From positions 1 to 41,419 of the IMG/VR virus record IMGVR_UViG_3300037808_001199: a stretch of 41,419 nt of DNA. One strand, written 5' to 3'. Of the stretch, positions 1 through 41,419 are shown piece after piece. The stretch's first letter is position 1; every line of letters starts with the position of its first letter. The stretch comes from a virus. The translations under genes and the position numbers were made by a program. The notes beneath the pieces were generated by a model. The model searched no databases, was not told where the DNA came from, and saw only the letters and a list, made by a program, of their open reading frames with translations.

Positions 1-2
1 TG

Positions 3-1415
3 TTGCAGTGCTCACCAAGAAATGTTGGCGCAATCGACATTCGACCAAAGGCAATCCCAACCATCGCAGCTACAGACGAAGGTTCCTTGATTGTTGACGA
101 TCGCTCTGGCGATATTGTTGTTACTTGCCAAGTAGACTCGGACGATCTGACCGATGCAGCCAAGGATCCTTTGGCTCTTCACGCTGTTGCTGGAAATACC
201 CTCGTTGATAACAACGCTCTTGTTATCAAGGTCCGCCAGGTAAGAAGACTTACAAAACTTAAGACCAAAACCGGAAGCGAAGGTTTGAAGATTGTTACTG
301 CTATTGAGAGAGTTGTATGGAAGCTGGTTTCTGTGCACCAAATCCCAGCCGCCGACGTCACCGCAGCTGGCATTACTATGGCCGCTGGAGAACAGACGGC
401 CGCTCAGGCTCGTGAATTGGTAGCGCTTTCAACCGCAGTGAAGCTAAACTTGGCTTCAACTGTTACTGACGCTCTTGCAACCGATTTTGAGGCCACCACC
501 ATGTCGGTTCAGTTCCCTGTCCGCGACGATATCAACGCAGTTGGCCTCGGTGCCCTTCAGGCTGGTGCAATGCCACTTGAAGAGCCAAACCCCGCTTCAG
601 CTGGAAACAGTTCTTCCGCTTCAAGAACTGGCAAGAACACTATGGCTGAGATCGACATCAAGGTTGACAGTATCGCTGTCACCGCACAGACCAAGAAGTT
701 GAAGGCGAAGTGGTCCCCAGAATTGGGTCAAGACCTCAATGCTTATCACAACTTGGACGCAGAGGTTGAGCTTACTGGTATTCTTTCTGAGCAGATTGCT
801 CTGGAAATTGACCGTGAACTTCTTGGAGAGCTTGTTTCTGGCGCCACCGCCGGCACTCGTTATTGGAGTCGCGCACCAGGTCTATTCGTTGACAGCTCTG
901 GCGCAGAGATTGGTGCAAGTTCTGCAGCACCTGACTTCACTGGTACGGTCAGTGAGTGGTATGAGACACTCATTGAGACTATCAACGATGTTAGTGCTCA
1001 GATCCACAGAAAGACACTTCGCGGCGGCGCAAACTTCGTTGTTTGCTCCCCAGAAGTTGCAAACATCTTGGAATTCACCAGTGGCTTCCGCGCAAGCGTA
1101 ACTGCTGACCAAGACCGCGGCACCATCGGTGCTGTTAAGTCTGGTAGCTTGAGTAAGAAGTTTGACGTATACGTCGACCCTTACTTCTTGCGTAACGTGT
1201 TGCTTGTTGGTCGTAAGGGTAGTAGCTTCCTCGAAAGTGGATTTGTCTACGCTCCATATGTGCCACTCCAGGTGACACCAACCATTTTCGGCACGGAAGA
1301 CTTCGTGCCACGTAAGGGTGTCATGACCCGATACGCCAAGAAGATGGTTCGACCAGATATGTATGGTCTTGTCATTGTTCGCGGCCTCCTCGGTGAGGCA
1401 GGAGCAAAGGCCTAA
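3..1415 (+). CDS. g23: Major capsid protein, T4 gp23-like (5' partial)
   Basis: Builds the hexameric shell of the head. The visible 470 residues carry the family hallmark around residues 217-276: an Asp/Ile/Val strand, then KLKAKWSPELGQDLNAYHNL followed by an acidic helix with SEQIALEIDREL. Further on come a CSPEVANILE segment and a C-terminal block with YAPYVPLQ and MTRYAKKMVRP, all typical of gp23. T4 gp23 is about 520 residues, so the true N-terminus probably lies before the window; the TTG at position 3 is only the first in-frame start codon visible. The upstream neighbours (prohead protease, scaffold) are expected outside the window. A strong terminator follows the stop codon. The identification as capsid protein is firm; the left boundary is not known. 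Confidence 0.93.
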   Translation: MQCSPRNVGAIDIRPKAIPTIAATDEGSLIVDDRSGDIVVTCQVDSDDLTDAAKDPLALHAVAGNTLVDNNALVIKVRQVRRLTKLKTKTGSEGLKIVTAIERVVWKLVSVHQIPAADVTAAGITMAAGEQTAAQARELVALSTAVKLNLASTVTDALATDFEATTMSVQFPVRDDINAVGLGALQAGAMPLEEPNPASAGNSSSASRTGKNTMAEIDIKVDSIAVTAQTKKLKAKWSPELGQDLNAYHNLDAEVELTGILSEQIALEIDRELLGELVSGATAGTRYWSRAPGLFVDSSGAEIGASSAAPDFTGTVSEWYETLIETINDVSAQIHRKTLRGGANFVVCSPEVANILEFTSGFRASVTADQDRGTIGAVKSGSLSKKFDVYVDPYFLRNVLLVGRKGSSFLESGFVYAPYVPLQVTPTIFGTEDFVPRKGVMTRYAKKMVRPDMYGLVIVRGLLGEAGAKA

Positions 1416-1447
1416 TATTTAATTCATTAGCGATTAAATGAACTTAG

Positions 1448-1485
1448 CCCCCGATCATTAATTTGGTCGGGGGTTTCGTTTTTTA
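1448..1485 (+). terminator. Rho-independent terminator after capsid gene
   Basis: A 9-bp stem (CCCCCGATC pairing with GGTCGGGGG, one G-T pair) closes an 8-nt loop and is followed by TTTCGTTTTTT. It sits 33 nt after the capsid stop codon and should end the capsid transcript. Confidence 0.9.
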
Positions 1486-1536
1486 AAGCACTAATTATTA
1501 GTGATTGTAATGAACTACCCAGTTTCATGACATGAT

Positions 1537-1544
1537 TATAAATG
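1537..1544 (+). promoter_or_regulatory. Possible T4-type late promoter box
   Basis: TATAAATG differs by one base from the T4 late -10 box TATAAATA. It lies after the capsid terminator and 12 nt before the GGAGGG ribosome-binding site of the next gene, a sensible place for a late promoter. The resemblance is to one short AT-rich box, so this is weak. Confidence 0.25.
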
Positions 1545-1569
1545 GTAAAACCAATGGAGGGTTATAAAT

Positions 1570-2094
1570 ATGGGTACTAAAAGAATAGGTCTCGCGAGAG
1601 TCGAGGCACTAATGGAGAATTTGAAGAGGGAGTTGTCGATGGGACAGGCAACGTTCGTAGGGCACAAGAAAAATGTAAAAGCACTGGCCGCCGGCACAAC
1701 CACGCTAACAGCGGACGAGAGTGGATCTTATATTCTTTTCGCCGCGGCCGCCGAGTCGATAGTCACACTGCCAGCTCCGCAAGCAGGCTTGGAATATACC
1801 TTTATTACCACTGTTACTGCTACCGGTGATCACGTAGTTAGAACGGCTACGTTAAACACCGATGGCTTCTTGGGCGGTGCGATTACTTCGTCAGATAATG
1901 ACAATGGCACTAACTGCTTTGCAGCAGCTGCTAATGGTAGTAATGACTTTATCACCATGAATGGGTCGACCACCGGTGGGCTCGCGGGTTCTAGAGTTCA
2001 CGTTGTTTGCATTGACGGAGAAAATTGGGCGGTAGACGCTCAACTCGTTGGCTCCGGCACAACGATTACTCCTTTTGGTGACGCTCAGATATAA
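1570..2094 (+). CDS. Small phage structural-type protein, unknown role
   Basis: A 174-residue protein with an N-terminal basic/amphipathic helix (GLARVEALMENLKREL, residues 7-22) followed by a Gly/Ala/Thr-rich, mostly beta-strand body with VTLPAPQAGLEYTF. The start is clear: a GGAGGG ribosome-binding site lies 8 nt before ATG. It stands as a single gene between two terminators directly after the capsid gene, which suggests high expression and a virion role such as a head decoration or fibre-type protein. The body resembles the beta-rich surface domains found in aquatic phage virion proteins, but I do not recognise a named family. Function is inferred from place and composition only. Confidence 0.8.
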   Translation: MGTKRIGLARVEALMENLKRELSMGQATFVGHKKNVKALAAGTTTLTADESGSYILFAAAAESIVTLPAPQAGLEYTFITTVTATGDHVVRTATLNTDGFLGGAITSSDNDNGTNCFAAAANGSNDFITMNGSTTGGLAGSRVHVVCIDGENWAVDAQLVGSGTTITPFGDAQI

Positions 2095-2111
2095 GATTTA
2101 ACAAATCTTCT

Positions 2112-2146
2112 AAAACCCCCTTCCAATCCTGGTTGGGGGTTTTTTT
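2112..2146 (+). terminator. Rho-independent terminator
   Basis: CCCCC (2116-2120) pairs with GGGGG (2135-2139), with a CC/GG pair inside a small internal loop, and a run of seven T follows. It ends the transcript of the 174-residue protein gene. Confidence 0.85.
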
Positions 2147-2155
2147 ATGTCCAAA

Positions 2156-2162
2156 CTATTTA
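2156..2162 (+). promoter_or_regulatory. CTATTTA element, candidate late promoter
   Basis: CTATTTACT lies just after a terminator and 33 nt before the start codon of the next gene. It is one of four copies of CTATTTA in the short intergenic spaces of the structural region. Confidence 0.3.
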
Positions 2163-2194
2163 CTTATGCTACCATTGAAAACAAAGGAGATATC

Positions 2195-2560
2195 ATGGGT
2201 AAGAAAGCAAGAAAATTAAGAAGTCCAAAGTATAAGGCAAAAGCCGCGGCATTTAGAGAGAGCGTAGCAAAGCTCAACGGCCGCCAAGTTATAGATATGG
2301 GTATTGAAGAAGAAACTGAAGAAAGCACAATAGCTATCACTAACGAAGAGCCAAAAGAGGAAAGTATTGTCAAGGCGCCTACACCAGAGCCAGTCATAGC
2401 GAAAACTGTGCCAAACGCTCTAAAGCAAGCTACCACAACAGACACAGTGAAGCAGCCAGTAAAGAGTGAAACGCCGCCGGCTATTATAAAGAAACCTGCC
2501 ACTAAGAAGACGGCAACAACGCGTAAGCGTAAGGCTACAAAAACAAAAGCAGTCTCTTAG
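2195..2560 (+). CDS. Basic Lys/Ala/Thr-rich small protein
   Basis: A 121-residue low-complexity protein. The N-terminus is strongly basic (MGKKARKLRSPKYKAKAAAF), the middle is Glu/Thr/Pro-rich and the C-terminus returns to Lys/Thr/Arg repeats like a histone tail. An in-frame ATG exists at 2147, but it falls at the foot of the terminator; the ATG at 2195 has an AAAGGAGA ribosome-binding site 6 nt upstream and is preferred. The charge pattern suggests nucleic-acid binding, for example an internal head or DNA-associated protein. Similar short basic proteins occur near capsid genes in marine phages, but the role is unknown. Confidence 0.75.
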   Translation: MGKKARKLRSPKYKAKAAAFRESVAKLNGRQVIDMGIEEETEESTIAITNEEPKEESIVKAPTPEPVIAKTVPNALKQATTTDTVKQPVKSETPPAIIKKPATKKTATTRKRKATKTKAVS

Positions 2561-2561
2561 G

Positions 2562-2568
2562 CTATTTA
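2562..2568 (+). promoter_or_regulatory. CTATTTA element, candidate late promoter
   Basis: CTATTTAGT begins immediately after a stop codon and lies 54 nt before the next start. It is the second of four intergenic copies of the same box. Confidence 0.3.
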
Positions 2569-2621
2569 GTAGGCTCATAGACTAGTTATATTGATATATA
2601 TTAACTTGCGAGGTCCTATGA

Positions 2622-4280
2622 ATGTCTTTACCTACATTGACGCCAGCGAGCACGTTATCGGCTATAGTACTGCCTTCGACAGGTTCAGCACTTAAAGTTA
2701 ACGAGACTCTACCTTATAAAATATACTCCGATTCATCGGGGCCCCTATACTCGACGCAGTTCTTAACAGGCGCCGCCGATCAGGTTTCTTATGTTTACAA
2801 GAAACTGGGAGGCGATGTGCTGGATATCGAACTAACGGAAGGGAATGTCTATGCAGCATATGAAGAGTCTGTATTGGAATATTCCTATCTTATAAACATC
2901 CACCAAGCCTCGAATATCCTGTCCGATGCACTAGGAAATACAACCGGCAGCTTTGATTCAAAAGGGAATATCCTGTCTGGAGAGTTAAGTTCTTCTCTAG
3001 GTGGTGACCATGTGGCACTGAAGTATCCTAAATTTGAATATGGCATGACCCGCCGAGTCGCCAACGGAATCGGCGCCGAAATCAGTATGAATTCCTCAGT
3101 GCAATATTCTGCTAGTTTTGGAATCACTACAGGTAAGCAGGATTATGATCTTCAGGCAATTTTAGAATCGCGCCTAAACCCAAGTGCAGGTGGCTCCATG
3201 ACATTTTCAGACTCACCGGGCAACGGTGGCACCTTTACACTGGTTGACACAAACGGAAATACTAGAAAATTTCAATTTGATAGTTCAACCAGCACCTCAA
3301 AATACAACACTAGCCCAGTGATATTAGGAATAGATACTATTGATAACGAAGCAGACGCCGCGGCAAAGGCAGAAGGAGTAGTAGACTTGATAGTCACAGC
3401 TGTCAACAGCGATACTCATCTCAAAATTACGGCGAAGGAAGACCCATCCGACGCGAAAAAGGTTATACTCACACAAGACAAGGGCGGCTCGGGAGGAAAT
3501 ACAACAATAACAAAATCATCGTCACATATGAATGATGCTACTATTGTTAGTTTTTCTGGCGGCTCGGACACTTACCCATATGGAAGCAAAATTGACGGTA
3601 AAAGAATCCTTGTCAAAAAAGTGTTCTACAAGACCCCGCACGCAATGTGGAGGTTCTTTGGGTATTATGGTGGCCTGAACGTTGTAGGGAACTTGAGCAA
3701 TTATGGGCAGTTTTCAGACGACTCTACATTTCAGTTGGTACCCGCTTGGCAAAACAAGGCCCAAGCTATGGCTTTCGAAGATGCAATCTATACTAGGTTG
3801 TCTCACTATTCGTATGAGTTGAAAGATAACAAGATAAGACTCCACCCAAGACCATACAGTGGAGGCCCAGATAAGATGTGGATTGAGTTCTCTATTCCGG
3901 AAAATGTTTGGGATGGCGAAGATTCTTCTATAGACGGCGTGAATAACATGAACACCCTGCCCATCGGGAATTTACCCTTTCCAAGTATAAATTCAATTGG
4001 AAAGCAATGGATAAGACGCTTTGCACTGGCACTAAGCAAGGAGACGCTGGGACAAGTAAGGTCTAAGTTTAATTCAGTTCCGATTCCAGGTGAATCAGTA
4101 ACCTTGAACGGTACTGCTCTTATCACCGAAGGAAAAGACGAACAAGAAAAACTGAGAGAAGAACTTAAAACAACCCTGGCAGAGATGACTTATATGAAAT
4201 TGGCAGAGCAGGATGCTGCATTGCTAGAGAACAGCTCAAAAGTGCTGGAGAGAGTTCCAAACTATATATTTGTGGGGTAA
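2622..4280 (+). CDS. Putative head-tail connector/neck protein with beta insert
   Basis: A 552-residue protein. The N-terminal part (about residues 55-90) reads YKKLGGDVLDIELTEGNVYA then an acidic helix with EESVLEYSYLIN. This LG-x-P/D-x-hELT pattern followed by a helix is typical of helical head-tail connector (adaptor) proteins. About residues 190-320 hold an inserted Thr/Gly/Asp-rich beta module (GGTFTLVDTNGNTRKFQFD ... VILTQDKGGSGGNTTITK ... VSFSGGSD) known as a mobile module of aquatic phage virion proteins. The C-terminal third is helical and ends with an acidic coiled segment. The gene leads a run with head-closure and tail-terminator type genes, which supports a neck role. Start ATG 2622 has a weak GAGGTC ribosome site. 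The neck function is inferred. Confidence 0.6.
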   Translation: MSLPTLTPASTLSAIVLPSTGSALKVNETLPYKIYSDSSGPLYSTQFLTGAADQVSYVYKKLGGDVLDIELTEGNVYAAYEESVLEYSYLINIHQASNILSDALGNTTGSFDSKGNILSGELSSSLGGDHVALKYPKFEYGMTRRVANGIGAEISMNSSVQYSASFGITTGKQDYDLQAILESRLNPSAGGSMTFSDSPGNGGTFTLVDTNGNTRKFQFDSSTSTSKYNTSPVILGIDTIDNEADAAAKAEGVVDLIVTAVNSDTHLKITAKEDPSDAKKVILTQDKGGSGGNTTITKSSSHMNDATIVSFSGGSDTYPYGSKIDGKRILVKKVFYKTPHAMWRFFGYYGGLNVVGNLSNYGQFSDDSTFQLVPAWQNKAQAMAFEDAIYTRLSHYSYELKDNKIRLHPRPYSGGPDKMWIEFSIPENVWDGEDSSIDGVNNMNTLPIGNLPFPSINSIGKQWIRRFALALSKETLGQVRSKFNSVPIPGESVTLNGTALITEGKDEQEKLREELKTTLAEMTYMKLAEQDAALLENSSKVLERVPNYIFVG

Positions 4281-4286
4281 TGTTTG

Positions 4287-4778
4287 ATGTCCGATGATAA
4301 TAAGTGGTCTCAACCAGCTAGTCCTCCTCCTCCCTTGTTTACGGGGAAAAAAGAGAAAGATTTTGTAAAGCAAGTCAATGATGAGATCATTGAAAGAGTA
4401 GTTGGCCAAACGGTAGTGTATTACCCTGTCAGTTTGGAGCATACAAACTTTCACGATCTCTACGGCGAGGCAATTGAAAAGAACTTTCTAAATCCTGTTA
4501 GAGTCTATGCAATGGTCAAGTATGATTCGCAAGCAACGACCACGACTCCTCTGGGTATTGACCGTATAGAGAAAATATCAGTCGGTTTCCACAAAAGGCG
4601 CCTCACTGAAGACCAAGATCTTTTTGTTAGGGAAGGTGATTTTATACAATACGGAGAATATATGTATGAGATTGTGACGCTGGAAGAACCCAAGTGGCTC
4701 TTTGGCCAAGTCGAATCGCGATTTGAAATAGCAGCTACATGCATCAGAGCAAGAGAGGGTCTATTTGATGTCAGATGA
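4287..4778 (+). CDS. Putative head closure/neck protein
   Basis: A 163-residue protein, Pro-rich at the N-terminus. It contains VREGDFIQYGEYMYEIVTLE near residues 115-134 and then EPKWLFGQVESRFEIAATC; the pattern of a conserved GD-x-hhYG-x-x-hYEI strand pair is typical of head-closure or stopper proteins that seal the connector. It lies directly between the connector-like gene and a gp15-like tail terminator, as expected. A TTG at 4284 immediately precedes ATG 4287; the ATG is preferred. Its stop overlaps the next gene by 11 nt, and both genes begin within near-identical TTTGATGTCxGATGAT strings, encoding MSDD. The role is inferred from motif and order. Confidence 0.55.
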   Translation: MSDDNKWSQPASPPPPLFTGKKEKDFVKQVNDEIIERVVGQTVVYYPVSLEHTNFHDLYGEAIEKNFLNPVRVYAMVKYDSQATTTTPLGIDRIEKISVGFHKRRLTEDQDLFVREGDFIQYGEYMYEIVTLEEPKWLFGQVESRFEIAATCIRAREGLFDVR

Positions 4779-5988
4779 TTCATTAAGAGTCCACTTTGAA
4801 GGCTCCAGCATAGAGACCATCGATCGCTCCGTTTACAACTTTGTTTCAGGACTCCAATTGCAAGTAATGACGAACAAAGGGTTTAAACCAGTTCCTGTTA
4901 TATGGGGCTCGGCAGAAAGAGCGTTCCAATCTAAAAATAACAAAGAAATTAGAGACAGTCAAGGAATGCTAGTTTTGCCTATCATTTCTATTAGAAGAAG
5001 TTCTTTCGATAAGTCAAGAGCATCTTCGGGTGTTTTTCAGGGCAATATTCCAGAAGTCGCTGATTCACGCGGCGGCGCTTTAAACATTAGCCGGGTATTG
5101 TACCAAAAGAAGACCATGCGCTTTGCAAATTCCGATGCACAAAGACTGTATGGTCAAAAGAATTATCCTTCACCAAATCCTAAAATAGTATATAAAACAA
5201 TAAGTGTTCCAATGCCGGTTAATGTTGAGGTTACTTACGAGATAACACTTAGAACTGAATACCAACAACAAATGAACGACCTAGTGACTCCATTCGCCAC
5301 AAAACCGGGCACAGTAAACTTCGTAAGACTAAAAGAGGCTTCTCATAAGTATGAAGGGTTCATCCAGGAGAATTATGCATCAAGTGACAACTTATCTGAC
5401 TTTTCATCTGATGAACGAAAGTTTGAAACTAAAATATCACTCAAAGTTATTGGATACATAGTAGGAGAGGGCAAGAACAGAGACCGGCCAAGCTACACAC
5501 TAAGAGAAAATATAGTAGAGGTTAAGATCCCAAGAGAAAGAATCTCCTTGGCAGAAATACCAGAGCACGAATTCGGCTCCTACTATGGTCTAGAAGGTGT
5601 TCCAGCAGATATTAAAGAAGCTTTCTTGAATGATGGTTACCATTTCAGCAACGTGCCGGCGGCTAGCTTTTTTAACACATCAGGTACAGGCGGCGGATCC
5701 TCGACTTCCGCAAACGTGGTCACAACAGATAATTTTTCAGAAGTTTTAAGTCAAAACATGATAGTAAGGGAAACTTTAAAAGACTCCACTAACACAACCC
5801 CTTCCAGTTTTACAGACTTTGCAACGTTATATTCGATCCGGGCAAATAGTGAGTCGGTGCTAGTGAATGGTGTGCTCCAGGCCGACGGGGCCCAAAAAGA
5901 CTACACAGTTGTCGGCGGAAACACTATAAAATTCAACGAAAATGTCGAGCAATCTGATTTAATTGTAATTACCTATATAAAAGGCTAA
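4768..5988 (+). CDS. Tail terminator / sheath stabiliser, T4 gp15-like
   Basis: A 406-residue protein that probably caps the tail tube and sheath at the neck. The core resembles T4 gp15: a Val/Pro strand with PVIWGSAERAF (T4 VPITYAS), LPIISIRR, then a long strand-helix with VNVEVTYEITLRTEYQQQMN and, near residue 200-230, DNLSDFSSDERKFETKISLK leading to a VIGYI strand. T4 gp15 is 272 residues; this protein has an added C-terminal beta domain (about 360-406, SVLVNGVLQ ... DYTVVGG ... IKFNENV ... DLIVITYI) that closely resembles the end of the fibre protein at 7302-11441. Start ATG 4768 overlaps the previous gene, so translation is probably coupled. Family assignment is moderately sure; the C-terminal domain is likely surface exposed. 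Confidence 0.6.
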   Translation: MSDDSLRVHFEGSSIETIDRSVYNFVSGLQLQVMTNKGFKPVPVIWGSAERAFQSKNNKEIRDSQGMLVLPIISIRRSSFDKSRASSGVFQGNIPEVADSRGGALNISRVLYQKKTMRFANSDAQRLYGQKNYPSPNPKIVYKTISVPMPVNVEVTYEITLRTEYQQQMNDLVTPFATKPGTVNFVRLKEASHKYEGFIQENYASSDNLSDFSSDERKFETKISLKVIGYIVGEGKNRDRPSYTLRENIVEVKIPRERISLAEIPEHEFGSYYGLEGVPADIKEAFLNDGYHFSNVPAASFFNTSGTGGGSSTSANVVTTDNFSEVLSQNMIVRETLKDSTNTTPSSFTDFATLYSIRANSESVLVNGVLQADGAQKDYTVVGGNTIKFNENVEQSDLIVITYIKG

Positions 5989-6043
5989 TTTTTTATGTTA
6001 CTATGTTATTAGCATGGACAAACAAAAAAAGGAGCTAACATTC

Positions 6044-6421
6044 ATGTCAAAGACAGCTAAGAAGAAAACAGAGACAACCTCTGCAACCACAACCACAGAG
6101 CAGGTTACGACTGCTACAACCACAGAACCACAGACTACAACAGCCGAAGAAGTAATTGAAGTCGAATGGGAAGAAGTACAGCATATTCATGAATTTCGCA
6201 ACAAAATTGTAGATCTAGAAAACTATTTCTCCAATATGTGCCTGACCTATGAGAAGAATAAAGCGAATATCATGACGCAGATTGTTTATGGTCAAAACGA
6301 CCTTTACAATATGGCACAATCCCTACAAAAGTCAAAAAACATTGACGAAGGTCTTACATATGAACTTAAACTTCCTAGCTCAACAGGAGAAAAGGGTTAT
6401 TTTCTCAGAAAAGATGACTAG
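6044..6421 (+). CDS. Small coiled-coil protein, paralogue of 6739-7167
   Basis: A 125-residue protein. Residues 1-45 are a Thr/Lys/Glu low-complexity leader; the rest is a helical domain containing YEKNKANIM and ending in LTYELKLPSSTGEKGYFLRK. This C-terminal half aligns with the end of the protein at 6739-7167 (YEKSKSSLM ... YTVQLPSNSSEKVIFKK), so the two are paralogues with different leaders. An in-frame ATG at 6014 exists, but ATG 6044 has AAAGGAG 9 nt upstream and is preferred. No function is recognised. The setting between tail-completion genes and the fibre gene suggests a virion or assembly role. Confidence 0.7.
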   Translation: MSKTAKKKTETTSATTTTEQVTTATTTEPQTTTAEEVIEVEWEEVQHIHEFRNKIVDLENYFSNMCLTYEKNKANIMTQIVYGQNDLYNMAQSLQKSKNIDEGLTYELKLPSSTGEKGYFLRKDD

Positions 6422-6446
6422 TATTAGATAATCTGCCTCCAGATCT

Positions 6447-6453
6447 CTATTTA
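6447..6453 (+). promoter_or_regulatory. CTATTTA element, candidate late promoter
   Basis: CTATTTATATAC lies in a 67-nt intergenic space 36 nt before the next start codon. It is the third of four intergenic copies of the box. Confidence 0.3.
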
Positions 6454-6488
6454 TATACACTAACAGTAAAAGAATGGAGAGTTAAAAC

Positions 6489-6725
6489 ATGGAAGATAGT
6501 TCCACAGAGAAAACCTTTACCACTAGTGATATTGGTATCGCTGCCTACCTACAACTTCAAGGCAAAAAGCTTCTCAAGTGCTCGCGTCTAGATAGCGGAA
6601 AATTCTATTTTGAATTTGAAGACACAGACGACACATGCAGAATTAAATCAATACAATTTTTAGATTCTGATTTTTGCAAGTTCGATAATAATGTTAGAAA
6701 TCTTAAAAAAATTCTTTTTTCATAG
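6489..6725 (+). CDS. Small protein, DUF5659-like
   Basis: A 78-residue protein with the pattern of small phage DUF5659-type proteins: KTFTTSDIGIAAYLQLQGKK (a TSD-hxhAAaL-x-x-x-G helix), then KLLKCSRLDSGKFYFEFEDT, ending in a basic helix. The aromatic FYFEFEDT strand followed by a charged region is the recognisable part. Start ATG has GGAG 9 nt upstream. It lies between two paralogous genes and nearly abuts the next one (13 nt gap). The molecular role of this family is unknown to me; the match is by eye. Confidence 0.65.
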   Translation: MEDSSTEKTFTTSDIGIAAYLQLQGKKLLKCSRLDSGKFYFEFEDTDDTCRIKSIQFLDSDFCKFDNNVRNLKKILFS

Positions 6726-6738
6726 AGGAGAAGATATT

Positions 6739-7167
6739 ATGAGTATTTTAGAAAAATTAAAAGATTTAGTCGCAGCATTAGAGACCCAAGAACCGAAAGA
6801 AAAAGACCAACCTTTCCAAGACGATAATGACCCACCGGACGTTCCTGACCAGGCGCCTGAGCCAGACCTGGAGCCAGAAACTGAGGAGGTTGAAGAAATC
6901 CCAGACTATTTAGAATGCTCAGAGACTGAATCACAGAATATTGTTGCCATGATGGAAGAAGCTAGAATCGTAAAATATAAAATAGCTGAAGTCCAGATTC
7001 AATATGAGAAAAGTAAGTCGAGCTTGATGGTCTCCATCGCTAGAAAAAACAAAGAAATCCTAGCCAATTTAGAATCTCTAAGGCTAGAATACGGTATCCC
7101 AGAAGAGGGATACACAGTCCAGTTACCGTCCAATTCAAGTGAGAAAGTTATCTTTAAGAAAGATTAA
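6739..7167 (+). CDS. Small acidic coiled-coil protein, paralogue of 6044-6421
   Basis: A 142-residue protein. It starts with a short helix (MSILEKLKDLVAALET), then a Pro/Glu/Asp-rich acidic linker (about residues 17-60), then a helical domain ending GIPEEGYTVQLPSNSSEKVI. The C-terminal domain is shared with the protein at 6044-6421, but the linker is acidic and Pro-rich where the other is Thr-rich. ATG 6739 has AGAGGAG 8 nt upstream; an earlier in-frame ATG at 6691 lies inside the preceding gene and is rejected. The role is unknown; position suggests a virion-associated or assembly protein. Confidence 0.7.
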   Translation: MSILEKLKDLVAALETQEPKEKDQPFQDDNDPPDVPDQAPEPDLEPETEEVEEIPDYLECSETESQNIVAMMEEARIVKYKIAEVQIQYEKSKSSLMVSIARKNKEILANLESLRLEYGIPEEGYTVQLPSNSSEKVIFKKD

Positions 7168-7175
7168 TTTTTTTT
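7150..7175 (+). terminator. Weak AT-rich terminator overlapping stop codon
   Basis: ATCTTT (7150-7155) pairs with AAAGAT (7159-7164) around a 3-nt loop, followed by TAA and eight T. The stem is short and AT-rich, so efficiency is doubtful, but it is well placed before the AT-rich space leading to the fibre gene. Confidence 0.35.
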
Positions 7176-7301
7176 CTCCCGTCCAGTGTAAATTTAGTTA
7201 ACTAAATTTTAATTCCTTTTTATAATCTTTAATTAAAAGTATAGGTTTATTAATAATAGAGTATATACCTGTTAAAAACCTTAAAAACAGGAGGGATTGA
7301 T

Positions 7302-10300
7302 ATGGCAGCAGCAACAGGAACAGTAGTAATTTCCCAAGCAGGGGGTAGTTTCGACTCAGCTACTTATCCGAGATTTGTGTTAGGAGACGGTACTAATAAT
7401 TTAACGTTTGTTATAGATAATAATGCAAGAGGCCTTTTGGATTCAGAAGGCAGCGATGCTAAAGCGGGTGATTACACCGGCGGTGATGCGACTGTTCCTC
7501 TAGAGGACCCTCAAAAGGGGAGACTAGTGGTTCCAACATTTGACGAAGCCGATGGTGCTAAAAAAGCACTTTTAGCTTTCGAGATGACGGATCAGTCGAA
7601 CTTTAATGCCTGGGCAATAAACTCAAGCTTAAACGACGGCGCCGGCCTAGCCGCTATTACCACTATTCCTCACTTCATCTTTACCGATGCATCTGGCACT
7701 ACGATGAAAGTTGGCATCGGTGCCGGCGGCGGGTCCAATATAACATCAAATGGCACTTGGTCATTGATAGCTAAATACGGATCCAGCTCATCTAGGTATT
7801 GGTTGTATAAGAAGGCCTCCGTGGCTGAATACTGGATCAGAGTTATTGATTCAAGTGGTAATGATTGGCGTTTACACACTGCTTTGATGCAGGCGGTAAA
7901 CCATGCTGAGGACGCTGGCCTCATCAACATTGAGGCATACGGCGCCACGGCTGCTGGGACCCTACAGCAACCTTCGTCAATTGCTAACGATACTTATACA
8001 TCATCGGAAAGTAATTGGGTAATTTTCATGGCTACCACAGCCGGCTTTGCCGGCAACGCGTGTTCTATGAATTTTGTTGATGGCACTGCGTCAACCGGTC
8101 TTTCGACTGACGCAAGAAAGAAGTCGTTTAAATGGGGATATGATGAATATTTGGCATCTGATTCAAATATTAATTACTACAACCACCACAGCACTTCGCC
8201 GACCAATGACCAATTTTGGGGCAAAAATTTTGGCACGCCAATCTATTTCAGACAGGGTACTATTGCAGGCTCTGGATCTGATGCTTCACTTAGCACAGCA
8301 AATATTGCAGAGGCTATTAAAGATATGGTCAATGCGTCTATTCTCGGTATCACCGCGACGCGCTCAAGCAGCACAGTTAGTTTAACAAACGACACAGATG
8401 GTTCAGTTGGTAACGTTACGATAACAACAACAAATGAAGGCTCCCTATTCTCCGTTACTGGTATGAGTAACGCAGCGAGTGAGTCAGGAGGATCAACAGC
8501 AATGAGAACTACTATTTCAGCAAAACAGCTAGCTCTTTCAAGTTCTGGCGGCATTTCAGCTTATACAGGTTCATCAGATCAGCCATCGCTTAAGATGGAT
8601 ATCAGTGCACTGGCAGCACTGGGTGCTTCACCAGCTTCAGGTGACTTTATCCCAGTTCACGATATCACCACGGCCGGCTCGGTTAAAAAGATTACTGTTG
8701 CAGAGCTTATTGGCTCTGTTGCAGCGGGTAGTGATACCCAAGTTCAGTTTAATGATGGCGGCTCGTCCTTAGGTGGCGACGCCGGCCTTACCTATAACAA
8801 AACATCCGATACTCTTTCAGTCGGTAACGACCTCAAGCTGACATCAGATAGTGCAATACTATCTTTGGGCGCCGGCGATGATGCCACCCTTACCCACGAT
8901 GGCACAACAGGTCTAACAATCGCTGCATCTCCAATTTCGATTGATTCGACTGGAGAGTTACACTTGAACTCCACAACTGGTGACGTCAAGTTCCAAGACG
9001 GCGGCACAGACCAGCTTGCTCTTGACCTTGATGGAACACCCGGTGCTGTCATTATGAAACTCATGGTTGATAGTGACGACTTTGTATTTCAGCAGTATGA
9101 TGGCACGGAAGTTTTCCGCGTTGAAGACGATGGTGCATTTGATATCGCCGGTGGCGCCGGCTCAACTGGTGTTACCATCAGCGCCGCAGGCGCAATCACT
9201 GTTGACGGTATTTCAACATTGGGTGCCACCACTGGCGCCACTGTTTCGGCAACCGGTGTTCTTAATGTCAATAACGCTACTGATGCCACTAGTGCAACAG
9301 ACGGATCCCTTCAGACAGATGGTGGTCTGAGTGTTGTCAAGGACATCATCGCGGGGAATGATGTGAAGCTACTTTCTGACTCTGCAGTTCTTGCATTGGG
9401 CGCAGGTAGCGATGTGACTATTACTCACGATGGTTCCACCGGCGCAACTTTGGCATCCGCAGGCGCTTTTATTGTTGATGGCGCTGCAGCAGTTACAGTG
9501 GATTCCGATGCAGCCTTAACTCTCGGCGGCGCGTCAATCGATATGGATGCCGACGGTGGAGCGGTTGCTATCGATGGTACTGCAGGTGTGAGCCTTGGTA
9601 CTGCAACCAGTGGCGTGGCGGTTTCCATCGGCCATAGCACTTCTGAGACCACTGTTAATGATAACCTTACTGTCACAGGTAATCATACCGTTACGGGAAA
9701 TCTTACTGTAAACGGAACGACAGTAACTGTGAACAGCACGACGGTCACTGTCGACGATCCAATTATAACATTGGGCGGTGATAGTGCTCCTGGCTCCGAT
9801 GATAACAAGGACCGCGGCGTCGAGTTCCGTTATCACGACGGATCCAGCGCTAGAGTCGGTTTCATGGGTTGGGATGATAGCGCCGAAGGCTTTGCGATAC
9901 TTAGTGCAGCTACGAACAGTTCAGAAGTATTTTCTGGCACTGCTGCTCCATTGGTCATGGGCGCCCTGACTGCTACTGCCGTTGGTGCTAGCACAGGTAC
10001 CTTCTCTGGAGTCCTCAAAACTGATGATGCCACTGAAGCCACTTCAACCACTGATGGCTCCTTACAGACTGACGGTGGCTTGAGCGTCGCTAAGAGCGCT
10101 GTTATCGGCGATGATCTAGATTTGTTGTCCGACGGCGCAATATTGAATTTCGGCGCAGGTCAAGATGTTAATCTAACTCACGTTCATGATACTGGACTTC
10201 TTTTGAACTCTAGTCGCCAGCTTCAGTTCGGAGATAGTGGTACTTATATTCATCAATCAGCTGATGGTGTTCTTGACCTCGTATCTGATACAGAGATTGA

Positions 10301-11441
10301 AATCAATGCCACTACTGTTGATATCAACGGCGCTATCGATGCTTCAAGTTCCATTACGGCAGCTGGACGAGTTATTGTGGATGATGCCACTGAAGCTACT
10401 TCAACCACTGATGGTTCTATGCAAACTGACGGTGGCCTGAGCGTCGCGAAGAGTGTGGTTATTGGCGACGATCTTGATCTATTGTCCAATTCCGCAATTT
10501 TTAAGGTTGGTTCTGATCAACCTTTCACCTTGACTCATGCTAACTCTAGCAATACTGCAACTGTCTCCTCTGGCCACAAGCTTGCTTTTGGTGATGCCGG
10601 AGATTACATCAGTGGTGACGGAACTGACCTATTGTTAGTTTCTAGTGCTGATGTTAAAGTTACAGGTGATCTTATCCCATCCGCGGATGACACCTATGAT
10701 CTAGGTACTACATCTGCCGCTTGGCAGGACCTTCACTTAGAGGGTGACATCAAGGCACAAGATGCAATGGAGATTGATACCGCTGCTGGCGCGATCACTA
10801 TCGATGGCGCTGAAGGTGTCGACATCCAAGAAGGCGGCACATCTGTCATCACTATCGATACCAACCGCGATGTGCTTTTTGCATCGACTGGTGGTAGCTC
10901 TGGTGATCCAGATGTTGAGTTTGACGGATATACACGCTTCGACGGAACTGCAGAGTTTGATGGCTCTGTTGACATCGACGGCGCCGTATCTCTGGATAAC
11001 GCTAGTGTTACTTTCTCTGCTCTTGCAGATCTAACAAATAGCAGTGTTGCCTCGGGTGACAAATTTGTTATTCAGGACGCAGACGCTTCCGGTGTTGCAA
11101 AAGAGATCACTTTTGATCACGTTGCTGAAAAGATGGCAGGTGCTGGCATAGCTAATTCGAGTGGTGTTTTGAGCATCGCACACCATCAGGATACGTTTAT
11201 TTCTGGCGGTGGTACAGCAGGCAATTCTGGCCGTATCTTTACTATGGCTGCAACACCAGCAAGTGCTGATGCTGTTAGTGTCTATATTAACGGTTTGTTG
11301 CAAGCTCGTTCCGGTTCCTATACTGCGAACGGCTTCAACGGAGAGCGAGACTATAATATCAGTGGTACCACTCTTACCCTAGTTTCATCAAATGCTCTTG
11401 CAGCTGGTGATGAGTTGGTCGTCAGGTTCATCAAGACCTGA
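7302..11441 (+). CDS. Large modular tail-fibre-like structural protein
   Basis: A 1379-residue Gly/Ala/Ser/Thr/Asp-rich protein, probably a host-contact fibre or baseplate appendage. About residues 310-400 hold a beta module (FRQGTIAGSG ... GITATRSSSTVSLTNDTDGS ... VTITTTN) related to the insert in the connector-like protein. From about residue 480 (VQFNDGGSSLGGDAGLTYNK) to 1250 it has fibre repeats, with three copies of a 36-residue unit (TDGSLQTDGGLSV core), an RGVEFRYHDGSSARVGFMGW segment near 838, and YDLGTTSAAWQDLHLEG near 1131. The last 50 residues (SVYINGLLQARSGSY ... DELVVRFIKT) match the C-terminal domain of the gp15-like protein. Start ATG has an AGGAGGG ribosome site. Placement before the sheath gene and a strong terminator behind make it a single-gene late unit. 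Exact receptor role is inferred. Confidence 0.8.
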   Translation: MAAATGTVVISQAGGSFDSATYPRFVLGDGTNNLTFVIDNNARGLLDSEGSDAKAGDYTGGDATVPLEDPQKGRLVVPTFDEADGAKKALLAFEMTDQSNFNAWAINSSLNDGAGLAAITTIPHFIFTDASGTTMKVGIGAGGGSNITSNGTWSLIAKYGSSSSRYWLYKKASVAEYWIRVIDSSGNDWRLHTALMQAVNHAEDAGLINIEAYGATAAGTLQQPSSIANDTYTSSESNWVIFMATTAGFAGNACSMNFVDGTASTGLSTDARKKSFKWGYDEYLASDSNINYYNHHSTSPTNDQFWGKNFGTPIYFRQGTIAGSGSDASLSTANIAEAIKDMVNASILGITATRSSSTVSLTNDTDGSVGNVTITTTNEGSLFSVTGMSNAASESGGSTAMRTTISAKQLALSSSGGISAYTGSSDQPSLKMDISALAALGASPASGDFIPVHDITTAGSVKKITVAELIGSVAAGSDTQVQFNDGGSSLGGDAGLTYNKTSDTLSVGNDLKLTSDSAILSLGAGDDATLTHDGTTGLTIAASPISIDSTGELHLNSTTGDVKFQDGGTDQLALDLDGTPGAVIMKLMVDSDDFVFQQYDGTEVFRVEDDGAFDIAGGAGSTGVTISAAGAITVDGISTLGATTGATVSATGVLNVNNATDATSATDGSLQTDGGLSVVKDIIAGNDVKLLSDSAVLALGAGSDVTITHDGSTGATLASAGAFIVDGAAAVTVDSDAALTLGGASIDMDADGGAVAIDGTAGVSLGTATSGVAVSIGHSTSETTVNDNLTVTGNHTVTGNLTVNGTTVTVNSTTVTVDDPIITLGGDSAPGSDDNKDRGVEFRYHDGSSARVGFMGWDDSAEGFAILSAATNSSEVFSGTAAPLVMGALTATAVGASTGTFSGVLKTDDATEATSTTDGSLQTDGGLSVAKSAVIGDDLDLLSDGAILNFGAGQDVNLTHVHDTGLLLNSSRQLQFGDSGTYIHQSADGVLDLVSDTEIEINATTVDINGAIDASSSITAAGRVIVDDATEATSTTDGSMQTDGGLSVAKSVVIGDDLDLLSNSAIFKVGSDQPFTLTHANSSNTATVSSGHKLAFGDAGDYISGDGTDLLLVSSADVKVTGDLIPSADDTYDLGTTSAAWQDLHLEGDIKAQDAMEIDTAAGAITIDGAEGVDIQEGGTSVITIDTNRDVLFASTGGSSGDPDVEFDGYTRFDGTAEFDGSVDIDGAVSLDNASVTFSALADLTNSSVASGDKFVIQDADASGVAKEITFDHVAEKMAGAGIANSSGVLSIAHHQDTFISGGGTAGNSGRIFTMAATPASADAVSVYINGLLQARSGSYTANGFNGERDYNISGTTLTLVSSNALAAGDELVVRFIKT
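9270..9377 (+). repeat. Fibre repeat unit 1 (divergent)
   Basis: A 108-nt in-frame unit encoding NNATDATSATDGSLQTDGG and then SVVKDIIAGNDVKLLS. It aligns without gaps to units 2 and 3 at protein level but is clearly divergent at DNA level. Confidence 0.75.
10023..10130 (+). repeat. Fibre repeat unit 2
   Basis: A 108-nt unit encoding DDATEATSTTDGSLQTDGG, SVAKSAVIGDDLDLLS. It is nearly identical in protein and highly similar in DNA to unit 3, with most differences at third codon positions. Confidence 0.85.
10380..10487 (+). repeat. Fibre repeat unit 3
   Basis: A 108-nt unit encoding DDATEATSTTDGSMQTDGG, SVAKSVVIGDDLDLLS, 357 nt (119 codons) downstream of unit 2. Confidence 0.85.
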
Positions 11442-11468
11442 TAAACTCTACTAGATACCTACCTCTCC

Positions 11469-11507
11469 GAAGGCCCCGGTTCATTCCGGGGCCTTCTTCC
11501 TTTCTTT
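11469..11507 (+). terminator. Strong rho-independent terminator after fibre gene
   Basis: A perfect 11-bp stem (GAAGGCCCCGG with CCGGGGCCTTC) around a 6-nt TTCATT loop is followed by a pyrimidine-rich TTCCTTTCTTTT tail. It separates the fibre unit from the tail sheath unit. Confidence 0.92.
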
Positions 11508-11530
11508 TATTCTTTTGCAAAATCCTAAAA

Positions 11531-11537
11531 CTATTTA
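11531..11537 (+). promoter_or_regulatory. CTATTTA element, candidate late promoter
   Basis: CTATTTACTA lies after the fibre terminator and 57 nt before the sheath start codon, exactly where a promoter for the tail operon is needed. It is the fourth intergenic copy of the box. Confidence 0.35.
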
Positions 11538-11593
11538 CTAAAGTAAAATACTACTTTTTTAGATAAGCTCGATTTTCAAGGAGATTCATTAGT

Positions 11594-14500
11594 ATGTCTG
11601 TAAAGAAATTTAAGTTCGTCTCACCCGGTGTGTTTCTTAGTGAGATTGATAAAAGTCAAATCCCAGCTACACCAGGCGGAGTCGGTCCAGTAATAATTGG
11701 TCGGTCACAACGTGGCCCAGCCCTCAAACCTGTAAAGGTCAACTCATTCCAAGAATTCACAGAAATATTTGGAGAACCTATTCCAGGTGGCAGATCTCCG
11801 CGCGGTGACGTCTGGAGAGATGGGAATGGATTTATTGCACCGACTTATGGTGCATATGCTGCACAGGCATATCTTAAAGCTAAAATCGATTCACCGGTAA
11901 CTTTTATTAGATTAGCCGGAATCTCAGGCGACGACTCAAGTGAGACTGGCAAAGCAGGCTGGGCCGCAAGACGAGCCTTCGGCATTTGGGGGACAAACAT
12001 TCCCGTTACCCCGGATGCCGCTTCAACGGCTAACTGTTCTTTATTGGGGATAATTTACTCCACAGGCTCCGCATTCGTGCCTGGTGTGAATGGCGTAAAG
12101 GCCGCCGACGCCAGCGCCGAGGCTGGTAAAGATAATCTTTATAACAAAGCCAACGGTGAGCATGTTCCTGTCAAGATCGATGCTGAGGGCAAATTTAAAA
12201 TTCTTATAAAAGTTGATACTGGCGAAACGATTGAAAAACAAGTCTCATTCCGTGCCGGCGAAAAACATATTAGAAACGTCTTGAATACTAATCCAGTAAA
12301 TACGAACACTGGCGTCACATCCACCGGATTGCAGGATTATTACAACCACTATTGGCTTGGCGAAACTTTTGAAGAAGAATATGAAAATCTAGTAAAAACA
12401 AAAGTAACCACCGCAGGCGCCGCCACAATGGAATCAACCTGCGTCTTTATAACTAGAATGGATGACGCGATGGCTGACAGAAAGTCAGATCAGCATGAAC
12501 TTGAGCACTCTAGCGCCCCTTGGGTCATTCCACAGTACAATGGCACCTTCGGGGCCGCCAAAGCAACTGATTTAGCTGCAGGTGCAGAAAGGCTATTTAG
12601 AATACACAGTATACAGGAAGGAGAACAATCCTTGGACATGTATATAGAGGTTCAAAATATTAAAATTGCAGACCCAGCAGCCATCAGTCCTTACGGCCGA
12701 TTTGATGTTGTTGTAAAGCAGGTAGTAAACGACTCGATCATAGTTCTAGACAATTTTGAAAACCTTAATTTAAACCCCAATTCAGAAGACTATATAGCAA
12801 ACAGAATAGGTAACCAGTATTTTAAGTGGGACATAAAGCAGAAAAGAAATAGGATCTATGGAGATTATGCCAATAAATCTAGTTTTATAAGAGTAGAAAT
12901 GAATCCTTCTTTCGCAGGAAAAGGACCCAGTGACAAAACAGCTGTCCCTTTTGGTTACCTCGGGCCCGTTATACCAAAGAAGCTTTCTTATTCGCCGGCT
13001 GACAACGGAAAGGTGTTTAAGAACACCGCCGGCGCCACACCCACCTGGCCCATCGACAGCGACGCTGCAGAAGCTGAAGGCGTTCTTTTCCACGGCGGCC
13101 TCGACACGGTGGTTTTCAACTGGCCAACACCACCAACTGTTCAAACGGGCTCTACAAACCCAAGCCAAGGAAACGGCGAATACGTGTTTGGCGCAACACC
13201 CTACAACCTCAGCCGCGACGGAGATAAATACGCGCAAAATTTCCAGTCAGTAAACGACGGCTTGAGAGATTATTATAGAATACTTGCAGATTATTCGACT
13301 TTGACAGCACAGCAGCAGTCCGGCCTCGCCGGCGCCAGCACTCAGCATGCATACATCTTTTCTTTGGATGATGTTGTTATTACTGGTGCGACAGATCCCG
13401 GAACGGACATTTCAAGTTATGATCTAGATAGGGCTGTATGGGTTTCAGGCTCATCCCAGACCGCGGGCACCGCACCGGCGCCGTCGACGAATCACTCTTA
13501 CACCCATAACGTTGCTCGAACAGGCCACACAGCCGCCGGTCTTCTCGATGTTGTCCGGTCTTTCGCTCTGCCGCTCGCAGGTGGTAGCGACGGAGTTAAT
13601 ATAACCGAAGCTGATCCTTTTAATATGTCCATTCGGTCTAATTGTGTGGGCCCAGATGCCACCACAGCTAATAGCTACGCTTATGCCTCTATCGATAGGG
13701 CAATTGAGATGGTTAAGAGTCCTGAAATGGTAGAGATGAAGCTGGCTACAATGCCCGGTATCTCCAACAAGAATCTTACTGCAAAGTTAATTCAAACTTG
13801 TGAAGCCCGAGCTGACGCACTAGCTATTGTTGATCTTCCAAACATTTATAAGCCAGAATCGGAAGCTTATGCCCCTAATTTCGAATCCCGCGTCGACGGC
13901 ACCACTCCAAGCCTGTCTGCCAAGGCTCTTATACAGAGACGAATAAACTCTTCTTATGGGTGCGCATACTACCCATGGGTGCAGATAAGAGACACAATAG
14001 ATGGAAGTCCAGTTTGGGTACCACCTTCTGTCGTAGCCCTAGGTGCTATGGCTTACACAGAGCAGCGAGATGAAGTCTGGTTTGCGCCAGCTGGATTCAA
14101 CCGCGGAGGCCTGAATGAGGGCAACGCTGGTGTGCCTGTTCTGCAGGTATCAGAACAGCTTCTTTCTCGAGACCGAGATGTCTTGTATGATGCGAATATT
14201 AACCCAATCGCTTCGTTCGTATCGGAAGGGATTGTAATTTTTGGTCAAAAGACGCTCCAAAGCACCAAATCGGCTCTTGATCGAATAAACGTTAGACGCT
14301 TATTGATTTTCGTCAAAAAGGAAGTTTCAAGAATCTCTAACTCTCTATTGTTTGATAATAACCTTCCAGCAACATGGAACAGGTTTAAGAGTTTGGTTGT
14401 CCCAATGCTTGAAAGTGTGCAAACTAGATTGGGCCTAGCTGATTTCAAGGTTGTCCTAGACGAGACCACGACAACACCTGATCTTGTCGATAGAAACATA

Positions 14501-14596
14501 ATGTATGCTAAGATTTTTCTGAAGCCTGCAAGAGCAATAGAGTTTATTGCAGTTGATTTTGTTATAACACGTTCAGGTGCCTCTTTTGACGATTAA
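11594..14596 (+). CDS. g18: Contractile tail sheath protein, T4 gp18-like
   Basis: A 1000-residue sheath subunit that forms the contracting outer tube of the tail. The N-terminus has the family start KFVSPGVFLSEIDKSQIPAT followed by GPVIIGRSQRGPALKPVKV and FQEFTEIFGEP. The conserved C-terminal core includes YYPWVQIRDTIDGSPVWVPP, APAGFNRGG, LYDANINPI, VIFGQKTLQ and RRLLIFVKKEVSR, which are the interlocking sheath strands and helices. T4 gp18 is 659 residues; the extra length lies in central variable surface domains (about residues 120-650), rich in GAT/Gly and probably exposed. The start has AAGGAG 12 nt upstream. Next comes the tube gene in the same operon. Identification is very sure. Confidence 0.95.
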   Translation: MSVKKFKFVSPGVFLSEIDKSQIPATPGGVGPVIIGRSQRGPALKPVKVNSFQEFTEIFGEPIPGGRSPRGDVWRDGNGFIAPTYGAYAAQAYLKAKIDSPVTFIRLAGISGDDSSETGKAGWAARRAFGIWGTNIPVTPDAASTANCSLLGIIYSTGSAFVPGVNGVKAADASAEAGKDNLYNKANGEHVPVKIDAEGKFKILIKVDTGETIEKQVSFRAGEKHIRNVLNTNPVNTNTGVTSTGLQDYYNHYWLGETFEEEYENLVKTKVTTAGAATMESTCVFITRMDDAMADRKSDQHELEHSSAPWVIPQYNGTFGAAKATDLAAGAERLFRIHSIQEGEQSLDMYIEVQNIKIADPAAISPYGRFDVVVKQVVNDSIIVLDNFENLNLNPNSEDYIANRIGNQYFKWDIKQKRNRIYGDYANKSSFIRVEMNPSFAGKGPSDKTAVPFGYLGPVIPKKLSYSPADNGKVFKNTAGATPTWPIDSDAAEAEGVLFHGGLDTVVFNWPTPPTVQTGSTNPSQGNGEYVFGATPYNLSRDGDKYAQNFQSVNDGLRDYYRILADYSTLTAQQQSGLAGASTQHAYIFSLDDVVITGATDPGTDISSYDLDRAVWVSGSSQTAGTAPAPSTNHSYTHNVARTGHTAAGLLDVVRSFALPLAGGSDGVNITEADPFNMSIRSNCVGPDATTANSYAYASIDRAIEMVKSPEMVEMKLATMPGISNKNLTAKLIQTCEARADALAIVDLPNIYKPESEAYAPNFESRVDGTTPSLSAKALIQRRINSSYGCAYYPWVQIRDTIDGSPVWVPPSVVALGAMAYTEQRDEVWFAPAGFNRGGLNEGNAGVPVLQVSEQLLSRDRDVLYDANINPIASFVSEGIVIFGQKTLQSTKSALDRINVRRLLIFVKKEVSRISNSLLFDNNLPATWNRFKSLVVPMLESVQTRLGLADFKVVLDETTTTPDLVDRNIMYAKIFLKPARAIEFIAVDFVITRSGASFDD

Positions 14597-14649
14597 TAAT
14601 CGTTAAAAACTGCCTGAGTATAATATATACTAATAGGAGATTTAATATA

Positions 14650-15246
14650 ATGACGTTTTGGACAGAAGCCTCGGTTGAGCCAAAGAGAAAGTTTAGATGG
14701 CTACTCTATCTTTCTGGTATGCCACAATTTATTGTAAAATCAGTGAAGAAACCGGCCTTCAAGGTTGGCACAACACCGCATCAATTTTTGAACTATGAGT
14801 TTCACTACCCTGGTTCAGTAAAGTGGGACCCGGTGAGCATGGTCATCGTCGACCCGGTTAACCCAGATTCTGCAGCTAGTCTTTATAGCATTCTGGAAAC
14901 AGCCGGCTATGTTGTGCCAACTGCATATTCAGAATCAGCTCCGAAAACCATCTCGAAAGCTGAAATGGTTAGAGCTTTGGGCAATGAGATTAAGATTGTT
15001 CAATTGAATCCAGAGGGTAATGTTGCAGTTGAGACCTGGACACTCAAAAACCCTCAAATAGAGAGTGTTGAGTTTGATCAACTAGACTACAACAGCGATG
15101 AATTGCTTAATATAACGATAGGTCTAAAATATGATTTTGCAACACTTGAAACGCCAGCAACACAAGCTCAGTGGAGTACAAACACCACCAGCCCCGGCGC
15201 CGACGGAACAAGTGCTGCTGACAATTCCGGCACTATTACAGATTAA
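14650..15246 (+). CDS. g19: Tail tube protein, T4 gp19-like
   Basis: A 198-residue subunit of the inner tail tube through which DNA passes. It has the characteristic start of the family: EPKRKFRWLLYLSGMPQFIV, then VKSVKKPAFKVGTTPHQFLN and HYPGSVKWDPVSM. It ends in an LKNPQIESVEFDQLDYNSDE strand pair and a flexible Gly/Thr/Ser tail. T4 gp19 is 163 residues, so the size fits with a short added tail. AATAGGAG provides the ribosome site. It follows the sheath gene by 53 nt, the classic sheath-tube order. Identification is very sure. Confidence 0.93.
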   Translation: MTFWTEASVEPKRKFRWLLYLSGMPQFIVKSVKKPAFKVGTTPHQFLNYEFHYPGSVKWDPVSMVIVDPVNPDSAASLYSILETAGYVVPTAYSESAPKTISKAEMVRALGNEIKIVQLNPEGNVAVETWTLKNPQIESVEFDQLDYNSDELLNITIGLKYDFATLETPATQAQWSTNTTSPGADGTSAADNSGTITD

Positions 15247-15280
15247 GTTACAGTTTTTAAGTTTAAGATAAAGAGGAAAG

Positions 15281-16165
15281 ATGTCTAGAAATTCTAAAAG
15301 AACGAAAGTTCAACAGCGTCAAGAACCACCGCAAACACCACAGCACAATGTCCCACCCCCTGAAATGCCAAAACAAAATCCTTTTGGCATTTCATTTGTT
15401 GTACCAACTGAGATTGTGCACCTGCCTTCTGGCGGAGAATTTTATGAAGAAAGCAGCCCCCTGAAAGGGTTGAAGACTTTGGAAATTAAATCCATGACAG
15501 CAAAAGAAGAAGATATTGTCATGAACCAAAATTATATCAATGAAGGGATTGTATTCGACAAGCTCATTGATTCTTTGATGATAACAGAGAATATAAATTC
15601 AAAAGAAATTTTAGACTGTGATAAGTTAGCGCTTTTGATGTCAGCCGCCAAAACTGGCTATGGCGAAGACTTGGAAATGCTGTTTTCTTGCGACAACTGC
15701 TCGTTTGAGGGCCCAGTCAAAGCTAGCTTAACTAAGATCCTAGAAGATATGAAAAACAGGACGTTCGGTATCGCAGACACAGAAGAAGTAAAGTATGATG
15801 AAACAAGTAAGACTTTGCTTTTTGATTTGCCAATAACCAAAATAAGTGTTAGAATAAAAACAATGACTCCTAACGATTACAAGTATCTTGAAGAGTCAAA
15901 AAAACAAAAAGAAAAGCTTAACCTTCCTTTCAGTGATACTTTAGAATTTTTGAGGAGAATACTCGTTGAGGCGAATGGAGTTACCACGCCCGGCGAAATC
16001 TTCAAACTGACAGAGGTATTACCAACTGCAGACGCAAGAACTATAGTAAAGATCCATAACACTAGTATTCCAAAAATAGATAAGACTCAGATGATATGCT
16101 GCCCTGAATGCAATCACGAGCAAAAGGAGGACGTGCCCTTTTCTCTGGGCATGTTTTGGTCTTAG
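15281..16165 (+). CDS. Baseplate hub assembly protein, T4 gp26-like
   Basis: A 294-residue protein of the gp26-like baseplate assembly family. After a Pro/Gln-rich leader it has HLPSGGEFYEESSPLKGLKT, IKSMTAKEEDIVMNQNYI and VFDKLIDSLM, the conserved N-terminal signature, then SAAKTGYGEDLEM. Two CxxC pairs (C137/C140 and C274/C277) look like the halves of a zinc ribbon. It ends with VPFSLGMFWS. It follows the tube gene and precedes the tape measure gene, the position at which many phages encode tail-assembly chaperones. A 53-codon reading frame in the +1 frame begins right at its TAG stop and may be joined to it by frameshifting. Start ATG has GAGGAAAG upstream. Confidence 0.75.
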   Translation: MSRNSKRTKVQQRQEPPQTPQHNVPPPEMPKQNPFGISFVVPTEIVHLPSGGEFYEESSPLKGLKTLEIKSMTAKEEDIVMNQNYINEGIVFDKLIDSLMITENINSKEILDCDKLALLMSAAKTGYGEDLEMLFSCDNCSFEGPVKASLTKILEDMKNRTFGIADTEEVKYDETSKTLLFDLPITKISVRIKTMTPNDYKYLEESKKQKEKLNLPFSDTLEFLRRILVEANGVTTPGEIFKLTEVLPTADARTIVKIHNTSIPKIDKTQMICCPECNHEQKEDVPFSLGMFWS

Positions 16166-16325
16166 TAAAGAATATCTAGAGAAAGTTGTATATGAAGAGA
16201 TTTATCTCTTAATACAGCACATGAAATGGTCGTTTTCAGAAGCTTACAGTCTCCCCATTGGGTTGAGAAAGTGGTTTATCCGTCGCCTGATCAGGCATCA
16301 TGAGGAGAAATCAAAAGATGCATAA
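16164..16325 (+). CDS. +1-frame extension of gp26-like protein (short conserved-looking ORF)
   Basis: Starting at the very stop codon of the gp26-like gene, the +1 frame is open for 53 codons and encodes SKEYLEKVVYEEIYLLIQHM, then KWSFSEAYSLPIGLRKWFIR and a basic/acidic tail ending KSKDA. The aromatic E-x-I-Y-L-L ... WSF-x-E-A-Y-x-LP-x-x-LR-x-WF pattern looks like a real, conserved small phage domain rather than chance sequence. No ATG, GTG or TTG starts it; the only ATG (16221) would lose the first 19 residues. The open frame begins upstream of the stop, overlapping the end of the gp26-like gene. Options are a +1 ribosomal frameshift at TCT TAG T, a non-standard start, the short ATG form, or a one-base assembly error. 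Confidence 0.6.
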   Translation, partial: SKEYLEKVVYEEIYLLIQHMKWSFSEAYSLPIGLRKWFIRRLIRHHEEKSKDA

Positions 16326-16401
16326 ATTTGTATTCTATCTAGTTAAATAGGGGGCTATTCCCTTTATAGAGAACACTTAGAGAACCGAGGGTACTGATAC
16401 G

Positions 16402-18015
16402 ATGAGTGAATTTACCAAAGAACAAATAGCGCAGCTCTCATCTGCTATAAACCCAGTGCAAGAAGAGGTCTTGTTAAACCCGATCAAGCGCCTGGCCCAG
16501 CAAACCAAGTTATTCGACGAACAGCGAAAAGCTTTTACAGAAGCTGGATACGCCCAAGACCTTGAAGAGTTGGGTTCTGCCTTCAGTTCCGCCGCCGAAC
16601 AGTCCCTAAAGCTGTTTGGGAATACCAACAGGGCGACTGATGCCTTAACTGCTTTTAGGACAAACGCTAAGGCTTTTGTTTATATGAGTGACAGTCTCCG
16701 TTCTAAGCTGCTCGAAACTACCGTAGCGATGCAGGGCTTAGGCTTCGAAGCAACAACACTAGCAGAAGTGGTTGACTCTGGGATGTATGCATTTGGCAGC
16801 TCAGCTGATGAATTGAAAGGCCTCATGGCCGAATTCGCGAATATGTCAGAAGCCTTAGCTATTCCGGGCGATACCCTGGCCAAGAACTTTCGCTCTGCGC
16901 AGCAAAATTTTGCTTATAACACAAAAATATTTAAACAAAATTTTAAAGAACTTCAGGTGATGTCGCGACAAACCGGGCTTTCTTTCGATTCGTTGACGAG
17001 CACATTTGGTAGCAGTTTTGATAGTTTCGAAGGAGCAGCTCAAAAAGCAGGTCAACTAAACCAGATATTGGGTAAATCAGCATTCAACAGCATTGAGATG
17101 CTAAATATGACCGAAGCACAACGAGCTAAAAGAGTAAAAAAAGAGTTCGAAGGCCGCGACCCGAACAAGATGGGCAAGTTTGAGTTAATGGCGGTTCAAG
17201 AGACTTTGGGATTTGGATCAGTAGAGGATACTAGAAAGTTCCTCAGGACAGGGAAACAACCCGGCGCCGTCGATTCAGAAAAATATGACAAGCTTGAGGG
17301 CAGATTTGATAATTCGACAAAAGATGTTGATATTAGCATAAAGAAACTTAGCGACAGTATCCGAAGAGGCCGCGGCCCAGTAGAGAATTCACTGGTCGCC
17401 CTAGGGAACATGATCCAAGATAGTACCAAAAACCTCGCAGCGGATGCCTTAACCAAGGCCATCGGCCTGAAGTTCGGAGAAGAGAAAACTAAAGAACTCC
17501 AGAAGAAAATCGAAATCTCTTTCAAAAGCCTGAATACCATGCAAAAATCTCAAGTTTCGCAGGTGATTCTTATGCAGAAGGACGCCGCCGGCGCATTGGA
17601 GGTTTTGAAATCCATTAAACAAAGCGCCCTTTCAGGTTTCAAACGAAACCAAATCGGCATCGATGCTAAAGATATCTTTCCAAATATCGTCAACCAACTC
17701 GAAGGCGCAAAAAAAGACCAAAGGAAACTAGTTGAAATCGCCGTCGCACTGGCAGCCTCCAGCAAAATAGCCGGCACAATCGAAGATTTCACTGGGATCC
17801 CTAAAGCCTTAACCACGCTGGTGACACTAGAGAAGTTTGCCAAGAATGCACCAAAGGACGAAGATTACAAAGCGCTGGGCGAGGCTTTGGATGGTTTTGG
17901 CGCCGGCCTAAAGATAATTACTAATGCGCTTCGGGCTTTTGGCCGAGATAGTAAAGAGATGGAAAAGATCGAGAAAGGCGCAACGGCCGCATTGAGTAAA
18001 AAAGGATCACCATGA
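16402..18015 (+). CDS. Tape measure / baseplate hub protein, T4 gp29-like
   Basis: A 537-residue, almost wholly helical protein. It has long Ala/Lys/Gln-rich helices, a central region (about residues 95-290) with MQGLGFEATTLAEVVDSGMY, SEALAIPGDTLAKNFRSAQQ and FNSIEMLNMTEAQRAKR typical of phage tail tape measure proteins, and an Ala/Gly-rich C-terminal segment. T4 gp29 is 590 residues. At about 0.15 nm per residue the length would set a tail of roughly 80 nm. It sits between the gp26-like gene and the baseplate tube-initiator gene, the expected place. The ribosome site is a GAGGG 10 nt before ATG. The assignment rests on composition, motif and order. Confidence 0.7.
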   Translation: MSEFTKEQIAQLSSAINPVQEEVLLNPIKRLAQQTKLFDEQRKAFTEAGYAQDLEELGSAFSSAAEQSLKLFGNTNRATDALTAFRTNAKAFVYMSDSLRSKLLETTVAMQGLGFEATTLAEVVDSGMYAFGSSADELKGLMAEFANMSEALAIPGDTLAKNFRSAQQNFAYNTKIFKQNFKELQVMSRQTGLSFDSLTSTFGSSFDSFEGAAQKAGQLNQILGKSAFNSIEMLNMTEAQRAKRVKKEFEGRDPNKMGKFELMAVQETLGFGSVEDTRKFLRTGKQPGAVDSEKYDKLEGRFDNSTKDVDISIKKLSDSIRRGRGPVENSLVALGNMIQDSTKNLAADALTKAIGLKFGEEKTKELQKKIEISFKSLNTMQKSQVSQVILMQKDAAGALEVLKSIKQSALSGFKRNQIGIDAKDIFPNIVNQLEGAKKDQRKLVEIAVALAASSKIAGTIEDFTGIPKALTTLVTLEKFAKNAPKDEDYKALGEALDGFGAGLKIITNALRAFGRDSKEMEKIEKGATAALSKKGSP

Positions 18016-18040
18016 TGATTTTTATTAAAGGAGAGATAAT

Positions 18041-18697
18041 ATGAGTTTTACAGACTTTGGAGAAATAGCAAAATCAAAAAACCAGATGATCTCTTTTGAA
18101 CACCTGGCTTCTGGGACAACCATAGAGTTCCCAGCATTTTTAACAGATTTTTCAGATAACTATACTGTCTCTTGGGGTGGCGAACAGATATTCGGCAGAA
18201 ACGATCCAATAAAGCCATATCAATCAACAACTAGACAGATAACTTTAGCTTTCGACGTCTTGTCTGCCAGTGAGGCACACGCAAAAGAAAACCTTGCCAG
18301 ATACTCAACCCTTGTAAAGATGCTGTACCCATCATACTCAGCACCCCTTGCCGGCACCGGAGGATCATTCGGCCGAACAATTAAGGCCCCACCACTGATA
18401 AGATTGAAATTTGTCAACATGGTCCAAGCGGCCAATGGGTCCGGATCTCTATTAGGTTGCATCGGCGGCTTCAATTTCAAGCCAAATGCAGCCGCCGGTT
18501 ACTTCTATAAGCCAAATGGAGAGCTTTTCCCAAAACACTACAACATTAGCATAACTTTCGACCCACAACACGAAAACCAGTTGGGTTGGGATGAAAACCA
18601 AGATTTCTTAACAAGCCAGTTCCCTTATTCTGCGCCATCAGATTCTAAGGCTATTATGGGCGGAACAAAAAACAAGAGCAGACTGTTAAAGAGCTAA
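18041..18697 (+). CDS. Baseplate tail-tube initiator-like protein
   Basis: A 218-residue protein that probably joins the baseplate to the tail tube (role of T4 gp48/gp54). Key stretches are FPAFLTDFSDNYTVSWGGEQ, FGRNDPIKPYQSTTRQITLA and ENLARYSTLVKMLYPSY, a strand pattern (membrane-free, tube-like fold with a GRxDP-x-x-Y-x-x-TxR loop) common in small baseplate proteins of contractile-tail phages, and a late YNISITFDPQHENQLGWDE. AAAGGAG lies 7 nt before ATG. It follows the tape measure gene by 25 nt and precedes the LysM-like wedge gene by 15 nt. The GR-x-DP/TxR motif is visible; the T4 equivalence is inferred. Confidence 0.55.
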   Translation: MSFTDFGEIAKSKNQMISFEHLASGTTIEFPAFLTDFSDNYTVSWGGEQIFGRNDPIKPYQSTTRQITLAFDVLSASEAHAKENLARYSTLVKMLYPSYSAPLAGTGGSFGRTIKAPPLIRLKFVNMVQAANGSGSLLGCIGGFNFKPNAAAGYFYKPNGELFPKHYNISITFDPQHENQLGWDENQDFLTSQFPYSAPSDSKAIMGGTKNKSRLLKS

Positions 18698-18712
18698 CAA
18701 GGAGAGTATATC

Positions 18713-19066
18713 ATGTCTGATAGGTACAACAACTACACAAATCCAATAATGGTCCCAAACAAGTTGCGCCCCGAAATTTTCCACAGAAGGGACTTGACAG
18801 AAGTCCGGCAATATGCTAGACTTGAGTTCAATAGTCCCGATGCTGAAGACCAGGAGACTATGGCCATTGAGACGCATGAGAGGATTATGGCAGTCGGAGA
18901 ACGAATGAGTAAGTGGGCTTATGAGTTTTATGGATCAGTAGAGTACTGGTGGGTTATTGCATGGTACAACAAGAAGCCGACAGACAGTCATATACAACTA
19001 GGGGAAGTTGTATCTATACCAAAGGATTTAGAGTATGCGATCTATATTGCAACAAGAGAGACATAA
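18713..19066 (+). CDS. Baseplate wedge protein, gp53/LysM-like
   Basis: A 117-residue protein with the gp53/LysM-type signature: RMSKWAYEFYGSVEYWWVIA followed by WYNKKPTDSHIQLGEVVSIP. In baseplate wedge proteins this segment (h-x-x-x-YG-x-x-x-WWVIA-x-x-N ... G-x-x-h-x-IP) forms a LysM-like fold that bridges wedge and hub. T4 gp53 is 196 residues, so this is a compact version. The start has AAGGAG 9 nt upstream. The stop is 3 nt before the next gene, so the two are probably translated in a coupled way. The fold call is good; the exact wedge position is inferred. Confidence 0.65.
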   Translation: MSDRYNNYTNPIMVPNKLRPEIFHRRDLTEVRQYARLEFNSPDAEDQETMAIETHERIMAVGERMSKWAYEFYGSVEYWWVIAWYNKKPTDSHIQLGEVVSIPKDLEYAIYIATRET

Positions 19067-19069
19067 ATA

Positions 19070-21841
19070 ATGGCAGCAGGAAAAGGAAATGAGAAGAACA
19101 GCTTTCACCCGCAAGCAGCATTGCTTTATAAATGGAATCTGCACGGCACCTCGGCCGAGTCCGGTATTAAAAAAGCGACTCTTACTCCGAGTGAAAATAA
19201 AACAATAGGAGTCCACTCCCTGGGAGGAGAGCCTTACGACCCCAATTCAGTTATGTCTAAGATTACAAATAAACCCGACAGTAATAACAAAATAGTCATT
19301 AAAGATGACTTCTTCAACCTAGAGACCTACAAAATAAGCTCCCTAGTGCCAGAACTTAGATTCTTTAAATCCATCGGGGAAAAGATGCTGCCTTTCTACT
19401 TTCCAACCACTGCAGAGGTCTCCGATGAGGGCGCCCCATTCTCTCTAGGCGCCGCAGCCGTCAGAGACTTTTCAGTAGAATTTGTCGGTACTAACCCATA
19501 CCAGGCACCCAGATTTTTAATGGCCAATTTAACAGTGTTTGTTGATAACGTTTCTTTAATTTTTGCTGAGCCAAAGGCTGGTTATGCACGCCTAGCCGAT
19601 TTATTTACAATATCTATAGCGAGAAACGCACCAGGTAACTTATCGAATGTCGAGCACAGTTCGACTATAACGCCAGGTGACCTTCGCCGACCCATAGAAG
19701 TCTCTGCCACTTTGGGGTATACTTTTTTAAATCAAAGCTTATTTACCCAACTGGAAGTGGAAGAGATCCGGGAATCAAATCTAGCGTTAAGGATGAATGT
19801 TATATCTCATAGCATAGACGTCCAACAAGATGGCTCAGCGACAATAAATATAAAATATACGGCAAGAATAGGTGACTCACTTGGCGATAGCCTCTTTAGC
19901 CTTGGGGATTCGACCGAGGACACTGTTGTTAGGGCTGATATACGGTCACTATTTAGGGATGGAGTTGTCGAGGCTGGGAAATCTAAGGAGGGCAAAATAA
20001 AGGAAAACAGAACATTAGAAGACTATCAAAAAAAACTTAAAGAAATTAGAAGAGTTATGGAGATCTTAGAATCAAAGAATAAAATCCACGAGGCTATTTT
20101 TGACGACAGCTTCTTGTTTCAATATAGCACCTATGGCAAAGCACAATCAGAAGTGAATCCCTTCGCTGCCACCCTCGACGCGATGGCCGAGAACGCGTCA
20201 CTAATTTCTTCTGATGACGGAAAGCCCAGAAGTTACCTCGGCATAGGTACCCCCGCCATAGACCTGTCACTACCGAACCTGCCACCCACAGATGAACCCC
20301 TGAAGTTTTCATCGAAGCGCGTCGATGAAAAGTCTGTAGATTACAAATCACGTAAAGACGATCTAGACCTCTCAAAGAGGACCATCCATTACGTAGCACT
20401 AGGTGATCTTATGCAGGCCTTTTTTGAAAAGAGCGCAGAAAATATAGATAAAGCTATAAAAGAGATCTCTAACCCAGAGAGCGAAATAAACAAAAAGTAT
20501 CAGAATAGAACCTCAGAAGAAAAGGAAAAAATCAAACTAGTACTAGAAGAAAACGTCAAAAAACTAAAAAAGTTTAGAGTTCTGCTGTCAGACGTAAACA
20601 TAAAAATCAGAGGAAAGGACAGCACAGCTAAGCCAGAGATAAAGAAAATAAACTTAGCAGATGTGCCAATATCTTTAGCACTGTGGTCAAAGGTGATGAA
20701 GGATGAGGTAATAAGCAATTATGACAAGACTTATACAATATACCAGTTCTTAAATAAGTGTGTTAACCATATAATACCCGAGGCCCTGCACCTATCTTTT
20801 CAACCCGTGGCCAACGGGATAGTTGAAAGTATGCCAACAATTACAAGCACAACATACACCGGCCGTGGCCTCTCAGCAAAATTATCAAAACAATCTATTT
20901 TAAAACCATCGAACCTCCCCGGCTCGTCCGCTATGAAGTCCTACTCTTTCGAAGATGATAACGAATACTTTGTCATATTTCAAGAATCAGAAAGAGAGTT
21001 CACACCAGATGGCTCAGGGATAAAGAAGCAAGATTCAGATAAAGGTATTTATCATTTTGAGATTGGAAAAAATAGAGGCTTGATAAAGAGCATCAACTTT
21101 AGTAGATTTGACGTCCCAAAAGCTCAAGAGCAGCTGATGACAAACCAGGTAGGTTTATACGATGAATTAAAGATGCCGTATTCTGCCACAATCGAAATGA
21201 TCGGCAATAACCTTTTTATGCCGGGGAGTCAAATCTATGTAAACCCGGGCAACATCGGCTTCGGCCTGCCTAATGATAAGAATAGCGCATCTCACAGGTT
21301 AGGCCTCGGAGGCTATTATACAATACTGTCTGTTACGACTAATGTGTCGAATGGTATTTCAACTACTTCTTTAAAGTGTTCTTTCGGGGCCCACGCCTCA
21401 GAGAGGAAAGGTCTTACGGACGCGGTGCCTATCACGGAAACGGCTGGAGAGATTAGTCAGAGCGAACCCGGGGCTGATGCGCAGGAGCTACCAACGGGGG
21501 TACCGACAGGGTCCAGTGATTCAATTCAGGCTACTAGCGGCGTTGAATCTAAACTGAAGAACACTCTCGGTATACAGGTAAATCTTTCAAATTCAATCTC
21601 GGAGCATTTTACATTTCATGACCCCGATGTGGACAAATCATGGTTCGCTGCCGGCACAGCAAGGTCTCATGATCTCCGCCGCGGCAGCCCTGTCATGGGA
21701 GTCGATCGAGTCAGATATAGCGCCGATCATATACGGTACTACATCAACAGCAGTTTCGATGCGCAGTATGAGTATGTTGACATTTATTTTGATGAGAATC
21801 GCACCAGCGGCCAGATCGAACCCAAGAAGAGGGGCACTTGA
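19070..21841 (+). CDS. Large baseplate hub-like structural protein
   Basis: A 923-residue protein. The first third is beta-rich (RFLMANLTVFVDNVSLIFAE, PIEVSATLGYTFLN). The middle (about residues 300-520) is highly charged and helical with Lys/Glu coiled segments. The part around residues 680-790 has IKSINFSRFDVPKAQEQLMT, MPYSATIEMIGNNLFMPGSQ, VNPGNIGFGLPN and LGLGGYYTILSVTTNVSNG, a run typical of hub proteins: a GNxxhxPGxxhhhxP strand pair followed by a Y-x-I-x-x-V-x-x-x-h-x-x-G hairpin. A Ser/Gly linker and a small C-terminal domain finish it. It starts 3 nt after the wedge gene without a strong ribosome site, suggesting coupling. Baseplate membership is likely; the precise role is inferred. 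Confidence 0.6.
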   Translation: MAAGKGNEKNSFHPQAALLYKWNLHGTSAESGIKKATLTPSENKTIGVHSLGGEPYDPNSVMSKITNKPDSNNKIVIKDDFFNLETYKISSLVPELRFFKSIGEKMLPFYFPTTAEVSDEGAPFSLGAAAVRDFSVEFVGTNPYQAPRFLMANLTVFVDNVSLIFAEPKAGYARLADLFTISIARNAPGNLSNVEHSSTITPGDLRRPIEVSATLGYTFLNQSLFTQLEVEEIRESNLALRMNVISHSIDVQQDGSATINIKYTARIGDSLGDSLFSLGDSTEDTVVRADIRSLFRDGVVEAGKSKEGKIKENRTLEDYQKKLKEIRRVMEILESKNKIHEAIFDDSFLFQYSTYGKAQSEVNPFAATLDAMAENASLISSDDGKPRSYLGIGTPAIDLSLPNLPPTDEPLKFSSKRVDEKSVDYKSRKDDLDLSKRTIHYVALGDLMQAFFEKSAENIDKAIKEISNPESEINKKYQNRTSEEKEKIKLVLEENVKKLKKFRVLLSDVNIKIRGKDSTAKPEIKKINLADVPISLALWSKVMKDEVISNYDKTYTIYQFLNKCVNHIIPEALHLSFQPVANGIVESMPTITSTTYTGRGLSAKLSKQSILKPSNLPGSSAMKSYSFEDDNEYFVIFQESEREFTPDGSGIKKQDSDKGIYHFEIGKNRGLIKSINFSRFDVPKAQEQLMTNQVGLYDELKMPYSATIEMIGNNLFMPGSQIYVNPGNIGFGLPNDKNSASHRLGLGGYYTILSVTTNVSNGISTTSLKCSFGAHASERKGLTDAVPITETAGEISQSEPGADAQELPTGVPTGSSDSIQATSGVESKLKNTLGIQVNLSNSISEHFTFHDPDVDKSWFAAGTARSHDLRRGSPVMGVDRVRYSADHIRYYINSSFDAQYEYVDIYFDENRTSGQIEPKKRGT

Positions 21842-21842
21842 C

Positions 21843-23087
21843 ATGGCAAGCAAGATATTATTTTCCGCCGGCACTTCAAACAACCTCGAGAAAGAGTTCA
21901 GAGAAAGGGCCAAATATAAAAATTTAGTTAATTTCGAAAGTATGCTAGATACCTGGTATGAAAACGCTTTCTTCGGCCGTGTAAACAGCAAGTTTGAACC
22001 GGTCATCATAGTCCCCGGCGTGGATGACTCCATACTAAAGACTTTTCCGTCCGTCGCAGACGATGTCTCAGCCTTGGGTTTTGTCGCAGAGGCTTTTCGC
22101 AACTTTAGAAGAGATTACTTGCAGAGAGTCCAAGAGACTAATATATCTTTTCCGATCTTCTTGGAGGGCCTAGTGCCAACTGCCGGATATTTAAATTTCG
22201 AAACCTACTACTCAGAGTACACAACCTTTTTGACTACAAGTTATTTGGAAAACTTATCTAGCAATGCTTCTATTGTTGACTTCGAGAGTTTTGTTAAAGA
22301 GTTTATGAGTATTGCAGAAAGCGACCTCAAGAACTATCCAATTACAAAAACCGGTTTCCTACTCTCAAAGCATAACGATATAAAAACTACAGGCCTGGTA
22401 TTAGAGCTAGCAAACCTGAATCCGCAGATCGATTTGTCAAAAGGTGAAATCTTGCAAGATCCTAATTTTTCTTGTTATCTAGACTATGCTTCAGCTTCTG
22501 GTTTCTATGTCGACAAAAACTCGCCATGGCGCCTGATGGTTAATTTAGATAAAGAAATCGTTAGGTTACTCATGAGAGCAGAAAAGCCAGAAACTATTGA
22601 AACTCCGGATGGCCCCATCGACCGGCCACCACCCGGAGTCCATGCAACTAGGTCTGCAAGTGAGATAATGGATTCTATTTATCGGATTAAAACCCACCCT
22701 GAAGACCTCTTCATGCTGCAGAGTTTTTTAGAAAACCTCTATATACAGGTTAGAAATAAGGTTGCTTTTGTTCCCAGATTGGGTTATAATGGTAATGAGT
22801 CAATAATGAGAAGGAGTCAAGTGTCTGCATTATCAGAAGAAACCTGGCTGGCCCTGCTCTTACGCACCCGCTTATATGAACTGGACAGCTACGATCAGAG
22901 ATTTTATGAAGTCGAAGCACACCAAGCCATACAGACCTACTCAATTTACGGCCTTAGTCACGCGACGGCCAAGATAGGATCTACTTGTTCTAAGATCATA
23001 GAACAGGTAGTGCTTGATCACGACCAGTTCCGGCGCCGCACCGAAAATGAAAGAAGAGAGAACGTTGAGAGTAATACAGACACTTGA
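21843..23087 (+). CDS. Unknown baseplate-region protein
   Basis: A 414-residue mostly helical protein starting MASKILFSAGTSNNLEKEF. Noticeable stretches are FPIFLEGLVPTAGYLNFETY, SEYTTFLTTSYLENLSS and KTHPEDLFMLQSFLENLYIQ. I recognise no named family. ATG 21843 is 1 nt after the previous stop and has an AAGAGGGG sequence upstream; longer in-frame forms reach back inside the preceding gene and are rejected. The gene closes the baseplate run and overlaps the polymerase-like gene by 41 nt. A virion or baseplate-assembly role is inferred from location only; there are no signal peptides or membrane segments. Confidence 0.65.
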   Translation: MASKILFSAGTSNNLEKEFRERAKYKNLVNFESMLDTWYENAFFGRVNSKFEPVIIVPGVDDSILKTFPSVADDVSALGFVAEAFRNFRRDYLQRVQETNISFPIFLEGLVPTAGYLNFETYYSEYTTFLTTSYLENLSSNASIVDFESFVKEFMSIAESDLKNYPITKTGFLLSKHNDIKTTGLVLELANLNPQIDLSKGEILQDPNFSCYLDYASASGFYVDKNSPWRLMVNLDKEIVRLLMRAEKPETIETPDGPIDRPPPGVHATRSASEIMDSIYRIKTHPEDLFMLQSFLENLYIQVRNKVAFVPRLGYNGNESIMRRSQVSALSEETWLALLLRTRLYELDSYDQRFYEVEAHQAIQTYSIYGLSHATAKIGSTCSKIIEQVVLDHDQFRRRTENERRENVESNTDT

Positions 23088-24192
23088 AATAGAAGATAAC
23101 TGCAGAGGAATATATGCGGACAACCAGTTTATATTTAAGAACTTCAGCCAACTTTTAGATTCTGCAGATCATGCATGGTCTTATTCCACGGCAATAGAAA
23201 GGGATGAGAATTATACGTTTCTGAGTGTCTATGCAAATCAGAAGCAATTATCAGAGTTCTCTCGAGACCCGCAAGGGATCCTCTCAGTGGGGGATCTTAT
23301 AAGATCCCAAAAAGCTGCAGCCCTAACAGCAAAGGTCGACCTTTCCAGACTATGTTTTTTTGACGTCTTGCCGGACCATCTGCTGCATCGATGGTTCTCT
23401 CTCAGGGACGCAGCCATGCAAGAAATAATAAGAACAGTCCCCAGGCCTGCCAGTTATGATATTATGCATAAAATCCATGTCCTCACAACAGAAATCAGCA
23501 AAAGAGGTTTAAATGTTGGAAAGATAAGGGAGAGAGTTAAATATGACATTTATACTTCAGCTACAGGAAGGTTGGCAACAGTGAAGGGTTCATACCCAAT
23601 CATGAATATAAAGAAAGAGGAGAGAAAATCGGTCACCCCGCAAAATGATTTGTTTCTAGAACTGGATCTCAATGGCGCGGAAATAAGAACATTACTAGCT
23701 TTCTCTGGAGTCCAACAACCAACAGAGGATATTCACTTGTGGAATATGAAGGATATGCCTCCATGGATCTCCAGATCAGAAGCTAAAGCTCAATTCTTTG
23801 CCTGGCTTTATAATCCAAAGGCTGAAAATGGAATATATGAGAAGCACTATAATAAAAAAGCATACTTAGAGCATTACACCAACGCGACTATTAGGACTCC
23901 TTTTGGCAGGACCCTTCCTGTAGACGAAAGAAAAGCATTAAATTACTTGCTTCAATCTACAACATCTGATATAGTACTAGAGAATGCATACAAGATCGTG
24001 AAGAAACTTAGGGGCACCAAGAGCTTTGTTGCATTCACTATGCACGATTCTGTTGTGCTTGATTTCGCAAAAGAGGATTATGAGATGGTTTCTCAGCTAA
24101 AAGACATATTCGAGACAAACTTATTTGGTAGATTTCTATCAAACGTCAGCATCGGTAAGAACTTCGGAGAGATGAAGGAAATACGCGTTTGA
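23047..24192 (+). CDS. Compact family A (PolA-like) DNA polymerase
   Basis: A 381-residue protein carrying the polymerase core of DNA polymerase I without exonuclease domains. Visible motifs (numbered from ATG 23047): TGRL near 173, motif A with Asp207 and Glu212 (LDLNGAEIRTLLAFSG), O-helix motif B R243-K247-F251-Y255 (RSEAKAQFFAWLY), ERKALNYLLQSTTSDI around 294-309 (Pol I ERAAIN-x-x-x-QGTAADI) and motif C H333-D334 (MHDSVVLDF), where the usual Glu is Ser. The O-helix discriminator equivalent to E. coli Phe762 is Phe. About 160 N-terminal residues are unlike Pol I. Pol I proper is about 930 residues. It may act in repair, gap filling or replication beside DnaE. ATG 23047 lacks a strong ribosome site; TTG 23014 is the alternative. 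Confidence 0.8.
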   Translation: MKEERTLRVIQTLEIEDNCRGIYADNQFIFKNFSQLLDSADHAWSYSTAIERDENYTFLSVYANQKQLSEFSRDPQGILSVGDLIRSQKAAALTAKVDLSRLCFFDVLPDHLLHRWFSLRDAAMQEIIRTVPRPASYDIMHKIHVLTTEISKRGLNVGKIRERVKYDIYTSATGRLATVKGSYPIMNIKKEERKSVTPQNDLFLELDLNGAEIRTLLAFSGVQQPTEDIHLWNMKDMPPWISRSEAKAQFFAWLYNPKAENGIYEKHYNKKAYLEHYTNATIRTPFGRTLPVDERKALNYLLQSTTSDIVLENAYKIVKKLRGTKSFVAFTMHDSVVLDFAKEDYEMVSQLKDIFETNLFGRFLSNVSIGKNFGEMKEIRV

Positions 24193-25034
24193 AAAACATA
24201 CTAGCCCTAGGAAATGCCGCATGCGATATAGTCACAGAACTAGAGAAGTACAATATATACAAAATATATAGAATCTGTAATCAGGACAGAGAAGAGAAGA
24301 ATACCTATATCGTTCCTGAGCTGGATTCCGCCGAAGAATATGAAAACTTAAATATTTTAAGTAAAATTAAGTTTCTCCGGAGCATCAAAGATGAAATTAC
24401 ATTCTTTGTTTGCGGTGCCTCTAAAAGTAGCGCTTTGTCCCTTAAGATCTTGGAGTCGATGCATAAAAGAGGATTAAAGATAAAAATTATTTATTTTCAC
24501 CCGGAAACAGAATTCCTCTCAGAAGACCAAGTCCTTCAGGAAAAGACAGTGCGGAGCGTTTTACAGGAATACGCTAGGTCCGGACTCTTTGAAGACATCA
24601 CTATGGTTTGCAATAAGACCCTGGAAGGCTTCACGGAGTCGATCAATGTTTTCGACTACTATAAACAGATAAATTCAGTATTTTGTGATAGCTATCACAT
24701 GGTCGAAGTCTTCAAGAATACTAAACCAATTATGTCGACATTCTCACGTATTAGAGAATCTTGCCGTATACGCTCCTTGGGAGTTAGCACCATATCTTGC
24801 GAAGACAAGTTATTTTCTCCTTTCAAACAAGAAGTGGAAGTGGTATACTATTTCGGTATTAACGAAGAGAAACTGAAAACCCAGGGAAACTTTTTCAAGG
24901 AGTTAACCAACAGTGTCAAGAATCGAATGAGGGAGGAGACAAAGGCCTATTTCGGAATCTATCCAACGCAATATGAAAATGACTATATTTATGTCGAGTG
25001 TTTTTCTCCAAAAATCCAAGACCTGCTAAATTAA
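24189..25034 (+). CDS. Divergent tubulin/FtsZ-superfamily-like protein
   Basis: A 281-residue protein starting at TTG, overlapping the polymerase stop by 4 nt, with AAGGA about 10 nt upstream. Motif order fits a tubulin/FtsZ fold: an N-terminal strand and helix (ILALGNAACDIVTEL, residues 4-18; FtsZ GGxGxNAV), a second strand ending NQD (31-33; FtsZ NTD), a strand plus Gly/Ser loop VCGASKSSALSLKIL (74-88; FtsZ GGGTGTG helix), IIYFHPETEF (100-109), a long helix SEDQVLQEKTVRSVLQEYAR, strand MVCN (139-142), a central helix from QIN (160-162), TFSRIRESCRIRSLGVSTI (184-202; synergy-loop region) and a beta-alpha-beta C-terminal domain. The GTP-binding glycines are largely lost, so nucleotide binding is uncertain. 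Similar hypothetical proteins occur in aquatic phages. The fold is my inference. Confidence 0.5.
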   Translation: MKNILALGNAACDIVTELEKYNIYKIYRICNQDREEKNTYIVPELDSAEEYENLNILSKIKFLRSIKDEITFFVCGASKSSALSLKILESMHKRGLKIKIIYFHPETEFLSEDQVLQEKTVRSVLQEYARSGLFEDITMVCNKTLEGFTESINVFDYYKQINSVFCDSYHMVEVFKNTKPIMSTFSRIRESCRIRSLGVSTISCEDKLFSPFKQEVEVVYYFGINEEKLKTQGNFFKELTNSVKNRMREETKAYFGIYPTQYENDYIYVECFSPKIQDLLN

Positions 25035-25149
25035 AAAAAAGAACTTTAAGTTCACTAGAAAAAGTGATAATATTTAAACATACTCATGGTGCTGTGCTAG
25101 CAAGTTGCTAATTTCAGTGCCGCTTTATACGATAAAAAAAGGAGAAATT

Positions 25150-26406
25150 ATGAGTAACTATGTAACGCCTATCCCTGGCGCACAGGGCCCAGCTATGTCA
25201 ACCACGTCCCAAGACTTCTTGATAAAGGATTTTCTTGTGCAGTTCTCTGACATAAAATACTTTGTAGATAAGAATTTCCAGAGAAATTTGGTCTGGTCGA
25301 AAACTAAACAATCAAATTACATTCAATCAGTTGCAGACGGCTGCGCCTCAAGTTCAATGATTGTAGCATGCACTAGATCAGCACTCAGTGCATCTAGAGC
25401 CCTGGTAGAATCAGCAGGTATAAAGTTTCTAGAGGGAATTTTATCAGACGGATTTGATTGGCTAAGCTTAGACGGCATGCAACGGCGCGATACTATTTTT
25501 AAGTTTATTAATAGTAAAATATCCTTGAACGTTGTATTGAAAGACTTATCAGGAAAATCACATGATTGCCAGGGAAAGTACTTCAAGGATCTCGATATTG
25601 GCGTTCAGCAGAACTTTTTACACAATAAGGTACATGTTGTTACTCACATGCATACGCCGTACTCTAAGTGCCCTATCGTTTTCCGAGCAATTAACGATGG
25701 AGCAGGTCTAAACAACCAAGAATGGCGCACAGCAATCATTACGCCTGTGGCGCGCCCAATTAGAACCCTAGCCGAAACAACCTATCACGATGTCTGGCCG
25801 CTGATCGAGTCGTTTAAAGAGAGTAACATCAAGAGGATGAAGGACAGCGAAGCACTTCTACATATGTTTATGGAACTCATGCCTGAAATCGAAGAAAAAG
25901 ACTTCATTTCTAAAGATCACTGTGATAATTTTTATTTTCTGGGAGAAAACAAGGATCGCTTGTCTGCCACCCCTCAGTATCGCTCGTTCCGAGCAGCACA
26001 GGACATTATTAATTTGGCTATGGATTGTTTCCGCCAGCAACGCGCCTGTCCGAAAAAGATTCCAAAAAAGACAATGTGGGCTACAATATACACATGCCGA
26101 GAGGTGTTTAACTCTAACTTAGTCGTCACGAATTACGCGTCACTTTTTGAGGAAGCCCGAAAGCATGACAATAGATTGATTAGTGAATCAAAAGCTCAAC
26201 AAGGCCGCGATATTTTAAATACTCAGAGCAAGAAACGCTGCACAGCAGAGGTCGCAGAAGCAAATCACCCAGATGACAACTATTACTGGAGATGGGTAAA
26301 TAGGAACGGAGTAGAAAAATTCAGAAAACTGCGAATCCAAACTCTCATAGAGAGCCTTTCAATCCAATTAAAATCTTTTACAAGCAGCAAGATAAAAGCT
26401 GCATAA
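25150..26406 (+). CDS. Stand-alone DUF262 (GmrS/ParB-like) protein
   Basis: A 418-residue protein with the DUF262 signature: FQRNLVWSKTKQSNYIQSV (residues 43-61), WLSLDGMQRRDTIFKFI (104-120, the DGxQR-x-x-T motif that binds or hydrolyses nucleotide) and VFRAINDGAGLNNQEWRTA (about 176-194). DUF262 is the N-terminal part of GmrSD type IV restriction enzymes and related defence proteins. Here no HNH/DUF1524 nuclease signature follows; the C-terminal half is helical and basic. ATG 25150 with AAAGGAG 5 nt upstream is preferred over TTG 25105. The gene stands alone with 115 nt before and a strong promoter behind. It could be an anti-defence factor, a DNA-modification partner or a superinfection-exclusion factor; this is open. 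Confidence 0.75.
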   Translation: MSNYVTPIPGAQGPAMSTTSQDFLIKDFLVQFSDIKYFVDKNFQRNLVWSKTKQSNYIQSVADGCASSSMIVACTRSALSASRALVESAGIKFLEGILSDGFDWLSLDGMQRRDTIFKFINSKISLNVVLKDLSGKSHDCQGKYFKDLDIGVQQNFLHNKVHVVTHMHTPYSKCPIVFRAINDGAGLNNQEWRTAIITPVARPIRTLAETTYHDVWPLIESFKESNIKRMKDSEALLHMFMELMPEIEEKDFISKDHCDNFYFLGENKDRLSATPQYRSFRAAQDIINLAMDCFRQQRACPKKIPKKTMWATIYTCREVFNSNLVVTNYASLFEEARKHDNRLISESKAQQGRDILNTQSKKRCTAEVAEANHPDDNYYWRWVNRNGVEKFRKLRIQTLIESLSIQLKSFTSSKIKAA

Positions 26407-26411
26407 TCTAC

Positions 26412-26440
26412 TTGACTTAAACATCAAAATATAGTATAGT
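26412..26440 (+). promoter_or_regulatory. Sigma-70 promoter before SSB gene
   Basis: TTGACT (26412-26417), an exact 17-nt spacer and TATAGT (26435-26440) form a near-consensus host-type promoter. Transcription would start near 26447, giving a leader of about 77 nt before the gp32-like gene. It implies early or middle expression by host RNA polymerase. Confidence 0.75.
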
Positions 26441-26450
26441 ATATAGAGTT

Positions 26451-26470
26451 GGTCAGGAAATTCGCTGACC
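26451..26470 (+). promoter_or_regulatory. 5' leader hairpin of SSB gene, possible autoregulatory operator
   Basis: GGTCAG pairs with CTGACC around an 8-nt loop at the very start of the predicted leader. An A-rich unstructured stretch (AAAAAAAATAATATACC) then runs to the GGAGG ribosome site. T4 gene 32 is autoregulated through a 5' pseudoknot plus an AU-rich single-stranded leader, so a similar control is possible here. No T-run follows, so it is not a terminator. Confidence 0.4.
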
Positions 26471-26523
26471 TGCTATAGCCAAACGTGCAAAAAAAATAAT
26501 ATACCAATAGGAGGTAATACAAC

Positions 26524-27276
26524 ATGGCACTTAATTTAGACGCAATGCGTGGAAAATTAGATAAATTAAACGGAAAGGGCGACGGAAGTAAAAATCAATT
26601 CTGGCGACCCGAAGACGGTGAGAACAATGTTCGTATTGTCTCGACACCAGACGGAGACCCCTTCAAGGAGAGGTACTTCCATTATAATGTAGGCACATCA
26701 GGTTTTCTCTGTCCAAAGAGAAACTTTGGCGATGCTTGCCCTGTCTGCGATTTTGCAAACAAACTCTGGAATGAGGGCACAGAGGAGAGTAAGAAGCAAG
26801 CAAAGGATCTCTTTGCAAAGCAACGCTTCTTCTCACCGGTTCTTGTCCGCGGAGAAGAAGATCAAGGTATTCGTGTTTGGGGATACGGTAAGATGGCCTA
26901 TGAGAAGCTCTTGACAATCGTCCTTGATCCAGACTATGGAGACATCACGGACCCAGAGAGTGGTAACGACTTGAAGCTTATGTACGGCAAGCTGCCCGGT
27001 GCTTCTTTCCCTCGAACAGATATTCGTCCACGACCACGGAAGACAATCCTTTGTGATGATGCAGTCGGAGGCGACGAAAGGTGCGCAGAGTTGTTGGAGA
27101 CCATCCCAAGTTTTGACGACCTCTTCGAACGAAAGACGACCGAAGAAGTGAAGTCTATTCTCGATCAGTTCATGGCAACTGATTCTGGCAATTCTGAAGT
27201 TGTGAAATATGGGACACCGACTGGAGGATCTACAAATGCTGTTGAATCAGCTTTTAACGATCTTCTGAATTCTTAA
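26524..27276 (+). CDS. g32: Single-stranded DNA-binding protein, T4 gp32-like
   Basis: A 250-residue protein that coats single-stranded DNA during replication and recombination. It has the gp32 architecture: a short basic N-terminus for cooperative binding, the conserved FWRPEDGENNVRIVSTPDGD strand, and a zinc-binding subdomain H53 ... C63 ... C72-x-x-C75 (HYNVGTSGFLC, ACPVCDF) that mirrors the His-Cys3 site of T4 gp32. An aromatic OB-fold core follows, and an acidic/Ser-rich C-terminal tail (AVESAFNDLLNS) that usually recruits partners. T4 gp32 is 301 residues. AGGAGG lies 8 nt before ATG. UvsX follows after 10 nt, so SSB and recombinase are co-expressed. Confidence 0.88.
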   Translation: MALNLDAMRGKLDKLNGKGDGSKNQFWRPEDGENNVRIVSTPDGDPFKERYFHYNVGTSGFLCPKRNFGDACPVCDFANKLWNEGTEESKKQAKDLFAKQRFFSPVLVRGEEDQGIRVWGYGKMAYEKLLTIVLDPDYGDITDPESGNDLKLMYGKLPGASFPRTDIRPRPRKTILCDDAVGGDERCAELLETIPSFDDLFERKTTEEVKSILDQFMATDSGNSEVVKYGTPTGGSTNAVESAFNDLLNS

Positions 27277-27286
27277 GGAGTCAACA

Positions 27287-28423
27287 GTGGCTAGACCTAA
27301 AGTATCAAAACTAAAGAAGGGTTCGCTGGATATTGCTGCAGTCCGCAATATCATCAACAAAAAAGCAGGTAGAGAAGTCGCACATTCACTTCAGGACAAT
27401 AACCCAACTGAAGTGAGTGAATGGATTTCTACCGGCTCAAGATGGTTAGATTCAATTATCTGCAAGGGAAAACTTGCTGGCATTCCAGTCGGTAAGATTT
27501 CAGAGATTGCAGGCTTGGAAGCAACCGGTAAATCATTCATGGCTGCACAAGTGGCCGGCAATGCTCAAAAGATGGGCATTGACGTGGTTTACTTCGACTC
27601 TGAGTCAGCCCTTGATCCAAGTTTCCTAGAAAGAGCCGGCTGTGACCTTGAACGTCTTATGTATGTTCAAGCAGAATCAGTCGAGTTTGTCCTGGAAACT
27701 ATTGAAGAGCTGTTGGGGACAGGGAACAAGTGGCTGTTCATTTGGGACTCTCTGGCCCTAACTCCTTCTATGTCAGATGTTGAGGGTGATTTTAACCCTC
27801 AATCATCAATGGCTGTGAAGCCAAGGATCTTATCTAAGGGTATGTCAAAACTAACAGTACCAATCGCCAACAGTAAAGCGACATTTTTGGTGCTCAATCA
27901 GCTAAAGACGAATATTACACGTTCACCGTCTGAGGCTATGACAACTCCTTATGTAACCCCCGGCGGTAAAGCGATGCACTATGCTTATTCTTTGCGCATT
28001 TGGCTTACTGGGCGAAAAGCTAAAGCTTCTTTCGTGCAAGATGACAATGGATTCAGAATAGGCTCAGAAGTCAAAGCGAAGCTTGAAAAGTCTCGTTTTG
28101 GTACAGCTGGTCGTCATTGTAACTTTAAGATCCTATGGGGAGACGATAGTATCGGAGTCCAAGATGAGGAAAGTTGGTTTGATGCCATTCAAGTTTCTGA
28201 TAGACTTCTCCAATCAGGAGCTTGGTTTACCTTGGTTCAGAATGATGGCACTGAAGTAAAGTTCCAACGCAAGAACTGGGTGGATAAACTTCAGGATGAA
28301 AAATTCAGAGAAAGTGTCTTGACAATCATGGACGAAGATGTTATTATGAAGTTCAAGAATAGAGAAGGCAAAGCTGACGACTTCTACGATACGGACGATC
28401 CGGTCGCGAAGCCAGACAGCTAA
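27287..28423 (+). CDS. uvsX: UvsX/RecA-type recombinase
   Basis: A 378-residue strand-exchange ATPase. Walker A is GLEATGKS (residues 76-83), the catalytic Glu lies in YFDSESALD (E106), Walker B is LFIWDS (150-155), and LVLNQLKTNIT with TPYVTPGGKAMHYAYSLRIW are the RecA-family DNA-binding/sensor segments. Size matches T4 UvsX (391 residues). It starts with GTG, placed 6 nt after an AAGGAG ribosome site; no ATG competes. It acts with the SSB just upstream in recombination-dependent replication and repair. A strong terminator follows 4 nt after the stop codon. Confidence 0.92.
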   Translation: MARPKVSKLKKGSLDIAAVRNIINKKAGREVAHSLQDNNPTEVSEWISTGSRWLDSIICKGKLAGIPVGKISEIAGLEATGKSFMAAQVAGNAQKMGIDVVYFDSESALDPSFLERAGCDLERLMYVQAESVEFVLETIEELLGTGNKWLFIWDSLALTPSMSDVEGDFNPQSSMAVKPRILSKGMSKLTVPIANSKATFLVLNQLKTNITRSPSEAMTTPYVTPGGKAMHYAYSLRIWLTGRKAKASFVQDDNGFRIGSEVKAKLEKSRFGTAGRHCNFKILWGDDSIGVQDEESWFDAIQVSDRLLQSGAWFTLVQNDGTEVKFQRKNWVDKLQDEKFRESVLTIMDEDVIMKFKNREGKADDFYDTDDPVAKPDS

Positions 28424-28427
28424 ACAC

Positions 28428-28455
28428 AAAGCCCACCTCTTCGGTGGGCTTTTTT
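28428..28455 (+). terminator. Strong rho-independent terminator after uvsX
   Basis: AAAGCCCACC pairs with GGTGGGCTTT around a TCTTC loop and runs into TTTTTTTA. The end of its T-run is 13 nt before the next start codon, so the following gene must depend on read-through or another promoter. Confidence 0.92.
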
Positions 28456-28468
28456 TATGGAGAAACAA

Positions 28469-29428
28469 ATGAAGAGAGTAATGATTGTTGACGCATTCAA
28501 CCAGTTCCTACGGGGATACATCGTCGACCCAAGTAAAAACCCCAATGGAAATCCCATCGGAGGCATGAGAACCTTTATCAACATCATGAACAAGATCACT
28601 AGGGAGATTTCTCCTGACATGATTGTGGTAGTGTGGGATGGCAAAGGAGGTTCGAAGAAACGCCGATCGATGAATAAGAATTACAAAGCAGGAAGAAAAC
28701 CACTCAGAGTTAATTGGAACTCAGATGAGATGACCCCACAGGATACAGACAATAACAAGCTCTGGCAGCAGCTTAGGGTGGTAGAATACCTTAACCAGAC
28801 ACCAATTGTCCAGTTTATGGAACCTGAAGTGGAAGCCGATGACGTTATATCTTATGTCAAGAATACGCCGATGTTTTCAGAGTGGCAAAAGGTAATCGTT
28901 TCTGCAGACAAGGATTTTATACAGCTTTTGGATGAAAAGACTCTACTGTTTAGGCCAATTCAGAAAGAAGTGCTAAACACTAATATGGTTATTGAGAAGT
29001 TTGGTATTCATCCGAAGAATTTTGCACTTGCCCGAGCAATGGCTGGAGACCCCAGCGATAACCTCCCTGGTGTCCCACGTGTAGGTCTTGGAACAGTGGC
29101 AAAGAGGTTCTCATTCCTCAAAGAAGATACCGATTACTTTGTAGCAGATGTTATTCATGAGTGTGAAAAAGAGGAAAACAAGCTTAAACTTTACAACAAC
29201 GTTCTGGAATCAGAAAATCTTATTGAAGACAACTACAATATTATGCAGCTCTCATCGCCTTGCTTATCACCACAGAGTAAGAACCGGATTGATGAAACAT
29301 TCGAAGAGTTTAACCCCCACTACAACCAAACAGAGATGAGAAAACTGATGCTTCAAGACGGTGTCCTAACAGTGAATATGCAGGATTTAGAGCAAAAATT
29401 TAATGATATTATCACTTCCTTTTCATAG
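28469..29428 (+). CDS. 5'-3' exonuclease / flap endonuclease (T4 RNase H-like)
   Basis: A 319-residue PIN/FEN nuclease that would remove RNA primers and flaps on the lagging strand. Metal-binding acidic residues are visible in order: VDAFN near residue 7, VVWDGKGGSKKRR (basic clamp) near 55, VEADDVISYV near 125, SADKDFIQL near 148 and AGDPSDNLPGVPRVG near 195 (the helix-hairpin-helix). T4 RNase H is 305 residues. The ATG at 28469 is chosen because GGAG in ATGGAGAAACAA lies 8 nt upstream; the ATG at 28457 would lie right at the terminator T-run. It pairs functionally with the DnaE and PolA-like polymerases. Identification is sure. Confidence 0.88.
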   Translation: MKRVMIVDAFNQFLRGYIVDPSKNPNGNPIGGMRTFINIMNKITREISPDMIVVVWDGKGGSKKRRSMNKNYKAGRKPLRVNWNSDEMTPQDTDNNKLWQQLRVVEYLNQTPIVQFMEPEVEADDVISYVKNTPMFSEWQKVIVSADKDFIQLLDEKTLLFRPIQKEVLNTNMVIEKFGIHPKNFALARAMAGDPSDNLPGVPRVGLGTVAKRFSFLKEDTDYFVADVIHECEKEENKLKLYNNVLESENLIEDNYNIMQLSSPCLSPQSKNRIDETFEEFNPHYNQTEMRKLMLQDGVLTVNMQDLEQKFNDIITSFS

Positions 29429-29469
29429 GAAAGCCTGCTATACTATCTAAGTAACAAATAAGGAATAAC

Positions 29470-30849
29470 ATGGAACAAGCAGTTAGTTTTTCAAAATTCG
29501 GAAAGTCATTTCAAGAAGACCTTTGTCATCTGGTGTTGAACGACCGCCCATTCGCGGATCAGATGTTTGAGGTACTAGATCTAAACTTTCTAGAGCTTAA
29601 GCATCTGCGAGTTTTTATTGATAAGATAGCAAAATACAGGAAGAAGTATGGAGTCCACCCCACATCTAATATTATGCATTCGATCATACGAACAGGTTTG
29701 GATGCATACCCCGAATCAGTTAAAGTACGAATCCGAGAATACTACGCCAGGGTTTTGGCAAAAGGTGAGATCCCTAATTCTTCGGAATACATCAAAGACA
29801 CAGCACTAGACTTTTGCAAGAAGCAAAAACTCAAAGAAGCATTGATTAAGTCAGTAGACCTCATCAAGAACTCTTCATTTGACGAAGTTTCTAAAGTTAT
29901 CGACGGAGCCCTTAAGCTGGGATCAGATAATTCATTTGGCTACGAGTATCTCGCAGACTTTGAGAAGAGGTTTGAGCTAAAGGCTAGGAACCCCGTATCA
30001 ACCGGTTGGCAGCAGATAGATGATGTTGCGAAGGGTGGCTTAGGTAAAGGCGAGTTAGGAGTAGTAGTGGCCCCTACTGGAGCTGGCAAGTCTATGGTTC
30101 TTGTCCATCTGGGTGCTGCAGCTCTTAAGCAGGGCAAGCATGTGCTGCACTATACACTAGAGCTTGCGGACACGATCGTCGCAAGTCGTTATGATTCCGC
30201 CATAACTGGTGTAGAGCTAAAGAACTTAACAATTTTTAAAGAGAAAATTTACGATGAGATAAAAGATTTAACAGGAAAATTAATTGTAAAAGAGTATCCA
30301 ACGCGATCCGCGTCCATTCAGACAATTAAGAATCATATTGATAAGTTACGAAGAAGAGACTTTGTACCAGATATGATAATCATTGACTATGGGGACCTAA
30401 TAAAGCCAGAATCTTCCGGAAGAGACGAGAAAAGACACCAACTGGAAACTATTTATGAAGAATTGCGAGGCCTAGCGCAGGAGAGTGAGTGTCCAGTTTG
30501 GACAGCATCTCAGACGAATAGGTCAGGTTTAAACGCTGAAGTTATTACTATGGAGTCCATCTCCGAAGCATTCAATAAGTGTTTCGTCGCAGATTTTATC
30601 TTTACAGTCTCAAGAACAGTTGAGGATAAAAACACTAACACAGGTCGCATTTTTTTAGCGAAGAACAGGAATGGCCCAGATGGCCTTATATTCCCTCTGT
30701 TTATGGATACTAGCAATGTAAAAATAAAAGTTTTAAATCAAACAAACGAGTCAATTAGTGATATAATGGAGAAGTCGTCAAAAGTGCGGCTAGATAATCT
30801 AAAGCAAAAGTATGCAAGTTTTAAGAAGGAACAAAAAGGAGTAAGTTAA
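29470..30849 (+). CDS. Replicative DNA helicase, DnaB/T4 gp41-like
   Basis: A 459-residue hexameric helicase that unwinds DNA ahead of the polymerase. The first ~150 residues are the helical N-terminal domain. The RecA-like C-terminal domain has Walker A APTGAGKS (201-208), HYTLELADTIVASRYDSA (H1a region), Walker B MIIIDYGDL (302-310), and TASQTNRSG and AFNKCFVADFIFTVSRT in the arginine-finger region. T4 gp41 is 475 residues. No primase gene is seen in the window. It lies 41 nt after the exonuclease gene, with an AAGGAAT ribosome site, and overlaps nothing. Identification is sure. Confidence 0.92.
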   Translation: MEQAVSFSKFGKSFQEDLCHLVLNDRPFADQMFEVLDLNFLELKHLRVFIDKIAKYRKKYGVHPTSNIMHSIIRTGLDAYPESVKVRIREYYARVLAKGEIPNSSEYIKDTALDFCKKQKLKEALIKSVDLIKNSSFDEVSKVIDGALKLGSDNSFGYEYLADFEKRFELKARNPVSTGWQQIDDVAKGGLGKGELGVVVAPTGAGKSMVLVHLGAAALKQGKHVLHYTLELADTIVASRYDSAITGVELKNLTIFKEKIYDEIKDLTGKLIVKEYPTRSASIQTIKNHIDKLRRRDFVPDMIIIDYGDLIKPESSGRDEKRHQLETIYEELRGLAQESECPVWTASQTNRSGLNAEVITMESISEAFNKCFVADFIFTVSRTVEDKNTNTGRIFLAKNRNGPDGLIFPLFMDTSNVKIKVLNQTNESISDIMEKSSKVRLDNLKQKYASFKKEQKGVS

Positions 30850-30850
30850 T

Positions 30851-32713
30851 ATGGAGCTATCAAATAAGATCTTATCAGAGATTACAGTACACATGAAGTA
30901 TGCCCGCTATTTAGATGATGAGCAAAGAAGAGAGACGTGGGAGGAACTAGTAACGCGAAATATGAACATGCACCTTAAGAGGTCCCCTCAGTTAGAACTT
31001 CAGATAAGAAAAGCTTATAAGATGGTTCGTGATAAGAAGGTGCTCCCCTCGATGCGCTCGATGCAGTTCGGCGGAAAGCCAATTGAAGTTGCACCTAATC
31101 GTATCTTTAATTGTGCCTTTATGCCCATAGACGATTGGCGCTCCTTCGGCGAGGCGATGTTTCTGCTTTTGGGTGGAACTGGCGTTGGCTACAGCGTGCA
31201 GACGCACCACGTCGAGAAACTCCCTGAGATTACCAAACCCAACCCCAAGAGGACACGTCGATTCCTAGTAAATGACTCCATCGAAGGCTGGGCTGATGCT
31301 GTAAAGGCACTCGTCCGAAGTTATTTCAATGGTGGCTCTAAGTTAAGATTCGACTTTTCTGATATTAGGCCAAAAGGCGCCGCGCTTATTACAAGTGGCG
31401 GCAAAGCTCCAGGCCCACAACCTCTTCGTGAGTGCCTTGTTAAACTGGAGGGCATGTTAAGCGAGAAGGATAATGGGGATAAACTGTCCTCTATTGAGGT
31501 TCACGATATGATTTGTTATATCGCTGATGCAGTTCTAGCTGGTGGTATCCGCAGAGCAGCACTGATCTCACTATTCTCAGCTGACGACCAAGAGATGATC
31601 TCCGCCAAGACTGGTGATTGGTGGGAGAAGAACCCACAACGAGGTAGAGCGAACAACTCTGTTGTACTACTCCGCCATAAGATCGACAAGGAATACTTTA
31701 TGGATCTTTGGGATAGGGTAAAGGCGTCTGGAGCAGGTGAACCAGGGTTTTATTTTTCGAACGATAAGGATTGGGGAACAAACCCTTGCTGCGAGATCGG
31801 CCTGAGACCTTATCAGTTCTGCAATCTAACAGAGGTCAACGTATCGAATGTTGAAAGCCAAGAAGATTTAGAGAACCGAGTAAGGGCTGGGGCTTTCATT
31901 GGAACTCTCCAGGCTAGTTATACAGATTTTCACTATCTCCGTGACGTCTGGAGAAGGACAACAGAGAAAGACGCCTTAATCGGTGTGTCGATGACTGGCA
32001 TTGCCTCAAACGCAGTATTACAACTTGACATGAAAGCGGCAGCACGAGCCGTTAAAGAAGAGAATGCAAAAACAGCTGAGATTATCGGTATCAAGCCCGC
32101 AGCACGAACCACTTGCGTGAAGCCGGCCGGCACTACTAGCTTAACCCTAGGGACTAGCTCTGGCATCCACGCTTGGCACAATGATTATTATATCAGAAGA
32201 CTTAGAGTGGGCAAAAATGAGGCAATCTATTCTTACTTGCTAGAGAACCACCCAGAGTTGGTTGAGGACGAGTATTTTAACCCTCACACCACTGCCGTCA
32301 TTTCTATTCCGCAAAAGGCACCCGAAGGTTCAATTATGAGAACTGAATCGGCGCTTCAATTGCTGAAGCGAGTCAAGCTAGTAACTGATGAGTGGGTAAA
32401 ACCTGGATTCCGTAAAGGGCAGAATACGCACAATATATCCGCGACAATTTCAATCAAAGATGCGGAGTGGGTTGATGTAGGGGAATGGATGTGGGAGAAC
32501 AGGACAAGTTACAATGGCTTATCCGTGCTTCCATATGACGGGGGGACGTACACCCAAGCACCCTTTGAAGATTGCTCGAAAGAGACTTATGACGTAATGA
32601 TGGACTCTTTAACCAGTATCGATTTAACTAAAGTTACAGAAGCTGAAGACAACACTGACCTTAAGAGCGAAGCTGCTTGTGCCGGCGGCGCCTGCGAAAT
32701 AAAATTTGTTTAA
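30851..32713 (+). CDS. nrdJ: Adenosylcobalamin-dependent (class II) ribonucleotide reductase
   Basis: A 620-residue monomer-type enzyme that makes deoxynucleotides using vitamin B12. Like the Lactobacillus leichmannii enzyme (739 residues) it has an N-terminal active-site Cys (C88 in NRIFNCAFMP), the NPCCEIGLRPYQFC motif with radical Cys C313 and its partner C324 (same 11-residue spacing as C408/C419), and the C-terminal re-reduction pair C610/C615 in CAGGACEIKFV (same 5-residue spacing). No small subunit is needed. The GGAG ribosome site overlaps the end of the helicase gene, so the two are co-expressed. Activity would depend on host cobalamin and a thioredoxin/glutaredoxin. Identification is sure. 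Confidence 0.93.
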   Translation: MELSNKILSEITVHMKYARYLDDEQRRETWEELVTRNMNMHLKRSPQLELQIRKAYKMVRDKKVLPSMRSMQFGGKPIEVAPNRIFNCAFMPIDDWRSFGEAMFLLLGGTGVGYSVQTHHVEKLPEITKPNPKRTRRFLVNDSIEGWADAVKALVRSYFNGGSKLRFDFSDIRPKGAALITSGGKAPGPQPLRECLVKLEGMLSEKDNGDKLSSIEVHDMICYIADAVLAGGIRRAALISLFSADDQEMISAKTGDWWEKNPQRGRANNSVVLLRHKIDKEYFMDLWDRVKASGAGEPGFYFSNDKDWGTNPCCEIGLRPYQFCNLTEVNVSNVESQEDLENRVRAGAFIGTLQASYTDFHYLRDVWRRTTEKDALIGVSMTGIASNAVLQLDMKAAARAVKEENAKTAEIIGIKPAARTTCVKPAGTTSLTLGTSSGIHAWHNDYYIRRLRVGKNEAIYSYLLENHPELVEDEYFNPHTTAVISIPQKAPEGSIMRTESALQLLKRVKLVTDEWVKPGFRKGQNTHNISATISIKDAEWVDVGEWMWENRTSYNGLSVLPYDGGTYTQAPFEDCSKETYDVMMDSLTSIDLTKVTEAEDNTDLKSEAACAGGACEIKFV

Positions 32714-32718
32714 AACGC

Positions 32719-32747
32719 TTGACAAATTTGATAAAATATAATATTAT
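32719..32747 (+). promoter_or_regulatory. Sigma-70 promoter before gene at 32780
   Basis: A perfect -35 TTGACA (32719-32724), a 17-nt AT-rich spacer and TATTAT (32742-32747) form a strong host-type promoter just after the reductase stop. A TATAAT also occurs at 32748-32753 with a less suitable spacing. It drives the GroES-like, ThyX and lipoprotein operon. Confidence 0.75.
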
Positions 32748-32779
32748 TATAATACAACTCAACAAAAAAGGAAAAAACA

Positions 32780-33052
32780 ATGAGTTTCAATCAAGACGAC
32801 AAACTTTTAACAACTGAAGAGCATATTTCTAACTATGTTAGGGAATTCGCTGCCATCGAGGACGCCATGGAGCCATTTAAGGAACAGCGCAGAGATCTGA
32901 GAGAATCATATGATGATAATGGCTGGCTCTCTAAAGAAGAAATGAGACTAGCAGTGAAGGCTTACAGACTGGTAAAGTCAGATACAGACATGGAACAACT
33001 AACAGAGTACTTCAACAAACTTAAGAGAACAGTGAGGAGCATCAATGTCTAG
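32780..33052 (+). CDS. Small charged helical protein
   Basis: A 90-residue protein, about half charged residues, predicted entirely helical: FAAIEDAMEPFKEQRRDLRE, then SYDDNGWLSKEEMRLAVKAY. This helix-turn (K/R-x-x-L-x-E-x-Y-x-x-x-G-W-L-S-K-x-E) recalls GapR/DUF2312-type nucleoid proteins, which are also small charged helical dimers, but the match is loose. It is the first gene after a strong promoter and has AAAAGGAAAAA upstream. It overlaps the GroES-like gene by 8 nt. The function is unknown. Confidence 0.75.
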   Translation: MSFNQDDKLLTTEEHISNYVREFAAIEDAMEPFKEQRRDLRESYDDNGWLSKEEMRLAVKAYRLVKSDTDMEQLTEYFNKLKRTVRSINV

Positions 33053-33365
33053 AATTCCCCCAATCCTAAAACCAGTAAATCGCCATTTAACGATCATACC
33101 TCACGTTAAAAAAAATGAAACCAACACTGGTGTATTAGTGCCAGACGATTTTGAAATGGAGGAAGACAGATACATTCCAGCTACAGTTCTTGACATCGCA
33201 AAAGATTGCTCACCTGAGATACAGATGCTCAGAGCCTCTGACTCACCTAGGCAGGTCATCGTCCAGCGCGCCATGGTCGAGGAAGTCTCTGTAGGCGATA
33301 AATCATATTATGTAATATTAGAAAATTACGTTATAGGCTTTCTGCGAGGGCCGAATGAAGCTTGA
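33045..33365 (+). CDS. GroES-like co-chaperonin
   Basis: A 106-residue protein with the GroES beta-barrel plan: ILKPVNRHLTIIPHVKK (GroES IRPLxDRVhVK), a mobile-loop-like NETNTGVLVPDD, PATVLDIAKDC (GroES GxVhAVG) and VGDKSYYVILENYVIGFL (VGDxVLF ... Y). Phages such as T4 (gp31) encode their own co-chaperonin so that host GroEL can fold the capsid protein; the same role is likely for the gp23-like protein here. It lies in an operon with overlaps on both sides (8 nt before, 11 nt after) and a GAGGAG ribosome site. The sequence is divergent, so the fold is likely but not certain. Confidence 0.6.
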   Translation: MSRIPPILKPVNRHLTIIPHVKKNETNTGVLVPDDFEMEEDRYIPATVLDIAKDCSPEIQMLRASDSPRQVIVQRAMVEEVSVGDKSYYVILENYVIGFLRGPNEA

Positions 33366-34059
33366 ATTGTTTGATGACGGAATTGGCTCTGTTGACTACG
33401 TTGCACACATGGGCGATGATTTAACAATTGTTAACGCTGCTCGCGTTTCTTTCGGAGCAGAAAAGGATGACCTAGATGAAAAAGATATTAAACTTATTAA
33501 CTACCTCATGGAGCACAATCACACTAGCCCATTTGAGCATTGTTCTATTACAATGCGTTTTATTGTTCCTCTATTCATAAGGTCCCAACACCATAGACAC
33601 AGGACCTGGGCTTACAACGAAATCAGCCGCAGGTATACCAGTGTGGGTATGAAATTTTATAACCCAGTTAAATTTAGGACACAACACAAGAGCAACCGCC
33701 AAGCTAGTCTAGACGAACTAATTGACCCGACTCTGGATTCATCTTACCTTGGGATAGGGTTCGAGAAGGCTTCTGCTGCAGTGTCCAACCACAACACGCG
33801 AAGCATCAACTTGTATACCGCGATGATGGAAGCTGGAGTATGTAGAGAACAGGCAAGAGGTGTCCTGCCACAAAACTTATATACAGAGTATTATGGAACA
33901 GTGAACTTGCATAATTTATTAAAGTTTGTCTCTTTGCGTATCCACGCTGGTGCTCAATGGGAGATCCAGCAAGTTGCAAAGGCTTGCTTAAGGATAGCAA
34001 AACACAAATTTCCCTATGCCACAGCGGCATTTATCAAAAAACATAACATGGACTTATAA
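33355..34059 (+). CDS. thyX: Flavin-dependent thymidylate synthase ThyX
   Basis: A 234-residue enzyme that methylates dUMP to dTMP using FAD, NADPH and methylene-tetrahydrofolate. The ThyX signature RHRx7S is intact at residues 81-91 (RHRTWAYNEIS, followed by RRY). HNHTSPFEHCSITMRFIVPL near 54-72 and EAGVCREQARGVLPQNLYTE, which contains the nucleotide-binding REQARxxLP, also match the family. With NrdJ it supplies dNTPs. The start overlaps the GroES-like gene by 11 nt. Identification is sure. Confidence 0.95.
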   Translation: MKLELFDDGIGSVDYVAHMGDDLTIVNAARVSFGAEKDDLDEKDIKLINYLMEHNHTSPFEHCSITMRFIVPLFIRSQHHRHRTWAYNEISRRYTSVGMKFYNPVKFRTQHKSNRQASLDELIDPTLDSSYLGIGFEKASAAVSNHNTRSINLYTAMMEAGVCREQARGVLPQNLYTEYYGTVNLHNLLKFVSLRIHAGAQWEIQQVAKACLRIAKHKFPYATAAFIKKHNMDL

Positions 34060-34060
34060 A

Positions 34061-36280
34061 ATGAAAAGATTATTATTTATTATACTTTTTTTTGGTTGCA
34101 GCGATGAAACAGCCGTGACCAACTTTGAACAACCTTCCGATGGCGGCCGCCTAGCTGTGTCGGACTCTGGAGTTGACCAGTCAGTGCCTGACTCAAACGT
34201 CCCGCTTCTTAACTGGGATGCTTCCATTGATGCTGGCCCACCAGATGCAATGGTAACTCGATGTGACACAGTGACAGTGGAGGACCATGAGGCTTATTGC
34301 AGCTGCCTGCCTGATTGTTGCGAGGTGCAAGAGTGGTTCTGTCCACCACAACCAGATAACACCATACAGTCTATGCAGGTTACTATAGAGGTTTGTAATC
34401 CGGCCGGAGAGGCTTGTGAGTTTGGTCCAGATCCAGACTGTCCACCCCCACAGATTATTAATCGGAGCGAGTGTCAGGTGACCCACGAGTGTCCCCCCGG
34501 TTCTTCGCGCGATTTTTTACGCTGGTTCGAGTGCCAATTGGCAGATGGGCGCACAGGCAGGCAAAGGGTGTTATGTGATAAGGGGCAGATAATCCATGGC
34601 CCATGCACTTCTTGTGAAGATCCGGAAATATGTGATGGCATAGATAATGATTGCGATGAGCGCATCGATGAGAACCCAATAGTCTGTGAGGACGAATGCG
34701 GCCCGGGCGTCGGCCTGTGTGTTGGTGGTGTATTGATAGATTGTGTCAACCGCGAGCCGCAAGAAGAGGTATGTAATTTTATCGATGACGATTGCGATGG
34801 CAACATCGACGAAGGTCAGCGAAATGTATGTAACGAATGCGGCGAGGTACCTCCGGAGATTTGTGATGGGGTTGATAACGATTGCGACGAATTAACGGAT
34901 GAAGGTCTGATCAGAGAGTGCGAAACTCCCTGCGAGAGAGGAGTGGAGAGCTGCATCGCTGCCCAGTGGGTCTCTTGTACCGCGCGCCCCCCATCGGACG
35001 AAGAGTGTGATGGCTTAGACAATGACTGCGATGGGATCCCAGACGAGGGTATCAACTGCTTGTGCACAATTGATCAAGTCGACGCGCTGTTTCCCTGCGC
35101 AGAAGAACCCTTATTCTGTGGTCAAGGGTTTAAGACTTGTTATTGTCAAGATATTGATTGCACCGTGATTGCAATGAGTCCGTGTATGGCTCTATGTGCA
35201 TTCCTGCCCCTGGATCAGGGCGAAGAATGCAACCCCGGGATTGGTAGACCAATACAAGAGGAAGTCTGCAACAACTTTGACGAAGACTGCGACGACATTT
35301 TAGACGAAAACTTAACACGCGCATGCTATTCTGGCCCAAGAGATACATTAGGGACAGGTATATGTCTGCCCGGTGAACAGTCCTGCTTCGAGGGCCGCTG
35401 GGGCGGACCGAATAACGATGGTGACTGGACTGTCAACTTGTGTGAAGGTGAGGTGGTACCAATGGAGGAGGTTTGCAACGGGTCGGATGATGACTGCGAT
35501 GGAAATGTCGACTACGGTGAAGAAGTAAGAGACACCGACATCTTGCTTGTTCTAGACACTAGTGGATCCATGACAGGGGAAATCAGAGCAGTGACTCAGG
35601 CCCTGTCTCGTTTTGGCCAACACTTTGCAGCAGAACAGGCAATCCGATGGGGCCTTATTGTTGGCCCAACGAGGACAACGGACCCTGCGCATCCACGCTC
35701 AGAACTAGAAGTTTTGACGATGGTCTCAAATATATCAATGTTCCCTCAGTTTTTTGCAGACTTTGTAGCCCTAGACCCAGCCGAATTCGATGGCGGTCTT
35801 GAGATGCATATGGACGCAGTAATGTTAGCCCTGAGAAACCTGGCGCCCTTGCATGTCGACTTTCAAAACAGGCGATGGGTGCAGGGCGTTATGTCTATCC
35901 CGGATATTGGAGGGTTCTTTCTTAACTGGAGACAGGAGACTGACCGCATTATCATAGTATTTACAGACGAAGACGAACAATCGTATATGAATCCGGAATT
36001 TAGATCACCCGAGTTAACAGCAGCGCTTCAGGCGGCCCCAAATACAAAGTTGTACACCTTTGCACTAGCCTTTTACGGTTGGGACGAAATTGCAATTGCA
36101 GGTGGCGGCCGCAACTTTGATTTATCATCGCGAGCAGATGAAATGTATAACAACTTGATGTCTATTATAGACGAGATCTGCCTACCTAGAGAGCAAGACC
36201 AAGGAGCCCTTAACATGAGCCAGCTCAGGTATCTTCCCGCAAGCTATGAACCGCAAGCTCCTGTTCTGATGTGTTACTAG
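34061..36280 (+). CDS. Putative lipoprotein with MopE-type repeats and vWA domain
   Basis: A 739-residue secreted-looking protein. The N-terminus MKRLLFIILFFGCSDE is a short lipoprotein-type signal with Cys13 as the likely lipidated residue (lipobox FFGC is imperfect). An Asp/Pro-rich spacer with DASIDAGPPDAM follows, then Cys-rich segments and six copies of the MopE-type metal-binding motif (CDGxDNDCDGxxDEG) at about residues 188, 236, 263, 312, 400 and 468. A vWA domain runs from about 491 to 710 with an intact MIDAS: DTSGSM near 497 and TDEDEQ near 635. Such proteins are surface lipoproteins of Myxococcota and relatives. It starts 1 nt after ThyX and overlaps the next gene, so it is built into a phage operon. 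Uses could include adhesion, superinfection exclusion or a virion surface role. Confidence 0.8.
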   Translation: MKRLLFIILFFGCSDETAVTNFEQPSDGGRLAVSDSGVDQSVPDSNVPLLNWDASIDAGPPDAMVTRCDTVTVEDHEAYCSCLPDCCEVQEWFCPPQPDNTIQSMQVTIEVCNPAGEACEFGPDPDCPPPQIINRSECQVTHECPPGSSRDFLRWFECQLADGRTGRQRVLCDKGQIIHGPCTSCEDPEICDGIDNDCDERIDENPIVCEDECGPGVGLCVGGVLIDCVNREPQEEVCNFIDDDCDGNIDEGQRNVCNECGEVPPEICDGVDNDCDELTDEGLIRECETPCERGVESCIAAQWVSCTARPPSDEECDGLDNDCDGIPDEGINCLCTIDQVDALFPCAEEPLFCGQGFKTCYCQDIDCTVIAMSPCMALCAFLPLDQGEECNPGIGRPIQEEVCNNFDEDCDDILDENLTRACYSGPRDTLGTGICLPGEQSCFEGRWGGPNNDGDWTVNLCEGEVVPMEEVCNGSDDDCDGNVDYGEEVRDTDILLVLDTSGSMTGEIRAVTQALSRFGQHFAAEQAIRWGLIVGPTRTTDPAHPRSELEVLTMVSNISMFPQFFADFVALDPAEFDGGLEMHMDAVMLALRNLAPLHVDFQNRRWVQGVMSIPDIGGFFLNWRQETDRIIIVFTDEDEQSYMNPEFRSPELTAALQAAPNTKLYTFALAFYGWDEIAIAGGGRNFDLSSRADEMYNNLMSIIDEICLPREQDQGALNMSQLRYLPASYEPQAPVLMCY

Positions 36281-37062
36281 AGAAAGTAGTCCTGGGTCAT
36301 TCCGTTGAATCTGCAATGTTTGCATACCTCAATGGTTACTACCATGTTCAGACCTCAAGTTTTTACCCTTTGTTTTTTAAGGAATTTCAAGAGTTTAGAC
36401 TTTTTGGTACTAGAAACAAAAAGCAAATTTGGCAGAAAATCAAATTACATTTAGGCTTGCTAGCTCTTGGCATTGATTATGCGGAAGTCAAGCAGGTCCG
36501 AGTCGCGGATAACAACATTAAAATTTTTAGTGATAATCTCCTGGCTCAATTTGAGTTTGAGCAGTGCTTTATATTTGAGACCCTCAATATAAAGCACGAG
36601 AACGCCTTATCTGGCACGCACGCAGAAGAGTATGAGGTTATAGATGATTTCACAATACAACGCCTAGGAAAGCAAGCGAAGCACATCAACCCGGTTTACA
36701 CTGAAGACAGATTATTGTCAGAGATTTACTTCTATAACTCCCTGAGGGTCGATGGCGCTAAACATATCACCGATATAGTTACGGTGTCACAACTGACAAG
36801 AGATCAGTTATATGACTTTGATTATTCAGATACAATAGCCAACTTCAAACTAAAGAGTCATCTCAACTCTATGGGTTACATCGGCCTAAAAGAGAAAGGT
36901 AAGTATAAGAATGGTACTGATATATATAAAAAGTTGATCACGTCGCATCTCTCGCGCTATGTCCACCCGATCGATCAAAACACTTACAGCAATTCTAAGA
37001 AAGTAAAGTTTATGAATATGAGCATGCAGGAAATAATAGATGGATACAGCCCTAAAAGGTAG
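36271..37062 (+). CDS. Conserved-type phage protein, unknown function
   Basis: A 263-residue protein beginning VVLGHSVESAMFAYLNGYYH after a short leader, then FRLFGTRNKKQIWQKIKLHL, a region ENALSGTHAEEYEVIDDF, RVDGAKHITDIVTVSQLTRD and DYSDTIANFKLKSHLNSMG. I recall similar unnamed proteins in aquatic phages, but none with a known function. GTG 36271 overlaps the lipoprotein stop by 10 nt and lacks an obvious ribosome site; ATG 36316 is an alternative. It overlaps the following nucleotidyltransferase-like gene by 23 nt, so the two are probably made together. The alternation of strands and helices suggests an alpha/beta fold. Function unknown. Confidence 0.7.
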   Translation: MLLEKVVLGHSVESAMFAYLNGYYHVQTSSFYPLFFKEFQEFRLFGTRNKKQIWQKIKLHLGLLALGIDYAEVKQVRVADNNIKIFSDNLLAQFEFEQCFIFETLNIKHENALSGTHAEEYEVIDDFTIQRLGKQAKHINPVYTEDRLLSEIYFYNSLRVDGAKHITDIVTVSQLTRDQLYDFDYSDTIANFKLKSHLNSMGYIGLKEKGKYKNGTDIYKKLITSHLSRYVHPIDQNTYSNSKKVKFMNMSMQEIIDGYSPKR

Positions 37063-37888
37063 AAACCTAGCAGGAATCGTTCCGATTGCTGGTCGGCAAG
37101 ATCTCTTGGGTCTACCCTGGCCAGACTGTTTACACCCTCTTGCCAAAGATATGTTAGCAATCGAAAGAGCTGTGTACGAGTGCGCACTGGTGAACTGCGA
37201 TTCTATATGGGTCATATGCAACGACGACACTGCACCTTTAATAAAGAAGAGGCTAGGGGATTATGTTATAAACCCCAACATATATGACAACTGGGACTTC
37301 AAAAGGCATCCTGATTCCTGCAAGGAGTATATACCGATATTTTATACACCAATTCTACAAAAGCATAGAAAAAGAGTCGACACTGTGGGGTGGTCAGTTC
37401 TTCACGGCGCCTTAACCTCTTTTATAGTCTCTAAAAAAATCTCAAAATGGACAGTGCCAACGAGCTATTATGTATCCTTTCCGTACGGCATATATGACCC
37501 ATCGGCGCTAAAGAAAGTTCGGTCTGCAATCCGAGGCGCAGAGAGAGTGTATGCCAGCTACAATGGCAAGACAGTCCGCGACGGCTTATATCTACCTTTT
37601 AGTTTCACACCTGAGTGTTGGTTACATTTCCGCCGTCAACTCAACGAAACCAACACAGGCGGAGATAAAAATTTACCACTTGAAGAAAGATGGTCGGCAA
37701 AGAATTTTTCACTTGACAAAATCTTTAAACATGATAAGATAGATATAGATAAAAAAGTCGAATTGGAATTTTACCATAATTTAGATTCATGGGAAAGTCT
37801 AAGAGAATTTTATATTTCAAACAAAAAGCTGAAAAAGATGCCCCCGTCAATGGCAAAACCATTTTTCATAAGAAAGGAAGACAGATGA
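37040..37888 (+). CDS. Putative nucleotidyltransferase / GT-A-fold protein
   Basis: A 282-residue protein. The start GIVPIAGRQDLLGLPWPDCL (residues 12-31) then HPLAKDMLAIERAVYECALV and SIWVICNDDTAPLIKKRLGD resemble sugar-nucleotidyltransferases (GT-A fold), where a P-x-A-G(x)-x-x-x-h-h strand-loop binds NTP, an aligned P-L-x-x-x-x-x-L helix follows and a CNDD element coordinates metal. The usual G-x-G-x-R nucleotide loop is changed to AGRQD. A SYYVSFPYG segment and a Trp/Phe-rich PECWLHFRRQL lie further on. The neighbour at 36271 may be a partner. It could modify sugars on DNA or a surface; that is inference. ATG 37040 has AGGAA upstream. Confidence 0.5.
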   Translation: MDTALKGRNLAGIVPIAGRQDLLGLPWPDCLHPLAKDMLAIERAVYECALVNCDSIWVICNDDTAPLIKKRLGDYVINPNIYDNWDFKRHPDSCKEYIPIFYTPILQKHRKRVDTVGWSVLHGALTSFIVSKKISKWTVPTSYYVSFPYGIYDPSALKKVRSAIRGAERVYASYNGKTVRDGLYLPFSFTPECWLHFRRQLNETNTGGDKNLPLEERWSAKNFSLDKIFKHDKIDIDKKVELEFYHNLDSWESLREFYISNKKLKKMPPSMAKPFFIRKEDR

Positions 37889-38112
37889 TCGATATTGAAG
37901 AAGCATACGACAACTTAGCTTACCACACGAAGGAGTCAGCCACGCTGCCGCTGACATTTTCCTCAATGACAATAGACCAGCAGTTCTTTTTCCGTGACCT
38001 ATACGACTCGATCGTGTATGATATAGAAGAAAAAGAAAAACTAATTGAAGATCTTGAAATGATTAAATCTGACTTGGAGTGCACAATTGCAAGCGTCAAA
38101 AAACAAAACTAA
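37885..38112 (+). CDS. Small coiled-coil protein before dnaE
   Basis: A 75-residue helical protein (YDSIVYDIEEKEKLIEDLEM), acidic in its second half and likely a coiled coil. The ATG 37885 overlaps the previous stop (ATGA) and has AGAAAGGAAG upstream; the longer form from 37789 lies inside the previous gene and is rejected. Its final 26 nt contain the TTG start of dnaE, so the two are translationally coupled. It could be a small partner of the polymerase. No family is recognised. Confidence 0.65.
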   Translation: MIDIEEAYDNLAYHTKESATLPLTFSSMTIDQQFFFRDLYDSIVYDIEEKEKLIEDLEMIKSDLECTIASVKKQN

Positions 38113-41100
38113 TATTCCTTTCGTAGGGTTGCATGCCCATTCTGTGGCAGGATCCCCATTCGATGCATTAGGGTATCCGGCAGAACATATGGATTTTGCA
38201 TTTAACAACGGAATGGATGCCCTCGCTCTTACCGACCATGGCAACGCTAATGGTCTGGCGGGACAGGTATTGCACGCCAAAAAGATGCAGAAAGAAGGTA
38301 AGAACTTTAAGCCTATCTTTGGCGTAGAAGCTTACTTTATCCCTTCCGTTGCAAACTGGAAGAAGGATTATGAAAACATTAAAGCTTCTGCCAAGAACAA
38401 ATCAGAATATGAGGCAGCCAGTTCGGGCACAACGGTAGAGAACGAGGCATCAAAGAAGAAGATGAAGTCGGTTCTAAACCGTCGCCGCCATATGATTCTC
38501 CTGGCACAAGACCAAGAAGGGTTGCAAAATATCTTCAAGATGATATCTTCTAGTTATGCTGGCAATAACTTCTACCGCTATCCTCGTGTAGACTACGCAC
38601 TACTCAAGAAGTACAACAAAGGTGTCATTGCAGCATCAGCTTGTCTTGGTGGTGTTTATGCTGGAAGTTATTGGGAAAATAGAGAAAACGGCGCCGACGC
38701 AGTTCTAGATGCAATGAGAGAGACTACTCAAAAAATGCAGAAGATCTTCGGAGACAGGTGGTACGGAGAGTTGCAGTGGAATAACATCCCAGAACAACAC
38801 GAACTAAACCAATACATTATACAAATGCATTATGAGTTTGGTATTGAGTTGATCTCGACCGCGGATTCTCATTACTATAACCCGGAAGTGTGGAAGGACA
38901 GGGAACTTTACAAGCGCTTGGGGTGGCTCGGCCGAGGAAGACCGGACTATCTATCAGAAGAGTTGCCAGTCTCCGTCGAAGAAGTAGGCTATGAGCTGTA
39001 TCCAAAGAATGGTCAGCAGATGTGGGAGTCTTACAAGAAGTATTCTAAGTCAGCTAATGTTGAATACGATGATGATATTGTTATGGACTCTATCACTCGA
39101 ACACACAAGATCGCCCACGAGCGTATCGAGGCTTTTCTTCCAGACAACCAAGTTAGGCTTCCGAGCTTTGTCGTCCCTGAGGGTTCCACCGCTGGACAGA
39201 CACTCGCAGCGCTTTGCGTTGAAGGTGCCCGCAGTTTGGGACTAGCAGAGAATACCGAATATGCAGATCGACTTAAGTATGAAGTAGGGATCATCGAATC
39301 CCGCGGTTTCTCGAAGTACTTCTTGACTATGAAAGCGATTGCTGATATGGCTGTAGAGCGCCAGCTCGTCGGTCCCGGCCGCGGCTCTGCCGCCGGCTCT
39401 TTGGTGTCCTATGTCCTGGGGATCACACAAGTCGACCCAATCAAGTATGGTCTTCAGTTCGAAAGGTTCTTGACCAAGGGTGGCACAGGGTATCCTGATA
39501 TTGATTACGATGTATCTGACCCGATGCTTCTCAAGGAGTTCTTGATTGATGAGTGGGGCGACGACACTGTTGTCCCAATTACAAACTGGAACACCCTTCA
39601 GCTTCGATCATTGATCAAGGACATCTCAAAGTTTTACGGCATTGAGTTTACCGAGGTAAATAATGTGACCAGTAAGATGGTGTATGAGGCGACACCACTT
39701 GCAAAGAAAGCACACGGTATTACAGCCGGCGTGTATGCACCAACCTTTGAAGAACTGATGATGTATTCAGAAACCCTTCAAAAGTTCTTGCAGAAATATC
39801 CACATATCAAGACACACGTCGAAAAGCTCTATGGTCAAACCCGTTCAGCTAGTCGCCACGCAGGTGGTGTTGTTGTCGGTGAGCGACTTAATGAGTGGAT
39901 GCCTCTTATTAACAGTGGAGGGGTCAGGCAGACCCCGTGGAGTGAAGGGCAAAATGTTAGACACCTTGAACCAATGGGTTTTATCAAGTTCGATATTCTT
40001 GGGCTGGCTTCTCTTCGAATGGTCGAAGGTGCTGTCGAGCGCATTCTAAAGAGACATCACAATATCGAGAACCCAACCTTTGACCAAATTAGGTCATTCT
40101 ATGACGAGCACTTACACCCAGATAAGATCGATCTAGAGAACGAAGAAGTGTGGAAGAATGTATTCCACGCAGGCAAGTGGGCTGGTATCTTCCAGTTCAC
40201 GGAAGCTGGAGCACAGTCATTCTGCAAGAATGCAAAGCCAGATAATATTACTGACTTGGCTTCTATTACAAGTATCTATCGTCCCGGTCCACTAAGCGCC
40301 GGCGTAGACAAAATGTTCATCGGCTCAAAGCAGGCGCCTCACGAGGTAGAGTATCTTAATGAGACTACTCGCGAAGTGACAGAAGAGACATACGGCTTCC
40401 TTATCTTTCAGGAACAGATCGCTATGCTTGCTCACAAGCTGGGTAAGGATCTATCCCTGGATGAAGGCAACAAGCTCAGAAAGCTTTTGACCAAGAAGGG
40501 TACTGGTGCAGCTGCAGCAGAGAAGGATAAGATCTTTGACAAGTTTCACAAGGGTTGCTTGGAGAAGGGCATCGCTTCGCACGACGCCCGAGAACTGTGG
40601 AACAAGTTTGAATACTTTTCAGGATATGGCTTCAACAAGTCTCACGCGGTATCTTACTGCATCCTGTCCTTTCAGTGTGCTTGGCTACTCAACTACTATC
40701 CAGCGGAATGGCTCGCAGCTTTCTTGGATAAGGAGCCCGAGACCCGTAAGGAACGAGCAATCTCCACTGCTAAGTCGATGGGTTATGCAGTCGAGCCCTT
40801 GAACGTCAACACTTCTGGTGTAGTTTGGGAGATCAGCGAGGACAACAAGACTCTTGTTCAGCCACTGACTTCGATCAAGGGTCTAGGTGCAGTAGCAATT
40901 CAGCAGATCATTGATCATCGGCCTTTTAATACAGTCGAAGAGTTTCTTTTCCACGATAAGGTAAAGTATTCCAAGCTGAATAAGAAAGCGCTAGATGCTC
41001 TGTGCCGGGCCCAAGCCCTAACTGATCTGGTCGATGACCGTTTTACTGGTCTTAAGCACTTCTGGTCAGCTGTCTGTGTTGACCGCCCTAGAAAGCTCAA

Positions 41101-41419
41101 GAACCTAGAAGATAATATTACCACATATGCAGGTGAGGGAGACTTCACCGAAGAAGAGAAGCTTGAACACTTGGTGACTTTGACAGGTGTGTTCCCGATT
41201 AGTTCAGTGATTAACGAACACGTCAGAGGTAAGCTAGACGAACTTTACATTCCACCGATCTCGGAGTATGATGCTGAACTCGGTGTAACTTGGTTCATTC
41301 CTAGGGAGTGCAAGCTCAAGAAGTCAAAGAACGGTAAGAATTTCTATGTGGTAAAGGTGATCGATGATAACAACGAGACGAATACCATCCGATGTTGGGG
41401 CGTTGACCCCGATCGCGAT
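38087..41419 (+). CDS. dnaE: DNA polymerase III alpha subunit DnaE (3' partial)
   Basis: The 1111 codons in the window encode a bacterial-type replicative polymerase. PHP domain: LHAHSVAGSPFD (H16, H18), ALTDHGN (D50, H51) and FGVEAY, with metal ligands kept as in enzymes with an active PHP. Polymerase core: GPGRGSAAGSLVSYVLGIT, catalytic Asp471 and Asp473 in YPDIDYD (E. coli D401/D403), SRHAGGVVVGERLNEW, Asp636 in FDILGL (E. coli D555), YRPGPL, FQEQIAMLAHKLGK and FSGYGFNKSHAVSY. The last part enters the helix-hairpin-helix and OB-fold region. The start is TTG 38087, 7 nt after GGAG, inside the previous gene; an upstream in-frame TGA rules out a longer form. No stop codon lies in the window. 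It replaces T4-type gp43 in an otherwise T4-like replisome. Confidence 0.93.
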   Translation, partial: MQASKNKTNIPFVGLHAHSVAGSPFDALGYPAEHMDFAFNNGMDALALTDHGNANGLAGQVLHAKKMQKEGKNFKPIFGVEAYFIPSVANWKKDYENIKASAKNKSEYEAASSGTTVENEASKKKMKSVLNRRRHMILLAQDQEGLQNIFKMISSSYAGNNFYRYPRVDYALLKKYNKGVIAASACLGGVYAGSYWENRENGADAVLDAMRETTQKMQKIFGDRWYGELQWNNIPEQHELNQYIIQMHYEFGIELISTADSHYYNPEVWKDRELYKRLGWLGRGRPDYLSEELPVSVEEVGYELYPKNGQQMWESYKKYSKSANVEYDDDIVMDSITRTHKIAHERIEAFLPDNQVRLPSFVVPEGSTAGQTLAALCVEGARSLGLAENTEYADRLKYEVGIIESRGFSKYFLTMKAIADMAVERQLVGPGRGSAAGSLVSYVLGITQVDPIKYGLQFERFLTKGGTGYPDIDYDVSDPMLLKEFLIDEWGDDTVVPITNWNTLQLRSLIKDISKFYGIEFTEVNNVTSKMVYEATPLAKKAHGITAGVYAPTFEELMMYSETLQKFLQKYPHIKTHVEKLYGQTRSASRHAGGVVVGERLNEWMPLINSGGVRQTPWSEGQNVRHLEPMGFIKFDILGLASLRMVEGAVERILKRHHNIENPTFDQIRSFYDEHLHPDKIDLENEEVWKNVFHAGKWAGIFQFTEAGAQSFCKNAKPDNITDLASITSIYRPGPLSAGVDKMFIGSKQAPHEVEYLNETTREVTEETYGFLIFQEQIAMLAHKLGKDLSLDEGNKLRKLLTKKGTGAAAAEKDKIFDKFHKGCLEKGIASHDARELWNKFEYFSGYGFNKSHAVSYCILSFQCAWLLNYYPAEWLAAFLDKEPETRKERAISTAKSMGYAVEPLNVNTSGVVWEISEDNKTLVQPLTSIKGLGAVAIQQIIDHRPFNTVEEFLFHDKVKYSKLNKKALDALCRAQALTDLVDDRFTGLKHFWSAVCVDRPRKLKNLEDNITTYAGEGDFTEEEKLEHLVTLTGVFPISSVINEHVRGKLDELYIPPISEYDAELGVTWFIPRECKLKKSKNGKNFYVVKVIDDNNETNTIRCWGVDPDRD

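Follow-up and report, generated by a model that had tools for sequence, protein, structure and literature searches.

The LIPO gene and its surroundings

The window, i.e. the whole 41,419-nt stretch of IMG/VR record IMGVR_UViG_3300037808_001199 that was analysed, carries a gene, here called LIPO, encoding a predicted lipoprotein with MopE repeats and a vWA domain (Table 1). This description, proposed in the first-pass annotation, is supported by Pfam, the lipobox and AlphaFold/Foldseek. As had also been noted, the gene is tightly fitted among phage genes: a single base separates it from thyX, and its 3' end overlaps the next gene by 10 nt. An alternative in-frame ATG at 34016, upstream and inside thyX, is a less likely start.

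Table 1. Features of the LIPO gene and its neighbours (window coordinates)
Feature	Position	Strand	Evidence or remark
NrdJ, small ORF and GroES-like co-chaperonin	30851..33365	+	same conserved cluster; co-chaperonin by weak NCBIfam match
ThyX	33355..34059	+	PHROG 85, E = 5e-64
LIPO, 739-aa phage lipoprotein with MopE repeats and vWA domain	34061..36280	+	ATG start, stop at 36280; Pfam, lipobox, 74 IMG/VR loci
Signal peptide and lipobox MKRLLFIILFFG|C, lipidated Cys13, then S-D-E at +2 to +4	34061..34099	+	lipobox kept in 66/66
Low-complexity Asp/Pro-rich linker, aa 14-64	34100..34252	+	poorly conserved; predicted disordered
Cys-rich, strand-rich N-terminal domain, aa 65-190	34253..34630	+	model pLDDT 81.9
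Six MopE (PF11617) repeats, starting at aa 191, 238, 268, 316, 403 and 472, with Cys-rich spacers (region aa 191-486)	34631..35518	+	
vWA domain, aa 487-707, metal site D499, S501, S503, E581, D636	35519..36181	+	site invariant in 48 members; Foldseek
Hypervariable tail, aa 708-739, begins after C707, closes with C738	36182..36277	+	
Conserved ORF, function unknown	36271..37062	+	GTG start at 36271; overlaps LIPO 3' end
ORF of unknown function (37040-37888), small ORF and DnaE-like DNA polymerase	37040..41419	+	close conserved cluster

The gene had been argued not to be a contig artefact, and this holds. The ThyX-LIPO-next-gene neighbourhood was found whole, at 100% identity, on a 190,698-bp contig (G007), and 74 loci in IMG/VR encode LIPO, with identities of 36-100% across the matched part; their contigs are up to 281 kb long. 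Most loci keep the order NrdJ, small ORF, GroES, ThyX, LIPO, two unknown ORFs and PolIII; together, the long contig and this conserved cluster rule out an artefact. At two loci (L010 and L011) NrdJ is present as two separate pieces, possibly owing to an intron or an inserted homing gene.

Lipobox and putative sorting signal

A lipobox was found in all 66 members with a readable N-terminus by pattern and by eye, 64 being assigned by script and two (L047 and L072) by manual choice of the cysteine. Pattern and inspection thus strongly imply that LIPO is a bacterial-type lipoprotein with a predicted export signal and lipid anchor. The residue at +2 after the lipobox cysteine is mostly Ser, Ala, Asn or Thr, and that at +3 is Asp in 52/66 script assignments. 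In Bacteroidota, a polar residue at +2 and acidic residues at +3/+4 form a surface-export signal of lipoproteins (PMC5080379). The LIPO N-terminus resembles this pattern, although the acid at +3 would have no clear meaning if the host lay outside Bacteroidota.

The record with the 190,698-bp contig also encodes a 143-aa thioredoxin-like lipoprotein with a WCGGC motif (L110:3983-4414, minus strand). A search through 17 phage records found relatives of it in 7, two of these matches being weak. This protein could help with disulfide formation in LIPO. In five of the LIPO-bearing phages, none of the five thioredoxin-like lipoproteins has an acid at +3. The contrast with the Asp of LIPO suggests a separate destination for the latter, which may be surface display if the host belongs to Bacteroidota.

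A predicted cysteine-rich stalk with MopE repeats

An AlphaFold model of LIPO, based on an alignment of 48 relatives, reached a pLDDT of 81.5, with values below 50 at residues 11-64. The N-terminal domain that follows this linker gave no Foldseek match in the PDB at E ≤ 0.001 and no PDB profile match below E = 0.1. Beyond it, the six repeats of the pattern C[DN]xxD[NDE]DCD, which had been read directly from the sequence as CDGxDNDCDG-type, proved real: PF11617 matched the protein in six stretches with 66.6 bits against a cut-off of 27 (E = 2.1e-18). Shuffled versions of the protein contained 0.00035 such motifs on average and one at most, ruling out chance repeats. In the profile searches that had been suggested as a check, PF11617 matched all 48 members and the vWA profile 33 of them at E ≤ 0.01. 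The cysteine count is nearly constant (54-56 in one clade, 47-49 in another), which would imply an oxidising compartment.

The vWA domain and its metal site

With 18.7 bits against a cut-off of 23.8, the window protein itself missed PF00092. The AlphaFold model, by contrast, matched many solved vWA/I domains in the PDB by Foldseek, at E values around 1e-6 and target-normalised TM scores of up to 0.68. The metal-site residues are invariant in the 48 aligned members. The domain had been described as carrying an intact MIDAS, which is correct for the vWA fold, the DxSxS motif and D636; the Thr position of the canonical DxSxS...T...D pattern is, however, taken by the equally invariant E581, so that the site follows the integrin-beta-type pattern DxSxS...E...D. 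We take the LIPO residues to be equivalent to Ser121, Ser123, Glu220 and Asp251 of beta3, partly on the basis of the literature. A profile built from the phage vWA domains matched integrin beta-8 weakly among PDB profiles (E = 0.001). Integrin beta chains carry Glu at the MIDAS Thr position, Glu220 in beta3 (PMC3792891). LIPO thus shares a fold and a metal-site pattern with the integrin beta I domain, but contains no other integrin domain, and sequence identity is only about 9-16%. The likeness is one of resemblance, not of homology or descent. Among viral proteins, ORF892 of the Acidianus two-tailed virus and other entries in BFVD also have a vWA domain, though the structural match is weak overall.

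A hypervariable tail on a conserved body

The C-terminal tail diverges much more quickly than the remainder of LIPO. Pairs with 80-90% identity in the body have on average 33% identity in the tail; for L035 and L072 the values are 94% for the body and 29% for the tail. Where dS is unsaturated and measurable, dN/dS is about 0.02-0.08 for the body, while tails reach 0.17-0.68. The body is under strong purifying selection while the tail changes, and such turnover over a constant body is as would be expected for a recognition element. The combination of a nearly constant cysteine number with a hypervariable tail is new here. Divergence along the gene is mosaic in L046/L047 and L048/L051, consistent with recombination.

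The cysteine aligned with C738 is kept in 44 of the 48 members, and the tail is probably closed by a disulfide, as predicted from sequence and model. In the majority of members the next gene has its start codon within the last LIPO codons, an overlap that can explain the Tyr/Phe ending. A C-terminal aromatic residue as a beta-barrel signal was considered and dropped because the (I/M)-C-(Y/F) ending overlaps that start codon in most members. In members without the overlap the penultimate cysteine persists, whereas the aromatic residue does not.

Distribution of LIPO

No match to LIPO was found in INPHARED phages or PHROGs, and neither an isolated phage with LIPO nor a close bacterial homologue was found. 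LIPO is a core protein of an uncultured, mostly marine clade of Far-T4-like phages, not a recently acquired host gene. The earlier remark that such a protein is very unusual in a phage therefore applies to isolates, but not to this clade, where it is a core gene. When the second downstream ORF was used as the query, 80 loci were recovered, 62 with LIPO, 7 truncated upstream and 11 from outer clades without LIPO at that place; in the inner clade, all 62 loci reaching the slot carry the gene. PF11617 was detected in 22/22 phage records tested and 0/14 control genomes; one of the 22 (G304) lacks LIPO at the slot and has a relative elsewhere. The profile was absent from eight further outer-clade records (several of them short) and from Mel-JY01 and immuto. 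A divergent LIPO type with 36-42 cysteines occupies the same place in other phages, and two tandem LIPO-type copies occur in L022 and L171; tandem pairs were located at L171:5005-8195 and L111:5952-10578. Among the viral vWA proteins in BFVD, A0A516KYY5 (E = 3e-19, 24% identity) may be a true shorter relative. A literature search for MopE with phage lipoproteins gave nothing relevant.

In the outer clades the same slot is often taken by other exported proteins, all assigned by eye. L182 has a metalloprotease-like lipoprotein carrying an HExxHxxGxxH-like motif, L184 both a signal-peptide phosphatase-like protein and an exported transglycosylase, L187 a protein resembling a transglycosylase, and L173 and L188 small exported proteins. 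In the rearranged loci L036 and L040/L041, the gene of an exported lytic transglycosylase ends 6-18 bases upstream of LIPO; in L038 and L050 it lies near a membrane HExxH protein, with a small Cys-rich lipoprotein in between in L050. G007 (L102:1298-1603, minus strand) and L050 (L050:7550-7846) each encode a small Cys-rich lipoprotein close to a membrane HExxH protein, the one in L050 ending 4 bases before LIPO.

Host and cellular relatives

MopE-repeat proteins of Myxococcota and relatives (PF11617) share the C[DN]xxDNDCD repeat with LIPO, and some also have a vWA domain, which had been taken as a hint of a Myxococcota host. The hint is not supported. By capsid, sheath and helicase, the nearest isolates are Far-T4 phages, i.e. 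Microcystis phage Mel-JY01, Flavobacterium phage immuto and, by capsid, also RM378 with Rhodothermus as host. Bacteroidetes have been assigned as hosts to some Far-T4-like marine viruses (PMC7198788). Sampling of genomes around the Myxococcota and Oligoflexales matches yielded only weak partial vWA matches (best profile match 6.6e-8); about 300 bacterial genomes were sampled, two group draws having yielded largely the same genomes, which were counted once. A MopE-related protein of Sandaracinus, a bacterial gene, is distant (26.8% identity over 59% of the LIPO query). Recent capture from a bacterium was rejected, no close homologue being present among the matches listed from two narrow-pattern contig scans or in the roughly 300 sampled genomes. 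The only strong cellular match, a MAG contig labelled Halieaceae (L076), was ruled out as host evidence: a fall in GC content near 5.6 kb, from about 65% to 41%, marks it as a chimeric contig that joins bacterial and phage-like segments.

Proposed role in the infected-cell envelope

The first-pass annotation had offered masking of the infected cell, a block to superinfection, calcium-dependent binding and cell bursting. All are possible, and the data favour a role in the envelope. Our leading reading, to which we give a probability of roughly 40%, is that LIPO is a lipid-anchored binder, made rigid by calcium and disulfides and produced during infection, that most likely blocks a receptor and excludes superinfecting phages. 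The host Sec and lipoprotein pathways would export the protein, and its N-terminal cysteine would anchor it in the infected cell's envelope, with the outer membrane as the probable site. From sequence and model, the disordered Asp-rich linker would carry a rigid stalk that contains about 50 cysteines and the six Ca-type MopE loops; at its top would sit the vWA domain with its integrin-beta-like metal site, together with the fast-changing tail. As its gene is clustered with those for nucleotide metabolism and replication, LIPO is probably made early or midway through infection; matches to the T4-type late promoter TATAAATA, considered as a timing clue, were no commoner than chance. The protein may then bind a component of the host envelope, with specificity residing in the tail, the metal site or both, so that the cell would no longer bind or take up further phage.

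Such action would resemble that of T5 Llp and Rtp45, phage lipoproteins that disable a receptor (PMC9586334, PMC12685063). These are likewise phage-encoded and envelope-directed, the likeness to LIPO being one of presumed function: they are small (Rtp45 about 6 kDa), contain neither MopE repeats nor a vWA domain and show no homology to LIPO, which at 739 aa (about 80 kDa) is not a small lipoprotein of the Llp/Cor type. Receptor blocking would agree with the universal lipobox, the near-constant cysteine count, the constant body with its variable tail, and a penultimate cysteine that outlasts the gene overlap. It would also fit the placement with NrdJ, ThyX and PolIII, away from structural genes, the other exported proteins in the sister-clade slot, the exported transglycosylases and small lipoproteins beside rearranged LIPO genes, and a +3 Asp like that of the Bacteroidota export signal. 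Against it, known exclusion lipoproteins of the Llp/Rtp45 type are small and lack a vWA domain, and the hypervariability of the tail could reflect a hot spot of recombination, or relaxed constraint close to where the two genes overlap.

The transglycosylase neighbours in the rearranged phages fit a role in lysis equally well. LIPO might bind outer-membrane or peptidoglycan-associated components and help to open the cell late in infection, a possibility that we consider unlikely but worth serious attention, given also the membrane HExxH protein beside LIPO in L038 and L050, the small lipoprotein beside it in L050, and the transglycosylase (L184) or metalloprotease-like lipoprotein (L182) in the outer-clade slot. 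In most phages, however, the gene sits inside the replication and nucleotide cluster, and no holin or endolysin was recognised adjoining it. The protein has no catalytic domain and, with 48-54 cysteines and six Ca-type loops, would seem to be a durable binder.

Rather less likely is a surface adhesin, in which the integrin-like site would make the infected cell stick to other cells or to particles and so help the phage to spread or the cell to stay hidden. The Glu at the second MIDAS position and the surface-export-like N-terminus would suit this. In the related phage immuto, the ribonucleotide reductase genes are likewise followed by genes for exported proteins, of lectin and cohesin type; yet the surface location is a prediction and the integrin beta-8 match is weak. 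It is improbable that LIPO is a virion component, such as a decoration of the tail tip or capsid, whose likeness to a lipoprotein is only apparent: binding outside the cell would suit MopE and vWA modules, and the hypervariable tip resembles receptor-binding proteins, but the lipobox is kept in all 66 members with a readable N-terminus and the gene lies outside the structural block. Capture of copper or another metal, for the cobalamin-dependent reductase or for general supply, is suggested by the name of PF11617 and by the copper-binding MopE of Methylococcus, and is highly improbable, as that copper site consists of two histidines and a kynurenine (PMC3423442), not of an acidic DxDxD-type repeat.

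If the envelope-binder reading is right, these phages, whose hosts are uncultured and mostly marine bacteria, spend about 2.2 kb on a core binding protein that is directed to the envelope and for which isolated phages have no counterpart. A constant scaffold with a variable tip yields a testable prediction, namely that the tip should follow the phage receptor. More speculatively, and with considerable doubt, the whole clade may display an integrin-like, metal-dependent adhesin on infected cells, whose exchangeable, hypervariable and disulfide-closed tip provides each phage with a matched lock for the host receptor or for neighbouring cells; if true, phages would possess a kind of surface recognition that differs from the small exclusion lipoproteins known to date. 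LIPO is in addition a clean marker for a phage clade without a cultured member.

Further observations

The tail sheath in the window (11594-14596) is 1000 aa long, and PHROG matches cover its C-terminal part only. G007 also encodes a 182-aa exported protein (L109:970-1518, minus strand), which by eye resembles a small outer-membrane beta-barrel; it has no Pfam match, and its relative in only one other record is cut at the end. The phage record that holds L043 encodes an exported protein with a CxxCH haem-type motif (L217:1780-2196). In immuto, the run of exported proteins after the reductase genes spans L214:9935-15868, and one C-terminal region in it resembles a type IX secretion sorting domain.
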